Assembly (NCBI GenBank): GCA_024399065.1
Contig: JAKSIB010000001.1
Coordinates: 1 to 64,000 of the forward strand
Direction of reading: 5' to 3'
Length of the DNA stretch: 64,000 nucleotides
Source: Fibrobacter sp.
GTDB lineage: Bacteria; Fibrobacterota; Fibrobacteria; Fibrobacterales; Fibrobacteraceae
Shown: positions 1 through 64,000 of the stretch, one piece after another
Numbering within the stretch: position 1 is the first letter of the stretch
Layout: the number at the start of each line of letters is the position of its first letter
Translations under genes and position numbers: made by a program
Notes under the pieces: model-generated
What the model was told of the DNA's origin: nothing
The model's database searches: none
What the model saw: the letters and a program-made list of their open reading frames with translations, nothing else

Positions 1-593
1 AGATGGACTACCTGATGAACGCCATTCACGCCTGCAAGGCCGGCGCCAACCGTGTCCATTTGCTTAGCGGTGAATTCCAGGGTAGCTTGCTTCAGGAAGT
101 GTTTTCCGCCCGCGGTGACGGTACCATGGTGTACGCCAACCAGTATTCCAGTATCCGCCCGGCAACCATGGACGATATTCCCGATATTCTGCGTATTATG
201 CAGGACTACATCGACAAGGGATTCCTTGTGCCCCGTACCCAGGAAAGCATTTCCGAAAAGCTCAAGGACTACGTGGTGTACAGCATCGATAACAGCATTC
301 ACGGCTGTGGCGCCCTCCATGAATTCGAGGACGGTTTTGCAGAAGTGGCCGGCATCGCTGTCAGCGCCAACTACCGCAAGTCCGGTATTGGCGACGCTAT
401 CGTTCGCCACCTGATTGAAGTGGGCCGTATGAAGGGCTACAAGAAGTTGTTCCTCCTGACCACCCAGGCTCTGGACTGGTTCTACCATTTCGGATTTGTG
501 GATGGTACTGTGGAAGAACTTCCCAAGTCCAAGCGCGATCACTACAATCATAAGCGCAAGTCCCGTATCTTGATGCTCCCGCTGGAAAAGTAA
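1..593 (+). CDS. argA: Amino-acid N-acetyltransferase (N-acetylglutamate synthase), 3' part
   Basis: The gene is cut by the left edge of the window; only the last ~196 codons are present. The visible part starts at the end of an acetylglutamate-kinase-like domain (motif RVHLLSG...[15 protein letters not shown], with YANQY after it) and continues as a GNAT acetyltransferase domain from about [12 protein letters not shown], with the acetyl-CoA loop [10 protein letters not shown] and the C-terminal [11 protein letters not shown] typical of bacterial ArgA. ArgA makes N-acetylglutamate from glutamate and acetyl-CoA, the first step of arginine synthesis, in the cytoplasm. The stop is 2 bases before the folE start, so the two are probably cotranscribed. 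Feedback inhibition by arginine is known for the family but cannot be read here. Confidence 0.9.
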
Positions 594-595
594 TT

Positions 596-1171
596 ATGGC
601 AATGGATTTTAAGAAAATGGAAGACGGCTTCAAGATGATTCTTGAAGGCATGGGCGAAGATGTGAACCGTGAAGGTTTGCTAGAAACTCCGAAGCGCGTT
701 GCAAAGATGTATGCCGAAGTCATGAGTAGCCTCACTGGTGAACAGAAGGCCGAGGATATTCTCAAGACCCGCTTCCATGAAAAGTATGACGAAATGATCG
801 TGGTGCCTAACATTCCCTTCGCCAGCATGTGCGAACATCATTTCCTGCCTTTTACTGGTAAGGCCCATGTGGCCTACATTCCGGGCGATTGCGTGGTGGG
901 CCTTTCCAAGATTCCTCGCGTTGTGGAGTTCTATGCCCGCTTCCCCCAGATTCAGGAACGCATGACCCGTCAGATTGCGGAACTGATCCAGAAGGAATTG
1001 AAGCCTAAGGGCGTCGCAGTGCTTTTGGAAGCAAGCCATATGTGTATGACCATGCGCGGTATCAAGAAACCGGGCGCCACCATGGTGACCACCCAGCTTT
1101 TGGGTTGCTTTAAGACTGACGAAAAGACCCGCGCAGAATTCTTGGCCAGCATAAACGATCGCTTGCGCTAA
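596..1171 (+). CDS. folE: GTP cyclohydrolase I
   Basis: A complete 191-residue FolE. It converts GTP to 7,8-dihydroneopterin triphosphate, the entry step of tetrahydrofolate (and queuosine-type) pterin synthesis. The zinc ligands are visible as Cys79 and His82 in CEHHF and Cys150 in [20 protein letters not shown] near residue 29 and [21 protein letters not shown] near 102 are family signatures. The length matches the family. The ATG at 596 sits directly after the argA stop, and ATGGCAATGG allows a second start two codons later. A strong terminator follows at 1208-1238, so folE closes its transcription unit. Confidence 0.97.
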
Positions 1172-1207
1172 ATTTCTGCCAAGTAGAAAAGCTGGTTTTG
1201 ATAATGG

Positions 1208-1238
1208 AAAATCCTCGGTGATAGCCGAGGATTTTTTT
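1208..1238 (+). terminator. Rho-independent terminator after folE
   Basis: An 8-bp perfect stem ATCCTCGG / CCGAGGAT (1211-1218 with 1225-1232) with a 6-nt loop is preceded by As and followed by a run of seven Ts. It lies 37 bp after the folE stop. Confidence 0.93.
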
Positions 1239-1642
1239 CTTGTGTGTATACAGGGCATCTTTGTATACAAGTTTTTTCAAATTTTTTGAAAAAAAGAATT
1301 TCATTTTTGGTGCGAAAAAAGGGCTTTACAACGGCCAAAAATTATTGACAGCCCGTCTTGTAATTACAACGTTGAGTGTGTAAAAATTTTCTGGCGCGGT
1401 ACTGTATACTGTAAAAAAATCCCTGTGTATACAGAATTTGCTGTGTTAAAAGTTTTTTGTCCATTTGCATGCGTTGTAATTACAACGATTGAAGTTTGGA
1501 TGTTGTAGTAAAATTTTCTTTGTTGCATACAAATTAACTTTCTTGACATATTGTCCATAGCAACTGTATTGCGGTTTGGAATATTGCGGGCTACGCAAAT
1601 TAATTTATTGGCGTATGGGTAAAACAAACAAGGAGTAGTTAA
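1239..1642. promoter_or_regulatory. Operator-rich intergenic region upstream of the lipoprotein esterase
   Basis: About 400 bp without a gene. It holds TGTATACA palindromes at 1245-1252, 1262-1269 and 1426-1433 and a TGTATAC half match at 1403-1409. It also holds two copies of TTGTAATTACAA, at 1358-1369 and inside a perfect 16-bp palindrome CGTTGTAATTACAACG at 1472-1487. An AT-rich inverted repeat lies at 1272-1293. TTGACA at 1543-1548 followed 16 bp later by TGTATT at 1565-1570 is a plausible sigma-70 promoter, about 70 bp before the ATG at 1643. The ribosome binding site is AAGGAG near 1630. No binding protein can be named from the sequence. Confidence 0.6.
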
Positions 1643-2803
1643 ATGAAATCCAAATTTCTGAAGATGGCTGTTGTTGTGGCGGCTGCTTTGGCTCTTGTGA
1701 ATTGCGGTGATGAATCCAATCCCGCAAACCCCGATCAGAATCCGATTGGCGAACTTTCCAGTTCTAGTGATGTAACTGGCACACCTGATGTAGGTGTTTC
1801 CAGTTCCAGCGAAATTGCTGGCCCGATTGCTGGTATCTCCAGCTCTAGCGAAATTGCTGGCCCCGTTGCCGGCGTTTCTAGTTCCAGTGAAATTGCTGGC
1901 CCCGTTGCTGGTATCTCCAGCTCTAGTGAAAAGCCTGTTGCTGCTTCCAGCTCCAGTGTTGCAGCTCCGAAGTCCAGCTCTTCCGAAAAGGTTATTCCGT
2001 CTTCTTCTTCCGCAGCTCCGAAGGGTATCTTCCTTGCAACGGATACCGACGAAAATAAGGACTATATGGAAGTTGAATATCTTGAACGCACCGGTCCGGA
2101 TGGTGGAGCAATTCTTTCCTACCCGAAGCGTCTTTCTGACACCCAGAAGCACGGCATCGTTGTTTGGGGCCCGGGTGGCGGCACTCCTCCGGGAGATTAT
2201 CCGGGCATGATCAAGCGTCTCGCATCTCATGGCTTCGTTGTCATTGCTGTTAGCAGCTCTCCTGGTGATGGCTCCAAGGCAATTGCTGCTTTGAACTGGT
2301 TGGAACAGAAGGCTAAGGATTCCAATGGCCCGCTTTACAACAAGCTTGACTTCACCAAGGTTGGTTGCTCTGGCCACTCTATGGGCGGCCTTGAATCTGA
2401 ACAGGCTCTTATCAAGGACAAGCGTGTCATTACCGCTATCATGAATAACAGTGGTGATTTCAGTGGTAACGGTGCAAAGCAGGTTCCCACCGGCATGGGC
2501 AAGACTATCGCACTCGTCTACGGTGAAGTTGGTTCTGAAGCTCCGAACGCACAGAACGACTACAACAACCGCGATGTTAAGGTTCCCGCTTGCTTGATCC
2601 GTATGGAAAACAACAACTACGGCCATGGTTCTGGTCCGTGGGATGGTCAGGCTGCTACTGTTGCTTGGATGCGTTGGCACCTGGGCGGCGAAGACTTCCG
2701 TAAGGCAGACTTTGTCGGTTCCACCGGTAAGTATATCGACGGTCCGGTTTACACTTGGCAGGGCGCTAAGGGTAACTGGAAGGGTCAGTGCAAGAACTTC
2801 TAA
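1643..2803 (+). CDS. Surface lipoprotein alpha/beta-hydrolase (esterase-like) with poly-Ser linker
   Basis: 386 residues. A lipoprotein signal ends at Cys21 (ALVNC). Residues 39-123 are a low-complexity linker of Ser4 blocks, including three tandem 13-residue repeats SSSSEIAGPxAGx (53-91). The catalytic part (about 130-386) has an alpha/beta-hydrolase core: HGIVVWGPGGG is the likely oxyanion strand-loop and GHSMGG carries the nucleophile Ser246; NNNYGHGSG near the end probably carries the catalytic His. The closest families I recognise are the chlorophyllase/PET-hydrolase/dienelactone-hydrolase-like esterases, so an acyl-ester or polymer-ester substrate is plausible, for example acylated plant cell wall. 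The exact substrate is unknown. It is monocistronic, with its own operator-rich upstream region and a terminator. Confidence 0.8.
   Translation: MKSKFLKMAVVVAAALALVNCGDESNPANPDQNPIGELSSSSDVTGTPDVGVSSSSEIAGPIAGISSSSEIAGPVAGVSSSSEIAGPVAGISSSSEKPVAASSSSVAAPKSSSSEKVIPSSSSAAPKGIFLATDTDENKDYMEVEYLERTGPDGGAILSYPKRLSDTQKHGIVVWGPGGGTPPGDYPGMIKRLASHGFVVIAVSSSPGDGSKAIAALNWLEQKAKDSNGPLYNKLDFTKVGCSGHSMGGLESEQALIKDKRVITAIMNNSGDFSGNGAKQVPTGMGKTIALVYGEVGSEAPNAQNDYNNRDVKVPACLIRMENNNYGHGSGPWDGQAATVAWMRWHLGGEDFRKADFVGSTGKYIDGPVYTWQGAKGNWKGQCKNF
1799..1915 (+). repeat. Tandem 39-bp coding repeats in the esterase linker
   Basis: Three imperfect 39-bp units encode SSSSEIAGPIAGI, SSSSEIAGPVAGV and SSSSEIAGPVAGI. 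Synonymous differences between units show that the array is not freshly duplicated. Confidence 0.85.
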
Positions 2804-2839
2804 TCCGTTAGTTAGAATTCCTACATAACACACTCCTAA

Positions 2840-2871
2840 GATCTCTCGGTGAACGCCGAGGGATCTTTTTT
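2840..2871 (+). terminator. Rho-independent terminator after the esterase gene
   Basis: A 10-bp stem GATCTCTCGG / CCGAGGGATC (2840-2849 with 2856-2865, one G-U pair) with loop TGAACG is followed by a T run. It resembles the folE terminator in having a TCGG-closed stem. Confidence 0.9.
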
Positions 2872-2875
2872 GTTA

Positions 2876-2881
2876 TATATT
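2876..2881 (+). promoter_or_regulatory. Probable -10 element of the glycogen synthase gene
   Basis: TATATT within TATATATTAG lies about 40 bp before the ATG, immediately downstream of the preceding terminator. The same TATATTA(G/A) string precedes the genes at 26744 and 53726. No convincing -35 is seen. A ribosome binding site TAGGAGA lies at 2911-2917. Confidence 0.45.
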
Positions 2882-2922
2882 AGAGCGTAGGGCGGGTGAA
2901 TTTCCGCCTCTAGGAGACATTT

Positions 2923-4152
2923 ATGAACGCAGCTATCCTTACTAACGAGTTCCCGCCGGAAATCTATGGCGGTGCCGGTATTCACGTTAAGTTTTTGACT
3001 CAGGAATTGGCAAAGCTTTGCCATGTGGAAGCCCGCTGCTTTGGCGTGCAGAACGATGACGCCGACAATATTCGTGCAATTGGTTTCAGCCGTAAGCTGG
3101 GCCTGAACCCGAAGGATGACCGCTTCCAGAAGATTTTCAAGCCCCTGGATATTAACCTCCAGTGGGCTGCTACCATGGATGACATCGACGTTATCCATTG
3201 CCATACCTGGTACAGCCACTTTGGCGGCGTTCTCGCTTCCCGCCTGCTGCAGTGCCCGCTGATTCTTACCACCCACTCCTTGGAACCCCACCGTCCGTGG
3301 AAGGCTGAACAGCTGGGTGACGGCGGCTATGCCATGAGCTGCTGGATTGAAAAGACTGCTTATGAAGCTGCTGATGGCGTTATCGCTGTGAGCCAGGGCA
3401 TGAAGCGCGACGTAATGAAGCTTTACGGCGTTCCCGAAGATCGCGTGAAGGTGATTTATAACGGTATTGATCCGGACTTCTATGCACCGACCTTCAGCAA
3501 CGGCATCCTCGAAAAGTGGGGCGTCGATCCGAATAAGCCTTTTGTTCTGTTCGTGGGCCGTATTACCCGCCAGAAGGGTATCAGCCAGCTGATCCAGGCT
3601 ATCCCGCAGATCGACAAGAACGCTCAGGTGGTTCTTTGCGCAGGCGCTCCCGACACCCAGGAACTTGCAGACGAATGCAAGGCCCTCATCGAAGAAGTCC
3701 AGAAGACCCGCGAAGGCGTTATCTGGATTCAGGAACCGGTTCCGCATGAGGAACTCCGCGTGCTCTACAGCCACGCTACCGTCTTTGCAACTCCGTCCCT
3801 CTATGAACCTTTCGGCATCATCAACCTGGAAGCCATGAGCTGCGGTACTCCTGTTGTGGGTAGCGCTGTGGGCGGCATTCCGGAAATCATCGTGGACGGC
3901 GAAACTGGCTTCCTGGTTCCCCTGAAGCCTGTTTCTGAAACCAATTTTGAACCGGCCGACCCGAAGGCTTTCCAGACTGATTTCGCCAACAAGCTGAACA
4001 CTATTCTGGCAAACCCCGAAATGGCAAAGAAGATGGGCGAAGTAAGCCGTAAGCGCGCGATAGACGTATTCAGCTGGAAGGCTATTGCCCAGCAGACCTA
4101 CGAATTCTATCAGGAATGCATTGAGAGATACAAGAAGGAAGGCAAACGCTAA
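2923..4152 (+). CDS. glgA: Glycogen synthase, GT4 (actinobacterial GlgA/GlgM type)
   Basis: 409 residues with a two-domain GT-B fold. The N-terminal glycine-rich substrate loop is PPEIYGGAGIHV (11-22), a donor-domain signature is FVGRITRQKGI (210-220), and the E-x7-E catalytic motif is EPFGIINLE (Glu295, Glu303). The middle block EPHRPWKAEQLGDGGYAMSCW and NGIDPDFYAP match the short ~400-residue TIGR02149 family rather than the ~480-residue E. coli GlgA. That family uses ADP-glucose; some members make maltose-1-phosphate (GlgM) instead of extending glycogen, and the two activities cannot be separated here. Glycogen storage is well known in Fibrobacter. The gene is monocistronic between two terminators. 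Confidence 0.85.
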   Translation: MNAAILTNEFPPEIYGGAGIHVKFLTQELAKLCHVEARCFGVQNDDADNIRAIGFSRKLGLNPKDDRFQKIFKPLDINLQWAATMDDIDVIHCHTWYSHFGGVLASRLLQCPLILTTHSLEPHRPWKAEQLGDGGYAMSCWIEKTAYEAADGVIAVSQGMKRDVMKLYGVPEDRVKVIYNGIDPDFYAPTFSNGILEKWGVDPNKPFVLFVGRITRQKGISQLIQAIPQIDKNAQVVLCAGAPDTQELADECKALIEEVQKTREGVIWIQEPVPHEELRVLYSHATVFATPSLYEPFGIINLEAMSCGTPVVGSAVGGIPEIIVDGETGFLVPLKPVSETNFEPADPKAFQTDFANKLNTILANPEMAKKMGEVSRKRAIDVFSWKAIAQQTYEFYQECIERYKKEGKR

Positions 4153-4186
4153 TTTTTTTCAGCGCTTTGCATTTTGAAAGCATAAG

Positions 4187-4216
4187 AAAAAGGTCCGCAA
4201 TTTTGCGGGCCTTTTC
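4187..4216. terminator. Terminator between converging glgA and dsbD
   Basis: A long stem AAAAAGGTCCGCAA / TTGCGGGCCTTTT with a TT loop and flanking A and T runs on both sides is placed between two converging genes, so it can act in both directions. Confidence 0.85.
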
Positions 4217-4267
4217 TAATGCGGATTTTATAAAGACAGCGAATTTAAATCTGCGCGTCCACTAGGA

Positions 4268-6187
4268 TTACTTTGTAATCTTTTCCACGATGGCGCCTGT
4301 GGTCAGAAGTTCCGGCAGAACGATTTGCTTGCCTGCGTCACCCTTGGGGTAGATGGCATAGGCGGGCACGCCGGATTTTCCTAGGCTGCGGAGGAGGGCG
4401 TTCACGTCGGGAGTTTCGCGGGTCCAGTCAGCTTTCACGCGGGCTACGTTCAGGCTATCCATGGCGCGGGTAAAGTCTTCGCGGTTCAGGACGGCGGCCT
4501 CGTTAGCCTTACAGGTAATGCACCAGTCGGCGGAAACATCGATGAATACGGTGCGTCCGGCCTTTGCCATTTCTTCAATGAGGGCGGGGCTGTAACGGTA
4601 CCAACCGTCTTCCGTCATCTGTTCCGCCATGCGGGCGTCAAAGCGGAACTGCACTTCAGCTTCGTAGCGTGGAGCGAGAATTCCGAACCATGCAATAAAT
4701 AAGACCGCTGCGGCGCCAACAGCTACGCCGATTTCGCGAATGAAGGCGACGCCTGGCGGGGCGATCTTGCCCAAGGCTACGCTTGCTGCGATGGAAAGTA
4801 CTGCGACAACTGCGAAGATACCGACGCCTACGCCGCCGGCTTGTTCATTTACAATCCAGAGGAGCCATACGACGGTTGCCAAAAGCAATGCGCCCATTAT
4901 CTTCTGCAGCTTCACCATCCAGGCGCCCGGCTTGGGCAAAACCTTGAGCATACTAGGGAAGGCACTGACTAAAAGGTAGGGGGCTGCAAGTCCCAGGCCT
5001 GCGGCAGTAAAGAACAGAAACAGCACCGGGGCGCTAGCGGTAAAGGCGAAGCCCATGGCGGTACCGAGGAAGGGTGCGGAGCAGGGGGTGCTCAAGAGTA
5101 CCAGCAATGCGCCTGTGAAGAAGGCGCCAACAAGGCCAGACTTTTGACCGGCGGCGTCCATCTTGGTGGTGGCGCCCCAGGGAAGCCATACTTCGAATAC
5201 GCCGAAGAAACTCATGGCGAATGCGGAAAGGATCACCACCATAAAGGCGATAAAGCCTGCGCTTTGGAATTGCATGCCCCAGCCTGCATTGCCGCCGCCG
5301 ATCTTGATGATGGTGATGATGGCTGCCAGCACCCAGAAACTGACGAGGATGCCTGCTGCAGTGCTAACGCCTAATGCGAGAAGTCTACCGCGGCTTTCGC
5401 CAGCCTGCTTGATGAGGCTGAAGAGCTTGAGGGAAAGTACCGGCAACACGCAGGGCATCAAGTTCAGGATTGCACCGCCGAGCAAGGCGAACAGCAATAG
5501 GGCAAGCGTGCCGGCGGCGGGACCGTTCTCTTCATTTGTTACGGGCTCGGCTTCAGAACTTGCTGGAGTTGTCGCGACGGTCGCGGCGGTTGAGTCTGTA
5601 TTTTCCTTAGCTTCATCATCGAAAGCTATGGCGAATTTCTCACCATCGTTTTTTTTTACGGAACCAAGGCTCATGCCCTTGATGTCAATAGTCTTTTCTG
5701 CAGGAGCGAGGCAGATGGAATTGTCGCAGGCCTGGTAATGGAATGTCACCTTGGTAGTGGTACTATCGTAGCCATCTTCGACAGATTCAATGGGAAGTTC
5801 CACCTGGAAGTTTCCGCGGAATACCAGGTTCTCCAAATCCAGGGCTTCGCTGTATTCCTTGATGGCGGTAGGCCACTTGGGTTCGCCGAACTTGATACCT
5901 TGTGCCTCCACATCAATGGAGGAAGGCTTCAGAAATTCATCGGCAGCGACATTGGCGTTTACATGCCAGTTGTCAGGAATGACGATGTTCACAATCAGCT
6001 TGGAATCCTTGCTCAGCGCGCCGGTAGAATAATCCATCCACATGTCCGGAGGAGGCATGCTGTTCATGTTGAATTCCTGCGCATAGGTTGTCAAGGGTAG
6101 GATAAGAAAAAAAGCCAACATCAATGCATTTTGCAAACAGTTGTTTGCAAAATTTTTTAAGGTCTGTTTTTTCGTGTTCATTTTCAT
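4268..6187 (-). CDS. dsbD: Thiol:disulfide interchange protein DsbD
   Basis: 639 residues with the three-domain layout of DsbD. A signal peptide ends near TTYA-QEF (36). The periplasmic N-domain has the redox pair Cys154/Cys159 (ACDNSICLAP). A Glu/Thr-rich linker at 190-222 is followed by a membrane domain of about eight helices (225-505) with PCVLP (Cys246) and STPCSAPF (Cys369). The C-terminal thioredoxin domain has the active site CITC (Cys556, Cys559). DsbD carries electrons from cytoplasmic thioredoxin to periplasmic partners, for disulfide isomerisation and for cytochrome c haem attachment. The latter fits the c-type cytochrome at 52016. It is divergent from the sigma gene with only 50 bp between them. 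Confidence 0.95.
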   Translation of the reverse strand: MKMNTKKQTLKNFANNCLQNALMLAFFLILPLTTYAQEFNMNSMPPPDMWMDYSTGALSKDSKLIVNIVIPDNWHVNANVAADEFLKPSSIDVEAQGIKFGEPKWPTAIKEYSEALDLENLVFRGNFQVELPIESVEDGYDSTTTKVTFHYQACDNSICLAPAEKTIDIKGMSLGSVKKNDGEKFAIAFDDEAKENTDSTAATVATTPASSEAEPVTNEENGPAAGTLALLLFALLGGAILNLMPCVLPVLSLKLFSLIKQAGESRGRLLALGVSTAAGILVSFWVLAAIITIIKIGGGNAGWGMQFQSAGFIAFMVVILSAFAMSFFGVFEVWLPWGATTKMDAAGQKSGLVGAFFTGALLVLLSTPCSAPFLGTAMGFAFTASAPVLFLFFTAAGLGLAAPYLLVSAFPSMLKVLPKPGAWMVKLQKIMGALLLATVVWLLWIVNEQAGGVGVGIFAVVAVLSIAASVALGKIAPPGVAFIREIGVAVGAAAVLFIAWFGILAPRYEAEVQFRFDARMAEQMTEDGWYRYSPALIEEMAKAGRTVFIDVSADWCITCKANEAAVLNREDFTRAMDSLNVARVKADWTRETPDVNALLRSLGKSGVPAYAIYPKGDAGKQIVLPELLTTGAIVEKITK

Positions 6188-6237
6188 AAATTAGAACCCA
6201 ACTGAAAGACCGCTGTCAAAATTCTCGTGTTTACTAT

Positions 6238-6843
6238 ATGCCTAAACAAGGAATTTTAACAGAACTAAATCAAAAACTAGAACGCGTTTGGAAGGAAAAC
6301 GCAACACAAATCTATAAACTTTGCTCTCGGAGGAGTAATTCCATTGAGGTTGCGAAGGACCTTTTTCAAGATGTCGCCTTAAAATTCTGCAAATCGGCGC
6401 ATTCCTTGAATTTGGATGAACCGATGGCTTGCTGGTTTTCGGTGGTCGTAAAGAATGCCTATTGCGATCAGTTTCGTCGTCGGTTCCGGGAAACTTCCTT
6501 TTCTTGCCTAGCCGAGAATGGAATCCCCTACGATGTAATTCCTGCCAGTGCCTCGGTGCATTTCAATGACGAGGCAGGGCAAGCGGATGCTGAAAAAGAA
6601 TTGTATTTCCTCATGTCGGAACTGAATGCCCGTGAAAGAGCTTCCGTTGAATTGACTTTCTTGGAAGGGGTATCCTTGGATGAGGCTTGCGTTTCACAAC
6701 AGGTCTCAAGACGAGGCTTTACGAAAAGAAGACAGAAAGCATTTTTGAAAATGCAGAAAAAAAGGAGGGACATCAACAATTTTCTTGAAAAGAACGATGC
6801 TCTGACGCTTATTTTGAAAAAGTTGCTAACAAAGGCTGGGTAA
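6238..6843 (+). CDS. RNA polymerase sigma factor, ECF-like
   Basis: 201 residues. Region 2 is seen as IEVAKDLFQDVALKFCK...ACWFSVVVKNAYCDQFRRR (about 35-85), and region 4 as LNARERASVELTFLEGVSLDEACVSQQVSRRGFTKRRQKAFLKM (about 128-172), the usual two sigma domains. A basic tail follows. No anti-sigma gene is adjacent in the usual form; the next genes are a secreted propeller protein (18 bp downstream) and a small lipoprotein. No Shine-Dalgarno sequence is visible before the ATG, and the start lies in the short divergent region shared with dsbD. Target promoters are unknown. Confidence 0.8.
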   Translation: MPKQGILTELNQKLERVWKENATQIYKLCSRRSNSIEVAKDLFQDVALKFCKSAHSLNLDEPMACWFSVVVKNAYCDQFRRRFRETSFSCLAENGIPYDVIPASASVHFNDEAGQADAEKELYFLMSELNARERASVELTFLEGVSLDEACVSQQVSRRGFTKRRQKAFLKMQKKRRDINNFLEKNDALTLILKKLLTKAG

Positions 6844-6861
6844 ATTTCGTAATTTTTCAGT

Positions 6862-8934
6862 GTGAAGTTTTTCTCGTATATCATCGCTATTCTTCTTTGT
6901 GTTTCGGAGGCTGCCGCATTTGATGTCTGGTGGTCCTTCTCGTATCCTTATCCTATACGAGACGGTGTGCCCTATGAAAACGGAGTGCTTCTTGCCACTG
7001 CCGGAGGCGTCCGCTATAGAACCCCGAAGGAGGATGTGACCTACCATTCTGAAGATGGTCTGGAAACTTCTGAAATTTACGCCATTGCATCTACGGGAAT
7101 TGGAATTTTTGCCATTTCGGAATTTGGACAGGTTGCGGTTTTTCACGAGGCGAAAAGGGCGTGGCAGGTACTGAACCGATCCTATGTGCAAAATTCGGCT
7201 CGTGCAGTTCCCGGTGCGACTGTAGGCGCAGGCGCTCTTCTTGTGATTGGCTTTGAAGATCGTTTGGCATTCTTTGACATTGAATCCGCTTCCTCTATCC
7301 TGACCATAAACCGAGTCGGCCCAAGAAAGCTTGCTACGGATGGTATTGTCCGTGTTGCCGTTCATAATGATTCGCTGTATGTTCGCCTTAAGAATGATGA
7401 GGTGTACGCGCGTCTAATGGACTGGGACGGTATTCGTTCTGATACCCGCCTAGCTGATCCTGAATCATGGGATTTGGTGGACGATTACAAGGACAACAAG
7501 GATTTGAAGCTGCGTGATTCCTTGTGGACCATTTCTACCAAGAAAGGCAAGTATAAAATAACCGACTACAGCATCGACTTTGAAAAAGATGGTGAAGTTG
7601 AAAATCTTGCCTATCAAAAAGATTTCCAGCTGGAAGGCCTTTATGAAATAGCTGCAATGCCCAGGGGCGGTTTCCTAGGTGCGTCCGTAAAAGGAAAAAT
7701 CGCCGTAAGCGATGGCAGTATTTGGAACGTCTCCCCGTTCTTTGGTGGAAAGGGTAGTGATGGTGCTACAAAGGACCACCGGTTAAAGGTACTTTCTATA
7801 TTGCCCGATGGAACTTCCTTCTTCCATGTCTGGGGGCTGGGTTTCTTCATTCTTTCTCAGAATGCGGGTTCCGTGGAACATTCCTTCTTGTCTAAGGACA
7901 ACTACTGCTACGAAAATTTTGCCGCAGGTTGGACGATTGCTATTGGCTCCACTCCGGCTCCCGACGGTTCTGGATTCCTTACTGCGGTTATAGGACCTGC
8001 TGAAAAGCGAGGCGGCTATACCTTGGCCTATTTCACGAAGAAGGGCGAAGTCCACTGCGCTCAGGTTGACTCTGTGTTCTCTACGGGTGGACCGATGTAT
8101 TCTACCATTGACGAAAATGGTTCCTGGGTCGTGTACATGGGAGCCAAGGAAGGTCTTGGTTCTGACAATGGTAGCTTTGATATTATCCGTTTCCGCTCCC
8201 CAAAGTCTCGAGGCAATGAAATCGTAATTGACTCCGTGAGAACGATTGGCGGCGTTACACCTCCGATTGTTGACGTTGCCTATGATTCTATAGGCAAGCG
8301 TATCTGGATGGTTTCTTCTACAAACCTGTTCTATTACGACGATGAACAGGATACCCTGTATTCTCCGTTGTCCATTAATGGCTTGCGCGGCGCGGACTTC
8401 TCGTCCATCGAAGCTGATGCTCATGGTAACCTGTGGACGGGAACTTCTAACCAGGGCGTTTACAGATTGTCGCAGAAGGGAAAATCTCCAGACACGCTTT
8501 CCGTTATCCGTTTCACGACAAAGAACGGCTTGTTCAAGGATGATGTTCGTGATGTTGCCATCGACCCTGTTCTGGGCGTAGGCTGCTTTGCTCATGAGAA
8601 CGGCGCCTCCTGCTATAGACGCAATGATTTCTTGAGTGCAAAGAAAAATATGACGGATTCTGCCGATGTTGATGTAAAGGCATTCCCTATTCCGTTTAGA
8701 CCTAAAATTCATGGTTACTTCACAATTGCAAACATTGCAGAAAATGCGACGGTAAGCATTTACAACAAGGGTGGCGCATTGATCCGCTCCTTTAGTAATG
8801 ACGAGATTGTTGGTGGTAAGCTGGAATGGTACGGAAAGGGTCGAGACCAACGTTTTGTTGCTCCCGGAGTCTATTATTACGTTGTGAATACTCCTTCCAA
8901 GTCGAAGAAGGGAAAATTCATTATCATCCACTAG
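6862..8934 (+). CDS. Secreted beta-propeller protein with C-terminal FlgD/T9SS-like Ig domain
   Basis: 690 residues from a GTG start; the signal peptide MKFFSYIIAILLCVSEAAAF supports this start. Several two-component-regulator-propeller-like blades are visible, most clearly GNLWTGTSNQGVYRL followed by TKNGLFKDDVRDVAIDP near residues 525-570. The last ~90 residues (FPIPFRPKIHGYFTIANIAENATVSIYNKGG to the end) form an Ig-like domain of the FlgD/T9SS sorting type, ending GKFIIIH. It is predicted to be exported beyond the inner membrane and perhaps to the surface. No enzymatic motif is seen. It sits between the ECF sigma gene and a lipoprotein gene with short gaps, so the three may be one unit. 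Function unknown. Confidence 0.7.
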   Translation: MKFFSYIIAILLCVSEAAAFDVWWSFSYPYPIRDGVPYENGVLLATAGGVRYRTPKEDVTYHSEDGLETSEIYAIASTGIGIFAISEFGQVAVFHEAKRAWQVLNRSYVQNSARAVPGATVGAGALLVIGFEDRLAFFDIESASSILTINRVGPRKLATDGIVRVAVHNDSLYVRLKNDEVYARLMDWDGIRSDTRLADPESWDLVDDYKDNKDLKLRDSLWTISTKKGKYKITDYSIDFEKDGEVENLAYQKDFQLEGLYEIAAMPRGGFLGASVKGKIAVSDGSIWNVSPFFGGKGSDGATKDHRLKVLSILPDGTSFFHVWGLGFFILSQNAGSVEHSFLSKDNYCYENFAAGWTIAIGSTPAPDGSGFLTAVIGPAEKRGGYTLAYFTKKGEVHCAQVDSVFSTGGPMYSTIDENGSWVVYMGAKEGLGSDNGSFDIIRFRSPKSRGNEIVIDSVRTIGGVTPPIVDVAYDSIGKRIWMVSSTNLFYYDDEQDTLYSPLSINGLRGADFSSIEADAHGNLWTGTSNQGVYRLSQKGKSPDTLSVIRFTTKNGLFKDDVRDVAIDPVLGVGCFAHENGASCYRRNDFLSAKKNMTDSADVDVKAFPIPFRPKIHGYFTIANIAENATVSIYNKGGALIRSFSNDEIVGGKLEWYGKGRDQRFVAPGVYYYVVNTPSKSKKGKFIIIH

Positions 8935-8943
8935 AAGGTTTTT

Positions 8944-9342
8944 ATGAATAAGTTTTTTGGATTTTGCGTTGTTGCCTTAGTGCTTTCCCTGGTGTCCTGT
9001 GCAGGCGAACGCCAGGGTTTGGTATGTGAAGAAATCGAATACCGTTTGAATACCATGACTTATTCTCCGGACCAGCGTGCCTATATGGAAGAGGAACTTA
9101 GGACCTGCCGCGATGAGGAAGCCCAGAAGAGGGGAGCCGATGCGGCCTCCCGCCAAAGCATTTACGATCGCTATGCTGCAAGTGATACAACTTCTGGAGA
9201 TTCTGCCAGGGAAGTTTCTGTTTCCGAAGCATTGCAGGATTCGTCTGGCGTGAAAACCGAAAGTATTTACGACCGCTATTCCAACAAGAATGGGGAGGCT
9301 AGTCCCGATACATCTGCCGACGATGCTTCCAACTTCCAGTAA
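8944..9342 (+). CDS. Small lipoprotein with SIYDRY repeats
   Basis: 132 residues. The lipobox is LVSC with Cys19. After a short helical, Cys-containing segment (VCEEIEYRLNTM...ELRTCRDEE) the remainder is polar and probably disordered, with two copies of SIYDRY (about residues 74 and 104) followed by acidic Ser/Asp-rich sequence. No domain recognised. It lies 9 bp after the propeller gene and 12 bp before cca, so it is part of the same run of genes. Ribosome binding site AGAAGG at 8932-8937. Confidence 0.75.
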   Translation: MNKFFGFCVVALVLSLVSCAGERQGLVCEEIEYRLNTMTYSPDQRAYMEEELRTCRDEEAQKRGADAASRQSIYDRYAASDTTSGDSAREVSVSEALQDSSGVKTESIYDRYSNKNGEASPDTSADDASNFQ

Positions 9343-9354
9343 TAGGGCTTATTG

Positions 9355-10641
9355 ATGGCTATTGTGCAAACTCTTGCTGGTGAAAATTTTGAACCGGAAC
9401 TTCCGAAGCGCCTGCTGAAAATTGCAGACGATATTATTGCAGCCGGTGGCCGTGCCTATCTGGTGGGTGGCTGGGTTCGCGATGCGCTTCTTGGAAAAAA
9501 TTGCCGCGACTACGATGTCGAAGTTTACGATCTTGAACAGGATCAGTTGCTTCCTATTTTGTCCAAATATGGTAAGACAAATTTGGTAGGAAAGGCTTTT
9601 GGTGTCATCCATCTTTCTATGAAGGGTGAGTCACTGGACTTTTCGTTTCCCCGTACAGAAAGCAAGGTGGGCTATGGCCATAAAGGGTTTGTGGTAAAGA
9701 CCGATGCTAAGCTTAGTTTCAAGGAAGCCGCCCTACGCCGTGACTTTACGATTAATGCCATGGGTATGGAACTGCCCGACTTGAAGCTTTGCGATCCTTA
9801 CGGTGGCATTGATGACTTGAAGTCTCGCTGCTTGCGTCATGTGGGGCCTGCTTTTGCGGAAGATTCCTTGCGTATTCTTCGCGGTGTTCAGTTTGCCAGC
9901 CGATTCGCCTTGAACCTTGCTCCAGAAACAGTGGAGATGTGCCGCACCCTTTCGCTGGATGACTTGAGCATTGAACGTCTTTTCGAAGAATTCAAGAAAT
10001 GGCTTTTGAAGCCGGGTAAGCCGTCTCTCGGTTTGAAGGCTTTCATTGACATTAAACTGGATGAGTACTTTCCTGAAGTGAATACCTCCGGTGAACTTCT
10101 TGACGCCATGGTTGGCTGCAGAAAGGGCTTGACGGATGAAGAAGCCGCGGAACTAGCCTTTGCCGCGTTGCTTTCTGGAAATGCTTTCCCAGGTAACGGT
10201 TGTGAAGATGTGAAGGCGCTTGCCAACAAGTTCCTTGCCCGCATTACAAATGAAATTCATCTGGTGCGCAAGGTCCCTGAAATTCTGAAATGCTACAGCG
10301 AACTGAATTATGAAACGGTTCCGGCGGCTCCAGTGCTGCGCCGCCTTGCGGTTCGTCTGGATGGATTGAAGCTTTTGGCCTTGCTGGTAAAATCCACCCC
10401 GAAAACTCAGTTCAAGTCCGCCTCCTTCGCGGAAGACCTTTGGGGCGCCGCGGAATCCCTTGGCGTTCTTAACGTCGCTCCGCAGCCTTTCCTCACAGGA
10501 AAAATGCTTATTGATCTCGGTGTAAAGCCGGGCAAGCAGATGGGCGAGATTATCAAGAAGAGTTTCGAACTCCAGCTGGATGGCGAATTGACGAACGCCG
10601 ACGCTGCCCTTGCCTGGGCTAAGGCAGAACTTTCCGCATAG
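9355..10641 (+). CDS. cca: CCA-adding enzyme / poly(A) polymerase family nucleotidyltransferase
   Basis: 428 residues from the ATG at 9355; a TTG at 9352 is in frame but less likely. The class II tRNA nucleotidyltransferase head is clear: YLVGGWVRDALLG (35-47), the carboxylates RDYDVE (Asp52, Asp54), RRDFTINAMG near 137, DPYGGIDDL, and the neck motif LSIERLFEEFKKWLL. It adds or repairs the 3'-CCA of tRNA with CTP and ATP in the cytoplasm. No HD phosphohydrolase domain is evident in the C-terminal part. CCA-adding versus poly(A) polymerase activity cannot be fully separated by sequence. Confidence 0.9.
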   Translation: MAIVQTLAGENFEPELPKRLLKIADDIIAAGGRAYLVGGWVRDALLGKNCRDYDVEVYDLEQDQLLPILSKYGKTNLVGKAFGVIHLSMKGESLDFSFPRTESKVGYGHKGFVVKTDAKLSFKEAALRRDFTINAMGMELPDLKLCDPYGGIDDLKSRCLRHVGPAFAEDSLRILRGVQFASRFALNLAPETVEMCRTLSLDDLSIERLFEEFKKWLLKPGKPSLGLKAFIDIKLDEYFPEVNTSGELLDAMVGCRKGLTDEEAAELAFAALLSGNAFPGNGCEDVKALANKFLARITNEIHLVRKVPEILKCYSELNYETVPAAPVLRRLAVRLDGLKLLALLVKSTPKTQFKSASFAEDLWGAAESLGVLNVAPQPFLTGKMLIDLGVKPGKQMGEIIKKSFELQLDGELTNADAALAWAKAELSA

Positions 10642-10665
10642 GGAAACGCTCCGCCTCTTGGATTT

Positions 10666-11769
10666 TTATTTCCAGCGGAACAAGCCGGTGATGCCTGCGG
10701 GAACGCAGAACACGATCATCGGAATTTGAATCAGTTCGGTAGGGATGAAAGCGAACATCTGGCGTTTGGCGTGGAGCTTTGCTGCGGCGATGCTCAGGAA
10801 CACAAAGTCCACGATAATCTTCGGCAGGATGGAGAATACGCACCACTGCCAAGGACAATCCAGAAGCAATACGCACCACGGACTGATGAACATCCAGATG
10901 TAGTAGGTGTAAATCAAGGTCAGCAGGAAGATGTAGGCCTTGCTTTCGTAGCTGGTGCCGTTGCTGCTCCAGCGGGCGCGCTGGTTGAACAATTGCTTCC
11001 AGGTGTCCACAGGGGCGGTTTCAATAACAGCGTCCTTGTCCAGGTTGTAGCAGACCTTGGTGCCGGGGATTTTCATCATCTTGTGGATGAGCATGTCGTC
11101 GTCACCGCTACTTAAATTGATCAGGTCGCCGAATCCGCCCACTTCGAAGAAAAGTTCCTTTTTGTAGGCGAGGCATGCGGCGCTAGCCACAATGGGGTGA
11201 CCCCAGCTGAATCCGGCCCCTTCCATGGCGGTGTATCCCAAGGTTTCCAACTTCTGGAAAAGGTGGGGCATGGTGCGGCTGCCGTTGTTCTGTTTCGGAC
11301 CTTGCACGATGCAGATTCCGTCCACAAAGCGGCCAGCCATGGAGGTAATCCAGCTCTTGCGTGGAATGCAGTCGGCATCCATGGTCAAAAGGATTTCGTT
11401 CTTGGCAATCTTGAATGCACTTTCCAAGGCACGCTTCTTGGGGCTTGCGATTTGGGGCAAGTCCTGGGGGAGGCTAAGAACGCGGAACTTGGGATGGTCC
11501 TTGGCGAAGTTCTCGAGAATTTCCTTGGTGCGGTCGGTGGAACGGTCGTCTACGCAAATGACTTCCCATTCGCCGGCGTAATCTTGTTCGGCCAGGGCTT
11601 CCAAAGTTCTCTGGGCGAATTCCTCTTCATTGCGCATGGGCACCACAACGGATACGCTGGGGGTGGCCTTAGGACCTTTGTAACGGCGCGTGCGGATAAG
11701 TCCTATAATGAAGAATAGGAACAAAAGCGTATAAATCGCCGTTAAACATGCAATGAGAATTCCACCCAT
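10666..11769 (-). CDS. Membrane-bound GT2 glycosyltransferase
   Basis: 367 residues. An N-terminal membrane segment (3-25) is followed by a GT-A domain: VSVVVPMRNEEE (about 39), the nucleotide-binding VDDRSTD, the metal-binding MDADC, SGDDDM (catalytic-region acidic cluster), and QRARW, a variant of the processive Q(Q/R)xRW motif. Two or three C-terminal membrane helices follow (about 280-360). The architecture is that of glycosyltransferases that build lipid-linked or exported saccharides on the cytoplasmic face. Acceptor and sugar are unknown. It converges with cca (24 bp apart) and is divergent from lpxA. Confidence 0.85.
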   Translation of the reverse strand: MGGILIACLTAIYTLLFLFFIIGLIRTRRYKGPKATPSVSVVVPMRNEEEFAQRTLEALAEQDYAGEWEVICVDDRSTDRTKEILENFAKDHPKFRVLSLPQDLPQIASPKKRALESAFKIAKNEILLTMDADCIPRKSWITSMAGRFVDGICIVQGPKQNNGSRTMPHLFQKLETLGYTAMEGAGFSWGHPIVASAACLAYKKELFFEVGGFGDLINLSSGDDDMLIHKMMKIPGTKVCYNLDKDAVIETAPVDTWKQLFNQRARWSSNGTSYESKAYIFLLTLIYTYYIWMFISPWCVLLLDCPWQWCVFSILPKIIVDFVFLSIAAAKLHAKRQMFAFIPTELIQIPMIVFCVPAGITGLFRWK

Positions 11770-11840
11770 GGTGAACCAAAATTAGAAAAAAGGGCTGTCC
11801 GTTAGACTTGACTATATCCATTTTTGCTACTTTTCAAGGC

Positions 11841-12608
11841 ATGATTCACCCTTCCGCATTTGTTCACCCCTCTGCAAAAGTTCACGAATCGACCTTTATC
11901 GGCCCGTGGTGTCTTGTGGACGAGGGGGCTGAAATTGGCGAGGGAGTCCGATTGGAAAGCCGAGTCCATGTCTATGGCGGTGTAAAAATCGGCGCCAATA
12001 CACGTGTTTTCGACGGGGCTGTTCTTGGCGCTCCTCCCCAGGATCTAAAGTATGCCGGGGAACCGACCCGCCTTGAGGTGGGGGAGAACTGCACCATCCG
12101 TGAATACTGTACTTTGAACCGTGGCACTGTTCAAGGTGGTGGCTGTACTCGCGTTGCAGACAAAGTATTAATTATGGCTTACTCTCACGTGGGGCATGAT
12201 TGTCAAATTGGCCGTGGGGTGGTCATCGCCAACGGCTGCCAGCTAGGTGGCCATGTTCGCATTGGTGAATTTGCTACTATCGGTGGCGTTACCGCCATCC
12301 AGCAGCGCAATCAGGTGGGCGCCTACGCTTTCGTGGGCGGAACCTACAAGGTGGACAAGGATGTTCCGCCCTGCAGCAAGGCCTTCGGTTCCCCGATACG
12401 CTTCGGCGCCTTGAACCTTCACGCCTTGCGCCTCCATCCCGAGGAATTCCCCCAGGAACGTATTGAATTTTTTGAAAAGGCTTTCCGCGAACTTTACCGC
12501 GGCAAGCGCCCCATGGCTGAAGTCATCGAGGAACTGAAAAAAGGCCCGGAACCATTGTTCCAAGCCTTCTTCGATGAACATTGGGGCGGCACGATCATCC
12601 GCCCGTAA
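11841..12608 (+). CDS. lpxA: UDP-N-acetylglucosamine acyltransferase
   Basis: 255 residues from the ATG at 11841. A TTG at 11808 is in frame, but family alignment (MIHPSAFVHPSAKV) starts at 11841. The left-handed beta-helix hexapeptide repeats are obvious, with PQDLKYAGEPTRLEVGE, LNRGTVQGGG and the catalytic base His119 in AYSHVGHDC. LpxA transfers an R-3-hydroxyacyl chain from ACP to UDP-GlcNAc, the first step of lipid A synthesis, and so shows an LPS-type outer membrane. Other lpx genes are not adjacent. A TACTTTTC box ends only 5 nt before the ATG and no Shine-Dalgarno sequence is present, suggesting a leaderless mRNA. Confidence 0.95.
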   Translation: MIHPSAFVHPSAKVHESTFIGPWCLVDEGAEIGEGVRLESRVHVYGGVKIGANTRVFDGAVLGAPPQDLKYAGEPTRLEVGENCTIREYCTLNRGTVQGGGCTRVADKVLIMAYSHVGHDCQIGRGVVIANGCQLGGHVRIGEFATIGGVTAIQQRNQVGAYAFVGGTYKVDKDVPPCSKAFGSPIRFGALNLHALRLHPEEFPQERIEFFEKAFRELYRGKRPMAEVIEELKKGPEPLFQAFFDEHWGGTIIRP

Positions 12609-12613
12609 ATTCT

Positions 12614-12625
12614 GGGGTTAACCCC
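12614..12625. repeat. Perfect 12-bp palindrome between lpxA and the GH5 gene
   Basis: GGGGTTAACCCC lies in the 28-bp space between two converging genes. It has no T run on either side, so it is a poor terminator by the usual rule, but no other terminator is present between these genes. Confidence 0.5.
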
Positions 12626-12636
12626 GTTCTTGCATC

Positions 12637-13788
12637 CTACAGACCGAATGCTGCGGGGAAACCTTCGTACCAAGAATCATCATTTCGGCTGTAGGCTTCG
12701 AAACCACCAACCTTAGTGAATCCCCAGTACTGCCAGGAAATGTCGTAATCTTCCACGATCTTGATGACTTCCTTGGCCCATCTTGCCTTCATCTTTGCGG
12801 ACGGCAAGGTGTTGTAAGTGTTGTTGCACTTTGATGTGTTGGCGAAGTCACCACCACCGGAAATACCGAATTCACTCATGTTCATAGGAACGTGTCCGCC
12901 GTTTACGTCCGGGTAGAGCTTTTGTGCCAAGGCAACGTACTTTCTAAAGTCTGCGGCTGCAGTCACGTCGTATACTTCGTCGCCTCTGCAGTTGTAGGAG
13001 TGGCCTTGGTGAGAGTATGTATAGGGCTCGTAATAGTGGCCAGTGTAGATGATGTTTCCGTCTTCCGGCAATTCGAGCATACCGAGTTCGCCGAATTTTG
13101 CTGCCTGGTAGGCTTCAAACATGATAGTCTTGCCGGGAGCGTTTGCACGGATGACCTTGTATGCGTCCAATTCGAATTCGGCGACAAGGTTTGCGAACTT
13201 ACAGGTAGGTTCGTTAATGATTTCTAGAACGACCATGCTGTCGGGGAATTCTTCCATTTCCTTTGAAACTTGATTCCAGAGAGAAAGGAAGTGCATCTTT
13301 TCGTCAATGAAGGCTTGCGGATTTGTTACGTAGTTACCGCAGGCATCGTTCAATTCGTCGTAGTGGTGGAAGTTGACAATAACTGCAAGCCCCTGGGCCA
13401 AAGCGAGCTTGATGTCTTCCTTGACGCCGGCCAGGCGTTCTGCATCTACCGTATGAGTGCTGTAGTCGGAGTCGAACTGCCAGCGTACCGGGAGGCGTAC
13501 GGAGTTGAAGCCGGTAGCCTTGATGACGGCGAAATCGTCATCTTCAATGCAGTTGCCCCAGCTGCAATCCAGACTGTTGCCCTTGGAATCCCAAGAGTTG
13601 CCGAGATTGATACCCTTGCCGAGACGCTTGTTCATTGCACGACCCAGGGAGTAGTCGACGGGAACCGCGACCCTGGTGGTGTCAGGCTGATCTTCCGGAT
13701 TTTGTGCAAGAGTGTGGTTTCCGCCACCTTGGTCACAAGCCATCAGACCGAGGCTGAAAATAAGTGCTAACGGGAATAATCTTTTCAT
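12637..13788 (-). CDS. GH5 endoglucanase-like lipoprotein
   Basis: 383 residues. The lipobox is LMAC with Cys18, followed by a short Gly/Pro-rich linker. The rest is a TIM-barrel GH5 domain: GKGINLGNSWDS (58-69), NSVRLPVRW, VIVNFHHYDE, the acid/base Glu193 in IINEPT, HYYEPYTYSHQG, and the nucleophile Glu306 in MSEFG. The pattern is closest to GH5 subfamily-4 type endo-beta-glucanase/xyloglucanase; the subfamily is my inference. There is no C-terminal sorting domain, so it is probably anchored in the outer membrane by its lipid. It is transcribed away from the six-gene envelope operon, with a 238-bp shared upstream region. Confidence 0.92.
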   Translation of the reverse strand: MKRLFPLALIFSLGLMACDQGGGNHTLAQNPEDQPDTTRVAVPVDYSLGRAMNKRLGKGINLGNSWDSKGNSLDCSWGNCIEDDDFAVIKATGFNSVRLPVRWQFDSDYSTHTVDAERLAGVKEDIKLALAQGLAVIVNFHHYDELNDACGNYVTNPQAFIDEKMHFLSLWNQVSKEMEEFPDSMVVLEIINEPTCKFANLVAEFELDAYKVIRANAPGKTIMFEAYQAAKFGELGMLELPEDGNIIYTGHYYEPYTYSHQGHSYNCRGDEVYDVTAAADFRKYVALAQKLYPDVNGGHVPMNMSEFGISGGGDFANTSKCNNTYNTLPSAKMKARWAKEVIKIVEDYDISWQYWGFTKVGGFEAYSRNDDSWYEGFPAAFGL

Positions 13789-13817
13789 TTTGCCCTCAAA
13801 GGTAAAATTGTTGTTTA

Positions 13818-13825
13818 CAAAGATA
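13818..13825 (-). promoter_or_regulatory. TAnnTTTG promoter box of the GH5 lipoprotein gene
   Basis: On the minus strand the sequence reads TATCTTTG, an exact match to the Bacteroidetes -7 consensus TAnnTTTG, with TTTC about 18-19 nt upstream. It lies 30 bp before the start codon. A CACT-N6-AGTG inverted repeat at 13831-13844 overlaps the spacer and could be an operator. A TGTATAC element lies at 13873-13879. Confidence 0.5.
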
Positions 13826-13986
13826 AATTACACTTTTTATAGTGAAAGGTGTTCTGTATTGAAAAAATAATGTGTATACCGAAGAAAACAGCCTAAAAGC
13901 GCTAAATTACTGAAAAATAAGGGAGTTATGGTGATATATGGCAACTTTTTTGGAACGCCGCTTTTCCGTCTACTAAAAAAACAATT

Positions 13987-13992
13987 TATATT
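13987..13992 (+). promoter_or_regulatory. Candidate -10 of the six-gene envelope operon
   Basis: TATATT lies 35 bp before the ATG at 14027. It is followed by a good ribosome binding site TTGGAGA (14007-14013). The region 13789-14026 otherwise holds the divergent promoter of the GH5 gene and a TGTATAC element. No clear -35 is seen. Confidence 0.4.
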
Positions 13993-14026
13993 GTAGCATA
14001 TCCGAATTTGGAGACTTTTTGATATT

Positions 14027-14770
14027 ATGAAAGCAAATCCGCATAAAGCAAGTTGGTTGTGCGCCCTTGGCGTACTCCTGATGGCATCATTCTCTTTTGC
14101 TGGCTATGGGTTTAGCGACTACCGCGACCGTGACCAGTCCCGTTTTGAAACTAAGCAGGCTAAGCCCTTCCGCCCGGACAAGGACGTCGTGTCCGTGGTC
14201 ATGCGTGAAGCTATTCCTCGTGGCGGTGGCTATACCTACCAGTATCCCCGTGAAAACCCGGAACCGGTTCTCACCGACAAGTTTGCTATGGAAGGTGCTC
14301 TTTCCATGGAAATTGAACTTATCGCAAGTGACTACTCCGGTGTGGCTATCTGTATTGCAGGTTCTGTGAACCTCGAACCGTACTACGAGGAAGGCGTCCT
14401 CGAGTTCTGGATCAAGGGCGCCCAGGGCGGCGAAAACGCCTTGTTCGTGCTCGTTGACGACGGTGTCAAGACTGGTGGTGAATCCATGCAGGTCAAGCTC
14501 CGTTCCAAGAGCCTTGGTGAAATTACTACAGAATGGAAGCGCTTCAGCATTCCTTTGAAGCTCTTTGGTAAGACCGGTGTGTACTGGGATGCCAAGAACA
14601 CTCGCGAAGTTATGTTGCCTTTCAGCTGGTCCAACTTCAAGGGTTTCCGTATCGAAGTTCGTAAGGACGAGAACGAATCCTTCAAGGTTTGGCTTGACGA
14701 TATCGTCATTAAGAAGCAGGGCAAGGCCTACGAAGGTCCGTCCAACTATCCGTTCCGTAACGAGATTTAA
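14027..14770 (+). CDS. Secreted CBM11-like (CIA30-type jelly-roll) protein, first gene of the envelope operon
   Basis: 247 residues with a signal peptide ending near SFSFA-GYG (25). The core (about 75-235) has the pattern of CBM11/CIA30 galactose-binding-like jelly rolls: GVLEFWIKGAQGGENALFVLVDD, TEWKRFSIPLKLFG, SWSNFKGFRIEV and the closing strand FKVWLDDIVIKK. No catalytic residues are recognised, so binding of a glycan is the likely role. It is the first of six tightly packed genes (8-15 bp gaps) encoding outer-membrane-type proteins. Assignment to CBM11 itself is tentative; the domain could also be a scaffold for the barrel proteins. Confidence 0.7.
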   Translation: MKANPHKASWLCALGVLLMASFSFAGYGFSDYRDRDQSRFETKQAKPFRPDKDVVSVVMREAIPRGGGYTYQYPRENPEPVLTDKFAMEGALSMEIELIASDYSGVAICIAGSVNLEPYYEEGVLEFWIKGAQGGENALFVLVDDGVKTGGESMQVKLRSKSLGEITTEWKRFSIPLKLFGKTGVYWDAKNTREVMLPFSWSNFKGFRIEVRKDENESFKVWLDDIVIKKQGKAYEGPSNYPFRNEI

Positions 14771-14778
14771 GAGGTTTT

Positions 14779-17313
14779 ATGCGTAAATTACCCATAATTG
14801 CTACGACTTTGCTCTGCTCGTCTCTGGCTCTTGCCCAGTACGAGGATGAAACTGTCCAGGACGAATCCGTTGCAGCGGAAAGTTCTGTAGAAGCAACTGA
14901 AGAGGCTGCTCCTGCTGAAGAAGCTGTAGAAGAAGCAGCTCCTGCAGAGGATGTTGCTTCTGCTGAAGACTCCGTACCTGCAGAAGATGTTGCTCCTGTT
15001 GAAGAAGTTTCCACTGTTGAAGAAGCTCCCGCAGCCGCTCCTGCTGAAGAAGCTCCCAAGAAGGAACTGGCAAGCACCGGTTCTGTGAAGGGTCCGGCAC
15101 CTGTGGTCGGTGCTCCTGCAACAATGGCTCCCGCAGCTCAGATTGCTGCTGTTGAAGACAATACCGATGGTCTTGTGGAAAACATGGAATCCACCCTCAT
15201 GGGTAAGGACGATCTGCCCCTGGCAGTCTCCGGTTACATGGCCTTCCGCCTCAAGAACTTCCATTACTCTGAACCGAGCCCCTATGTCCGTAACGACTTG
15301 GCTCGCACTGCAGTGGACGCTGTCTTGAACGTGAACATTGTGGCTATGCCCAACTCCTACATGACCTTGTGGACTAACCTGTCCTTGCCGTTCGATCTGT
15401 CTGGTCTTTATACCAACTACCTCGGTAGCCAGCCGACAGACGTCCCGACTCACGACGAACGTGTTCAGTTTGACCACTCCACCGACTACTATGCAGCAAC
15501 CATCAACGAAGAAATGAACTTCGGCGTTGACATCCGTGCTGGTGTCTTCGGTGCATACGTCACTGCAGGTGGTGTTATCTGGGCAAACTCCTCTCCGCTT
15601 ACCATGTGGGAACGTGAAACCAACCCGCGTTTCGCTTGGCAGTATGAATTGTTCGAAGATGAAAAGACTGTAAGTACCTACTATAAGGAAAAGGTCTTTA
15701 AGCCTGTCAAGGAAGGTGGCCGTGCATTCTGGACCAACCGTTCCTTCGGTGGTGTCTTCGCAAACGTCTACCAGTTGCCGTTCGACTTGAAGGCTCAGTT
15801 CCTCTTGTCTCAGCCGGCTGATGCAGACATCGCTACCCGTGATGGTCTCCGCATCTACGGTGGTCAGCCTGGTGAACTTGAAATGTCCGGTGGTTACGAC
15901 TTCCGTGGTTCTGTCTACAGCGGTCGTCTTGCAAAGGAAAAGATTGCGGACAACTTAACCGTTGGTTTGAACTACATGGGTGTCGTATTTGACAACGACA
16001 TTATCTATGAGGATGAATTCCGTAACCAGTGGATCAACTACTCCAAGGTCGGTCCGACTATCCTGAATTCCCATACCGCTTCTATTGACTTCAAGGGTAA
16101 CATCACCCCGAAACTCTATGTGATGGCTGATGTGGGCGTCAGCATGACCGACTCTGTAAGATTCGACCGTGTAACTGATGCTGCCGGCTATAACGAAAAC
16201 AACCCGTCTTCTGGTTACCTCGCCGACGCTTACCATAAGAGCATGAACAAACCGCAGGTTGGTGTCTATGTCAAGGCTCAGAGCAAGTACATTGAAGGCT
16301 GGCCGATGACTGTGGAAGCCATCTACTTGCCGAAGGAATTCTACTCTCCGTATTCCTTGACCAACCCGTCTCGTTTCGCTGCATGGCGCAAGGATGAATT
16401 CTACCTGAATGGTGGTTCCATGCGTTACAGCCCCAACATGGCTGGTATCAACTTCAAGTTGGAACCCACCTTCAACCGCGGTTACTTTGACGTCCAGTAC
16501 GGTCAGCACCGTCAGGTCGAAGAAGGTCAGGATGTGATTTCCTTTAACTATCGCTTGAATGGCCGTAGCATTTGGGAAAGCTCCAATTCCTGGACCAAGC
16601 ATAAGCCGCTCTTCATTGCTGACTCCGGTAATGCCGATGGTTCTGGCTACATTGCCCGTACTGGTACTATGATTCCTTCTGGCGAAGGCATCAAGCAGTA
16701 TCGTCAGCAGGGTGGTCTCTATGGTGGTACCTGGGAAATGTGGGAATCCTTCGTTGCATACGAAAGTGCTGACCAGATCCAGAAGGGTGAAGTTCCGTCT
16801 CACGCCAAGTGGTCTTCCTACCTCTCCTTCATGGGTGGTTATGATATTGGCGGCTGGTTCGGTACCGATCGCACTATCATGATGACTGGTTATGCTGCTC
16901 TCTCCGGTGTTTCCACTTCCTTCACTCCGCTCGCCTTTAGCGAAAAGCAGGATGACATGCTGTTGTGGAGCTTCTTCGGTCAGTTTGAACCGTCTGTTGC
17001 TGTGACTCCGACCTTCCACATGGTTGGTATCCTGGGTCTTGAAACCTTCCGTGCAGAAAATGCTTACGTTTCCGAAGCATACTACTCCACCATCAAGAAG
17101 GGTGTCCTTTACGACAACTACTCCAAGAGCTTCCAGAGAAAGGCTCCGATCAACTACTTGGAAACCGCTCTGGGTATCGGCTTTGATTGGGACTTCTCTG
17201 ACCGCGTCGGTCTGCATGCCCGTTACAAGTTCATGACTCATTCCGATGAAGTTATTTCTGCTAATGATTGGCATTCTCACTACATTTCCGCCGAAGTTAA
17301 GGCTTGGTTCTAA
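14779..17313 (+). CDS. Outer-membrane beta-barrel protein with Ala/Glu/Pro-rich N-terminal linker
   Basis: 844 residues. The signal peptide is MRKLPIIATTLLCSSLALAQ. Residues 21-100 are a low-complexity acidic linker rich in Ala, Glu, Pro and Val (repeats such as EEAAPAEEAVEEAAPAEDVA). From about 140 onward the sequence is rich in aromatic, alternating beta-strand segments and ends in AEVKAWF, a C-terminal Phe typical of barrel proteins recognised by the BAM complex. No homologue family recognised. It begins 8 bp after the CBM11-like gene with the ribosome binding site AAGAGG. Codons are strongly biased (GGT, CGT, TCC, AAG), which suggests high expression. It is probably a porin-like or substrate-binding channel. 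Confidence 0.7.
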   Translation: MRKLPIIATTLLCSSLALAQYEDETVQDESVAAESSVEATEEAAPAEEAVEEAAPAEDVASAEDSVPAEDVAPVEEVSTVEEAPAAAPAEEAPKKELASTGSVKGPAPVVGAPATMAPAAQIAAVEDNTDGLVENMESTLMGKDDLPLAVSGYMAFRLKNFHYSEPSPYVRNDLARTAVDAVLNVNIVAMPNSYMTLWTNLSLPFDLSGLYTNYLGSQPTDVPTHDERVQFDHSTDYYAATINEEMNFGVDIRAGVFGAYVTAGGVIWANSSPLTMWERETNPRFAWQYELFEDEKTVSTYYKEKVFKPVKEGGRAFWTNRSFGGVFANVYQLPFDLKAQFLLSQPADADIATRDGLRIYGGQPGELEMSGGYDFRGSVYSGRLAKEKIADNLTVGLNYMGVVFDNDIIYEDEFRNQWINYSKVGPTILNSHTASIDFKGNITPKLYVMADVGVSMTDSVRFDRVTDAAGYNENNPSSGYLADAYHKSMNKPQVGVYVKAQSKYIEGWPMTVEAIYLPKEFYSPYSLTNPSRFAAWRKDEFYLNGGSMRYSPNMAGINFKLEPTFNRGYFDVQYGQHRQVEEGQDVISFNYRLNGRSIWESSNSWTKHKPLFIADSGNADGSGYIARTGTMIPSGEGIKQYRQQGGLYGGTWEMWESFVAYESADQIQKGEVPSHAKWSSYLSFMGGYDIGGWFGTDRTIMMTGYAALSGVSTSFTPLAFSEKQDDMLLWSFFGQFEPSVAVTPTFHMVGILGLETFRAENAYVSEAYYSTIKKGVLYDNYSKSFQRKAPINYLETALGIGFDWDFSDRVGLHARYKFMTHSDEVISANDWHSHYISAEVKAWF

Positions 17314-17327
17314 TCGGGGGTGCTGAA

Positions 17328-19589
17328 ATGAAAAAGACTATGAATATGAAAAAGACTTTTGCTGCTCTCCTTACAGCTTCTGCAGTCGCCTCTGCTGCTT
17401 CTGTCGCAGAGAACCAGGAACTGTTGGAAAGCAAGGTTGACTCCATCAATGCTAAGCGTGGCCTTGAAGTTACCGGAAGCATCCGTGCCGTAGCTCAGTC
17501 CACTTCCTTTAGCACAGAACAGGATCCTACCGGTCTGAATAAGCTTCCGAACGTGGAAAAGGATGAATTTGTTGATGCCGACATTAACTTCGGTTTCCGT
17601 CCTTTCGAAAACGTTCGCGCAAACATGACTCTCCGTTTGGGCGCTGGCATGCAGGAATACTTCGCTGCCGCAGCAAAGACGATTTCCGTACCTTGGATTG
17701 ACATCCAGGGCAATATCGGCAACAACTTCCACTGGATCGTGGGTGACTTCCGTCAGCAGTATTCTCCGCTGACCTTGTTCACTCCGGGTGTCGATATCAT
17801 GTACGAAGCTCAGATTTTCGCCCGTCAGCGCTACATGGCCCAGCAGCAGCAGATGCTTGAAGGCAACCAGCGTAACCTGCAGGGTGTGAACCTCCAGTTC
17901 CGCCAGAATCTTGGCGCTGTTCCTGGTGAAGTTCGTGCTGAAGGCATCTTTGCTCGCTTGAACCGCACTTCTGTTCTGGACCTTGGTGGTGCAGAAGGTA
18001 ACATCCTTCCGAACGATACCGTTCCGGGTTCTTCTCAGGCATCCAATATGGATAAGTGGTTGGCTTCCGCTAACCTCGAATGGTTGCCGCTTAACAGATC
18101 CGCTTACTTGGGCGCAACTGCAATGTACATCTTCGACAACGAAGATTCCCGTTCCTACACTTACCGCCATCCGGATGAAGTGACTACGGAACCGTACGAA
18201 ATGCAGGCTATCAACCCCTACGAAAGTGATCCGCAGAAGACTATGGTCGCAAGTGTTCGTGCCGGTGGCGATATTGCTGGCATCCTGAACAACAAGAACC
18301 TTGTGCTTGACTTGATGGCTGAAGTCGCCCTTTCCAACGATGCAGTCTATGATTCTGCATGGGCTTTGGATGGTAACGGAAACTTCGCTTTGAACACTGA
18401 AGGTCTTCCTTACATGACTCGCAATGAAGAAAGTGTAAGTGGCATGGCCCTCTTGGTTGATGCAAACGTTGGTTACAAGACTGATTCCTGGGGTGTAAAC
18501 CTCGCTGTAGACGTTGTTTACAACGATAAGGATTGGTTTAACAATCTTGCTCAGTCCCCTTCCTTCTTTGCTCAGCGAATTATGAACTCTGACAAGGATC
18601 AGCAGAATATTGACGGCGAAGTTCATCAGACTGCAAAGTATGGTGTTAATGCTCCGCTCTATTCTTCCTTCGATGCTCTTTATAACTTTGCTCCGAAGTT
18701 CTCCCCGGTGGCAACCACCATGGGTACCGACGACAACGCATTCAAGGGTCATGACGACTACAGCTACGACGTAGCTCCGTACAACAAGAATTCCTGGACT
18801 ACCAACGTCTATTCCAAGGCTCAGTTGGCTCTCCTCGAAACCTTGTCTGATCCGGCCTTGCAGCTTGCCTTGCCCAATGGCCTTGCTACTGCAAACCGCG
18901 TGGGTGGTCGCGGCGTGCTGACCGCAAACTTCAAGGACTTCGCAGAAGTTCAGGGTTTGGTCAGCGTCTTCCAGCATGTTACCCCGCTGAGCGTCCAGTC
19001 TGTTGACGCCCTTGGCGCTCCGGTTGAATTGAGCTTCAAGTCTGCAACCTTTATGGAATTCGGCGCCGGTGCTAAGGTCGATGTCTTCAAGATTCTCGGC
19101 TTCAGCAAGCCCCTCGAAATTTCTGGTTCCTATAAGCACTCTGAACGTACCATGGAAACCGACGGCTGGGCAACCCAGGGTCAGCTCGATGGCACTTCTG
19201 AACTCAAGAGTGACTTCATCAACGCAGGCGTGTATGTTCAGTACCTGCCTCGCCTTGGTGTAAACCTTGGCTTCCAGATGATCAATACCGAATTTAGCGA
19301 CTTTGCCCAGGCTCAGTCTGGTCAGCTTGCTCCTCTCATGAAGGGCAATCAGATGCAGTGGATGGTCGGTCTCGACTACAACATTGCTCCTCACGCATGG
19401 CTCGCCATTAACTACGGTATGATTTCCGTTGCTAATGAGTATAATACCTCCAATGTAGTTGCAGCTGGTTCTGCAGAGAACGCAATCACCTTGCCCAACT
19501 ACTACGACGTAAACAAGGATGCTGGTGGAACTTTCAAGCATGAGTTCTCTCAGTCTATCCTCGAAGCTTCCCTTAATGTGGAATTTTAA
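17328..19589 (+). CDS. Outer-membrane barrel protein, paralogue A
   Basis: 753 residues from the ATG at 17328, preceded by GGGGG; a TTG at 17304 overlaps the previous gene and is rejected. The signal peptide is near residues 4-24. A short coiled segment LLESKVDSINAKRGLEVTGS follows, then a long strand-rich region ending in LEASLNVEF. It shares ordered blocks with the next gene: SPLTLFTPG versus TPYTLYTPQ, EAQIFARQRYMAQ versus EPEVFAQKRVEALAQ, and NDKDWFNNLAQSP versus NDKDFWSEMASSP. The two are therefore paralogues. No named family recognised. The ordered organisation with a lipoprotein and a GH18-like protein suggests a multi-protein surface complex. Confidence 0.7.
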   Translation: MKKTMNMKKTFAALLTASAVASAASVAENQELLESKVDSINAKRGLEVTGSIRAVAQSTSFSTEQDPTGLNKLPNVEKDEFVDADINFGFRPFENVRANMTLRLGAGMQEYFAAAAKTISVPWIDIQGNIGNNFHWIVGDFRQQYSPLTLFTPGVDIMYEAQIFARQRYMAQQQQMLEGNQRNLQGVNLQFRQNLGAVPGEVRAEGIFARLNRTSVLDLGGAEGNILPNDTVPGSSQASNMDKWLASANLEWLPLNRSAYLGATAMYIFDNEDSRSYTYRHPDEVTTEPYEMQAINPYESDPQKTMVASVRAGGDIAGILNNKNLVLDLMAEVALSNDAVYDSAWALDGNGNFALNTEGLPYMTRNEESVSGMALLVDANVGYKTDSWGVNLAVDVVYNDKDWFNNLAQSPSFFAQRIMNSDKDQQNIDGEVHQTAKYGVNAPLYSSFDALYNFAPKFSPVATTMGTDDNAFKGHDDYSYDVAPYNKNSWTTNVYSKAQLALLETLSDPALQLALPNGLATANRVGGRGVLTANFKDFAEVQGLVSVFQHVTPLSVQSVDALGAPVELSFKSATFMEFGAGAKVDVFKILGFSKPLEISGSYKHSERTMETDGWATQGQLDGTSELKSDFINAGVYVQYLPRLGVNLGFQMINTEFSDFAQAQSGQLAPLMKGNQMQWMVGLDYNIAPHAWLAINYGMISVANEYNTSNVVAAGSAENAITLPNYYDVNKDAGGTFKHEFSQSILEASLNVEF

Positions 19590-19604
19590 TGGGAGGGTGC
19601 GAAT

Positions 19605-21752
19605 ATGATGTTTAATAAGAATCTTTCTATTTTCGGTCTTGCTTCTGCACTTCTGCTCTCCACTACAGCATTCGCTGAAGAAGACGTTCAGGTGCAGCAG
19701 AAATCCCTGCTTGAAAAGCTGGACTCCCTGAACGCAGCCGTTCTTGGACTTAAGATCAACGGTACCGCAAAGGCTGGTGTTCTTACTTCCATGTCCAACT
19801 CTGATATGTATCATGCAGACTCTCCGACTCAGGAAAGCCAGGCATTCAGTGATGCAAACCTTGTTTTTACCGCACGTCCGAGTGCCGAAACTGAAATCCG
19901 CGCAGAACTCCGCCTTCACAAGGATTGGCAGAGTGCTTACGATGAAAATAATAACCCGGTTATTGGTCACTGGTTCTCTTACGACGGCAAGATCCTGAAT
20001 AAGCATGTAGACTTTAACTTGGGCTATATGCGTGTCGGTTACACCCCGTATACCTTGTACACCCCGCAGCAGCTGCTCCTTCAGGAACCTGAAGTCTTTG
20101 CCCAGAAGCGCGTTGAAGCTTTGGCTCAGCGCAACCTGGATACCACTTCTGCTCGCCTGATGCAGGGTTTGAATGTGGATTACCATAGCGGCCAGGTTGG
20201 TCCCTTGAGCGATATCCATGCTCAGGTCACTGGCGCCCGTATGCGTAATGCCGCTAAGAAGGCTGACCAGGTGTTCTTTGACTTCGACTACGCCGACCGT
20301 TACTTCTACGGTTTGCGTGCTGGTGCTGAAGCCTTTGGCGCAAAGCTCGGCGTGAACTACACCGATGTATTTGACCGTCAGTTGGGCATCCGCACTCGTT
20401 TGCAGGACGGTGATACCGTTTCCATCGAAGACAATTCCGTTCTCTCTGTGGAACTCGGCTTCGACAGCAAGACTCTCTTGCCGAGCTTGCCGTTCACCGT
20501 CGGTTTGAATGGCGAATTTGCAATGTCCTCCTGGGCTAACGAAAGAGAATTCCTTATCCATGCCGATAAGAAGAAGTACGCTGTGATGCCGACTGAAATC
20601 GAAGGTGACTCTGCAACCTATATTCAGGTTCAGACTTCCTACGAAACTGTGGCAAAGCAGGAGAAGGTTGCTGACAATAGCGGTACTGCTTTCTATGTGC
20701 AGCCCTACGCTACTGTGGACCTCGCCGGTATTAAGAGCGACTTGAAGGTTACCTACGTGCAGAACGATAAGGACTTCTGGTCTGAAATGGCTTCCAGCCC
20801 GGTTTACCGCGGTTCTGCAACCATCTTGAATGCCAACGCATTCTACAGCAACGATGTCTATACAAACCTTGTGAACAACTTTGGCATGTCCAGCTTGGAA
20901 AACATGTACTTCGCAGTATATAATTCCAATCCGTTGAACGCAAGCAACTTGCTGAGCACCGAAAGTAAGAATGCCTTGTCTTCCGAAGGTGAAAACAAGT
21001 CCTACCTCTACTCTCGTTTGTACAACAACTACAAGAACGCTCACTTCTACCGTAACGGCTACAAGGCCGACGTGATGAAGCGCTATGAAATTCAGAAGGC
21101 TCTCCTCAACATGGATCCGTCTTCCAACATGGAAATGCCTTATGGCCTTTCCACTCCGGATCGCAGTGGTTTGATGATGAACCTGAACTTCTCCTGGAAC
21201 GACGCTCTTGAAGTTAACGCAGTCTTTGCTATGATGAACGAATCTGCAGCAGACTCTTACGACGACAACGGTGTTGCAGTCTTGGATGCTAACGGCGACA
21301 ACGTTCAGGAATCCAACGACTACATGCGTTACGGCATCGGTCTCTCCCTTGACATCGGCCGCTTCATCCCGGTTCTTGAACGCAAGATCAAGATGCAACT
21401 CTCCTATGATCATACCGAAGAAAGCGCCTTCCTCAAGCGTGCAACAAACCGCATGATGGCCGGTCTCTCCTTGGATATCTACGGTCCTGTATCCCTCATC
21501 GGTGGTTTCCATTCTTCTGCTAAGGAATTTGGCAAGCCGCTGGTTATCGGTGATGCAAGAATCTATAAGACCGAAGAAACCTTGTTGCTTGCTGGTCCGC
21601 GCGTAAAGATTACTCCCAACTCCTACGTATCTGTTCAGTATGGTATGTTGGGCGACAAGCTGACCTTGGGCTCCTTGGTCCCGGGTATGCCGAACGACGA
21701 ACTTTCCATTGACAAGAACGTTATCATTGCCGATGTAACGGTCAACTTCTAA
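19605..21752 (+). CDS. Outer-membrane barrel protein, paralogue B
   Basis: 715 residues. A signal peptide ends near TTAFA-EED (24), followed by LLEKLDSLNAAVLGLKINGTAKAG, which parallels the N-terminus of paralogue A. The middle has TPYTLYTPQQLLLQEPEVFAQKR and VTYVQNDKDFWSEMASSP, again shared with A. The C-terminus is VIIADVTVNF, ending in Phe as expected for BAM substrates. The ribosome binding site GGGAGGG precedes the ATG by 8 nt; a second Met follows directly. Strong codon bias, as in its neighbours. It is predicted to be an outer-membrane channel or binding barrel; substrate not determined. Confidence 0.7.
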   Translation: MMFNKNLSIFGLASALLLSTTAFAEEDVQVQQKSLLEKLDSLNAAVLGLKINGTAKAGVLTSMSNSDMYHADSPTQESQAFSDANLVFTARPSAETEIRAELRLHKDWQSAYDENNNPVIGHWFSYDGKILNKHVDFNLGYMRVGYTPYTLYTPQQLLLQEPEVFAQKRVEALAQRNLDTTSARLMQGLNVDYHSGQVGPLSDIHAQVTGARMRNAAKKADQVFFDFDYADRYFYGLRAGAEAFGAKLGVNYTDVFDRQLGIRTRLQDGDTVSIEDNSVLSVELGFDSKTLLPSLPFTVGLNGEFAMSSWANEREFLIHADKKKYAVMPTEIEGDSATYIQVQTSYETVAKQEKVADNSGTAFYVQPYATVDLAGIKSDLKVTYVQNDKDFWSEMASSPVYRGSATILNANAFYSNDVYTNLVNNFGMSSLENMYFAVYNSNPLNASNLLSTESKNALSSEGENKSYLYSRLYNNYKNAHFYRNGYKADVMKRYEIQKALLNMDPSSNMEMPYGLSTPDRSGLMMNLNFSWNDALEVNAVFAMMNESAADSYDDNGVAVLDANGDNVQESNDYMRYGIGLSLDIGRFIPVLERKIKMQLSYDHTEESAFLKRATNRMMAGLSLDIYGPVSLIGGFHSSAKEFGKPLVIGDARIYKTEETLLLAGPRVKITPNSYVSVQYGMLGDKLTLGSLVPGMPNDELSIDKNVIIADVTVNF

Positions 21753-21763
21753 GAGGTGTTGCA

Positions 21764-22627
21764 ATGAAAAACTTTAAACTTTTGTTCTCTGTTGCAGCTG
21801 CTGCCGCAATGTTTGGCTGCTCCTCCATGGATATCAGCGAAGAAGAAGCTTATAGCGAAAACCTTCCGGCTGATTTCAGCAATGACGAATACATGGCTAT
21901 TCATCCTGGTCTGCGTTACCTGCAGCTTAAGGATTACGTTAACGACTACAACAAGGCTCTGACTATCGACGCTGAAGCAAAGACCGCCGATATCAACGCT
22001 TTCGACGCTAACGCAGAAACCTTGAAGGAACTCTATCTGGATCCGTATGTCGGTGGCTATTCTGAAGCCGATTACGAAGAAGATATGTCTTCCAAGGAAG
22101 TTGAAGACACTGTGGCCGTTGAAGTCTATGCCTATGTGAAGGATTCCGCTGAAGGTACTAGAACCTTGGATTCTTCCAAGGTCCTCACCTTGAACCTTTG
22201 CAACGTAGACAAGAAGATTGTCTATAACAACAAGGTTAAACCTCCTGTAATCTCCGTTGTTCATGCAATGATCGACGAACCCTGTGAAGAAGGTAAGGAC
22301 AAGTCCGTCGTTATCAGCGATACGACTTATGCCGTCAAGGGTGTTAAGACTTCTCCCAAGACTGTCGAAGGCGCTATTGCTCCTAACAAGATGACTAGAC
22401 TCCGTCTGTTCAACTTCTGGGACACTGAAGATGACCTGGCTGCTTTGAAGGCTGTTCCTGTGGATACTTTCGCAATCAGCTACCAGTACGCTTTGTTCGG
22501 CAAGCTCCATGGCTGGGCATACCGTCGTTGCACTGAAAGCGAAGCAGCAAAGGATATCGCTATTCCGGAATATCCGGCAACTAAGCTTTATTGCGATGAT
22601 AATGGTAAACTTAAGGAAATTGACTAG
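21764..22627 (+). CDS. Envelope-operon lipoprotein
   Basis: 287 residues with lipobox MFGC (Cys19). The acidic N-terminal part (SSMDISEEEAYSENLPADFSNDEYMAIHPGL) is followed by a mixed alpha/beta region with four Cys residues after the lipobox (CNVDKK, EPCEEG, RRCTES, LYCDD). These could form disulfides in the periplasm. No domain recognised. The start is 11 bp after the barrel paralogue B stop with the ribosome binding site AGAGGTG. A lipoprotein next to barrels recalls partner lipoproteins of outer-membrane transporters, but there is no SusD-like TPR-helical pattern. Confidence 0.7.
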   Translation: MKNFKLLFSVAAAAAMFGCSSMDISEEEAYSENLPADFSNDEYMAIHPGLRYLQLKDYVNDYNKALTIDAEAKTADINAFDANAETLKELYLDPYVGGYSEADYEEDMSSKEVEDTVAVEVYAYVKDSAEGTRTLDSSKVLTLNLCNVDKKIVYNNKVKPPVISVVHAMIDEPCEEGKDKSVVISDTTYAVKGVKTSPKTVEGAIAPNKMTRLRLFNFWDTEDDLAALKAVPVDTFAISYQYALFGKLHGWAYRRCTESEAAKDIAIPEYPATKLYCDDNGKLKEID

Positions 22628-22641
22628 GACGAGGTTATAAT

Positions 22642-23700
22642 ATGAATATTAAGTCCATTGCTTTGACCCTTGCTCTTGGCGCTTTTGCTATGGCAAACGC
22701 TGCCGCAGACAAGGTTGTGGGTTTCTACCCGTACTGGAGCCAGTATTCCCAGTTTTACCCGAAGGATATTCGCTACAATACCGTGACTGACATTCACTAT
22801 GTTGGCCTGGCTCCTAGCGAAGATGGCTCTCTCGCTTTCGCCGATGAAAACGATGCTGAAAACTTCAAGACTCTGGCTCAGATGTCCAAGGAAAACAACG
22901 TGAAGCTTATCGTTTCCGTTGGCGGCATGGAAGCTGAAGGTAACTTGAAGGCAATCGCATCTTCTGACGAAGCTCTCTCTGCTTTCGTTTCCAACGTTGG
23001 TAGCTGGCTCACTGAAAACGGTGGCGACGGCGTTGAACTTGACTGGCAGAACGTTACTGCAGACGATGCAGAAGACTATGCCAAGGTCGTTAACGCTCTC
23101 GTTGATGGCCTTAGTGGTTCTACCGTTACCGCAGTGATTTATCCTGCAGCCGGTATGGATGCTTACAAGGCAGACGCTTTGAACCGTCTCGCTTATGTTG
23201 ACGTGTTCATGGCTGACCAGATGACCGAAGAAAGCTCTGAAGTTGTCCCGAACCAGGGTGCAACCTCTGTGAAGGAAGCTTTGGATATGGTTGCCGGTGC
23301 AGGCGTTAACAAGGACCTTCTGGTTCCGGTTATCTTCCTCTATGGCAAGACCTGGACTGGCGCACAGGGCCTCGGCACTTCTCACCAGGGTGTGGGTAGC
23401 GGTAACGAAGGTTACGTGACCTATGCTGAATTGATGGGCAAGTTCGATTCTCCGGAATACAAGGTTACCTTCGATGAAGCTTCCAAGTCTGAAGTTGCTG
23501 TAAGCGATGCAGAAACCATCGTGTTCATGGGTATTCCTTCCATGAAGGCTGTTGCTCAGCAGGTTAAGGCTGACGGCATGGGCGGCGTCGCTGTCTATGA
23601 CCTCTCTCAGGATCACCACGAACCGATCGTCTCCCTCCTGGTGACCATCGGCCTGGAACTCCGTCCTGGCGTTGACTACAAGCCCAAGAAGAAAAAGTAA
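22642..23700 (+). CDS. Secreted GH18-fold protein with Gln at the catalytic Glu position
   Basis: 352 residues; the signal peptide ends at MANA-AAD (20). GH18 TIM-barrel features are clear: VVGFYPYWSQY (25-35), KLIVSVGG (88-95, the SxGG motif) and the active-site strand DGVELDWQN (129-137). In active GH18 enzymes the motif is DxxDxDxE. Here Asp129, Glu132, Asp134 and Gln136 occupy those places, so the proton-donor Glu is Gln and the fourth position is Glu instead of Asp. Loss of the acid normally abolishes hydrolysis, so this is probably a binding protein (chitinase-like lectin type) or has a changed mechanism. The C-terminus is basic (YKPKKKK). It is the last gene of the operon, before a terminator. 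Confidence 0.8.
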   Translation: MNIKSIALTLALGAFAMANAAADKVVGFYPYWSQYSQFYPKDIRYNTVTDIHYVGLAPSEDGSLAFADENDAENFKTLAQMSKENNVKLIVSVGGMEAEGNLKAIASSDEALSAFVSNVGSWLTENGGDGVELDWQNVTADDAEDYAKVVNALVDGLSGSTVTAVIYPAAGMDAYKADALNRLAYVDVFMADQMTEESSEVVPNQGATSVKEALDMVAGAGVNKDLLVPVIFLYGKTWTGAQGLGTSHQGVGSGNEGYVTYAELMGKFDSPEYKVTFDEASKSEVAVSDAETIVFMGIPSMKAVAQQVKADGMGGVAVYDLSQDHHEPIVSLLVTIGLELRPGVDYKPKKKK

Positions 23701-23709
23701 TTAGCGATT

Positions 23710-23774
23710 CGCAGGGTTTCCTGCGGTATTGCCTAGAAACTAAAAAGAGGACTGCTTTGGCGGTCCTCTTTTTT
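23710..23774 (+). terminator. Terminator of the envelope operon, with an upstream hairpin
   Basis: A first hairpin CGCAGG / CCTGCG (23710-23715 with 23720-23725) is followed by a strong terminator: an 11-bp stem AAGAGGACTGC / GCGGTCCTCTT (23745-23755 with 23760-23770, one G-U pair), loop TTTG, and a run of six Ts. Confidence 0.9.
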
Positions 23775-24091
23775 ATGTGTCCATTGGCTTGTTCATTGTC
23801 TAGTTTCAGTCGCCACGAAGTCGTATGCTATTCTGGAAGAAGCTTGTGCTGCTGTCCATAACAGGGATGTGACGAGTTTCGTGGAATCTAGCTTGTTCTC
23901 TAGGGGCGTAAGATTCTGAGCCTTACTTCGGTTCTTATTGTGTCGTGGCCCTGATGTATAGGTGTATCCTGCAAGTTTGTTATTGTCCCGGAATAGCGCT
24001 GCGTCGAAGAGGACTGCTTACCTTTTGTCCTTGAACAAAGGCTGTTTTGCTAATGCTAGAATTCAATCTTTTAGGAGTAATTAATCTGCAC
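23775..24091. other. Non-coding stretch between converging operons, nothing recognised
   Basis: About 317 bp between the envelope-operon terminator and the terminator of the minus-strand GH5 gene. No open frame with a credible start or coding character, no tRNA fold and no repeat were found. A weak hairpin GTAAG...CTTAC lies near 23910-23925. Confidence 0.5.
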
Positions 24092-24123
24092 AAAAAAAGA
24101 CCGCTCCCCGAAGGGAACGGTCT
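24092..24123 (-). terminator. Terminator of the large GH5 gene
   Basis: Read on the minus strand, an 11-bp stem AGACCGTTCCC / GGGAGCGGTCT closes a TTCG tetraloop and is followed by seven Ts. Stem positions are 24113-24123 with 24098-24108, loop 24109-24112. Confidence 0.93.
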
Positions 24124-24150
24124 TAAAGTTTAGAAGGATTTTCCTAGGAA

Positions 24151-26325
24151 TTACTTGGCGGTCTTGTTCCACTTGACGTTCAGCTGGCGTGCGCCCTGGC
24201 TGATAACGATCAGGTAGGAACCCTGAGGAATATGAGCGAGAGTCAGCGCTGCATTTTCCTTGACAGTCATGCCCATGACCTTCTGGCCGTTGACGGAGAA
24301 GATGTTCACATCGACGTCGCCTGCGATGTCGCTAGAGACCAACAACTGGGTGTTGGAGACGGTTGCGCGAAGCGGCAGGTCTGCGCGGGTAGAAATGGTA
24401 TTGATTGCCAATTCGCCCTTGTTCACAGCCTGAGTGGTGTCGCCCACGCCGACGGTGATGGTCATGTGGAATTCCTGATAGAGGTCAGTTTCCGGGGCGT
24501 TTGCAGTAACACGGACGATTGCGTTCTGTGTGCCAGCATAGAGTGCGTTACCCTGCTTGATGACGTAGGAAGAAGATTCCTTACCGTTGAAGGTGTAAGT
24601 GACCGGAGTGTGATACATGGTAGTATCCGGAACCAACTTTTCAGCAACGCCGCCAAAGGGGAGGACTGTGTTCTTGAAGTTGTTGGTCATCTTGTTCGGA
24701 CCCTTTTCGTAGGTAACGGTGATAGTATCCTGGACGGCTTTGTAGCCAGTGACTGCAGGAGCGCTAGCAACGATCTTGGCGCTACCGAATTTCTTGAATT
24801 CATACATCAGCACTTGCTTGCCCTTCTGTGTGTTGGAGCAGGAAGCGTGGGTGCAAGTTGCTGTCTTGACAGCAATGATGTCCGGGTTGAGAGACGTGAG
24901 AGTGAAGGTGGATCCTTCAAGAGTCTTGGTGTCGGTAGAAATGACCCATTCCTTGTTGGTGCCACCGGAGTAAAGCAGAGTTCTGTTGGTAGAGCAGGTG
25001 CCGCCATAGTTACAGGTAAGATCCTGGAAGTTGGGAACGGTCTGTGCGGGAACGCCAGAGACGGTGATGACAGACTGGGAGCCGTCGTTACCGGTCATGA
25101 CTGCAAAGCCAGCGCCCTTGATTGCACCGGAGTTGTCAATGACGTTTGTGTTGCTGGAAGTGTAGGTACAGCCGCTCTTAAGAGTGGTTGCAGCAGAACC
25201 GCTAAGTTCGCTCACAACGGCAGCCTTGAATGCGCAAGTACCGGTGTTCTTGCCCTTGACCAGGGAGTCGGCCCAGGTACGGCCCTTGCCAACCAGGTAC
25301 TGCTTGACGATGGCGCCAGAAGTACTGGTCTTTGCTGCGTCGAGAAGAGCCTTGCTCTTGAGTTCAACGTTGCCGTCGAAGAATGCGGAGGTTTCGTTCT
25401 TGACGGTACCGTTTTCGGTGGTCTGAACCTGACGGAGACTCCAGTTACAGCTACTGATCATGTTCTGGTCCATGAAGTCGAACCAGGCCTGGGTTGCGGA
25501 AGCGTTAGGAGAGCCAGCACCATCATAGTTCACGGTACCGTATTCGGTAGCAAACACTGCCTTGCCTGCGTTCATAGCCTGGGTTGCGTTGGCACCGTAG
25601 CCAGAGACGGGATGGGATGCTGCATAGAAGTGCAGAGAGTAGGCCAGGTTGCTGTAGGTCAGGCCGCTGGCTGCGTTGGGCTGGGAAGACCAACCAGGGT
25701 TACCAACGATGACAAGGTTTTCAGAAGCAGCACGGATGCCCGGGATGACCTGGTTTGCGTAGTTGGCAACTTCGCTCCAGCTACCGGTGGGTTCGTTGAA
25801 GATTTCAAAGATGACGTTAGGAATCTTGCCGTACTTCTGAGCCATTTCTGCAAAGAAAGCCTTTGCTGCGGAGACTTCGGAGTTAGCCTGATGGCTATGC
25901 CAGTCAATAATGATATAGATGTCGTTTTCGATGGCAGCTTCGATCATCTGGTCGATGGTGACCTTATAACCATCGGGGGCGCTCATATAGGAGTAGCCGT
26001 TGGAAAGCTTGTTGGTGTTGTCAGTGCCGTAGTAGTTGATACCAAGGGCGAAACGGATGACGTCAATCTTGAGGTTGTCGGTTGCCCAGTCGAGAACGGT
26101 GCTGGAATAGTAGGGCAGGCCTGTTGCGTCGGACCAGAACCAGCTCATGCCGCGAAGAATTGCGGGCTGATTGTTCTTGGTACCGATGACCTTGCCATTG
26201 GCAGAGCCGAGAGCGCCATAATGGCTTACGGGGCCGACCTTCTTGGCGACTGCTGTGGAGGCGCTAGCGAATGCCGGGATGGCGGCGAGCGCCATCAGGC
26301 AGGGGAGTAATTTTCTCATTTTCAT
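24151..26325 (-). CDS. GH5 endoglucanase with Ig-like modules and C-terminal sorting domain
   Basis: 724 residues. The signal peptide ends near AFASA (22). The GH5 catalytic domain covers about 32-340: ILRGMSWFWSD (57-67), VIRFALGINYYG, IIIDWHSHQ (138-146), the acid/base Glu178 in FEIFNEPT, HFYAASHPVSGYG, and the nucleophile Glu261 in FATEYGT. Residues ~350-635 are beta-rich with several Cys pairs (Ig/CBM-like modules, family not assigned). The last ~85 residues (LPLRATVSNTQLLVSSD...GSYLIVISQGARQLNVKW) look like a type-A T9SS sorting domain. The layout recalls the large F. succinogenes endoglucanases such as EG3, but I do not assign a name. Start ATG preceded by AAAGGGAA. Confidence 0.92.
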   Translation of the reverse strand: MKMRKLLPCLMALAAIPAFASASTAVAKKVGPVSHYGALGSANGKVIGTKNNQPAILRGMSWFWSDATGLPYYSSTVLDWATDNLKIDVIRFALGINYYGTDNTNKLSNGYSYMSAPDGYKVTIDQMIEAAIENDIYIIIDWHSHQANSEVSAAKAFFAEMAQKYGKIPNVIFEIFNEPTGSWSEVANYANQVIPGIRAASENLVIVGNPGWSSQPNAASGLTYSNLAYSLHFYAASHPVSGYGANATQAMNAGKAVFATEYGTVNYDGAGSPNASATQAWFDFMDQNMISSCNWSLRQVQTTENGTVKNETSAFFDGNVELKSKALLDAAKTSTSGAIVKQYLVGKGRTWADSLVKGKNTGTCAFKAAVVSELSGSAATTLKSGCTYTSSNTNVIDNSGAIKGAGFAVMTGNDGSQSVITVSGVPAQTVPNFQDLTCNYGGTCSTNRTLLYSGGTNKEWVISTDTKTLEGSTFTLTSLNPDIIAVKTATCTHASCSNTQKGKQVLMYEFKKFGSAKIVASAPAVTGYKAVQDTITVTYEKGPNKMTNNFKNTVLPFGGVAEKLVPDTTMYHTPVTYTFNGKESSSYVIKQGNALYAGTQNAIVRVTANAPETDLYQEFHMTITVGVGDTTQAVNKGELAINTISTRADLPLRATVSNTQLLVSSDIAGDVDVNIFSVNGQKVMGMTVKENAALTLAHIPQGSYLIVISQGARQLNVKWNKTAK

Positions 26326-26743
26326 AATATTCCCTTTTTGAAAACCCTAATCCCTAGGTTTACCTTCTAAAATAATAATATTCAATTGTAAGTCTTTTTC
26401 CGTCAAGGCAAAAAGCGTATACCATTGAATACGAATTTTGACCTTAAAACTAGATTTATTTTATGGAATTCAATCCCGTTGTATAGTAATAAAAAAGTTT
26501 CCTATGTATCAATTGTGACGGGGATAACATTTACGGGTTGTGTGGAGGATGGCTGAAAAACGTCCTTAATGTAAACTTTTGTTAAAAAACATTTGTTTTT
26601 CAGGGGGTTTGTTAAAAAAAGACTGAGTTTTTGTGATGTACACCAAAAAAAAAGAAAAAAAATGCTCGCAGGCTTAAAAAAAAAGATATATTAGGTTCCA
26701 AACCGCCCATTCTGGGCAATCACAATAAACAAGAGAGAGAATT
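26326..26743. promoter_or_regulatory. Divergent regulatory region between the GH5 gene and the CBM-like secreted protein gene
   Basis: 418 bp without a gene. It holds a GTATAC site at 26417-26422, a direct repeat TTTGTTAAAAAA at 26578-26589 and 26608-26619 (30 bp apart, about three helical turns), and a TATATTAG -10-like element at 26687-26694, 50 bp before the plus-strand ATG. The ribosome binding site is GAGAGAG at 26733-26739. On the minus strand, TTGACG and TACAATTG-like boxes lie 70-95 bp before the GH5 start. No regulator can be named. Confidence 0.45.
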
Positions 26744-27649
26744 ATGAAAAAGTCTATTCTTGGTGCTTCTGCCCTCATGGCAGCTGCTTCCGCTTTCGCT
26801 TTCGTTACCTGGAGCGGTGATGAAAGCCTCTATCAGATCACTACCGAACTCGACGCTGGTACCGAAACTTCCGGTTACTGGTTCAGCTATGCTGACGACT
26901 CCGATGGCGGTGCTTCCTCTATCGAATGGCCGGTTCCCCTCGGTAACGACTACTCTACCACTGCTATGGACCCGGTTATCGAATACTGCCAGGGTGTTTG
27001 CGGTGTTTACAAGCTCGATAAGGGTACCCTTACTTATGACCCGTTCGTAGGTATCGGTTTCAATATCGCTGGTGAAGACGACAGTGGTGTCGCTGTTCCC
27101 ACTGACGCTACCGACATGGGCGGTATCTGCATTGGTTACTCCTCTGACGCTGCTGCATCCCTCGAAATGGGCCTCGGTGACGCAGGTGACGCAGAAATCG
27201 GTTGGGACAACCCGGCTGCTGCTCTTGCTAAGTCTGCTACCGGTAAGGTTGCTAACGTTGCATGGTCTGAATTCAAGCAGGCTGGTTGGGGTTCTGGTAA
27301 GATTACTGGTGCCGCAGCTGCAGCTAAGCTCGTCGCTCTCAAGATGAAGATTCAGGCTAAGACTGGCTCTACCGGTAACTTCAACATCATGTCCTTCGGT
27401 GCATACAATGGCGGCTGCAAGCTGACCCAGGCTATCTCCGCTAAGGCTGCTAAGGCTTCTTTGAAGGCTCAGCTCTCTGGCCGTACCCTCTCCTTCGGCA
27501 AGACCGTTGCTAAGGCAGAAATCGTTAACCTCCAGGGTCAGGTTGTCATGGCTGCTTCCTCTGTGAAGTCCATGGATCTCTCCAAGGTTCAGGCTGGCGT
27601 TTACATGGTTCGCGCAGAAGGCCTTTCTCAGCAGATCATGGTGAAGTAA
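26744..27649 (+). CDS. Abundant-type secreted CBM-like protein with sorting tail
   Basis: 301 residues. A signal peptide ends near ASAFA (19). Residues 20-225 resemble a jelly-roll carbohydrate-binding module: GYWFSYADDSDGGASSIEWP, GICIGYSSDAAASLEM, WSEFKQAGWGSGKITGAAAA, and FNIMSFGAYNGGC with a terminal Cys. An Ala/Lys-rich linker and a ~60-residue sorting domain follow (LSGRTLSFGKTVAKAEIVNLQGQ ... GVYMVRAEGLSQQIMVK). No catalytic motif is present, so it is probably a cell-surface adhesin or fibre-binding protein. Codon use is extremely biased (GCT, GGT, CTC, ACC), as for very highly expressed genes. Own promoter region and terminator. CBM family not assigned. Confidence 0.7.
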   Translation: MKKSILGASALMAAASAFAFVTWSGDESLYQITTELDAGTETSGYWFSYADDSDGGASSIEWPVPLGNDYSTTAMDPVIEYCQGVCGVYKLDKGTLTYDPFVGIGFNIAGEDDSGVAVPTDATDMGGICIGYSSDAAASLEMGLGDAGDAEIGWDNPAAALAKSATGKVANVAWSEFKQAGWGSGKITGAAAAAKLVALKMKIQAKTGSTGNFNIMSFGAYNGGCKLTQAISAKAAKASLKAQLSGRTLSFGKTVAKAEIVNLQGQVVMAASSVKSMDLSKVQAGVYMVRAEGLSQQIMVK

Positions 27650-27671
27650 TTTTACCTCGGTAAATAACTTT

Positions 27672-27705
27672 AAAAAAGGGTTGCGGTTTCCGCAGCCCTT
27701 TTTTG
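27672..27705 (+). terminator. Terminator after the CBM-like gene
   Basis: Stem GGGTTGCGG / CCGCAGCCC (one G-U pair) with a TTT loop, flanked by A6 and T6, 22 bp after the stop codon. Confidence 0.93.
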
Positions 27706-27758
27706 TTTTTACTAAAAGATGATGAAGATTACACGATTGGAAATATTTTGATGGGGAA

Positions 27759-27790
27759 TTGGGAAAACAAGGTTTTAGAATATATATTTG
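27759..27790 (+). promoter_or_regulatory. Bacteroidetes-like promoter of the GH8 gene
   Basis: TATATTTG at 27783-27790 matches TAnnTTTG exactly, and ATTG (TTG at 27759-27761) lies 21 bp upstream, the -33/-7 spacing known for Bacteroidetes sigma-70. The ATG is 23 nt downstream with a ribosome binding site AAGAGG. Confidence 0.6.
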
Positions 27791-27813
27791 GGAAAAAATA
27801 ACAAGAGGCTATT

Positions 27814-29268
27814 ATGCAAATCAAGAAATTTTTAGCTCCTTCAATTCTGCCCATTGCTTTGTGCGCAATGTTCGGCCTTACTGCTTGTGATAGTAAATCC
27901 GACACTCCTTCCAATCCGGCTGGTACGGAAGTTCTTCCGCCGAACCCGGATGTTGGTGGTGATGTCGGTGGTGGAAACGTCGGTGGCGGCGATGTTGGTG
28001 GTGGAAATGTTGGCGGCACGCCTACTGTCACTACATATCCGGCATTGGCTCCGACTGCCAGCCCTCTTTACGCCAAGGCAACATACGATTCCTGGAAGCC
28101 CTTCCATTATGTGAACATGGAAGACGAAATGGTCTATTATCCGGATTTTGCCGCAGACTTCAGTTCTGTATTTGAACCAGCCTATCTGCCTGCGGGACGT
28201 GTTATCTGGTCTGTCCAGTCTACTGGTATGTACAGAGTCCAGTGCCAGAACGAAGGCACTGCAAAAAGCGCTATGAAGTACCGTGCTTGCACTGTGTCTG
28301 AAGGTATTGGCTACGGCATGTTGCTGACTCTTGTCAACGAAGACTATGATGCGTTCAACCGTCTGTGGAACTACAGCCGTGCATACCGTGCCTACCATGG
28401 TGTGAACTTGACTCCTTGGATTACCAAGAGCTTCATGTACGACAAGATCGACATTTCCAGTGCAACTGACGCAGACCTTGATATTGCAACATCCTTGATT
28501 TTGCAGTATTTCAAGAACCTTGCTGTAGCACCCGATATTGCAAATCTCTACCTGGCTGACGCATTGGTTATCGTCAAGGATATTTGGGACTGGGAAGTTG
28601 AACCGAACTTGCTGCTCCTGATGTCTGGCGATACGGATATGTGGCATGATTCCGACCCGACATACAACTTGAGCTACTTCTCTCCTGTGGCTCTTCGCTT
28701 GTTTGCCATGGTGGACCCCACTCACAACTGGGCTGGTGTTCTTGACGCAATGTATGCCTACATGGCTAAGGTTCAGTCTCTCGGTACAGGCGTGTTCCCC
28801 GACTGGAGCAATGGCGCAGGTATCGCAGTCAATCCGCCTAATGGTGCCGCTGGCAAGACTGAAGCTACTTACACCTGGCATACCTTCAATAAGGAATCTG
28901 TGCGTATTCCTTGGCGTATTGCTTGGGACTACTATTGGTTCCAGGATCCGCGCGCTCTTGCAATCCTCACAGGCTTGAACAACTTCATTGTTGCTAAGTC
29001 TGGTGGCGATCCGTCTAGCGTGGCTCTTGCAATCCAGTATTCCTGGGATCCGGCAAAGAGCGACTATGACAAGAATACTTCTGTTCCTGCCCAGTGGCTT
29101 GCTGCATGGTGCGCAACTGGTCTTGGTACAAATCAGACTTGGCTTAACGCTTGTACGCAGCTTGTTAACGCAACCACGCTGGGTAACAACGGCACAAGCT
29201 ACTTCACCGATATTCTGCAGGCTTTGTATAGCTCCTTGCTGAACGGTAAGTTTGTCCGTCCGTTCTAA
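27814..29268 (+). CDS. GH8 glycoside hydrolase lipoprotein
   Basis: 484 residues. Lipobox LTAC (Cys25), then a Pro/Gly linker with repeats of VGGGN/VGGGD (47-68). The GH8 (alpha/alpha)6-barrel follows: the proton-donor Glu lies in CTVSEGIGYGMLL (about 165), and the conserved DATDADLDIA-type segment appears as SSATDADLDIATSLI (about 215). GH8 contains endo-glucanases, xylanases, lichenases and chitosanases acting by inversion; which one applies is not visible. There is no sorting tail, so lipid anchoring to the outer membrane is expected. It is monocistronic with its own promoter and downstream hairpins. Confidence 0.92.
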   Translation: MQIKKFLAPSILPIALCAMFGLTACDSKSDTPSNPAGTEVLPPNPDVGGDVGGGNVGGGDVGGGNVGGTPTVTTYPALAPTASPLYAKATYDSWKPFHYVNMEDEMVYYPDFAADFSSVFEPAYLPAGRVIWSVQSTGMYRVQCQNEGTAKSAMKYRACTVSEGIGYGMLLTLVNEDYDAFNRLWNYSRAYRAYHGVNLTPWITKSFMYDKIDISSATDADLDIATSLILQYFKNLAVAPDIANLYLADALVIVKDIWDWEVEPNLLLLMSGDTDMWHDSDPTYNLSYFSPVALRLFAMVDPTHNWAGVLDAMYAYMAKVQSLGTGVFPDWSNGAGIAVNPPNGAAGKTEATYTWHTFNKESVRIPWRIAWDYYWFQDPRALAILTGLNNFIVAKSGGDPSSVALAIQYSWDPAKSDYDKNTSVPAQWLAAWCATGLGTNQTWLNACTQLVNATTLGNNGTSYFTDILQALYSSLLNGKFVRPF

Positions 29269-29301
29269 CTAGGACGTACGCCTCGTTTATCGACAGTGTG
29301 C

Positions 29302-29359
29302 CTGTGTTCAGGCGAGTTTTCGTCATGAACACAGTGTGTACTCTCGGGATGCGTTCCCG
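29302..29359 (+). other. Two hairpins between GH8 and its terminator
   Basis: A perfect 9-bp inverted repeat CTGTGTTCA / TGAACACAG (29302-29310 with 29326-29334) contains an inner CGA/TCG stem with loop GTTT. A second hairpin CGGGA / TCCCG follows at 29345-29359. Neither has a T run. They could protect the 3' end of the GH8 mRNA or belong to a small RNA; nothing decides this. Confidence 0.5.
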
Positions 29360-29365
29360 TGGATT

Positions 29366-29402
29366 TAAAAAGTCTCCTGGTTTTTGCCGGGAGGCTTTTT
29401 TT
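29366..29402 (+). terminator. Terminator downstream of the GH8 gene
   Basis: Stem AGTCTCCTGG / CCGGGAGGCT (two G-U pairs) with loop TTTTTG, preceded by A5 and followed by T7. The T run merges with the TATATTTT box of the next gene. Confidence 0.85.
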
Positions 29403-29410
29403 ATATTTTG
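29402..29410 (+). promoter_or_regulatory. TATATTTTG box 5-6 nt before the start of the next gene
   Basis: A near match to TAnnTTTG overlaps the end of the terminator T run and is followed by AAATC and the ATG at 29416. No Shine-Dalgarno sequence is possible, so a leaderless transcript is predicted. Confidence 0.45.
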
Positions 29411-29415
29411 AAATC

Positions 29416-30327
29416 ATGGAAAACGATTCTTTGAGCATGCTTAATCCTGCTGCAATTGTCAATGATGTTGATTCTGTAGATAACGCAGACAGCCTTGTTG
29501 CGGCGGAGAACCTTGATGAAATCCAGATGCCGTCTCCCGAACAGCTGGGCATTCATATTACCTCGGGCGTAAAAGATGCCGCTGGGGTTGTTCAGCCTTT
29601 GGCGGTCACCGTCGGCGATACTTTTGAATTCCCTGTTACCATTTCCTGGAACGTGAATAGTAGTGTACTCTTGATTATGCCCATGAGTTCTGCTACGGCT
29701 AAGGGTCTGGACCAGGTTTCTGTTTCCCAGGAATCCGCCCGTATGGTGAAGGATGGCCAGGAAATGGCTTCTATCACTTTTACATACAAGATTGTGGCAC
29801 AGGACACGGGCGACTTGAATGTGCCTGCCATGCGTTTTGAAATTCCCACCCAGCTGGGCAGGCCCTTGGATTTGCGCAGCGATAGCGTCCCTGTGCGTGT
29901 AAATCCGCCGGTAAGTGTAGTTCCCTTTGCGGTGGGAGCTGTGGTCGCCATTTGTGTGGTTGTTGCAGGCCTTTTGCGAATGAAGCGTAGGGCTGCTGCT
30001 AGGGCTGCTACAGCGGCCAAGAATGCGGCTGTAGACGAACTTCGCGAGCAGATGCTGGTGCTGAAGCGCCGAATCAATACGGCGGATTGCCGCGAATGGC
30101 TGCTGGATCTGGAAAAGGTTTGCAAGGCTTACGCAGCGGAACGTTTCAGCCTTGATGCGGACAAAGTCAAACTTGAGGTCTTGCTGAAGCAGGGCGACTT
30201 GGAAGGCTGGGATGCTTTGCTGGAGAAGTTCGCCGATGCCCGTTATGGAGGCGGAAAGCAAGACGCCTTCGAGAACAGGGAATCCTGGAAGGCCGCCATG
30301 AAGCTGATGGGAATTGAAGAGGAATAA
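29416..30327 (+). CDS. Single-pass membrane protein with extracytoplasmic beta-domain (BatD-like layout)
   Basis: 303 residues from the ATG at 29416; a GTG at 29359 would be translated through the terminator and is rejected. Residues 45-165 look like a beta-sandwich (AVTVGDTFEFPVTISWNV, ITFTYKIVAQDTGDLNVPAMRFEIP), as in BatD-like oxygen-tolerance proteins. A membrane helix lies at 167-187, followed by a basic Ala/Arg segment and an alpha-helical cytoplasmic domain (190-303). There is no recognisable signal peptide, so N-out insertion by the single helix would be needed. The next gene encodes a MoxR ATPase, the usual partner of Bat-type proteins. Weak similarity only; function inferred from layout and neighbour. 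Confidence 0.6.
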   Translation: MENDSLSMLNPAAIVNDVDSVDNADSLVAAENLDEIQMPSPEQLGIHITSGVKDAAGVVQPLAVTVGDTFEFPVTISWNVNSSVLLIMPMSSATAKGLDQVSVSQESARMVKDGQEMASITFTYKIVAQDTGDLNVPAMRFEIPTQLGRPLDLRSDSVPVRVNPPVSVVPFAVGAVVAICVVVAGLLRMKRRAAARAATAAKNAAVDELREQMLVLKRRINTADCREWLLDLEKVCKAYAAERFSLDADKVKLEVLLKQGDLEGWDALLEKFADARYGGGKQDAFENRESWKAAMKLMGIEEE

Positions 30328-30332
30328 AATTC

Positions 30333-30420
30333 CAATTACAAAGTATGAATTACGAATTATGAGAGAAAGCCAGGCGTCTTCGGGGCGATTATAAATCTCG
30401 TAACTTGTAACTCGTAATTG
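30333..30420. repeat. Heptamer-repeat inverted element
   Basis: The left side is a run of 7-nt units resembling AATTACG (AATTACA, AAGTATG, AATTACG, AATTATG; from 30334). The right side (30395-30420) carries complementary-type units (CGTAACT, TGTAACT, CGTAATT). The two sides form an imperfect inverted repeat of about 26 bp around a GCCAGGCGTCTTCGGGGCGA centre. It lies between two genes and contains no gene. It resembles short intergenic repeat elements of other genomes. Confidence 0.6.
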
Positions 30421-30487
30421 TGTCTGTTGGTTTTTTATTTGATTTTTTATTAAATTCAGTGTGTTGAAATTTAAAGGATAACATCAA

Positions 30488-31471
30488 ATGGATATTCAGG
30501 AACTTTCTGAAAAGATTCGTCAGCAGAGTGCTTTCTGCCAGAATTTGTTGCGTGAAGTTGAAGATACCGTCATTGGCCAGAAGGCCATGGTGGAAAGTAT
30601 TTTGACAGGCATCTTGGCCGATGGCCACGTTCTGCTGGAAGGTCTTCCGGGCCTTGCAAAGACTACCGCGGTGAAGGCTTTCGCCGATGCCGTTTCCCTG
30701 GACTTCAAGCGTATCCAGTTTACTCCGGACCTTTTGCCGGCTGACCTTCTGGGTACCACCATCTATAATGCCCGCGAGGCAAAGTTTGAAACCCGCAAGG
30801 GCCCTCTGTTCACCAACCTGGTGCTGGCTGACGAAATCAACCGTGCTCCTTCCAAGGTGCAGAGCGCATTGCTGGAAGCTATGCAGGAACGTCACATCAC
30901 CATCGGTGACGAAACTTTCAAGCTGGATGAACCCTTCCTGGTTTTGGCAACCCAGAACCCCATTGAACAGGAAGGTACCTACCCGCTGCCCGAAGCCCAG
31001 GTGGACCGTTTCCTTTTGAAGGTGAAGGTTTCCTACCCGAACAAGGCCGACGAAATGCGTATTCTTGACGCGGTTGCAGGTGCTGGTCTCCGTCAGCCCA
31101 ACGCGGTTGCAACGAAGGAAGATATCCTGAAGGCTCGTGAACTTGTAAAACAGGTTTATGTGGATGAACGCGTCCGCGAATATATCGTGAACCTGGTGCT
31201 GGCCACCCGCGATCCGGGTAGCATCAAACGTTCCGACTTGGTCGGCTTCATCGAAGTGGGTGCATCTCCTCGTGCTTCCATCGGTCTTGCCCAAGCTGCA
31301 AAGGCACACGCTTTCATCCAGGGCCGTGCTTACGTCACTCCTGAAGACGTGAAGGCTGTTGCAATGGAAGTGCTGCGTCACCGTATCATCCTGAGCTACG
31401 AGGCTGAAGCAGAAGAAATTACCGCCGAAACTGTTGTCCAGAAGATTCTGGATTCCGTCGAGGTACCGTAA
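30488..31471 (+). CDS. MoxR-family AAA+ ATPase
   Basis: 327 residues. Walker A is GLPGLAKTT (52-60) and Walker B LVLADEINRAP (111-121, Asp115-Glu116). ATQNPIEQEGTYPLPEAQVDRF is the sensor-1/MoxR signature and GASPRASIGLAQAAKAHAF near 258 the sensor-2 region. MoxR ATPases act as chaperone-like remodelers with VWA-domain or Bat proteins. The usual DUF58 and VWA genes are not adjacent; upstream is a BatD-like membrane protein and downstream a glycosyltransferase overlapping by one base (TAATG). The ribosome binding site AAAGGA precedes the ATG. Confidence 0.93.
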   Translation: MDIQELSEKIRQQSAFCQNLLREVEDTVIGQKAMVESILTGILADGHVLLEGLPGLAKTTAVKAFADAVSLDFKRIQFTPDLLPADLLGTTIYNAREAKFETRKGPLFTNLVLADEINRAPSKVQSALLEAMQERHITIGDETFKLDEPFLVLATQNPIEQEGTYPLPEAQVDRFLLKVKVSYPNKADEMRILDAVAGAGLRQPNAVATKEDILKARELVKQVYVDERVREYIVNLVLATRDPGSIKRSDLVGFIEVGASPRASIGLAQAAKAHAFIQGRAYVTPEDVKAVAMEVLRHRIILSYEAEAEEITAETVVQKILDSVEVP

Positions 31472-32529
31472 TGAATGATAGGCCTCATGTAATTATTCAT
31501 CCCAGTGACCTTGCTCAGTCCGACTGGGTGCGCTGCATACTTCCTTTTATGCAGTACATGAGTCCTAACGAGCAGATGGTTTTCCCGTCAGTCACTCAGA
31601 TTCCCTGTACCAACAAGGATATCCTGAAGCATACAAGCATTGTGGTGATCCAGCGCCCCACTAGCCCTGCCAAGATGAACATGGTGGCTATGTATGCGCA
31701 GATCAAGCGCGAATGCGGCTTTAAGCTGGTAACGGATATTGACGATCTTCAGTGGGAACTGAGCCCGATTATCAAGGATCACGCCAAGAGTGTCCCCAAT
31801 GTGGAACAGATTATCAAGGATCGTCTGAAGACGATTCTGCCTAAGTTCGATAGGGTGATCTGCTCTACGGAATATCTGGCAAAACGTCTTTTTCTTGACG
31901 TTAGCGTGAAGGCTACGGTGATGCCCAATGCGGTATCCAGTTCCCTTTTCGGCCGGTTCAAGAGGACTGCTGCGTTTAGCGGAAAACCCAAGGTTATGTA
32001 TGCTGGTTCTGCAGGCCACAGCTCCGAAAAGGATCCTGGGGATTTTGCCGGCCCGTGGGTGCCGTGGCTTCGCAAGCGTATCGAGGATGGTTCCATCGAC
32101 TTCTACGTCTTTGGTGAGCCCGAGTTCCTAAAGGGATTGGAAGGCAAGTACACCAGCATTCCTTTCACGAAGATGATGCAGTTCCCGGCTACGGTGGCGA
32201 GCTACCGCCCGGACTTTTACCTGGCGCCTCTTTGCGACATCAATTTCAACAGGGCCAAAAGCGACTTGAAATTGAAGGAGGCTGCGGCTCTTGGCGCCGT
32301 GTTCATGGGCAGTAATTTCGAGAATAGCCCCTACGGTTATGCTCCCGAGGCCCAGCTTGTTCCTGCGGCGGCTTCCGTGGAGGAACTTGACGCGAAGTTT
32401 GACGCCTTGTGCAATGCAGAAAACTTCATGAAGGCTATCGAGTGGCAGAACCAGAGTCTGGTGGACGGCCATTGGTTTTACGAGGATGCGGAATACCAGA
32501 AGAAGTTCCTGCAGACGTACCTGGGTTAA
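31471..32529 (+). CDS. Glycosyltransferase-like protein (GT4/GT1 type fold)
   Basis: 352 residues. The start ATG overlaps the moxR stop. The N-half contains VVIQRPTSPAKM and KLVTDIDDLQWEL, a DIDD segment seen in a group of GT4-like proteins. The C-half contains VMYAGSAGHSSEKD, FYVFGEPEFL, and ADLKLKEAAALGAVFMGSN-like residues (SDLKLKEAAALGAVF), matching the nucleotide-sugar-binding half of a GT-B fold. The E-x7-E motif is not clear. It probably acts in cytoplasmic assembly of a surface saccharide. No other saccharide genes are adjacent, so donor and acceptor are unknown. Confidence 0.65.
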   Translation: MNDRPHVIIHPSDLAQSDWVRCILPFMQYMSPNEQMVFPSVTQIPCTNKDILKHTSIVVIQRPTSPAKMNMVAMYAQIKRECGFKLVTDIDDLQWELSPIIKDHAKSVPNVEQIIKDRLKTILPKFDRVICSTEYLAKRLFLDVSVKATVMPNAVSSSLFGRFKRTAAFSGKPKVMYAGSAGHSSEKDPGDFAGPWVPWLRKRIEDGSIDFYVFGEPEFLKGLEGKYTSIPFTKMMQFPATVASYRPDFYLAPLCDINFNRAKSDLKLKEAAALGAVFMGSNFENSPYGYAPEAQLVPAAASVEELDAKFDALCNAENFMKAIEWQNQSLVDGHWFYEDAEYQKKFLQTYLG

Positions 32530-32548
32530 CTAAGCCCGCCGAAGTTTG

Positions 32549-32578
32549 AATCCCTTGCCTTATGGCGAGGGATTTTTC
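32549..32578 (+). terminator. Terminator after the glycosyltransferase gene
   Basis: An 11-bp stem AATCCCTTGCC / GGCGAGGGATT (one G-U pair) with loop TTAT, followed by T5. Confidence 0.9.
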
Positions 32579-32839
32579 TTTATGGCGACTCAGAAGAGGC
32601 CGTGAAAAACGGCTGGAGACAGGGGAGGGCTCGCCCCTTTTTCTAAAAAAGGCCAAAAATCCACTTGATTTTGGGTGTTTTGGACGTGAGTAACCTCACA
32701 TTGGCGGGGGCTTTGTTATCTTTAAGGCGAAAAAGGGCTCAGGGAAACTCCCTGGGTAGCTTATTTCCAGTTTAACATAGAATCGACTTGCGGACTGCCG
32801 TTCCGGTTTCGCCCGTGGGTCAAAAAAAACGAAGGATAT
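32579..32839 (+). promoter_or_regulatory. Upstream region of purA with several short hairpins
   Basis: The region holds an inverted repeat GTGAG-TAAC-CTCAC at 32686-32699, a TATCTTTA box (near TAnnTTTG) at 32718-32725, and, within the leader it would produce, a hairpin CAGGGA-AAC-TCCCTG at 32740-32754. The leader is about 110 nt, longer than for most genes here, and ends with the ribosome binding site GAAGGA. It does not match a purine riboswitch that I can recognise. Confidence 0.4.
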
Positions 32840-34144
32840 ATGGCAAATCGTGTTGTTATCGGCTCCCAGTGGGGTGACGAAGGTAAGGCCAAGGTTGTTG
32901 ACTTCTTGACTCTGGACGCAGACATCATCGTGCGTTTCCAGGGCGGTGCAAATGCTGGTCATACTGTGGAAGTTGGCGACCAGAAGTTCGTGTTCCACCT
33001 GATTCCGTCCGGCATCATGCACAATGACAAGCTCTGCGTCATTGGTAACGGCGTGGTTCTCGACCCGATCCAGACCCTGGCTGAAATTGCTGATTTGCAC
33101 ACCAAGGGCATCAACCCGGAAGGTCGCTTGTTCATCGCTAACAACGCTCACGTTGTTCTCCCGTACCACTCTACCTTGGACAAGGCCAAGGAAAAGAAGG
33201 CTGGTAAGGCTGCTATCGGTACCACCGGTCGTGGTATCGGCCCCTGCTATAGCGACAAGGTGAACCGTATCGGTGTCCGCGTTGGTGACCTCATGGATGA
33301 ACGTGAACTGCGCCCCCGCGTCGAAGCTATGGCCAAGGTTCACAACGAAGAATTTAAGGCAATGTACGACGTCGATCCCATCGATCCGGAAGTTGTTATC
33401 AAGGACTACTTGGAACTCGGTCAGAAGATCAAGCCCTTCGTTTGCGACGTGAGCGAATTGCTTTACAAGGCTGTGAAGGCTGGCAAGCGCTTGGTGTTCG
33501 AAGGTGCCCAGGGTACCATTCTTGACGTTGACCAGGGTACTTACCCGTTCGTGACCTCCAGCAACACTGTTGCTGGCTACGCAAGCTGCGGCGCAGGCAT
33601 CGGCCCCACTGCTCTGGACGAAGTTTGGGGTGTGGTCAAGGCTTACACCACCCGCGTTGGTAACGGTCCGTTCCCCACTGAACTTTTGGACGAAACCGGC
33701 GACACCCTCCGTAAGATCGGTAACGAATACGGTGCAACCACCGGTCGTAATCGTCGCTGCGGTTGGTTCGACGCTCCGGTTGTCCGCAAGGCTGCCGTTG
33801 TTAACGGTCTGACCCACTTGGCCATCACCAAGCTGGACGTGCTGGATACTTTCGATACCGTGAAGATCTGCACCCACTACGAATGCGATGGCGAAAAGCT
33901 TGAAAGCTTCCCGAACCAGCTGTCCAAGGTCGGTCGCTGCGTGCCGGTTTACGAAGAAATGCCGGGTTGGAAGCAGGACACCACCAAGTGCAAGAGCTAT
34001 GACGAACTGCCGGAAAACGCTAAGAAGTATCTGCAGCGCATGGCTGAACTGGTTGACGTGAAGATCGGTATGATTTCCATTGGCGCAAAGCGCGATCAGA
34101 GCATTGTGATTGACGCTGGCCTCGCCAAGGGTATGGGCCTCTAA
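32840..34144 (+). CDS. purA: Adenylosuccinate synthetase
   Basis: 434 residues. It joins IMP and aspartate with GTP to give adenylosuccinate, on the way to AMP. Visible features are the N-terminal P-loop GSQWGDEGKAK (8-18) with catalytic Asp13, His41 in GGANAGHTVEV, the IMP-site GTTGRGIGPCYSDKV, VVFEGAQGTILD-type segment (LVFEGAQGTILDVDQGTYPFVTSSN), and TTGRNRRCGWFD. Length is as usual. One oddity is Ala17 in the P-loop, where most enzymes have Gly (GDEGKGK). The gene begins after a ~110-nt leader and is followed 27 bp later by the Crp-family regulator gene. Confidence 0.97.
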   Translation: MANRVVIGSQWGDEGKAKVVDFLTLDADIIVRFQGGANAGHTVEVGDQKFVFHLIPSGIMHNDKLCVIGNGVVLDPIQTLAEIADLHTKGINPEGRLFIANNAHVVLPYHSTLDKAKEKKAGKAAIGTTGRGIGPCYSDKVNRIGVRVGDLMDERELRPRVEAMAKVHNEEFKAMYDVDPIDPEVVIKDYLELGQKIKPFVCDVSELLYKAVKAGKRLVFEGAQGTILDVDQGTYPFVTSSNTVAGYASCGAGIGPTALDEVWGVVKAYTTRVGNGPFPTELLDETGDTLRKIGNEYGATTGRNRRCGWFDAPVVRKAAVVNGLTHLAITKLDVLDTFDTVKICTHYECDGEKLESFPNQLSKVGRCVPVYEEMPGWKQDTTKCKSYDELPENAKKYLQRMAELVDVKIGMISIGAKRDQSIVIDAGLAKGMGL

Positions 34145-34171
34145 TTATCAAGGGATAGGAGCAGGTAGAGT

Positions 34172-34882
34172 ATGGACGCAAGTATTGTTGGATTGCTGAA
34201 AGGCGTTGAATTGTTTTCCGAGCTGAACGAAGAACAGCTGGGACTGTTGGCCAACTTGATTGTGGTCCAGGACTACAATCGCGACGAAACCGTGGTGCTT
34301 GAAGGCGACGACTCGATGCAGGCTCTGTATCTGATCGCCTCTGGCTCCGTACAGGTCTACATGACCGGCGTCGATGGTCGCGAAACTATCCTGTCCTTCC
34401 TTGAACGTGGTGACTTCTTCGGTGAAATGAGCTTGATCGACGGCGAACCCAGGTCCGCCTCCGTTCGCACCGTGACTGACGCACAGATGATGATTATTCA
34501 TCGTGAGTCTTTCCTGCAGTTGATCCGCCAGACTCCGGAAATCGCCATGGCCCTGCTTAGCGAAATGAGCAAGCGCCTCCGTAAGGCCAACAAGCAGATC
34601 GGTTCCTTGTCCACTATGTCCGTTAGCGGCCGTGTGGCTGGTACCCTCCTGAACTTGATGGAAGAACGCGGCGTTCGCATTCATACAGACAATGGCAAGA
34701 TGGTTGTGGTGATCCACAACCGTCCCACCCAGCAGCAGCTGGCTGACATGTCCGGTACTACCCGCGAAACCGTCAGCCGTATCTGCTCCATGCTGGTGAA
34801 GGCTAACGCCATTGCCATGACCGGTAAGGACATCGTCATCTTCGATGAAAACGTCCTTCAGGAAAAAGCCTCCAAGGGCTAA
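34172..34882 (+). CDS. Crp/Fnr-family transcription regulator
   Basis: 236 residues. The N-terminal cyclic-nucleotide-binding fold shows ALYLIASGSVQVYMTGVDGRETILSFLERGDFFGEMSLIDGEPRSASV (about 50-96), with the Glu/Arg-Ser-Ala cassette expected of cNMP-type pockets. The C-terminal winged helix has RPTQQQLADMSGTTRETVSRICSMLVKANAI (about 188-218), with the RETVSR recognition helix of the Crp family. No N-terminal Cys cluster is present, so it is not a classical FNR. The ligand is unknown. The gene has its own ribosome binding site (GGAGCAGG) and is 8 bp from the PASTA gene, so it may be cotranscribed with purA and the following envelope genes. Confidence 0.92.
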   Translation: MDASIVGLLKGVELFSELNEEQLGLLANLIVVQDYNRDETVVLEGDDSMQALYLIASGSVQVYMTGVDGRETILSFLERGDFFGEMSLIDGEPRSASVRTVTDAQMMIIHRESFLQLIRQTPEIAMALLSEMSKRLRKANKQIGSLSTMSVSGRVAGTLLNLMEERGVRIHTDNGKMVVVIHNRPTQQQLADMSGTTRETVSRICSMLVKANAIAMTGKDIVIFDENVLQEKASKG

Positions 34883-34890
34883 TCGTAATT

Positions 34891-35661
34891 ATGAACAAAG
34901 TAAAGGTTCTTTTTAACAAGTTCCGTAAGAGCGCCTTCTTGAAGGCGTTTCTTTTGTGGGTTGTTCTGCTGGTGGTCTTGGCCCTGGCTGTAGACAAACT
35001 CTTGATGCCGATTTTCTCTGGCGCCTTCGCATCCACTGGTGAAGTGCCCAACTTGGAAGGCATGGCCCAGGCTGAAGCTGAAGCCACCTTGACTGAGGCA
35101 GGTTTCAAGTTCGAATGGCTCGAAGAAGGCCGTTACAATGCGACTATTGATTCCGGCAAGGTTCTGGTGCAGATGCCTGCTGCCGGCCGTACAGCAAAGC
35201 TTGGCCGTACTGTAAAACTGACCCGTAGCCTTGGCCTCCGCCAGGTGGAAATTCCGGATCTTCGCGGTAAGAGCCAGAAGCAGGCTACTATCTCCTTGAC
35301 TCGCGCTGGCCTTGTCCAGGGGGAAATCGTCAAGGGCGCCCACAAGAGCATTCCCCGCGGTGTCGTGATCCGTACCATTCCTATCGCTGGGGAAAAGGTC
35401 CGCGTGGGCGATACGGTGAAGGTGGTGATTTCCGCTGGTGTGACCACCGGTAAGACCTTGCTCCCTGATTTTGCTGGCGAACAGATCGACAACGTCTACC
35501 CGAAGCTGGAAGCATTGGGTTTCGTTGTGGGTAAGATCAAGCGTCGCAAGGCTCCGGAAGATATGGAAAATCCGCAGCCGGGTGCTGTGATCGAAACCTC
35601 TCCCAAGCATGGTGACTACCTGCCGCCGGATACCAAGATTAATTTCATTATTGTTGAGTAA
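34891..35661 (+). CDS. Membrane-anchored protein with three PASTA domains
   Basis: 256 residues. A basic N-terminus and one membrane helix (about 19-38) are followed by three PASTA repeats outside the membrane: VPNLEGMAQAEAEATLTEAGF (52), IPDLRGKSQKQATISLTRAGL (121) and LPDFAGEQIDNVYPKLEALGF (192). PASTA domains bind peptidoglycan stem peptides or lipid II-like ligands in Ser/Thr kinases and PBPs. No kinase or penicillin-binding domain is present here, so it is a stand-alone PASTA protein. It probably has a role in cell-wall sensing or scaffolding. It is 5 bp from the next gene. Confidence 0.9.
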   Translation: MNKVKVLFNKFRKSAFLKAFLLWVVLLVVLALAVDKLLMPIFSGAFASTGEVPNLEGMAQAEAEATLTEAGFKFEWLEEGRYNATIDSGKVLVQMPAAGRTAKLGRTVKLTRSLGLRQVEIPDLRGKSQKQATISLTRAGLVQGEIVKGAHKSIPRGVVIRTIPIAGEKVRVGDTVKVVISAGVTTGKTLLPDFAGEQIDNVYPKLEALGFVVGKIKRRKAPEDMENPQPGAVIETSPKHGDYLPPDTKINFIIVE

Positions 35662-35666
35662 TTGAT

Positions 35667-37634
35667 TTGAAAAGAGTCAAGATTCTTTCGCTGGTGATTG
35701 TTGTTGCGGCGTTGTTCCTTAACGCCTGCAGTTCCAATCCTGCAAAGAAGCAAGACTCTTTTTTGACATCCGCTGATTCTGCAGCTATTGCGGAAGCGGT
35801 TATGAAGAAGATGGAGAAAATGGCTGCCCAACCGGTGGAAGCCAAGCTCCCTCAGAATCTTGACGCAGCCCATGAATCCTTTGTCCGCGCCATGGACTTG
35901 GAACTTCGCGGTGAATCTTCCCTGGCAAAGATGTATTGGCAGCTTGCTGCCGAATCCGATCCTTACAGCCGTTATCTCGCTTTCAAGATGGCCGAGATTC
36001 TCGCTGGACAGGGCGCAGACTCCTTGGCCTTGGTACAGGCTGCCCGTGGCCAGAAACTTAAGGGGAAGGTGACTGCCTCCCAGTTGGGTTTGCTCGCTCA
36101 TTTGTATGTGAAGGCTGGTCTTGCTGATTCCTGCCGCAAGTACTTTAACGCAGCGCTTGACTCCTCCCGCTATCAGGACATGTCCCTGCTGTACGACTAC
36201 AGCTTGTTCCTTGAGGCAGTGAAGGACACCAAGGAACTGGTTCGCGTTTACGAACAGTTGCTACCCCAGGTGAATTACATTCCGTCGTTGCTTCAGAGAC
36301 AGCTTGGCTTGCTTCTGGACCAGGGTAAGGATTCTGCCGTTGTTGAACTTTTTGGTAATGCGCACGAAGCTACTGGCGACAAGAAGCTACTGACCCAGAT
36401 GGTTCAGGGACTTGTTTTCCAGAAACGAATTCCCGAAGTCATGGCCATCGTGGACACATTGACGGAAGCGACCAGTGAAGATGAAACCATGATTGTTCTT
36501 CTCATGACGACTCTTGCAGAAAATGATCGTCCTGCAGCTTACGCCATGTTGAACAAGAAGTATTACGAAGATGGAGTTCGTACGCCTATGCTTACGAATT
36601 TTCTGGGCCATTACGAACATCTCAATGGCAAAACCGATAGCGCGAAGGTTCATCTGCAATTGGCTGCCAACCAGTTGCAGGATCAGCCGGTTTATGTGAC
36701 CAACGCCTACCATGCATTGGCTAGCATCGCCATGAGCGAAAACCGAGTCAAGGATGCCGTGTCGTATGCCGAAAAGGCTGATGAGGCGGCCAAGGGTGGC
36801 GAAAAGGCTATGCTCGCCATGATGTATGGCTCCGCAAAGATGTATGACAAGGCCTACAGGATGCTGGATTCTGTGATGGCCGTTTGGGACAAGTGGACTC
36901 CGATGGCGGGAATTGCGGATTCCGCTACGCTCCAGAAAATGGTTCTTGGCGTTGAAAAGAATAACCGTACTTTCCGCAGCGTCTACGCACGAATCCTTGT
37001 GACCGAAGCTAGCGAAATCTGTCAGAAGTTCCCGGGGGATTCCGTGAAGCAGGCTCTCGCTCTTGAAAAAAGGAACAAGGCCCAGACGTTCTATGAGGAA
37101 TTGTTCAACTCCGATTCCACGGATATGGATATTCGCATGTTGAGGGCCATAAACCTTGAACGCCTCAAGCGTTATGACGAGTCCTTCGCTCAGTTTGAAT
37201 ACCTGCTGGATTCCAGCCGCGCCACCTTGGTGGACCGCTCGGAAGTTCTGAACTACTATGGCTACACTTTGATTGACTTGAACCGCAGCCCGGAAGAAGT
37301 TGATCGTGGCTTGAATATGGTCCTGGAAGCAATTGCCGCTGAAAAGACTGAGACCACATCTGAGGCATATCTTGACTCCAAGGCATGGGGCTTGTATCGC
37401 AAGGGCCGATATGCGGAAGCGTTGGAAGTGATGCTGTTGGTCAAGGACGGAAAGATGACCGAGGACTATATCTATTGGGAACATCTTGCCGCTATCCAGG
37501 AGGCCCTGGGCATGAAGGCCGAGGCGACAGCCTCCTACAAGAAATTGCTAAAGTTCTGGCCCAAGAATCCTGCTGCGCTCCGCTTCCTGAAAGAAGCCGG
37601 TTCGAAGGGCTCTTCCAAGGGCGCTAAGAAATAG
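35667..37634 (+). CDS. TPR-repeat lipoprotein
   Basis: 655 residues from a TTG start at 35667, which is supported by the complete lipoprotein signal (MKRVKILSLVIVVAALFLNAC, Cys21) and by the 5-bp gap to the PASTA gene. The body is helical with tetratricopeptide-type repeats, for example AHESFVRAMDLELRGESSLAKMYW near 70 and, most clearly, the last 200 residues (AFAQFEYLLD-type repeat, YLDSKAWGLYRKGRYAEALEVMLLV, HLAAIQEALGMKAEATASYKKLLKFWP). It is predicted to sit on the periplasmic side of a membrane as a scaffold. The next gene is a LolB-like lipoprotein, which suggests an outer-membrane biogenesis context. Confidence 0.85.
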   Translation: MKRVKILSLVIVVAALFLNACSSNPAKKQDSFLTSADSAAIAEAVMKKMEKMAAQPVEAKLPQNLDAAHESFVRAMDLELRGESSLAKMYWQLAAESDPYSRYLAFKMAEILAGQGADSLALVQAARGQKLKGKVTASQLGLLAHLYVKAGLADSCRKYFNAALDSSRYQDMSLLYDYSLFLEAVKDTKELVRVYEQLLPQVNYIPSLLQRQLGLLLDQGKDSAVVELFGNAHEATGDKKLLTQMVQGLVFQKRIPEVMAIVDTLTEATSEDETMIVLLMTTLAENDRPAAYAMLNKKYYEDGVRTPMLTNFLGHYEHLNGKTDSAKVHLQLAANQLQDQPVYVTNAYHALASIAMSENRVKDAVSYAEKADEAAKGGEKAMLAMMYGSAKMYDKAYRMLDSVMAVWDKWTPMAGIADSATLQKMVLGVEKNNRTFRSVYARILVTEASEICQKFPGDSVKQALALEKRNKAQTFYEELFNSDSTDMDIRMLRAINLERLKRYDESFAQFEYLLDSSRATLVDRSEVLNYYGYTLIDLNRSPEEVDRGLNMVLEAIAAEKTETTSEAYLDSKAWGLYRKGRYAEALEVMLLVKDGKMTEDYIYWEHLAAIQEALGMKAEATASYKKLLKFWPKNPAALRFLKEAGSKGSSKGAKK

Positions 37635-37645
37635 GCGGGTATCTT

Positions 37646-38380
37646 ATGCGCAGAAGTGTTCTTTTCTTGATGCTTGTTGCGCTAGCGATGCTTGCAGGTT
37701 GCGCTGGCGGTAAGAAGGCTGAGTTGGTGAATGATGTCCCTGCGGCCAAAGTTGAAGCTCCCCAGGATAGTCTCCGTGCAAAGTTTGTTTTGACCCTTGT
37801 GGGAAATGACGGCAAGCCACAGGATCTTGATGCGGTCCTTTTTTCTGTTCCCGGCAAACGTTACCGTATGGAACTTACGGGCCCCATGGGTATCGGTGTA
37901 GCCTCCCTGCTTTGGACGGAAGAAGGCTGGACCATGACATTCCCTACAGAGAAACTTTACATGAAGGGTAACGGCTACATGGTGGGCCTGTTCTCTGATA
38001 ATTCGTTGCCGCTGGTGCATATTCATCAGGTTGCGAATCTCTTTGGCGGAAAACTCCTGCCGGAAAATTTTGACGTGGTCGAAGAAAAGGACCAGGTGAT
38101 TTATGCCAGGGAAAAGACTGGCCGTACATTCTCCTACGCAAAAAAGGATTCCGTGGTGGCTTGGCTTTCCAGGGCTGGCCGTGACGGAAAACCGGAAACA
38201 TTGCTGTTCAAGGAATACAAGGCTTTTGAAGGAGTGGAAACTCCCTCTATCGTAATTTTTCAGCGAGATGGTGTGGATTACTTGACTATTCGAATTAAGA
38301 AGGTAACCCGAAATAAGCCCTTTAGTTTGGGTACTTGGCGCCTAAATGTGCCTCGAAGCTTCTCGCCCGTTGATGGTTGA
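37646..38380 (+). CDS. LolB-like (DUF4292-type) outer-membrane lipoprotein
   Basis: 244 residues. Lipobox LAGC (Cys19). The body is a single beta-rich domain: RAKFVLTLVGNDGKPQDLDAVLFSVPGKRYRMELTGPMGIGVASLLWTEEGWTMTFPTEKLYMKGN is the typical half-barrel pattern of the LolA/LolB fold, with a later FSYAKKDSVVAWLSR and an alpha segment. LolB receives lipoproteins from LolA and inserts them into the outer membrane; the DUF4292 relatives in Bacteroidetes lack full proof of this. Similarity is by fold pattern, so the assignment is moderate. It follows the TPR lipoprotein gene by 11 bp. Confidence 0.65.
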   Translation: MRRSVLFLMLVALAMLAGCAGGKKAELVNDVPAAKVEAPQDSLRAKFVLTLVGNDGKPQDLDAVLFSVPGKRYRMELTGPMGIGVASLLWTEEGWTMTFPTEKLYMKGNGYMVGLFSDNSLPLVHIHQVANLFGGKLLPENFDVVEEKDQVIYAREKTGRTFSYAKKDSVVAWLSRAGRDGKPETLLFKEYKAFEGVETPSIVIFQRDGVDYLTIRIKKVTRNKPFSLGTWRLNVPRSFSPVDG

Positions 38381-38400
38381 TTTTTGTAGATTGAGGAAGT

Positions 38401-41400
38401 ATGAAGATATTTTCCAAGACCTTGGTTGCTTTTGCGATGCTGACTTTGCTCAGCGTGTATTCCTTTGGTGCAGACACCTTGGAAGTTTTTGCTATTCGAG
38501 TCCAGTTTGCTGAAGAAGATCCCGACAATTCCTTGACGACAGGTAATGGTACTTTTGACTCAGACAAGGAAAAGAAGGAAGCCTACAAGCTGGATCCTCC
38601 GGGACGTCGCAATGGTGTGCCGTACTGGAAGAAACATTTTGATTTTGCCAATGCCTATTTCAATACCGCTAGTAACGGAAAACTTGTCATCAAGTCCCGC
38701 ATCTTCCCGGAAGAATCTAGTGTATATAAGCTGAAAAAGCCGATTATCGATTATAACCGTACCAGCAAGATGAAGGGTGAAAAAACTGCTGAGTTTGATG
38801 AAGCCCGTAGCCGTGACTATTTGCAGTTTGTCTATGACGCAGTGATGGCTGCGGATACTACTCGCAATGTGGGGGAATCTCCTTTCCGTATTCCGCTTTC
38901 GAAGAATCCTAATACGAAGCGCGCCTTCATGATTATCCACGCTGGTGCTAGCCGCCTTGTGGATGGTGGCAGCATGGGAACCAAGGGCGCCGACACTCCG
39001 GCCGATTTCATGGATATTTATATCAGCCCAGCCGATTGGGAATACTTGCCGGACTCTCTTGAAAATGTTTCCACAACCTTGGATACGGTTTCCTCGGATT
39101 CTGTACGCAAGATTGTTAATGGCATTGTTTTTGAAAAAGCCGCCATCGATACTTTGCGTTCCGTCATGATCATGAGCGAGACCGCTTCCCAGGATGGATT
39201 GAACTGGGGCATCAATGGAATTCTGGTGAACCAGATTGGTCGCGAACTTGGTTTGCCTTACACCTATGATGTGGTCAAGGGCATTTCCCGCCTGGGCTAT
39301 TACGATGTGATGGACTTTGCTGGTTACAATGCTGGAAACGGATTCCTGCCCTCTATGCCGGCTGCCTGGGAACGCGCCTACATGGGCTGGTCTTCTGTAA
39401 AGGAAGTTAGACCTGTTGCCGGAAAGAAGATTTCCGTTGATGTGGCTGCTGCTGGTTCTGGATTTTGCGCTGACGCCTCGGGCAAAAATCCTTGCACTGA
39501 GATTTTGAAGGTGCCTCTGAATGCATCGGAATACCTGTTGATTGAAAACAGACAGCGCTCCTGGAATAAGGATGGCACTGTAAGTGTTGTTCTTAACGAA
39601 TCCGTAGAGTCTAGCGATACGACTATTAGGACTGTTCCGGTAGATAGCCTGAATCTAGTCTTTGAAGACAGCGTTTGCGTGAAGAGTAAATGCAACGCCA
39701 ATAAGAAGAAGGCTAGCGGCATTATTTTGGATGTGAGTTCCTTTGACGCGGGCATTCCTGCAAGCGGTATTGTCACCTGGAAGGTGAATGAATGGTACCT
39801 TCGCGAAACGTTGGAATATGGTCTCGCCAATTTCTGGGGCGGCGATACTTTGCGTGATCACCAGTTTGGTATTTCTATGGTGGAATCCGACGGTATTTTG
39901 AGTATCGGCAAGACTTTCAAGAATGCCTTGGGCGAAGATACTTATGATTATGGCTCCGGTACGGACTTGTTGCCGCACCTTCGTTTGCCTGATACCTCAT
40001 CTACCAAGACGTTTGACACGGTCACTGTAATTGGCCCCAAGGGTTATGCAAATACCATGACCACTCAGGGTGGCTACACTGGCCTTAAGATTTCCGTGTC
40101 CATTCCGAAGGATGCTCGTGAAGAAAAAACTTCCAATGCGTTTATGGGCGATAGCGTTATCAACTTTGTAGCTCCGATTATGACGGTGACTATCAGCATT
40201 GATGACGGAAGTCTTGAAAACTCGAAGTTCCCGAGAAACATCGGTATTGCTTCTGCTGTTCGCGGGGCTGTGTTCGTTGAAGATACTGAAAACGACGGTG
40301 ACAAGGCCATTGTTGTTGGTGCAGAAGATGGCTCTTTGCAGGTGTTTACCGCCTTGGGTGAACCTTTGCTGTCTGCAGATACCGTGGTGACACAGAATGT
40401 TTTGTCAAAGACGGATTCCGCTGTTGAAGTCCCGCTGTATCGTGTAAGTGAAAGCGATGGAGCTCTGGTTGGTATGGCTTCTGATGGCAAGGCTGCCTAC
40501 AGTTTGCATAAGAACGCCCTTGTCCGCACTTCCTTTATTGGCGGAATGATTCCGCAAAAGCAAGTGTTGAAACTTTCAGGTGCGAAGGTAGGCCCAGTTG
40601 TTTACGGCAACAAGATTCTTGTGATGACAAAGACCGCCTTGAAGATTGCTGAGATGAACAAGTCCGATGAATTTGTATGGACTGCTGATTCTATTGTTTT
40701 TGGAAAAGTCCTTGAAACAGCGAACTTTGACAAGTTTGTTCCGACGGATATGGCGGTTTGCGGAAAGGATGAAAAGGCCTCTTTGGTTATGGTAGGCGAA
40801 AATGGCCATTGGATGGTCCGCACCATTGATGGCTCCAAGGTTCTGAAACAAGGGTCCACTGCTAATGATAAACACTTTAGAGTGGCTTGCACCGATATGG
40901 ACAAGGATGGCTCTGAGGAAGTGATTTTTGTGGGAAGCCGCGGTACTGTGTTTGCAAACACCTTGACTGACGATGACAAGGGAATGAAAACCTTTTGGAA
41001 AGAAAAGAACTATAAGCGTGGCGCAGCAGGAACCAGTGGCTTGAAGGATGAAACATCTGGCATTGCTGTGGGTGATGTAAATGATGATGGTTATCCGGAA
41101 ATTGTTTTCCTTGGTGACAACTTGGTTTACGCCTTGGATCGTTTCGGTTTGCCTTTGAAAAATTTCCCGGCCATGATTAGCCGAGGCTCTCCTATTTACG
41201 GTTTCTTCAGCGATCCCTTGATTGTCAATGTAAATGATGACGAAGCTCCTGAAATTCTAGTTCCCAGCAACGACGGTCTGGTGTATGCCTTTACAGGAAA
41301 GGGCTCTCAGGTGAAGGATGGTTTCCCCATCGCCGCTGGTAGCTTTGAATACGCCGATTCCCTTTCTGATCTGCAGCCCATGAGCATTTTCGTGACAAAT

Positions 41401-41886
41401 GCTGTTTCTGATAAGAAGTCTAGTGGCTCGGAACTTTATGCGTTCCACAGGAATTACGCATCGGCATTCCGTTTACCTAAGGCAAAGTCCTCCTCATCGG
41501 AATCTGCTCTTGCCTGGACTCTCCCTGCTGGCGGCAATGAACGTATCGGTTGGTTTGACGCAAGCGCCTTGAAGGATGTAAAGACCGAAAAGGCTGAAAA
41601 CGTAATTTCTGAATTCTTCCTGTTCCCCAATCCGGTTCGTGGCGGTAAGGCAAAGGCCCAGTTTGAAATTGGTGCCGAAGCAACTTCTGCTACCTTGGAA
41701 CTGTATGACATTACGGGTCTCTGTGTTTATAAGATGACGGTTGCGGATGTGGTTCGTGGCCGCAACCGCGTTGAAAATCTGGATTTGACTTCCCTGGGTT
41801 CCGATGTCTATACTGCTCGCTTGCAGGTGAAGTTTGCTGATGGCAAGAAGAAGCAGAAACTATACCGTGTTGGTGTGATTCGCTAA
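38401..41886 (+). CDS. Large secreted M6-metalloprotease-like protein lacking HExxH, with FG-GAP repeats and sorting tail
   Basis: 1161 residues. The signal peptide ends near YSFGA (24). Residues ~25-345 align in pattern with M6 (immune-inhibitor-A-like) peptidase domains: PYWKKHFDFANAYFNTASNGKLVI, and GILVNQIGRELGLPYTYDVVKG...GYYDVMDFAGYN...AAWERAYMGW. Where M6 enzymes have HExxH, this protein has Asn277-Gln278-Ile-Gly-Arg281, so all three zinc-site residues are replaced. Residues ~600-1040 contain FG-GAP/VCBS-type beta-propeller blades (GDVNDDGYPEIVFLGDN, DDEAPEILVPSNDGLVYAF). The last ~90 residues (FFLFPNPVRGGKAKAQFEI... YRVGVIR) are a T9SS-type sorting domain. It is probably a surface-exposed binding protein. 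It overlaps the next gene by one base. Confidence 0.8.
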   Translation: MKIFSKTLVAFAMLTLLSVYSFGADTLEVFAIRVQFAEEDPDNSLTTGNGTFDSDKEKKEAYKLDPPGRRNGVPYWKKHFDFANAYFNTASNGKLVIKSRIFPEESSVYKLKKPIIDYNRTSKMKGEKTAEFDEARSRDYLQFVYDAVMAADTTRNVGESPFRIPLSKNPNTKRAFMIIHAGASRLVDGGSMGTKGADTPADFMDIYISPADWEYLPDSLENVSTTLDTVSSDSVRKIVNGIVFEKAAIDTLRSVMIMSETASQDGLNWGINGILVNQIGRELGLPYTYDVVKGISRLGYYDVMDFAGYNAGNGFLPSMPAAWERAYMGWSSVKEVRPVAGKKISVDVAAAGSGFCADASGKNPCTEILKVPLNASEYLLIENRQRSWNKDGTVSVVLNESVESSDTTIRTVPVDSLNLVFEDSVCVKSKCNANKKKASGIILDVSSFDAGIPASGIVTWKVNEWYLRETLEYGLANFWGGDTLRDHQFGISMVESDGILSIGKTFKNALGEDTYDYGSGTDLLPHLRLPDTSSTKTFDTVTVIGPKGYANTMTTQGGYTGLKISVSIPKDAREEKTSNAFMGDSVINFVAPIMTVTISIDDGSLENSKFPRNIGIASAVRGAVFVEDTENDGDKAIVVGAEDGSLQVFTALGEPLLSADTVVTQNVLSKTDSAVEVPLYRVSESDGALVGMASDGKAAYSLHKNALVRTSFIGGMIPQKQVLKLSGAKVGPVVYGNKILVMTKTALKIAEMNKSDEFVWTADSIVFGKVLETANFDKFVPTDMAVCGKDEKASLVMVGENGHWMVRTIDGSKVLKQGSTANDKHFRVACTDMDKDGSEEVIFVGSRGTVFANTLTDDDKGMKTFWKEKNYKRGAAGTSGLKDETSGIAVGDVNDDGYPEIVFLGDNLVYALDRFGLPLKNFPAMISRGSPIYGFFSDPLIVNVNDDEAPEILVPSNDGLVYAFTGKGSQVKDGFPIAAGSFEYADSLSDLQPMSIFVTNAVSDKKSSGSELYAFHRNYASAFRLPKAKSSSSESALAWTLPAGGNERIGWFDASALKDVKTEKAENVISEFFLFPNPVRGGKAKAQFEIGAEATSATLELYDITGLCVYKMTVADVVRGRNRVENLDLTSLGSDVYTARLQVKFADGKKKQKLYRVGVIR

Positions 41887-42794
41887 TGAGGTTTTGCAGG
41901 GACAATTTCGTCGGGCTGATTCTGGGCTCCTTTGTCGCCTGCTTGGCGGCCGCTTGTTCCGTTGCCGACGGTGATCCTGTTGAACTAGATACCATCACTG
42001 GCCCGCTGGTGAAATCCTCCAGCAGCGTTGCGAAAGAGTCCAGTTCAAGTGCTGCTGATTCTGTTGATAACGAAAATGCTCTTGCGAATATCGACTCTCT
42101 CGTGAAATTCGTAAAGATTCCTGCCATGAAATTGACTCGTGGATCCACTGTCTTCAAAGTGGATTCTTTTGAAATCGCAGAAGTTGAAGTGACACAGAAG
42201 CTTTATTCCGTGGTGATGAAAAACTTGCCGGATATGGACAAGGAGGGCGATAGTATTGCTGTTGCCAATGTGACCTGGTTCGATGCGATCTTGTTCTGCA
42301 ACGCCTTTTCTAGACTGTTGAATTTGGACACTGCGTATGTCTACGACGGCAAAGACAAATTCGGCGATTTAAAGGATTTGCGCATTGACTATAAGGCTGA
42401 CGCTATTCGTCTTCCCACGGAAACAGAATGGGAAATTGCAGCGAGAGCTGGGACAACATCTGCTTACTATTGGGGAACGCAACCTGCCTCGGAATATGCG
42501 TATTACGCACAAACTAGCGGTCCTGTGAAGGTCGCCAGCTATATCGCTAATGGCTATGGCCTCTACGATATGGGCGGCAATGTTGCGGAATGGGTCAATG
42601 ACTGGTACGATGCTTATTCTGTGGCTGGTGAACAAAATCCTGTTGGCCCCGATTTTGGCGAATATAAAGTGATTCGCGGTGGTGGATGGTCCGATAAAGT
42701 TTCTGCCATGGGATCTTCTGAACGCGGTAAAAAATTGCCCACGACGCAATCCCAAATGATTGGCTTCAGAGTTGTCCATTCTACTGGATTTTAG
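41886..42794 (+). CDS. Lipoprotein with FGE-sulfatase (SUMF1-like) fold
   Basis: 302 residues. Lipobox LAAAC (Cys24) followed by a short poly-Ser linker. From about 75 the FGE/SUMF1 fold is clear: FEIAEVEVTQKLYSVVMK, VANVTWFDAILFCNAFSRLL, IRLPTETEWEIAARAGTTSAYYWG, NGYGLYDMGGNVAEWVNDWYD, VIRGGGWSD and MIGFRVVHSTGF. The copper-binding Cys pair of true formylglycine-generating enzymes is absent, so sulfatase maturation is unlikely. FGE-fold lipoproteins such as GldK/PorK and GldJ are structural parts of type IX secretion, but those are longer and this assignment is not proved. It is translationally coupled (TAATG) to the M6-like gene, so the two products may work together. Confidence 0.85.
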   Translation: MRFCRDNFVGLILGSFVACLAAACSVADGDPVELDTITGPLVKSSSSVAKESSSSAADSVDNENALANIDSLVKFVKIPAMKLTRGSTVFKVDSFEIAEVEVTQKLYSVVMKNLPDMDKEGDSIAVANVTWFDAILFCNAFSRLLNLDTAYVYDGKDKFGDLKDLRIDYKADAIRLPTETEWEIAARAGTTSAYYWGTQPASEYAYYAQTSGPVKVASYIANGYGLYDMGGNVAEWVNDWYDAYSVAGEQNPVGPDFGEYKVIRGGGWSDKVSAMGSSERGKKLPTTQSQMIGFRVVHSTGF

Positions 42795-42840
42795 GCTTAA
42801 ACAGTAATCTCTTCAGTTGCAAATTGTTAAATTATGCAAT

Positions 42841-43338
42841 ATGAAGAATTTGAATTCCAAGGTATATTCCTTCCTTAAAATGGTGGCCCCTGTTGCTATG
42901 GTGTCGCTGTTTGTTTCCGCTTGTTCTGAAGAAAAGAAAGAACCTCTTCCGGAACTGCCTGCTATTGAACTTCCTAAGGAACTTCCCGGCCTTTATTCTG
43001 GTCGAATGCCTTGTGATGACTGCTCCGCAAAGATGATCCGCATGAACCTCAACGAGGATATGTCCGTTGTTGTGGTCCAGACGAAGATTCAGGACTCCCT
43101 GACCATTGATACGCTCTCCGGAACCTATGTTGTAACGGACAGTACGGTGAATGTTTCCTTGTCGGAAAACTCCATTCATTGGAATTATAAACGCGGTTCC
43201 ATGGGAACATTGTCCTATCTGACAAGCAATGGCGCTGTTTATGAAGACGAGAATGGCCTTCATGCTGATCTAATCCGTATTTTCAAATCTCCGGCCAAGA
43301 AGGCTGCCGCAGAAACAAAAACGGAGCCGGGAAACTAA
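42841..43338 (+). CDS. NlpE-like lipoprotein
   Basis: 165 residues from the ATG at 42841; an in-frame TTG at 42817 is rejected because it adds nothing to the signal peptide. The lipobox is VSAC (near residue 28). The body starts with ELPGLYSGRMPCDDCSAKMIRMNLNEDMSVVV, the NlpE N-terminal domain pattern with its CxxC pair, and continues as a small beta-barrel. NlpE of E. coli monitors outer-membrane lipoprotein trafficking and copper stress and signals to CpxA. No Cpx-type kinase is adjacent; a LytTR response regulator gene overlaps the stop (TAATG). A TAAATTAT box lies 5 nt before the ATG. Confidence 0.75.
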   Translation: MKNLNSKVYSFLKMVAPVAMVSLFVSACSEEKKEPLPELPAIELPKELPGLYSGRMPCDDCSAKMIRMNLNEDMSVVVVQTKIQDSLTIDTLSGTYVVTDSTVNVSLSENSIHWNYKRGSMGTLSYLTSNGAVYEDENGLHADLIRIFKSPAKKAAAETKTEPGN

Positions 43339-44108
43339 TGAAGTTTTCGGTGCTGATAGTCGATGACGAGCCTTTAGCTCGGAGGCGTATGCGCTCTTTG
43401 CTGGAAGAATTCTCTGAGGAAGTCGAAATCCTTGGAGAAGCTTCTTCTGGTGCGACCGCAATTCAGCTGATTCGAGAACTAATGCCAGATGTGGTTTTCC
43501 TGGACGTTCAAATGCCGGATATGGACGGCTTTGATGTTCTTCATGGCTTAAAAAAGGATGAAGTTCCGCTGGTTGTGTTCACGACGGCTTATGATGATTT
43601 TGCAGTAAAGGCCTTTGACGAGGATACTGTCGATTATCTCTTGAAACCTGTTGAACCGGAACGCTTGGCTGCGTCCATTGAAAGAATTCGCCGTCGCTTA
43701 CCTGTTACGGAAAGTGAACCGGCTTTGCCACAGAATATTGATTTGGAAAAATTACGCAGTCTGGTGAGCGTGGATGGCTCGTATATGCGTCGCCTCCAAG
43801 TCAAGATTGGCGATAGGATTATTTTTGTCAATCTGGACGAAGTGATTCGTTTCCAAAGCGAAGAAAAATACACGACCGTTTATACGACTAGTAATCAGTA
43901 TGTTATTGACACTCCAATTATTGAATTGGAAAAAAGACTAGACCCGAAGAATTTTGTGAAAGTTCATAGATCTCATATTGTGGCTATCGACTATATCGCA
44001 GAATGCAGAAAACTGGAAACGGGGAAAATGGTCGTATTCCTGAAGGACAGGAATATGACCCAGCTGCAAGTCAGTCGTAATGCTATAAAGAAATTTCGAA
44101 ATCTTTAA
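43338..44108 (+). CDS. LytTR-family response regulator
   Basis: 256 residues. The receiver domain is complete: IVDDEPLARRRMRSLL (7-22), the phosphoacceptor Asp56 in VVFLDVQMPDMDG, and VFTTAYDDFAVKAFDEDTVDYLLKP with the conserved Lys. The C-terminal LytTR DNA-binding domain runs from about 150 (RLQVKIGDRIIFVNLDEVIRFQSEEKYTTVYT to FVKVHRSHIVAIDYI). LytTR regulators often control surface saccharides, fimbriae or secretion genes. There is no adjacent histidine kinase, so its partner lies elsewhere. The start overlaps the NlpE-like gene stop by one base, which suggests translational coupling and perhaps a functional link to envelope sensing. Confidence 0.95.
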   Translation: MKFSVLIVDDEPLARRRMRSLLEEFSEEVEILGEASSGATAIQLIRELMPDVVFLDVQMPDMDGFDVLHGLKKDEVPLVVFTTAYDDFAVKAFDEDTVDYLLKPVEPERLAASIERIRRRLPVTESEPALPQNIDLEKLRSLVSVDGSYMRRLQVKIGDRIIFVNLDEVIRFQSEEKYTTVYTTSNQYVIDTPIIELEKRLDPKNFVKVHRSHIVAIDYIAECRKLETGKMVVFLKDRNMTQLQVSRNAIKKFRNL

Positions 44109-44123
44109 TTGTACGGAGTAGAG

Positions 44124-45509
44124 ATGGATTCTGAAAAGAAAAAATCAACGAAGAGTTTTTTGAAAGGATTGTTCAGCGGAATTGTTGTCCCGATTGTCTT
44201 GTGCATTGTTGTGATCCAGTATGTATTCCAGGCTTTCCAGATTCCTAGTGGCTCTATGGAAGACTCCTTGAAGACAGGCGATTTCCTGCTTGGTCTCAAG
44301 TTTACGTATGGCTCTCCCGTTCCCTTTAGCAATAAGAAGTTCCCGAGCATCATTGACCCGAAGCCTGGTGATGTGGTGATTTTCCGTTATCCTGGTGATC
44401 CGGAATATCCCGATGGAAGTCCGGAACGTTACACCCATCTTTTCAATGCATTGATGTTCGGCAATTTCTACTGGGACCACAATCCTGAAGATGGTCAGCC
44501 TCATTTGGTTCATTATGCTGATGGTCCCAAGGATTATATCAAGCGTTGCGTTGGTGTTAGTGGTGATACTCTTGCTGTGCATCGCGGCCGCCTTTACGTG
44601 AACGGAGTTCGCCAGGATACCTTGCCTAGTCATGGCAAATGGACTTCTTTGAGCAGAACTTTGTCTCCGCGAGATGAACGCGAGACTTTTGTTGTTCCTT
44701 CTGTGGGTGATACCATTTATGTGGATTCCGTATCTCTGGAACAGCTTTGGTGGCTACGTTCCATTGTCGCTCAGGAAAATCCGGATGAATCTGTTGAACT
44801 GGATCTTTCTCTCTGGAAGGATGGGGTTGAAATCAACAACTATGATTTCGAAAACTTCAAGATGCCGGTGGAAAATGACCGTGGCCTTGCCATGAACGAA
44901 CTGTTCCGTCGCAATCGTCAGGTGATTCAGCATCGCCTGGTTCAGGGTGATACGATTTCTGGCGCAATGTCCTTTAACTACTATAGAGAACTTGCCCGTA
45001 TGGCTTACTTGCCTATGATTGACCCCCATGCAAAGGGTGGCATGATTCGCAATGTGAGCTACATTGGTTTTGAAGGTTCCATGCTTCAGGACTTGGAAGG
45101 TAACGTGGCCATGTTGAACCGCGAAGAAAGTGCCGCTGTCGAAGCCGCTGCAGAATCTGCTGTTGTTGACAGCACTGCTGACAGTGTTGTTGCCGAAGTT
45201 CCTGCTGCACCTCAACAGGCTTCAAAGTTCGAAATTCGTCGTAAGCTTTCTCTTGGTGGAAAGCCCATGGATTTCTACGTAGTAAAGACTCCGCAGTATT
45301 TCATGATGGGTGACAACCGAGACAATTCTGCTGATAGCCGCTATTGGGGTTTTGTGTCCCAGCGTAATATCAAGGCTCAGGCTTTCGTTATTTACTTCTC
45401 ATTTGAAAATGAAGATGGTGCGTTCTCTCTGGGTAATCCGTTTACCTGGTGGCGCCTCCCCTTTAGAATTCGCTGGTCTCGTATTGGCAAGGTGATTCCG
45501 CTGATCTAG
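44124..45509 (+). CDS. lepB: Signal peptidase I
   Basis: 461 residues from the ATG at 44124, preceded by GGAGTAGAG; a TTG at 44109 is in frame but lacks a ribosome binding site. One membrane helix (about 19-37) precedes the catalytic Ser44 in IPSGSMEDSLKTGDFLL. The general base is Lys140 in DYIKRCVGVSGD, and box E is MGDNRDNSADSRYWGFV near the C-terminus. It cleaves signal peptides of exported proteins on the outer face of the inner membrane. It is larger than E. coli LepB (324) because of a long insert between Lys140 and box E. That insert includes an Ala/Glu/Val low-complexity stretch (about 335-370). Confidence 0.95.
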   Translation: MDSEKKKSTKSFLKGLFSGIVVPIVLCIVVIQYVFQAFQIPSGSMEDSLKTGDFLLGLKFTYGSPVPFSNKKFPSIIDPKPGDVVIFRYPGDPEYPDGSPERYTHLFNALMFGNFYWDHNPEDGQPHLVHYADGPKDYIKRCVGVSGDTLAVHRGRLYVNGVRQDTLPSHGKWTSLSRTLSPRDERETFVVPSVGDTIYVDSVSLEQLWWLRSIVAQENPDESVELDLSLWKDGVEINNYDFENFKMPVENDRGLAMNELFRRNRQVIQHRLVQGDTISGAMSFNYYRELARMAYLPMIDPHAKGGMIRNVSYIGFEGSMLQDLEGNVAMLNREESAAVEAAAESAVVDSTADSVVAEVPAAPQQASKFEIRRKLSLGGKPMDFYVVKTPQYFMMGDNRDNSADSRYWGFVSQRNIKAQAFVIYFSFENEDGAFSLGNPFTWWRLPFRIRWSRIGKVIPLI

Positions 45510-45510
45510 T

Positions 45511-47283
45511 ATGAGAGTGAAGTCGTTTATAAGCGCTTTTGTTGCGGGCCTGCTTTTGGTGGCCTGTGCGACCCAGGTGGCGCCCTCTGGAGGTCCGGAG
45601 GACAAGTTGCCCCCTCGTGTCGCGGCTGTGTATCCGGCTCCCAATACGACGAATCATCCCAACGAACTTTTGGTGAAGTTGGAATTTGATGAATGGATTA
45701 ATGCTGCTATTCCTAGAAGCGCTGTTTCCATTTCTCCTCCCATTGAAAAGAAATTGCGTTTTGAAGTGAGCGGAAAATCCCTGGTGCTGACTTCCCGTGC
45801 GGAACTGGATACGGGTACCACATATACGGTGACTTTTGCCGGGGGCATTAAGGACCTTCGCGGAAATACTTTGTCGAAGCCGTTCCAGGTGGTGTTCTCT
45901 ACGGGTGCGGTAATTGATTCCTTGACTTTGTCGGGTCGCGTTCTTGTAAATGAGACCATGATCAACAAGAAACAGTTCCCCAGTGTAGGTCTTTTCCTGA
46001 TGGGGCCGGAACGCGAGTCCCGCAAGTATCTGGCTAAGTATCGTGACTCCGTTACGAAGACCTTGGACCTGATGCCTATGCTGCTGAAGGAACCTCCGCT
46101 GTACGTGACTCGTGCAGACAGCGCAGGTAACTTTACCCTGACGGGTTTGAAGGCTGGCTCATATCGTGTTGTTGCCTTTGTCGATGGCAACGGAAACCAG
46201 AAAATTGAATTGTCCACGGAACAGGTTGGCATTTGGACCCAGGATCTGGTGCTGACGGAACAGAGTACCGATACCATGTGGATTCCCATTGCTGATATGG
46301 ATACGACGCATCTGGAACTGGAATCTGTGTCGCAGCCTTTCGCCAACGTGTTGGAAGCGAGCTTTACTCGTAACGTTTACTTTGATTCTGCTTTCGCCGA
46401 CACTAATAACTGTCACTTGGTTTCTCCGGAAAAGGAAGACATTTATCCAAATCTTGTCTACATAAGCCCGACTTCCAGCAAACCGCAGTTCTACTTTAAG
46501 GACGCTCCCAAAAGCGAAGTTCTGTACAAGTTCATTTGCGCCGCAGGTAAGGATTCCTTGTTCCGTACATTGGATACCACCCGTAACGAAATTGACTGGG
46601 AATGGAAAAAGATGGAAGGGGATACGCTTCCGGCAAAGGCTACCTCTGCAAAAGCTGTTTCCAAGTCAAACGTGATTTTCCCGGAAGATACCATTTTGAT
46701 TTTGTTCAACAAGCCGAAAACGGATTCATTGGAAAATACGTTCTACATCGCAATGAACAAGGATACCACTGAGGTGCAGGTTTCCCAGCAGGATCCGGTT
46801 CGCTTTGCCATCGAGAAAAAATCTCCGTGGACCATGGACGCATCCTTTACTGTATTGATGGGGTATAAGGATACGACTCTTGCGGCTGCCGATAGCAATG
46901 GTGTCCGTGATACCGTGGTGGAACTGAAGTACAAATCCCTGAGTAAGTTTGAAACTGTGGCGAAACTGAAGCTTGCAACTTTAAGCGGTCAGATTCCTGG
47001 TGCGCAGGCAGGTGCAATTGTACGTCTGCGTTCTGCAACCAACAATGCATATTTTGTTGAAACATGCGATCTTGGCGGATCTTTCAAGTTCAATAGACTT
47101 ATGGAAGGAAACTACTTTATGGACTACTTCTATCCCGAAAGCGGAAAGACTATTCCTAATGGTGGTTCTGTAAATCCGTTCCGTTATGGTTCCGCATGGC
47201 GAGCTATTAATGATACGTTGAAATTGGGAAATGGCGACAACAAGCTTGATCAATTGGTTCCTACGATTCCGGCGTTGAATTAA
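45511..47283 (+). CDS. Big_5-type Ig-like lipoprotein
   Basis: 590 residues. Lipobox LVAC (Cys19) is followed by ATQVAPSGGPEDKLPPRV, a signature of a lipoprotein group widespread in Bacteroidetes. The first domain (30-130) is a Big_5/Ig-like fold: PAPNTTNHPNELLVKLEFDEWI...TTYTVTFAGGIKDLRGN. A middle SdrD-B/carboxypeptidase-regulatory-like segment (NFTLTGLKAGSYRVVAFVDGNGNQKIEL) and further beta domains follow. It is predicted to be an outer-membrane or surface lipoprotein of unknown role. The ATG is 1 bp after the lepB stop; no clear separate ribosome binding site, so it is probably coupled to lepB. Confidence 0.8.
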   Translation: MRVKSFISAFVAGLLLVACATQVAPSGGPEDKLPPRVAAVYPAPNTTNHPNELLVKLEFDEWINAAIPRSAVSISPPIEKKLRFEVSGKSLVLTSRAELDTGTTYTVTFAGGIKDLRGNTLSKPFQVVFSTGAVIDSLTLSGRVLVNETMINKKQFPSVGLFLMGPERESRKYLAKYRDSVTKTLDLMPMLLKEPPLYVTRADSAGNFTLTGLKAGSYRVVAFVDGNGNQKIELSTEQVGIWTQDLVLTEQSTDTMWIPIADMDTTHLELESVSQPFANVLEASFTRNVYFDSAFADTNNCHLVSPEKEDIYPNLVYISPTSSKPQFYFKDAPKSEVLYKFICAAGKDSLFRTLDTTRNEIDWEWKKMEGDTLPAKATSAKAVSKSNVIFPEDTILILFNKPKTDSLENTFYIAMNKDTTEVQVSQQDPVRFAIEKKSPWTMDASFTVLMGYKDTTLAAADSNGVRDTVVELKYKSLSKFETVAKLKLATLSGQIPGAQAGAIVRLRSATNNAYFVETCDLGGSFKFNRLMEGNYFMDYFYPESGKTIPNGGSVNPFRYGSAWRAINDTLKLGNGDNKLDQLVPTIPALN

Positions 47284-47300
47284 ATTTTTTAAAGGATATA

Positions 47301-50033
47301 ATGATGTGTAAGATTCCCTCTTTTGTGGCTATTGACTTAGAAACCACAGGCCTTGATTTTGAAAAGGATGAAATAATCGAGGTTGCCTTGGTCCGTTTTG
47401 AAGACGGAGTCCCTGGGGAATCTGTGGACTATTTGGTAAAGCCCGTTTCTGCACAGCTTCGTCCCTTTATTGAAAACTTGACTGGCATTTATAAGAGTGA
47501 CTTGGGAAGTGCGGAACCTTTCTCTGCCGTGGCGGGAAAGATTTTTTCCTTTATCGGAGACTTGCCTATTGTTGCCCACAATGCAAATTTTGATTCCAAG
47601 TTCCTGAAGCAGACTTTTGCAAAGGTCGGTGTCAGTTTTGAAAACCACCCGGTCTGGGATTCTCTGACGGTTTCCAGGATTGCCTACCAGAACATTCCTA
47701 ACCATCGTTTGGATACCTTGGTGCAGGAATTGAATATCCCCCGCAGTCGTGCCCATCGCGCTTTGCCTGATGCTGATGCTTGTGGCCGTCTTTTTGTGAT
47801 GTGTCTGGAAAAAATCCAGAATGAAGATCCTTGGTTGTTGAAGGCTTTGTCCAAGGTCGCAGTGGGATCTGATTGGTCCATGGTTTGGCCGTCCAATGAA
47901 GATTCCTCTGACTTGCCGGAATATAAGTTGCCGGTGGTTCCTCTGGAAGACGTTCCTGAAAAGAGCAAGACTCCCCGTGTTTCTGAATTCTTCAAGGAAG
48001 ATGGCCTGCTTGCCAAGAAAATTGAGAATTTCAAATACCGCCATAATCAGCAAGATTTTGCTTCTGTTGTGGAACGCAACATGCATAAGGGTGGCCTCTG
48101 TGTTCTGGAAGCTCCTACAGGTTCCGGAAAATCCTTGGCCTACTTGGTGTCTGCCGCAAACAAGGCGGTGTCCGGCGAACGTGTCGTTATTAGCACCGCT
48201 ACCAGGGCCTTGCAGGAACAGTTGTGGAATCACGATATTCCCATGATTGCGGATTTGTACCAGGGCAAGTTGAAGCCGGCCATTTTGAAAGGCCGTGAAA
48301 ATTATCTGTGCTTGCGTAAGTTCGAAGAAATTCTGAATGCCCCGGCAAACTTACTGTTGCCTGAAGAACGTGATTCCTTCATGGCCATTATCCCGTGGGT
48401 ATTTGCAACAACCTCTGGCGACGTCAATGAAAGTTCTTCGTTCAGCCAGGGCCGCAATCGCGTGCTTTGGTCTAAAATGGCCAGCTCCGCAAAATCCTGC
48501 CTTGGCGAAAAGTGCCCTCATTACGGTAAGTGCCCCGCCTTGGCCGCAAAGCGCCGCGCCATGAATTCCAATATGCTGTTGGTGAACCACTCTCTGTTCT
48601 TTGCTGACATGTCTTTGGAATTTGCCTTGCTTCCGTTGTACGAACATATTGTGTTTGATGAAGCTCATCGCTTGCCGGAAATCAGTAATCAGTCCTTGGG
48701 CCGAGTGATATCCTTCTTCAGTTTGCGCAACACCATCAAGACGATGGTTCCGTCCCGTAGTAAGCAGGACGGCTTGATTGCGGAATTATCTGCCTTGGTT
48801 CCTGTTGAAAATACTGAGGTTCTGGAAGCTTGTGCTAACCTGACTGAAGCTTTGTCTGAATTGGAAAAATCCTTGCACCGTTTCTTTATGAAAATTGGGA
48901 AGAAACTAGCAAAGCAGAAAAATTCCAAGAATGGATTTACTTATACGGCAGGTGTGATGGCTGAATATGATGCTGATCCTAACGGATTCCTGGATCAGTA
49001 TGCTGTATCTCAAAAGGCTGCCGATGTACTGACTGCAAAGTTGTCTGCAGACAAGATGAGTGAATCTGTACTTGGTGCTTTGAGTAATTTGAATGGACGA
49101 ATGACGGAAATTTCCAGATTCGTTTCAGACTTTGAGTTCCTTACCAAGGCTAGCCGTGAAGACTGGGTGTTCTTTATGGAGGAACCTTTCAATCCTCATA
49201 CCATCAAGTTGCACGCCTGCCCGTTGAACTCCAGTGACGTTCTTAAGGCAAAGTTTTATCCGTGGATCAAGTCTGCTACCTTTACGTCTGCAACCCTTGC
49301 GGTGCAGGGTGACTTGACGTACTATGTTCAGAAGATGGGCTTGGATACTTTGGATGAAAAGAAGAAACCCTTTGTGCGTGTTTATACGGAATCCGCAAGT
49401 AAGGATGAACGCCTCTCTGTGATGGTGACGAAGCATTTGCCGAAACCCTCTACTCCGGAGTATAACGATGCCGTGAATGCGACTTTGTGCGAGATCCTTC
49501 CGGACGTTGCTGAAAATACCATGGTGTTGTTTACCAGCATTACGGCTATGATGAAGGCTCAGGCTGCGCTGGCTCCGGTTTTTGCTCAGAAGAACAAACT
49601 GCTTTTATGCCAGCATGTGGATGGTGCGTTGGATGGCCTTGTGGCTATGTTCCGTCGTGAACGTGGTGCTTGCCTCCTCGGCTGCCAGACTCTTTGGGAA
49701 GGTGTCGACTTCCCGGGGGATGCTCTGAAGCTTCTTGTGATTCCGAAACTTCCGTTCCCCAATCCCGTGGATCCGCTGGTGGCGGGTATTACTTCCAAGA
49801 TGAAGAACGAAGGCAAGAATTCCTTTAAGGATTACTTTGTTCCGGAAGCCTATATGGAATTGCGCCAGGGCTTGGGCCGTCTGCTTCGTTCGGAAGAAGA
49901 TTCTGGCAAGGTTCTGATTTTGGATAATCGCGTTGTTACCGAGCATTACGGTAAGACGTTCTCCAGAATTTGGAATATGAAGCAGAATGTTGCAAATTCT
50001 ACTACGGACATTGTTGAGTTTCTTAAAGCTTAA
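47301..50033 (+). CDS. DinG-like helicase with N-terminal DnaQ-type 3'-5' exonuclease domain
   Basis: 910 residues. The N-terminal DEDD exonuclease (1-190) has AIDLETTGL (Asp12, Glu14), VAHNANFDSKFL and HRALPDADACG. The XPD/DinG superfamily-2 helicase follows: Walker A APTGSGKS (271-278), motif II DEAH (453-456), TSATLAVQ, WEGVDFPGDALKLLVIPKLPF and RQGLGRLLRSEEDSGKVLILD. Four Cys (337, 400, 405, 411) match the Fe-S cluster spacing of the XPD family. It is expected to unwind DNA structures 5' to 3', with nuclease activity in repair or R-loop removal. Similar exonuclease-helicase fusions occur in Firmicutes. The start is 18 bp after the previous gene; the second codon is also ATG. Confidence 0.9.
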   Translation: MMCKIPSFVAIDLETTGLDFEKDEIIEVALVRFEDGVPGESVDYLVKPVSAQLRPFIENLTGIYKSDLGSAEPFSAVAGKIFSFIGDLPIVAHNANFDSKFLKQTFAKVGVSFENHPVWDSLTVSRIAYQNIPNHRLDTLVQELNIPRSRAHRALPDADACGRLFVMCLEKIQNEDPWLLKALSKVAVGSDWSMVWPSNEDSSDLPEYKLPVVPLEDVPEKSKTPRVSEFFKEDGLLAKKIENFKYRHNQQDFASVVERNMHKGGLCVLEAPTGSGKSLAYLVSAANKAVSGERVVISTATRALQEQLWNHDIPMIADLYQGKLKPAILKGRENYLCLRKFEEILNAPANLLLPEERDSFMAIIPWVFATTSGDVNESSSFSQGRNRVLWSKMASSAKSCLGEKCPHYGKCPALAAKRRAMNSNMLLVNHSLFFADMSLEFALLPLYEHIVFDEAHRLPEISNQSLGRVISFFSLRNTIKTMVPSRSKQDGLIAELSALVPVENTEVLEACANLTEALSELEKSLHRFFMKIGKKLAKQKNSKNGFTYTAGVMAEYDADPNGFLDQYAVSQKAADVLTAKLSADKMSESVLGALSNLNGRMTEISRFVSDFEFLTKASREDWVFFMEEPFNPHTIKLHACPLNSSDVLKAKFYPWIKSATFTSATLAVQGDLTYYVQKMGLDTLDEKKKPFVRVYTESASKDERLSVMVTKHLPKPSTPEYNDAVNATLCEILPDVAENTMVLFTSITAMMKAQAALAPVFAQKNKLLLCQHVDGALDGLVAMFRRERGACLLGCQTLWEGVDFPGDALKLLVIPKLPFPNPVDPLVAGITSKMKNEGKNSFKDYFVPEAYMELRQGLGRLLRSEEDSGKVLILDNRVVTEHYGKTFSRIWNMKQNVANSTTDIVEFLKA

Positions 50034-50065
50034 CTTGAGCCCTGGACGTTTTTTTACTACATTTG
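50034..50065 (+). promoter_or_regulatory. Bacteroidetes-like promoter of the PF13625-like gene
   Basis: CTTG immediately after the previous stop codon and an exact TAnnTTTG box (TACATTTG, about 50058-50065) are 20 bp apart. The ATG is about 22 nt downstream; an imperfect inverted repeat CACCCTA...AGGGTGC lies between them and would sit in the 5' leader. Confidence 0.55.
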
Positions 50066-50086
50066 GCACCCTATTCAGGGTGCTAC

Positions 50087-51970
50087 ATGGTTAATTTAAA
50101 TACGTTTTTTGATGGAATGTCTAAGCCTTTGCTGCGCGCTGCGCATGTGAGGGCTTTTGGACCTAAAGGCCTGCTTAATAACGCATTGATTCAATCGGAA
50201 GTCCTTTCTTATTACTCTGATAAGAAACGTGTGGTTGAACTTTTTTCCAAGATGGAATCCTGGCAGCGTCGTTGCCTCAACTTGATTTATCATAGCGGTT
50301 CTCGTGGCCTTGCTTTCAACGAACTTCGTTTGACAATTCCCGTAAGCAAGAATCGCGAATTGCAGTCTTTCTTGTTGAACATGTGCCGCGACTATGTTCT
50401 GTGGCGTGGTGCCTCTGCAAATAACGCAGTGTATTTTGGTTTTGCCGATTTCATGGGCTGTTTTGATATTCCTGTTGAAGTCGAAGTGCAGAATAACTCT
50501 GGCTATAGTGCCTACCAGAATCTTTTGGACTGGCACATTAGTCTTGTGCTCTCCTACGCCATGCGAAAGGAATTGAAAGTCAATTCCAATGGCACCATTC
50601 ATCGTCGTAGCTACCAGATTTGTGCAGACTCCTTTGCAACAGCAAAGCAGATTTCTGAACGCGCTGCAGAAAATGAACTTTCTCTGATTTTCAATTTCCT
50701 TGTTGTGAACGGTTGGCTGGAACTGGAAGATTCTTATCTGGTTCCTTCTGAAAAGTCGCTGGAATATATCCGCAAGAATGGATTCCGCTTGCATCAGGAT
50801 GTTGTGTCCTGGTGGCTCAAGGAACGTTTCCGTGGTGACCGTGCCCATTGCGCACAGCTGTTGAGTGAACTTGCTCAGCCGAAGTCTGTAATAGATGCAT
50901 CCTACTTGTTGTGGGTTCTTGACCCGACGGCACGTCTGCAGGAAAAGAACAGGGATGTAGCGTGGGATTACTTGCCTCGTCCTCTTCGTGAACTTTGGCT
51001 GCTTGGCCTTGTGAATTTCCAGATGGTCCATGGCAAGGTTTCTGCAGTCGCTCTTTCCCAGTCTGGTTCAGATTGGATTTCCAAGGCTATTGCGACGATT
51101 CCCGAACAGAATATTTCATGCTTGCCCAACTTTGAGTTGATCGCTTCTACGGGAACCTCTCCCCGAGTGCTGTTTACCTTGGCATGCCTTGCCAAGGTTG
51201 AAAACGACGAACTGTACCTTCGCTTTACTCTTGATAAGGAATCGTATGTTCGTGGTTTGAAGTGCGGCTTGCCTGAGGTTGAAATCGAAAACTTTAAGTC
51301 TTGGATTAAGCCTCCTGAAAACGTGGCTTCCACCATCAATGAATGGAATGCTTCCTATTACGGAGCAAAAGTCCAGACGGTTCGCCTGCTCAAGATTGAG
51401 GACGTGAAGATTCTTTCGGATCTTTCCCATTTCCCTCAGTTCCTGGAATTTACCGAGGAGTATATTCCCAACTACGGTTTTATCTTGAAGCCGGAATGCG
51501 AAACCCGCGCCTTTGAAATTTTGGAAAGCTTCGGTTTCTGTCCGTACGTGGAACGTAATATTGCGGACCGTTTGGCCGCTCCTTCCGAAGAATGGCGCAA
51601 GGACTTTGTTGCTGCATGGCCCGAGTCAAAGTCTACGGACTATGAACTTAAGGACGAAGCCGACGAAAATACTTTGCAGACCGCCTTGAATTCTACAAAG
51701 TACGGCAGTAACTACCAGAAGCTCAGCACCTTTGACCTGGTGAAGGTTCTTCGCTATGCAAAGACTGTGGGAACTCTCGTGGGTGCCAAGGTCAAGGATC
51801 CGAACAAGCGCGGAGCAAAGGAAACGGAAATCGTCTTTCATGTTCTGGCGCTGAAGTTGGCGAAGTCTCCCCAGACCATTGAAATTCAGGTTCGTGGCAA
51901 GGATGAAAAAGAAAGTCTTGACTTGAATTTCATTCAGGAAGTCAAGGTTGTCGGCAACGCCGAATCGTAA
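50087..51970 (+). CDS. Helicase-associated-domain (PF13625-like) protein without helicase motifs
   Basis: 627 residues from the ATG at 50087; an upstream TTG at 50063 lies inside the promoter box and is rejected. The N-half is helical, with winged-helix-like segments (FSKMESWQRRCLNLIYHSGSRGLAFNELRLTIP). The region from about 330 (ISCLPNFELIASTGTSPRVLFTLACLAKVENDELYLRFTLDKESYVRGLKCGLPEVEIENFKSW) has the pattern of the PF13625 XPB/Ssl2-associated domain. No Walker motifs are present. Relatives in several phyla occur with XPB-like helicases; here the upstream neighbour is a DinG-like helicase. Function unknown, possibly DNA repair or DNA binding. The assignment is by pattern only. Confidence 0.55.
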   Translation: MVNLNTFFDGMSKPLLRAAHVRAFGPKGLLNNALIQSEVLSYYSDKKRVVELFSKMESWQRRCLNLIYHSGSRGLAFNELRLTIPVSKNRELQSFLLNMCRDYVLWRGASANNAVYFGFADFMGCFDIPVEVEVQNNSGYSAYQNLLDWHISLVLSYAMRKELKVNSNGTIHRRSYQICADSFATAKQISERAAENELSLIFNFLVVNGWLELEDSYLVPSEKSLEYIRKNGFRLHQDVVSWWLKERFRGDRAHCAQLLSELAQPKSVIDASYLLWVLDPTARLQEKNRDVAWDYLPRPLRELWLLGLVNFQMVHGKVSAVALSQSGSDWISKAIATIPEQNISCLPNFELIASTGTSPRVLFTLACLAKVENDELYLRFTLDKESYVRGLKCGLPEVEIENFKSWIKPPENVASTINEWNASYYGAKVQTVRLLKIEDVKILSDLSHFPQFLEFTEEYIPNYGFILKPECETRAFEILESFGFCPYVERNIADRLAAPSEEWRKDFVAAWPESKSTDYELKDEADENTLQTALNSTKYGSNYQKLSTFDLVKVLRYAKTVGTLVGAKVKDPNKRGAKETEIVFHVLALKLAKSPQTIEIQVRGKDEKESLDLNFIQEVKVVGNAES

Positions 51971-51982
51971 AGGCCTTTACAG

Positions 51983-52018
51983 TAAAAGCAGGTGGTGAAA
52001 CCTGCTTTTATTTTTTTA
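51983..52018. terminator. Terminator between converging genes
   Basis: Stem AAAAGCAGG / CCTGCTTTT (51984-51992 with 52001-52009) with an 8-nt loop, followed by a T run that includes the stop codon of the minus-strand cytochrome gene. Confidence 0.9.
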
Positions 52019-52501
52019 TTCGAAGGTTTGGGCGTGGGCGGCGATATCCACCATTTCGTCTACGGTGAATTCGTCGTAGTAGGCTTCCATGTTGCGATCG
52101 TCATCGCCGAAATTCATCTGGTACCAGAAAGTAGGCAAGTCTTTACGGGCGCGTTCTCCCATGTAAATGGGGTTGGCTAATGTTCCGCCAAGGTTTATGC
52201 GCCGTCCGTCGTTTCCGTGGCACGGCCTGCAATTCTGCAGGAATAATTTTTCGCCGCGTTCAAGGTCGTATTTCTTGAACTTGCCATCCTTGTCTAATAG
52301 TTTGTATATAAGGAGGGCCATGCGGGCGTCTTCCTTTGTCAGGGTGTCGCCTTCGGAACCGGGTGCGGGAGCGACTAACTTAGGAGGATTTTCAACAACG
52401 TTTTGTGCCGCAGGATCTTCTGCGAAGGAGGAAACACCCAGTAGCAATCCATATGCTGCCAGTGGTATTACTCCAAATAAATGAAAACCCTTAAAAGCCA
52501 T
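52016..52501 (-). CDS. Monohaem c-type cytochrome
   Basis: 161 residues. The signal peptide ends near VSSFA-EDP (27). A Pro/Ala-rich linker and a helix (KEDARMALLIYKLLD) precede a class-I cytochrome c domain: GEKLFLQNCRPCHG gives the haem motif Cys91-x-x-Cys94-His95. Met114, Met129 and Met137 are candidate axial ligands (NPIYMGE, WYQMNFGDD, DRNMEAYY), and VDEMVDIAAHAQTF is the C-terminal helix. It is expected in the periplasm, carrying electrons. Haem attachment would need a cytochrome c maturation system and reduced Cys residues; dsbD lies at 4268 in this window. It is unusual to see in a fermentative, strictly anaerobic lineage; physiological partner unknown. Confidence 0.88.
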   Translation of the reverse strand: MAFKGFHLFGVIPLAAYGLLLGVSSFAEDPAAQNVVENPPKLVAPAPGSEGDTLTKEDARMALLIYKLLDKDGKFKKYDLERGEKLFLQNCRPCHGNDGRRINLGGTLANPIYMGERARKDLPTFWYQMNFGDDDRNMEAYYDEFTVDEMVDIAAHAQTFE

Positions 52502-52566
52502 GTTTATAATGTAGAAAGTCTTTTGTAAAATACAAGTTAACGCAAAGCTTTTCTATTATTCCAAGT

Positions 52567-53664
52567 ATGAAAGGGACAGGGATTTTTCATTCGGTATTGA
52601 TGGCTTGCGCCGTCTTTTCTTCATTTTCTTTTGGAGCAGGTCCAATGGGTGTTCATACAGAACAGTTTTCCTTTAATGGTCGTTGGGAACATACGGATTC
52701 CTATAGTCGAACAAGTGCCCCGGCGGCAATGATTCAGTTCAACGCTGTTGCCAGTGATCTTGAATTTGATATTGAAGGCCAGGCTCGTTGGCGAGTAGAT
52801 CAGGATGGAAAACAGATTGCAGTCTTTGTGACGGACTCTCGCTCTGTTCAGAAGGTGAAGGCTGCTGGTGATGGGGAATCTCATCGCTATCGCTTGATCA
52901 AGGTCAGCGAAAGCAATCCGGGTGGTGCCAAGGTTTATGGCATCTCCTTGGACGCCAAGGGAAAGTTCATGGATCCGCCCAAGTCTTCTAACCGCCGTAT
53001 CGAATTTATTGGAGACTCCTTCACCGTGGGCTATGGCGTAGAAGGCCAGGTTGGTGATCCCGATGATCACGTATTCATTGCTACCAACGCTTCCAAGAGT
53101 TATGCCTTCCTGCTGGCTGATAGCTACAAGGCAGATTTCCAGGTGAACGCCTTCAGCGGCCGTGGAGTGGTCCGCAACTATGACAACATAGTTCCGGAAT
53201 GGCTGGTGCCTCGTTTGTACCAGTACACTGTTCCCGGTGAGGCTACTTCCGACTTGGGCCAGGGGGCAGATTCCACCAAGCTCATGTGGAACTTCAATGA
53301 TTTCCACCCGCAGGTTATCGTGGTGTTCCTGGGCATCAATGACTTCCAGGGCAATGCCCCCTATGGCGACAAGGCTGCCTTCAAGAAGGCTTACGCGGAG
53401 CTTCTCCAGAAATTACGTGACGCTCATCCTGGAGTCAAGTTCCTTTTGGTCTCTACCAAGATTTGGCCCAACGACGACTTGACCCCTACCGTAAAGGCCG
53501 TTTTTGACGCAGAGAAGGCCTCTGGCCACAATGATTTGGACTTTGTGGAGGTAAGAACGGAAAATACGGCCCTCCATGGTCACCCCTGCGAACGTTCCCA
53601 GGTTGATTTGGCTAACACTTTGAGGCCAATTATCGGTCGTTTGGGCCGTTGGATGTCCCGCTAA
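52567..53664 (+). CDS. CE2-family acetyl-xylan esterase-like SGNH hydrolase
   Basis: 365 residues. The signal peptide ends near SFSFGA (24). An N-terminal jelly-roll domain (about 28-140) precedes an SGNH hydrolase domain. This is the two-domain CE2 layout. Ser151 is in IEFIGDSFTVGYGVEG, the oxyanion Gly/Asn region is FSGRGVVRNYD and FLGINDFQG, and the catalytic His is His339 in HGHPCERSQVDLANTLRPII. CE2 enzymes remove acetyl groups from xylan and glucomannan, preferring O-6. Export without a lipobox or sorting tail suggests a periplasmic or freely secreted location. It is divergent from the cytochrome gene and 61 bp upstream of a diguanylate cyclase gene with its own promoter. Confidence 0.88.
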   Translation: MKGTGIFHSVLMACAVFSSFSFGAGPMGVHTEQFSFNGRWEHTDSYSRTSAPAAMIQFNAVASDLEFDIEGQARWRVDQDGKQIAVFVTDSRSVQKVKAAGDGESHRYRLIKVSESNPGGAKVYGISLDAKGKFMDPPKSSNRRIEFIGDSFTVGYGVEGQVGDPDDHVFIATNASKSYAFLLADSYKADFQVNAFSGRGVVRNYDNIVPEWLVPRLYQYTVPGEATSDLGQGADSTKLMWNFNDFHPQVIVVFLGINDFQGNAPYGDKAAFKKAYAELLQKLRDAHPGVKFLLVSTKIWPNDDLTPTVKAVFDAEKASGHNDLDFVEVRTENTALHGHPCERSQVDLANTLRPIIGRLGRWMSR

Positions 53665-53689
53665 GAGGTTGTTTCTAGGCTTAATTTTA

Positions 53690-53695
53690 TATATT
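53690..53695 (+). promoter_or_regulatory. Probable -10 element of the diguanylate cyclase gene
   Basis: TATATT within TATATATTAAACC, 30 bp before the ATG at 53726, as for the genes at 2923 and 26744. TTGTTT lies 15 bp upstream. Confidence 0.4.
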
Positions 53696-53725
53696 AAACC
53701 AAAAGTATTTACTGGTTGTTGACCT

Positions 53726-55054
53726 ATGTCGAAGATTTTAGAGAAACTTTACGCCTTGTTCAGGATGAATATCTTGATCTTTGTGCTCTTGGCTGTTACA
53801 GTCATAGCCCTTTTCGCGTACCAGAATGGCCTGGATAATATCGAACCGCTTTACCTGTCCGATTATCCCTATGTCATTGCAGAAACGGACTCCGCTGATG
53901 GTGGAGCCTCTGCAGTCCAGTTGGCCCGCACGGACTCTTCCATTATCGTAGACTATGAACTGCGTGAAGGTTATGCCTATCCGTATGTGGGCGTCAAGAT
54001 CTTCCTTGGCGACGGCAAGACCCGCGGTAGGGATCTTTCCAAGTATGACAGCATCTTCGTGTGGGTGAAGCCTCGTGGTGAAGGTACTGTGCGTCTTTAC
54101 ATGCGCAGCTATGATAGCACCATCTATCGCCAGGGTGACGAATCTTCCCTCAAGTTCAATGAAATTGAATTCTTCCCCTTGGAAGAAACCTATCCGGCAG
54201 TGTTCGTTCCCAAGGAATTCCGCGTTGCCGGTTGGTGGGTTGCCCAGAACGAAATTAACGTGCATAAGGCCCATGTGGACTTGAGCAACGTTCCCCTGAT
54301 TGAAATTCAGACTGGTACCAATGCTCCGTTGGGCTACGGCACCTTGGAAATCAAGGGTTTCTGCTTCAAGGGCAAGAAGATTGCCAAGGAAAAGCTGGTC
54401 ACTTCCCTTGTGGCCATGTGGTTTGTCACCTTCCTTATCATCTTGATTATCCGCTTCTTTGATTACAGCCGTGAACGTGCTGCCAACAAGAAGAAGCGTG
54501 AAGAGTTGGAAAAGAACTTGCTGGCTCTCGAAATCGAAAAGAGCGAATACGAGAAGTCCAGTAAGGAAGACCCGCTTACTGGTTGCTTGAACCGCGCTGG
54601 CTTTAGCAGCATCCTCATGCGCGAACAGGAAAACCTGAGCAAGAACGGTAGCCCGGTTTCCTTCGTGATTTTGGATATCGACCATTTCAAGCAGATCAAC
54701 GATTCCTATGGTCACAACGTGGGTGACGAAGTTCTGGTGAACTTGACCAAGCTTATTCAGGGCAAGATCCGTAATACCGACGCCCTGGTACGTTGGGGTG
54801 GTGAAGAATTCGTGATCCTGTGTGGCGATACGCCGATCCAGAATGCTCAGTTCCTTGCTGAAAAGCTTCGCATGGCAATTGAAAACGGCGAACTTATCAA
54901 GCAGCAGAAGGTAACCTGCTCCTTCGGTATTGCCGAAATGATTGCTGGTGAAGATCCCAAGCGCCTCTTCGAACGTGCCGACAAGGCCCTCTACTCCTCC
55001 AAGGAAAATGGCCGTAACCGCGTCACGAGCGCTACTTTCAAGCGGACTCATTAG
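53726..55054 (+). CDS. Diguanylate cyclase with CBM-like periplasmic sensor domain
   Basis: 442 residues. Two membrane helices (about 15-32 and 225-243) bracket a periplasmic domain (45-215). This domain has CBM11/CIA30-type jelly-roll strands: VGVKIFLGDGKTRGRDLSKYDSIFVWVKPRGEGTVRLYMRS, and the closing GTLEIKGFCFKGKK. A coiled-coil linker (245-280) leads to a GGDEF domain with SKEDPLTGCLNRAGF, LDIDHFKQINDSYGHNVGDEVL and the active-site GGEEF (358-362). An I-site RNTD (349-352) lies five residues before it, so product inhibition is expected. It makes c-di-GMP from two GTP. The sensor domain and the CE2 neighbour suggest that polysaccharide or oligosaccharide is the input (inference). Confidence 0.9.
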   Translation: MSKILEKLYALFRMNILIFVLLAVTVIALFAYQNGLDNIEPLYLSDYPYVIAETDSADGGASAVQLARTDSSIIVDYELREGYAYPYVGVKIFLGDGKTRGRDLSKYDSIFVWVKPRGEGTVRLYMRSYDSTIYRQGDESSLKFNEIEFFPLEETYPAVFVPKEFRVAGWWVAQNEINVHKAHVDLSNVPLIEIQTGTNAPLGYGTLEIKGFCFKGKKIAKEKLVTSLVAMWFVTFLIILIIRFFDYSRERAANKKKREELEKNLLALEIEKSEYEKSSKEDPLTGCLNRAGFSSILMREQENLSKNGSPVSFVILDIDHFKQINDSYGHNVGDEVLVNLTKLIQGKIRNTDALVRWGGEEFVILCGDTPIQNAQFLAEKLRMAIENGELIKQQKVTCSFGIAEMIAGEDPKRLFERADKALYSSKENGRNRVTSATFKRTH

Positions 55055-55058
55055 TCTT

Positions 55059-55475
55059 ATGAATCAAGGGGATCGCTTAAACGTGAACCTTTGGAGCTTA
55101 ATGTCGGCAGCCTTGCTGGTTGTCGGCATTTGCTGTATATCGGGGTGCGCCAAAAAGGAACTGGAAGTGGAGTATCGTCCGCTGCAAATTCATTGGACCG
55201 CCGCCCCTGGTCAGGACGAGAACGCTATGACCGACAAAGACTTATGTGTGATAAAAATCACCAGCCGTCTGATGTCAGAGAAGCCCGTTCAGTCCTCTCC
55301 CATTGAGGATCTGTCCTACAACGTGGTTTTTGGACAAAAAGCCGAAAACGCTGAAATCCTTGAATTTAAAGGGGTTTGCGAGGATTTGTCCCTTGCGAAA
55401 CTGCCTGAATGTAACTGGTCTGCGACCTGTGATGGACAGGGAAATGTTGTTGTAAAGTTCAACAACGGAGATTAG
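55059..55475 (+). CDS. Small lipoprotein
   Basis: 138 residues from the ATG at 55059, 4 bp after the diguanylate cyclase stop; an upstream in-frame ATG at 54942 lies inside that gene and is rejected. The lipobox is ISGC with Cys30. The mature part has KELEVEYRPLQIHWTAAPGQDE, then beta-rich sequence with four Cys (DLCVIK, GVCEDL, PECNWSATCDG) that may form disulfides. No domain recognised. Close linkage to the cyclase suggests a periplasmic partner or modulator of its sensor domain, but this is inference. Confidence 0.7.
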   Translation: MNQGDRLNVNLWSLMSAALLVVGICCISGCAKKELEVEYRPLQIHWTAAPGQDENAMTDKDLCVIKITSRLMSEKPVQSSPIEDLSYNVVFGQKAENAEILEFKGVCEDLSLAKLPECNWSATCDGQGNVVVKFNNGD

Positions 55476-55508
55476 CCTTAAACGCTGTGTTTACAATAAG
55501 TTACGACT

Positions 55509-55516
55509 TATTTTTG
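55509..55516 (+). promoter_or_regulatory. TAnnTTTG box 5 nt before the TIGR02147 gene
   Basis: TATTTTTG is an exact match to TAnnTTTG, with TGTG 19 bp upstream (55486-55489) as a -33-like element. The start codon begins 5 nt after the box, so transcription would start at or next to the ATG. Confidence 0.55.
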
Positions 55517-55521
55517 AAGGT

Positions 55522-56358
55522 ATGAAGCAGATTTTTGAATATACCGATTACCGTGAATGGCTTAGAGACGCATTTGATGACTTTAAACAGAGAAAGTCTA
55601 TTATTTCTTGGCGTTACATGGCTATGAAAATCGGTGCGGATCCTGGTAACCTGTTGAGAATGTCCCAGGGCAAGATCCACCTGTCCACTAATTTTATCAA
55701 GCCCACTGCAGAATTTTTTGAACTTGGCGAAAAGGAAACCGCCTACTGGACCGAAATGGTTCTTTTTGGACGTTCCAAGACCGATGCCGACGCTTTGCAG
55801 CACTACGAAAAGATGCAGTCCCTCAAGGGCGTTTCCTTGAAGTACCTGGCCAAGAAGGAACTGGAATTCTATCGTCACTGGTACTACAATGCTATCCGCT
55901 CCATTATCGGTATTTGCAAGTTCAAGGACGACTACCAGGGTCTTGCAGAAAGCTGCACTCCTCAGATTACCGTGGAGGAGGCCAAGGCTGCTGTTGAATT
56001 GCTGCATGAGCTCAACATGATCTCTACCGACCGTGAAGGCTTCTGGAAGGTGAATGACACCTTCGTAAGTACCGGTGGAAACTGGCGCTCTGCAGCGGTC
56101 CGTCAGTTCCAGAAGGATACCATCGCTCTCGCCGGCGAGTCCCTGGAACGTCATGCACCCTTCCTTCGCGACATTAGCACAGTCACCATGACGTTTAATA
56201 TGGATGATATCCAGCTAATTCGTGAAAAGATTGAAGAATTCCGTTCGGATTTACTACGTTTATCCCAGGAAGGTTCCGGTGACAACACCGTATTCCAGTT
56301 AAACGTCCAGCTTTTCCCGTTGGCATTCACTAAACCGCTTCAGGAGAAAAAGAAATGA
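55522..56358 (+). CDS. TIGR02147-family protein (DUF4423-like, putative HTH regulator)
   Basis: 278 residues. The sequence matches the TIGR02147 family by EYTDYREWLRDAFDDFKQRKSIISWRYMAMKIGADPGNLLRMSQGKIHLS, then FEELGEKETAYWTEMVLFGRSKT-like sequence, EFYRHWYYNAIRSIIGI and the C-terminal half with TVTMTFNMDDIQLIREKIEEFRSDLLRLS. The family is known as a large paralogous set in Fibrobacter succinogenes, with members in Bdellovibrio. The N-terminal ~60 residues look like an HTH of the Xre type; DNA binding is not proved. The gene overlaps the following lipoprotein gene by 4 bp (ATGA), so the two are translationally coupled and probably work together. No Shine-Dalgarno sequence at the usual distance. 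Confidence 0.85.
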   Translation: MKQIFEYTDYREWLRDAFDDFKQRKSIISWRYMAMKIGADPGNLLRMSQGKIHLSTNFIKPTAEFFELGEKETAYWTEMVLFGRSKTDADALQHYEKMQSLKGVSLKYLAKKELEFYRHWYYNAIRSIIGICKFKDDYQGLAESCTPQITVEEAKAAVELLHELNMISTDREGFWKVNDTFVSTGGNWRSAAVRQFQKDTIALAGESLERHAPFLRDISTVTMTFNMDDIQLIREKIEEFRSDLLRLSQEGSGDNTVFQLNVQLFPLAFTKPLQEKKK

Positions 56359-58058
56359 TGAAAAAACATTTTCTTTTGCCTATGGTCTTAGGCTTGGCTG
56401 GAGCGTTCTGGGCTTGCGGTCCTACCGAATCTGCGGGTGGTCCGGGAAGCATTACTACCAACGGTATTGCCATGGCCGATGGCCAGGTGGCTCCTTTTGC
56501 CAGGGTTGCAGTTCGTGCTGTGGACCATATGGCTGACGATGCCTCCGTTGAAAATTCCATTATTGTTGCAGACACTGTTGCCGACAGTGCTGGCCACTTC
56601 TACCTGAATGTGAAGGAAGATGGCGATTACCGCTTGACCATCCTTCATAAGGGTTACGCCTATTCCAAGGTCATGTCCCTTGAAAAGGACCCCTCTGTAG
56701 AAACCAGTGACCTCGGTTCCCTGAACCTGGTTTCCACTGCTGTGATGATGGGTGAAGTCGATATTCCGGAAGGATCCAACAATGTCTGGGTGGGTATCCT
56801 TGGTACAGATATTCTTGTGCCTACCGACGCTAACGGCGTGTTCGTGATTCCCTACGTACCGGCAAACGATTCTCTCCAACTGTACTTCAAGTCCGAGGAC
56901 TACGACAAGGTCCTGGATGAAAAGAGCGTCTTCTTTGAACCGTCTGAATCTGTATACGAAGATTACAGAACCCAGGTGGAAATTCCTAAGGATACCACGG
57001 ATTCTTCTGGCAAGAAGATCGTCGTTCTGCAGGCTGACGGTTCTGCGGCCTCCAATGCAAAGGTGGCTCTCCGCAAGGTCGACGCCATGGTTGAAAAGTT
57101 CGCTTTGCAGAACAACCTGGTCCTTGCCGATGTAGTTACTGATGATGAAGGTGCATTCACAATGGAGTGGCCGGAGTCTGGAGACTATCGCCTTACCGTA
57201 TCTCTCGGAAGTGGCACCTTCTCTGAAGTCTACGATGCAGAAGACTTGACGGAAATTGACACTCTCAAGCTGTCCTCCTCCGCTACCATTTCTAGCAAGG
57301 TAACACTTGATAGTGGTGAAGACTATGCCTGGGTTGGAGTCTATGGATTCGATGTGTTGGTGAAGACCAGTGACCTTGGCGCCTATGTGTTGCCCACGCT
57401 TCCTGCCAACGATTCCCTGACCTTGTACTTCGTTCATGCAAAGGATAGTGTGCCTTTTGTTGAACAGGCTGTAAAGACCCCGAAGGAAGGCAAGAGCTAC
57501 TTGAATCCGGCAAAGTTGCTGTACGATTTCGAACAAGATAACGAACTGTGGTACATGGATGTGGATACCTTGTACAAGGGCACTACTTTCAAGTTTGGAA
57601 CCGGCGTTCAGCAAAACGATAAGAATCATAAGCTTGCAGACCATCTTGAATCGGATGAAGATCGTGGCAACAACGTGTTCCATGCTTACTATGAACTGGC
57701 TGACAATCCTTATGCTTGGGCTCTGCTGGGCGGTAAGTTGGAAGTAGTTAAGAACTTCGCTGCAATCGACTCCATCGAATTCTACGCTAAGGGAAATGGT
57801 GAAGTCCGTTTGGCTCTTGAAAACTGGGAATCCTATTCCAAGGGCGTGAAGGCGGCTTCTGGTTGGAAGAAGGTCGGCAGTGACTGGGGTCGAATTGTGG
57901 TAAAACCCTCCGAACTTTGCGTGACCAGTGCTGAAAAGTGGTCTTGCTCCGATGCCTGGGACAGCGTCAAGGATCAGGTGAAGCAGATTCATTTCTTCTT
58001 TGCTGCCGGTAATGAAATCTTCATTGACGACGTGAAAATCTACGGCGCCCTGTTCTAA
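56355..58058 (+). CDS. Lipoprotein with duplicated carboxypeptidase-regulatory-like module and C-terminal CBM11-like domain
   Basis: 567 residues. Lipobox FWAC (Cys21 from the first ATG; a second ATG follows directly). Residues ~42-190 and ~226-375 are an internal duplication: GDYRLTI and WVGILGTDILVPTDANGVFVIPYVPANDSLQLYF in the first copy, GDYRLTV and WVGVYGFDVLVKTSDLGAYVLPTLPANDSLTLYF in the second. The modules resemble carboxypeptidase-regulatory-like beta-sandwiches. The last ~185 residues (LLYDFEQDNELWYMD..., AAIDSIEFYAKGNGEVRLALENW, KQIHFFFAAGNEIFIDDVKIYG) follow the CBM11/CIA30 jelly-roll pattern. It is probably a surface or periplasmic glycan-binding lipoprotein. It is coupled to the TIGR02147 gene upstream and ended by a terminator. 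Confidence 0.8.
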   Translation: MMKKHFLLPMVLGLAGAFWACGPTESAGGPGSITTNGIAMADGQVAPFARVAVRAVDHMADDASVENSIIVADTVADSAGHFYLNVKEDGDYRLTILHKGYAYSKVMSLEKDPSVETSDLGSLNLVSTAVMMGEVDIPEGSNNVWVGILGTDILVPTDANGVFVIPYVPANDSLQLYFKSEDYDKVLDEKSVFFEPSESVYEDYRTQVEIPKDTTDSSGKKIVVLQADGSAASNAKVALRKVDAMVEKFALQNNLVLADVVTDDEGAFTMEWPESGDYRLTVSLGSGTFSEVYDAEDLTEIDTLKLSSSATISSKVTLDSGEDYAWVGVYGFDVLVKTSDLGAYVLPTLPANDSLTLYFVHAKDSVPFVEQAVKTPKEGKSYLNPAKLLYDFEQDNELWYMDVDTLYKGTTFKFGTGVQQNDKNHKLADHLESDEDRGNNVFHAYYELADNPYAWALLGGKLEVVKNFAAIDSIEFYAKGNGEVRLALENWESYSKGVKAASGWKKVGSDWGRIVVKPSELCVTSAEKWSCSDAWDSVKDQVKQIHFFFAAGNEIFIDDVKIYGALF

Positions 58059-58080
58059 TCGAAAATCCCGTTTTTAGAGC

Positions 58081-58132
58081 CCTTATAAGGGTATTATAAG
58101 CTTTGAGCCCCTTTATTAGGGGCTCTTTTTTA
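58081..58132 (+). terminator. Palindrome and terminator after the lipoprotein gene
   Basis: A perfect 12-bp palindrome CCCTTATAAGGG (58081-58092) is followed by a terminator: stem GAGCCCC / GGGGCTC (58106-58112 with 58120-58126), loop TTTATTA, and T6. Confidence 0.92.
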
Positions 58133-58148
58133 AGTATCTTTGGTCTAT

Positions 58149-59036
58149 ATGGAATCTCTTGAAAAAGAAGCGGCTGTAGCCCTTGATTACCTTTCCCGCA
58201 TTTCCAAGGAAGCGGAAAAGGCTTTTGATGAATTTCTCCCGTCCGAAAAGGATAGACCGTGTCGCCTTCACGAGGCTATGCGCTATTCCATGTTCGCTGG
58301 CGGCAAGCGTTTGCGCCCGGCCTTGGTTCGCGCTGCATTCGATATGTTTGGCGGCAAGGGCGAATCTGTTCGCTACGCTATGAGCGCGCTGGAAATGCTC
58401 CACACGTTCTCGCTGATTCACGATGACCTGCCCTGCATCGACGATGATGATTTTCGTCGTGGCAAGCCCACTTCCCATAAGCAGTTCGGCGAAGCCACTG
58501 CAGTGATGGCTGGTGATGCTCTTTGCATTCTCGCCTTCGAAATGATGGGTAAGACCGGCAATGCAAAGGCAATTGAAATTTTGGCTCACCTGCTGGGCAC
58601 CTTCGGTATGATTGGTGGCGAAATGACCGATATCGAATGCGAAGGCAAGCAGGTGGATTTGGAAATTGTGGACTACATCCACTATCACAAGACTGCAGCT
58701 CTTATTGAAGCTTCCCTGGAAGTTGGCGCCCGCTTGGCTAACGCTTCCGAAGAAGAAATCAAGGCTATCCGCGATTACGGTCGCTCCATCGGTCTTGCCT
58801 TCCAGATTGTGGATGATATCCTGGATATCGTTTCCACTACTGAAGAACTTGGTAAGGATGCCGGTTCCGACATCGAGAAGGGTAAGGCTACTTATCCGGC
58901 TCTGGTTGGCTTGGAACAGTCCCGTGTCCGTGCCCGTGAACTGTATGAAGAATCCATCAAGGCTTTGGATACCCTGAAGCAGGATACCGAGATTCTTCGT
59001 TCTATTGCCGCATTCATCATTACTCGAGTTAAGTAA
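58149..59036 (+). CDS. ispA: Polyprenyl (farnesyl/geranylgeranyl) diphosphate synthase
   Basis: 295 residues from the ATG at 58149; an in-frame TTG at 58140 lies in the promoter box. The trans-isoprenyl synthase motifs are present: GGKRLRPALV (51-60), the first Asp-rich motif DDLPCID (92-98) with DDDFRRGKPT, KTAALIEASLEVGA, and the second Asp-rich motif DDILD near 222. The two residues between the paired Asp region (PC after DDL) and the length suit short-chain synthases of the IspA type, making FPP or GGPP from IPP. The stop overlaps the dxs start (TAATG), so both isoprenoid genes are one unit. TATCTTGG ends 5 nt before the ATG, suggesting a leaderless mRNA. Confidence 0.92.
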   Translation: MESLEKEAAVALDYLSRISKEAEKAFDEFLPSEKDRPCRLHEAMRYSMFAGGKRLRPALVRAAFDMFGGKGESVRYAMSALEMLHTFSLIHDDLPCIDDDDFRRGKPTSHKQFGEATAVMAGDALCILAFEMMGKTGNAKAIEILAHLLGTFGMIGGEMTDIECEGKQVDLEIVDYIHYHKTAALIEASLEVGARLANASEEEIKAIRDYGRSIGLAFQIVDDILDIVSTTEELGKDAGSDIEKGKATYPALVGLEQSRVRARELYEESIKALDTLKQDTEILRSIAAFIITRVK

Positions 59037-60907
59037 TGGATCTTAAAGATATAAAGTCCCCAAAGGACATCAAACACTGCTCTGTCGAAGAGCTGAACAA
59101 GCTGGCCAGCCAGATTCGCGAGACCATCATTGGTCAAGTGTCTAAGCATGGCGGTCATCTTGCTTCCAGCCTTGGCGTGGTGGAACTTACCCTTGCATTG
59201 CACTACGTGTACAATACACCGGACGACAAGATTGTCTGGGATGTGGGTCACCAGGCTTATGTCCATAAGCTCCTGACAGGCCGTTTTGATCGCTTTGGCT
59301 CCCTCCGTCAGCAGGATGGTATTTCCGGATTCTTGAAGCGTCACGAAAGTGAATACGACTGCTTTGGCGCAGGCCATGCCACTACGTCTATTTCTGCAGC
59401 CCTCGGTTTTGCTGTTGCACGTAACCACTTCAACCGTCGTAACAACGTCGTTGCCGTAATTGGTGATGGTTCCATGACCGGCGGTATGGCTTACGAAGCC
59501 TTGAACAACGCTGGCATTTCCAAGCAGAACATGACCATCATCTTGAACGACAACAAGATGAGTATTGCTCCCAACGTAGGTGGCTTCAGCAAGTACTTGA
59601 ACCGCGTCATTTCCGACCCGGTGTACAACAAGATGCGTATGGACCTGGACCGCTTGATGAAGCGTCTTCCGGGCGTACTTGGATCCCGCTTCCGTGATCT
59701 GTTCCTCCAGGTTGAAAGTGCTGCAAAGACTGCAGTCAAGCCGGGACAGTTCTTCGAAGATCTGGGTGTCCGTTACTTTGGCCCTATCGATGGCCATGAC
59801 ATTAATGAACTGGTGATGATTCTTGAACGTGTAAAGTCTCAGCCGGGCCCCTGCCTGGTCCACGTTCTTACTGAGAAGGGCCGCGGTCTCGACGCTGCGG
59901 TGAAGAACCCCACCAAGTTCCACGGTTGTAATCCCTTCGATCCGGAAAGCGGTCTTCCGCTGGTGCCGGGTAGCAAGAATCCTTCCTTGACCAGCGTGTT
60001 CGGTAAGACCATGCTGGAACTTGCCAAGAAGGACAACCGCATCATCGGTATTACTGCCGCAATGCCTACGGGCTGCGGTCTCGATATTATGGCGAAGGAA
60101 ATGCCCGACCGCGTCATTGACGTGGGTATCGCCGAAGAACACGCTGTAACCTTTGCTGCAGGTCTTGCGTGCGATGGCGTTGTTCCGGTGGTGGCAATTT
60201 ACTCCTCCTTTATGCAACGCGCCTACGACCAGATTATGCACGACATTGCTCTGCAGAATCTCCACGTTGTTCTGGTGCTGGACCGTGCTGGCCTCGTAGG
60301 CGCAGACGGCCCCACACATCATGGTGCGTTCGACTTGTCTTTCCTGCGTACGATTCCGGGCATTACCATCCTGGCTCCGTCCAACGAAAACGAACTGCGT
60401 GACATGCTGACAGCATCCATTGATATGCCGGGTGTTGTGGCTATCCGCTATCCTCGTGGAACAGCCTTGGCTGAAGAACTGGAACCTGCAACAGACAACT
60501 TTGACGGCTGTCTGCCGAAGGTCTTGGAACAGGGTAAGGATATCCTGCTTCTTGGCGCAGGCTTCATGACAAATGAACTGAAGAAGACTGCAAAGGTCTT
60601 GCGCGAAAACGGATACAACCCGACCCTCGTGGATGCCCGTATCGTAAAGCCTCTTGACCAGGAATGCTACCGCGGTCTCTTCGAAAACCACAAGGTGATT
60701 GTCACTTTGGAAGACAATACGCTGGTGGGCGGTTACGGTTCCGCTATCGGCGAAATGCTCCTGGACTTCGGATATACGGACAAGCGTTTGATCCGCTTCG
60801 GACTTCCGGACAACTTTGTGGAACAGGGCGAAATTTCTGCCCTCTATAAACTCTTGAAAATTGACGGAGAATCCGTCGCCAAACAGATCATGGATAAAAT
60901 CCAATAA
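59036..60907 (+). CDS. dxs: 1-deoxy-D-xylulose-5-phosphate synthase
   Basis: 623 residues, complete. It condenses pyruvate and glyceraldehyde-3-phosphate with thiamine diphosphate, the first step of the MEP isoprenoid pathway. Visible features: SLGVVELTLALHYVYNTPDDKIVWDVGHQAYVHK, GHATTSISAALGFA, the TPP motif GDGSMTGGMAYEALNNAG, LNDNKMSIAPNVGG, the transketolase pyrimidine-domain DVGIAEEHAVTFAAGLA and DRAGLVGADGPTHHGAFDLSFLR. It is coupled to ispA by a one-base overlap, so precursor supply and chain building are expressed together. Confidence 0.97.
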   Translation: MDLKDIKSPKDIKHCSVEELNKLASQIRETIIGQVSKHGGHLASSLGVVELTLALHYVYNTPDDKIVWDVGHQAYVHKLLTGRFDRFGSLRQQDGISGFLKRHESEYDCFGAGHATTSISAALGFAVARNHFNRRNNVVAVIGDGSMTGGMAYEALNNAGISKQNMTIILNDNKMSIAPNVGGFSKYLNRVISDPVYNKMRMDLDRLMKRLPGVLGSRFRDLFLQVESAAKTAVKPGQFFEDLGVRYFGPIDGHDINELVMILERVKSQPGPCLVHVLTEKGRGLDAAVKNPTKFHGCNPFDPESGLPLVPGSKNPSLTSVFGKTMLELAKKDNRIIGITAAMPTGCGLDIMAKEMPDRVIDVGIAEEHAVTFAAGLACDGVVPVVAIYSSFMQRAYDQIMHDIALQNLHVVLVLDRAGLVGADGPTHHGAFDLSFLRTIPGITILAPSNENELRDMLTASIDMPGVVAIRYPRGTALAEELEPATDNFDGCLPKVLEQGKDILLLGAGFMTNELKKTAKVLRENGYNPTLVDARIVKPLDQECYRGLFENHKVIVTLEDNTLVGGYGSAIGEMLLDFGYTDKRLIRFGLPDNFVEQGEISALYKLLKIDGESVAKQIMDKIQ

Positions 60908-60918
60908 TTGGAAAAAAT

Positions 60919-62184
60919 ATGAGCGAAGAAAATAACGAAAAGCGTACCGTGAGATCCACTCTCAATCGTAAGTTCGGCGTTAGCGAAGCTACCGACCGTC
61001 GTAATCCCCGCCGCGATGATGACAACCGTGGCGAACGCAAGTCTTTTGGCGACCGTCCCTCCTTCCGTGGTGACCGTGATGAACGCCGTGGCGATCGCAA
61101 GTTCGGTGACCGTCCGCGCCGTGATGGTGATCGTCCGTTCCGTGGTGACCGAGACGACCGTCGTGGTGGAGATCGTCCTTTCGATCGTGAACGCCGTCCC
61201 CGTGGCGACCGTCCGTTCAACCGCAGCGAACGCCGTGGCCACTTCGGTGACGACCGTCGTCCCCGTCGCGAATTTGCTCAGGCAGGTGCTCCGATCTATC
61301 GTCAGCGTCCTGAAGAACAGCAGACTGAAGCTGTTGAAGAAGTTCTGGACGAAGCCGCTCTCGAAGCACGCGTTGCTCAGGTTGAATCCAGCGAAGACGT
61401 GGTTTCCAATCCGCCTTGGTTCAAGAAGCTCCTCGCTCTCACCACCGAAAAGGGTCGTGAACGTGAAGGCCGTTTCCTCGGTGAAGGCGTCCATGTTGTT
61501 GAAGAATTGGTCAAGCACCATCGTGAATTGGTCAGCTCTGTCTACATGGTTGAAGGTTTCAACGACGAAGCTTTGATCGAAGCTATCAACGAAGCTGAAA
61601 TCAAGATCAGTGTTCTGTCTGAGGCTCAGATGAAGCAGCTCGCTTCTACCGTTACCACTCAGGGCATTATTGCTGTTGCTCGCATTGCAAGCACCAAGCC
61701 TGTTTACGAATCCAGCCGCAGCGTCCTCACTCTCGTTGACGCTGTGCAGGATCCGGGTAACCTTGGTACCCTTTTCCGCACCAGCCTCGGCTTCGGTTCC
61801 GATGGTATGATTCTCGGTCGCGGTACCGTCAGCCCCTTCAACCCCAAGGTTGTCCGTGGTTCCTCGGGTACTTTCCTCCGCGTGCCTTTCGAATTTGACG
61901 TTGATCTCATCGACCAGATCAACTTCCTCCGCAGCAAGGGTTACACCATCATCGCTACCGACTTGCACGGTAAGCAGAGCCTCCGCGAAATCCCGAAGCA
62001 CAAGCTCCGCAAGATGGCTTTCCTCGTGGGTAACGAAGGTGCAGGCACCAATCCGTACTTCATCGAACTCGCTGACGAAACCGTCAAGATTCCGATGAGC
62101 AGTGATCTTGAATCCTTGAACGTCTCTGTGGCTCACGGTATTCTTTCCTACGAAGCTGCTCAGATCCAGGACGAACTCAAGTAA
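60919..62184 (+). CDS. SpoU/TrmH-family RNA 2'-O-methyltransferase with Arg/Asp-rich N-terminal tail
   Basis: 421 residues. Residues 1-~125 are a low-complexity tail of DRPFRGDRDDRRGG-type repeats, strongly charged and probably disordered. After a substrate-binding domain (NPPWFKKLLALTTEKGREREGRFLGEGVHVVEELV, 170-204), the SPOUT knot carries the three SpoU motifs: LVDAVQDPGNLGTLFRTSLGFG, MAFLVGNEGAGTNPYF and VKIPMSSDLESLNVSVAHGILSYE. It methylates a ribose 2'-OH in rRNA or tRNA using S-adenosylmethionine; the target nucleotide is not readable. The long tail is absent from ordinary family members of about 250-270 residues and may increase RNA binding. It lies 11 bp after dxs. Confidence 0.9.
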   Translation: MSEENNEKRTVRSTLNRKFGVSEATDRRNPRRDDDNRGERKSFGDRPSFRGDRDERRGDRKFGDRPRRDGDRPFRGDRDDRRGGDRPFDRERRPRGDRPFNRSERRGHFGDDRRPRREFAQAGAPIYRQRPEEQQTEAVEEVLDEAALEARVAQVESSEDVVSNPPWFKKLLALTTEKGREREGRFLGEGVHVVEELVKHHRELVSSVYMVEGFNDEALIEAINEAEIKISVLSEAQMKQLASTVTTQGIIAVARIASTKPVYESSRSVLTLVDAVQDPGNLGTLFRTSLGFGSDGMILGRGTVSPFNPKVVRGSSGTFLRVPFEFDVDLIDQINFLRSKGYTIIATDLHGKQSLREIPKHKLRKMAFLVGNEGAGTNPYFIELADETVKIPMSSDLESLNVSVAHGILSYEAAQIQDELK

Positions 62185-62202
62185 GGTTGCGAGAGGTTTA
62201 GA

Positions 62203-63096
62203 ATGAATTTTCATGAACGTCTAGAACAGCGTGTCGCCAAGTGCGGCAACCCGGTTTGCATGGGCATGGACCCGGTGATGAAGCTCATCGATCCTTGCGT
62301 TTCTGCAGGTTCTGCCGAAGACAAGATCAAGCGTTTCTATTCCGAAATTTTGGAATGTTGCATCAAGCGTAACGTGATGCCTGCTGTGGTGAAGCCCAAC
62401 AGTGCATACTACGAATGCGTTAGCGTGCAGGCTATGCTCACCTTGCAGCAGCTCATTGCTGACTACCGTAGCGCAGGAATCCCGGTGATTCTCGACGCCA
62501 AGCGCGGCGACATCGGCAAGTCCAGCGCCGCCTATGCAGTGGCTGCATTCGACGTTTACAAGGCCGACGTGGTGACCGTTTCTCCCTGGATGGGTTCCGA
62601 TTCCGTGAATCCTTTCGTTCGCGAAAATTCTGAAAACGGTGCATACGTTCTTCTCCGCACCAGCAACAAGGGCGCCCACGATTTCCAGGACATGCAGGTC
62701 ATCGGCAGCGACGATCCCCGCGACGTAAACGAAGCCTTCTACTCCGTTGCTGACAAAATCTTTGAATGGGACGGCGACAAGGGTTTCTTCGGCGCAGTGG
62801 TGGGCGCAACCCATCCTGAAGAACTTGAAAAGATCACCGCCTACTGCGTTGCCCATCAGCACGAGATTCCTTTCCTGATTCCGGGTGTTTCCATTCCTGG
62901 TGTTCCGGGTGGTCAGGGCGGCGATGCAAAGACTGTGCTTACTGCAATCAAGAACGGTGGTGGCAAGCGTCAGTTCCACGTGCTGAACAGTTCCAGCGGT
63001 CTGAACTTTGCTTACCAGCGCAGCGGCAATCCCGAGAACTTCGCAACCGAATGCGTTGACGCTCTGGAACGCCTGGCTGAAGCCTGCCAGATTTAA
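62203..63096 (+). CDS. pyrF: Orotidine 5'-phosphate decarboxylase (type 2)
   Basis: 297 residues. It decarboxylates OMP to UMP, the last step of pyrimidine synthesis. GMDPVMKLID near 21, VVKPNSAYYE near 62 and the catalytic ILDAKRGDIGKSS (Asp98, Lys100, Asp103) identify the longer type-2 subfamily, as do VSPWMGSDSVNPF and VVGATHPEELEKI. IPGVSIPGVPGGQGGDAKTV closes the phosphate site. The ATG has the ribosome binding site GAGAGG. It follows the methyltransferase gene by 18 bp. Confidence 0.96.
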   Translation: MNFHERLEQRVAKCGNPVCMGMDPVMKLIDPCVSAGSAEDKIKRFYSEILECCIKRNVMPAVVKPNSAYYECVSVQAMLTLQQLIADYRSAGIPVILDAKRGDIGKSSAAYAVAAFDVYKADVVTVSPWMGSDSVNPFVRENSENGAYVLLRTSNKGAHDFQDMQVIGSDDPRDVNEAFYSVADKIFEWDGDKGFFGAVVGATHPEELEKITAYCVAHQHEIPFLIPGVSIPGVPGGQGGDAKTVLTAIKNGGGKRQFHVLNSSSGLNFAYQRSGNPENFATECVDALERLAEACQI

Positions 63097-63132
63097 GGTA
63101 CCGTAACCCTCGGGACTTGAACTAGGTTCGCG

Positions 63133-64000
63133 ATGCGCTACTTGGCTATCCTCATTTTTGCAGTTGCTGTGATTGCTGCGGCTTTCCATTTTGCGAAGCC
63201 GCTGCCTAGCACGAACTTTGATGAATCCTTCTTGCCGAAGGCTTCCTCTGTTCGTTACGTCGCTGCAGGCCACGATGCTGCCGTAGCGGGCCTTTTCTGG
63301 ATCAAGGGCCTTACGGAACTTGGTGAAAGTTACTTGTATGGCCGTGAATACGGTTACCTGGGTCATGTGGCAGAACTTTCTACCAGTCTGGATTCCTTGT
63401 TCTATACGCCCTATTATTTCGTGGGCGGCGTGACTCCGGTGAATGCTCCGGATACGTCGGATTTTTCCGTGTTGCGCAGGGCTTCCAGGGTTTATCCCGA
63501 TAACTGGCGCCTGTCCTTGTACTACGCCTTGCGTTTGGCTCGCGGTCCCTATCCTAACAAGACCGAGGCGGCTAACGTGATGCGCAAGTATTTCGATAGT
63601 CCGGACACAACCATTCCTGAACATATCCGTACGATCTACCGTAGTTTCGAACTGGATTCCATGCAGACTGAAGTTGCCTTGGAAACCATCCTGAACGACG
63701 TGATGCAGCCTCAGTTCAAAACCTTCAGGGCAGGTTTCTATGCCAAGATCCTGAAGCTGATTGGCCATAAGGGACTGATTGATGATTACAACAAGAACGA
63801 AAATTATCAGAAGATAAAGTTCCTGGTCGATGGTATGATTGAAGGCAAGATTCATCCGGCTGCAGTATACAACGAACTCCTTCAGATGAAAAAGAGGTTT
63901 GACGAGGAAGCCGCTGCCAAGGCCGCCGAAGAAGCAGCCAAGGCTGCCGAGGAAACCGCCAAGGATTCTACCAATACGGCAATGGCTGACACTGTTGCAG
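63133..64000 (+). CDS. Membrane-anchored TPR-like protein, 5' part
   Basis: The gene is cut by the right edge of the window; 289 complete codons are visible, with no stop. The start is the ATG at 63133 (MRYLAILIFAVAVIAAAFHF), giving a signal anchor or signal peptide. The body is helical with TPR-like pairs (AAVAGLFWIKGLTELGESYLYG, RRASRVYPDNWRLSLYYALRLARG). The visible end is an Ala/Glu/Lys-rich segment (EEAAAKAAEEAAKAAEETAKD), probably coiled coil or disordered. No enzymatic motif. It starts 36 bp after pyrF without a terminator between. Function unknown; similar anchored TPR proteins occur in several Gram-negative phyla. Confidence 0.8.
   Translation, partial: MRYLAILIFAVAVIAAAFHFAKPLPSTNFDESFLPKASSVRYVAAGHDAAVAGLFWIKGLTELGESYLYGREYGYLGHVAELSTSLDSLFYTPYYFVGGVTPVNAPDTSDFSVLRRASRVYPDNWRLSLYYALRLARGPYPNKTEAANVMRKYFDSPDTTIPEHIRTIYRSFELDSMQTEVALETILNDVMQPQFKTFRAGFYAKILKLIGHKGLIDDYNKNENYQKIKFLVDGMIEGKIHPAAVYNELLQMKKRFDEEAAAKAAEEAAKAAEETAKDSTNTAMADTVA

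Follow-up and report, generated by a model that had tools for sequence, protein, structure and literature searches.

The six genes at positions 14027-23700 of the analysed stretch of Fibrobacter DNA (64,000 nucleotides, hereafter the window) form an operon, and the evidence supports a dedicated glycan-related unit of the outer membrane. We hold, with moderate confidence, that it supplies the outer-membrane components of a porin-plus-ABC glycan uptake system free of SusC and SusD, serving here most likely for cellodextrins. The original prediction, made from the sequence, had proposed an outer-membrane machine for glycan binding or uptake, or else an adhesion complex. The dedicated glycan unit stands, its genes are conserved together and linkage to importer genes favours uptake; the last two genes (g5 and g6) have proved not to belong to the core.

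Fibrobacter is among the leading cellulose degraders of herbivore guts. Raut et al. (2019) described the mechanism of cellodextrin transport as unknown and suggested the involvement of TonB, with the receptor unidentified (PMC6851124). TonB-dependent import has been assumed or suggested in further papers (PMC4704652; PMC7264248). The barrels of the operon supply named, testable genes for this transport step, and the operon is so far the best candidate for the means by which Fibrobacter takes up cellulose fragments.

The operon and its products

The six open reading frames lie on the plus strand, separated by gaps of 8, 14, 15, 11 and 14 bp. Each of the six ATGs has a purine-rich stretch 5' of it, in keeping with the predicted operon of closely spaced genes, each with a ribosome binding site. 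For g3, which begins at 17328, a TTG at 17304 is an alternative open start. The single terminator expected at the end is represented by a hairpin and T-run, read by eye and not listed by the pattern scan. The operon lies between two GH5 genes, as had been stated, and is separated from the divergent upstream one by 238 bp. Since gene order is kept family-wide and its core phylum-wide, a chance arrangement is excluded. The features are:

12637..13788, minus strand: divergent GH5 cellulase gene (Fisuc_1523-like; Pfam Cellulase E = 4e-31), a conserved neighbour present in most loci of the family
14027..14770, plus strand: g1, secreted CBM30 protein of 247 aa (Fisuc_1525-like), matching CBM30 over ~14321-14704; homologues flank the barrels phylum-wide
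14779..17313, plus strand: g2, predicted large outer-membrane beta-barrel, 844 aa, without known family or plug (AF2 model)
14839..15114, plus strand: acidic Ala/Glu/Pro linker of g2, residues ~21-112, disordered in the AF2 model and not conserved in the alignment
17328..19589, plus strand: g3, predicted outer-membrane barrel of 753 aa and paralogue of g4 (hhalign)
19605..21752, plus strand: g4, predicted outer-membrane barrel, 715 aa, ~22 strands, N-terminal helix at ~19686-19739, no plug (AF2 model)
21764..22627, plus strand: g5, lipoprotein, 287 aa, with invariant Cys19, in Fibrobacteraceae only (alignment and search)
22642..23700, plus strand: g6, Fisuc_1530-like protein of 352 aa with a GH18 fold (Pfam Glyco_hydro_18 E = 5e-31) and an inactivated active site
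23026..23049, plus strand: degenerate GH18 motif DGVELDWQ in g6, catalytic Glu replaced by Gln (alignment)
~23742..23774, plus strand: intrinsic terminator-like hairpin and T-run (AGAGGAC...GTCCTCTTTTTT)
24151..26325, minus strand: convergent GH5 cellulase gene (Pfam Cellulase E = 1e-48), replaced by GH9 in some relatives

By gene order and annotation, not by sequence comparison, the six genes are Fisuc_1525-1530 (FSU_2007-2012) of F. succinogenes S85; among the searched genomes, g4 of the nearest relative is 79% identical. Fisuc_1525 is known as a non-catalytic CBM30 protein and Fisuc_1530 as a GH18 protein, with the GH5 gene Fisuc_1523 alongside (PMC3079729; PMC4619616; PMC4668043). Fisuc_1530 was reported to bind cellulose (PMC3079729); its expression is high and steady (PMC6204037) and slightly lower on cellulose (PMC6851124). 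Fisuc_1525 was detected on all substrates (PMC4619616), and both proteins were recovered chiefly from the extracellular medium (PMC4668043). None of the papers searched names Fisuc_1526-1529, FSU_2009 or FSU_2010. The operon had been put forward as an undescribed system; two of its six products, Fisuc_1525 and Fisuc_1530, are already in the cellulose-binding literature as single proteins. No published description was found of the barrels, their phylum-wide conservation or the importer link.

The first product had been taken for a CBM11-like protein and is instead a CBM30 protein: Pfam CBM30 scores 60.7 bits against a cut-off of 27 (E = 2e-16), and CBM_11 scores 18.3 bits, under its cut-off of 27. 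For g5, Cys19 is invariant in the alignment, consistent with the lipoprotein originally proposed; searches of Pfam, NCBIfam and PDB sequences gave no assignment, and the protein is confined to Fibrobacteraceae (family f1). It has an N-terminal motif, Y-x-x-(H/N)-P, and a C-terminal one, Y-x-x-x-G-x-x-x-G-x-x-Y-(R/K)-x-C, which we take to recall a repeat in other secreted bacterial proteins.

The changed active site that had been noticed in g6 is evident in the alignment, where DGVELDWQ stands against the active GH18 motif DxxDxDxE and the catalytic Glu is kept in none of the 15 family rows, whereas the GH18 proteins of chitin-type loci keep it. The match of g6 to the GH18 adjoining chitin-type barrel loci has E ~1e-48, compared with ~1e-11 for other GH18 genes there. 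We infer that g6 may have descended from a working chitinase of a chitin-type locus and become a binding protein. Neither g1 nor g6 has a type IX tail recognised by Pfam. Judged by sequence distribution, g5 and g6 are family-level additions and not core parts.

The predicted barrels and their conservation

No Pfam or NCBIfam assignment was obtained for g2-g4, and the PDB sequence search returned a 30-residue chance match only; g3 has a weak OMP_b-brl match, and some relatives of the barrels have weak Porin_4 or OMP_b-brl matches. AF2 models g2 (pLDDT 71.6) as a large barrel preceded by a disordered acidic linker, and g4 (pLDDT 81.1) as a barrel of ~22 strands; a plug domain is missing from both models. 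The barrel fold of g3 is assigned by homology to g4. Amphipathic-strand barrels in the g2 and g4 models, signal peptides and a C-terminal phenylalanine in all three proteins, the latter typical of outer-membrane barrels, together predict an outer-membrane location.

As proposed originally, g3 and g4 are paralogues by profile alignment (hhalign probability 100%, E = 1e-142), and g2 is probably their distant relative (89%). The g2 product had been described as an 844-residue barrel with an acidic Ala/Pro linker. Both parts are present, the barrel as a prediction, but the linker is not conserved: among the 15 aligned Fibrobacteraceae rows only 4 have it, and it is therefore dispensable. It was rejected as a functional element, most relatives being without it.

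Foldseek and VIA-align returned ushers, OprD/OccK, OprO/OprP, AlgE, TonB receptors and MOMP at similar scores, and so no barrel family is assigned. In profile searches, g2-g4 and their relatives matched neither Plug nor TonB_dep_Rec, and the barrels matched no domain of ushers, autotransporters or other secretion systems. The original prediction was staked on the barrels not belonging to a known, unrelated porin or assembly family, and the profile searches matched no named family, nor did the structure searches single one out.

Large envelope barrels of the same organism are known from the PopA radial oligomer superfamily, which has 16 strands and a tight plug and includes FSU_2404 and FSU_0230 of Fibrobacter (PMC12228718). 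The model of g4 differs from that description in its ~22 strands and its lack of a plug domain. The superfamily was considered because Fibrobacter members are published, but these are other genes.

Barrels of the g4 type occur in 145 of the 168 Fibrobacterota genomes, as do those of the g2 type, the latter nearly always in single copy. When g2 was compared with the CBM30/Cel51-like protein, 145 genomes had both, 7 had CBM30 only, 16 had neither and none had the barrel only, a co-occurrence that is partly built in, since g1 itself matches the CBM30 query. Neighbourhoods were taken from a first mapped set of 40 and, partly overlapping with it, from a second, independent scan covering 84,980 species. 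On every contig of sufficient length, a g3/g4 barrel gene came after g2 and a CBM30 protein gene lay alongside. The genes are thus conserved together, as predicted, with the order kept across Fibrobacteraceae and the barrel/CBM30 core across the phylum. GH5 or GH9 genes flank 50 of 52 Fibrobacteraceae loci. Most deep-lineage genomes are metagenome bins.

In the species scan, 72 of 75 loci were in Fibrobacterota. The three exceptions by label, L082 (Thermodesulfovibrionales), L097 (Draconibacterium) and L098, come from short contigs (5.6-14.9 kb), and in the g2 tree they fall within Fibrobacterota. They are probably misbinned Fibrobacterota or the result of transfer, and were set aside as occurrences outside the phylum. 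Within it, the small, mostly near-complete genomes G160-G163 (family f4, genus g15) have neither barrels nor CBM30 proteins.

Linked importer and enzyme genes

The CBM30 protein of deep lineages is frequently a CBM30-CBM11-GH51-like enzyme. A block encoding a family-5 solute-binding protein (SBP5), two permeases and two ATPases often precedes the barrels in these lineages, and GH94 phosphorylases follow in several. The head-to-tail order is SBP5-permease-permease-ATPase-ATPase-g2-g3/4-CBM30/CBM11/GH51-like-GH94, and the last ATPase gene lies 39 bp (L067) or 55 bp (L071) from g2 on the same strand. An SBP5 gene was found within ~6 kb of g2 in 14 of 19 deep genomes tested; these have 2-5 SBP5 genes each and are related, not independent. 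Among Fibrobacteraceae, the full importer block lies 3 kb 5' of g1 in locus L112, with the divergent GH5 gene and an lpxA-like gene in between; in L043, three genes of the block are found 2.3 kb beyond g6. The barrels are thus linked to a solute-binding protein, permeases and ATPases in the deep lineages and in L112 and L043. In the genome studied here, the SBP5-permease-permease-ATPase-ATPase block is on another contig near a GH9 gene, unlinked to the operon. GH94 is present in several barrel-less genomes too, and its occurrence across genomes was rejected as a specific marker for that reason.

In sequence, the linked solute-binding protein matches the sugar-binding proteins of Thermotoga (2o7i, 4jsd) with E ~1e-73, compared with 4e-28 for a chitin-oligosaccharide binder and 4e-11 for the peptide binder AppA. 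The Opp-type sugar importers of Thermotoga (TM0031 and others) are its nearest solved relatives; to our knowledge, these systems as described have no outer-membrane barrels of the g2-g4 kind. The Cel51A-like endoglucanase adjoining the barrels in deep lineages has a domain set similar to that of F. succinogenes Cel51A (Fisuc_3111; CBM30-CBM11-GH51). Cel51A-homologous pieces are present in this genome, but in Fibrobacteraceae such an enzyme was not found beside the operon, and a free CBM30 protein takes its place.

The main rival to uptake is adhesion, in which the barrels would be anchors that display g1, g5, g6 or Cel51A-like enzymes to hold cellulose or chitin, and uptake would proceed by way of other proteins. 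It draws on the CBM30 and GH18-derived partners, on the reported cellulose binding of Fisuc_1530 (PMC3079729) and on the conserved flanking cellulases, which could be linked for adhesion alone. We consider it unlikely, though the strongest of the rivals: it leaves unexplained both the in-line Opp-type importer and GH94 genes of several families and the loss of g5 and g6 outside Fibrobacteraceae while the barrels stay. Linkage to the importer, GH94, Cel51A-like and, in one clade, chitin-enzyme genes, as read from gene order, favours uptake over mere adhesion.

Family f4 has the order g1-g2-g3-g4 together with GH20 and intact GH18 genes (L051 and L054; L053 is cut before g1), and in one of its genomes (G158) the chitin-type locus L051 occurs with a separate cellulose-type locus, L052. 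The module thus accompanies cellulose enzymes in some branches and chitin enzymes in others. In trees with flagged long branches, the Fibrobacteraceae operon groups with the barrels of the chitin type and falls outside the cellulose-type clade. Since these closest sister loci are chitin-associated, cellodextrin as the substrate in Fibrobacteraceae rests on CBM30, the flanking cellulases and the known physiology. The cellulose-type barrels of f4 (L052) nest among f7/f11 sequences, which suggests transfer or retained paralogy.

These loci also bear on a second rival, that the barrels are general-purpose or housekeeping porins, found beside glycan genes simply because the phylum feeds on sugars alone. 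Their near phylum-wide presence with one g2 copy per genome, the steady expression of Fisuc_1530 (PMC6204037) and the weak Porin_4/OMP_b-brl matches in some relatives would fit such a role. It is nevertheless improbable, since the barrels are always beside a CBM30 protein, are duplicated with the switch to chitin enzymes in f4, and are missing from several near-complete genomes also without CBM30 proteins.

Comparison with known systems and a proposed mechanism

Maltoporin-type systems (LamB with MalEFGK) and chitoporin and cyclodextrin porin systems combine a plug-less barrel, a periplasmic binding protein, an ABC importer and cytoplasmic breakdown. The operon is like them in logic and not in sequence: its barrels have no sequence match, are much larger, number two to three per locus, and are accompanied by CBM proteins. 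With the Sus-type loci of Bacteroidota (SusC/SusD, SGBPs) it shares the grouping of binders, enzymes and barrels in one locus, with enzymes that vary with the substrate, and CBM30-CBM11 proteins have a sub-threshold match to SGBP_B. The Fibrobacterota loci, however, lack SusD and a TonB plug in the barrels, and have an ABC importer and phosphorylase.

The stated absence of SusC/SusD is borne out for SusD: profile searches found no SusD (PF07980) among the operon genes or in this genome, and 159 of the 168 Fibrobacterota genomes lack it, 9 having it. In a phylum almost without SusD, the barrels offer a conserved genetic marker for glycan uptake. The genome does hold two TonB plug matches, both outside the operon, which leaves room for a TonB route.

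In the uptake system that we favour, g1 and the catalytically dead g6 would hold cellulose chains or oligomers near the surface, where g1, g5 and g6 may be exposed, and g5 would serve as a family-specific anchor or adaptor with g1 and g6. Enzymes of the GH5, GH9 and Cel51A types would cut the cellulose held there. Oligomers would then enter the periplasm through the plug-less barrels g2 and g3/g4, and the barrels may contact one another or form a complex. Family-5 solute-binding proteins would capture the oligomers in the periplasm, and the Opp-type ABC importer, whose genes are elsewhere in this genome and in other lineages lie beside the barrels or in line with them, would move them inward, after which a GH94 phosphorylase would split them. 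Weighing against this system are the unlinked importer block of this genome, the recovery of Fisuc_1525 and Fisuc_1530 chiefly from the medium (PMC4668043), the slightly lower level of Fisuc_1530 on cellulose (PMC6851124), the chitin association of the closest sister loci, and the two or three barrels per locus, which exceed the requirement of a simple porin.

A bolder form of this proposal makes the operon part of a glycan acquisition machine of the outer membrane that would define the phylum and need neither SusC/SusD nor TonB. Two to three barrels of a new large-barrel superfamily would form its single heteromeric port, supplied by lectins of the CBM30 and GH18-derived kinds and joined to the Opp-type importer, and the machine would exist in cellulose- and chitin-type versions. 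We offer it tentatively, as something rather likelier to need revision than to hold in full. That the barrels instead form a secretion port, which would export or assemble g1, g6 or a Cel51A-like enzyme across the outer membrane, is very improbable. In its favour, g1 and g6 lack a recognised type IX tail although their S85 counterparts are found in the medium (PMC4668043), and ushers are among the structural matches. Against it, the usher matches are tied with porins and receptors, no secretion domain was matched, and the linked genes are for import, not export.

Further from the operon, the window has an ECF-type sigma factor gene at 6238-6843, followed at 6862-8934 by a gene whose 690-aa product carries a type IX secretion signal of the CHU_C type. 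At 26744-27649 it encodes a secreted protein of 301 aa with a weak Por_Secre_tail match, which lies near the operon in some relatives as well.
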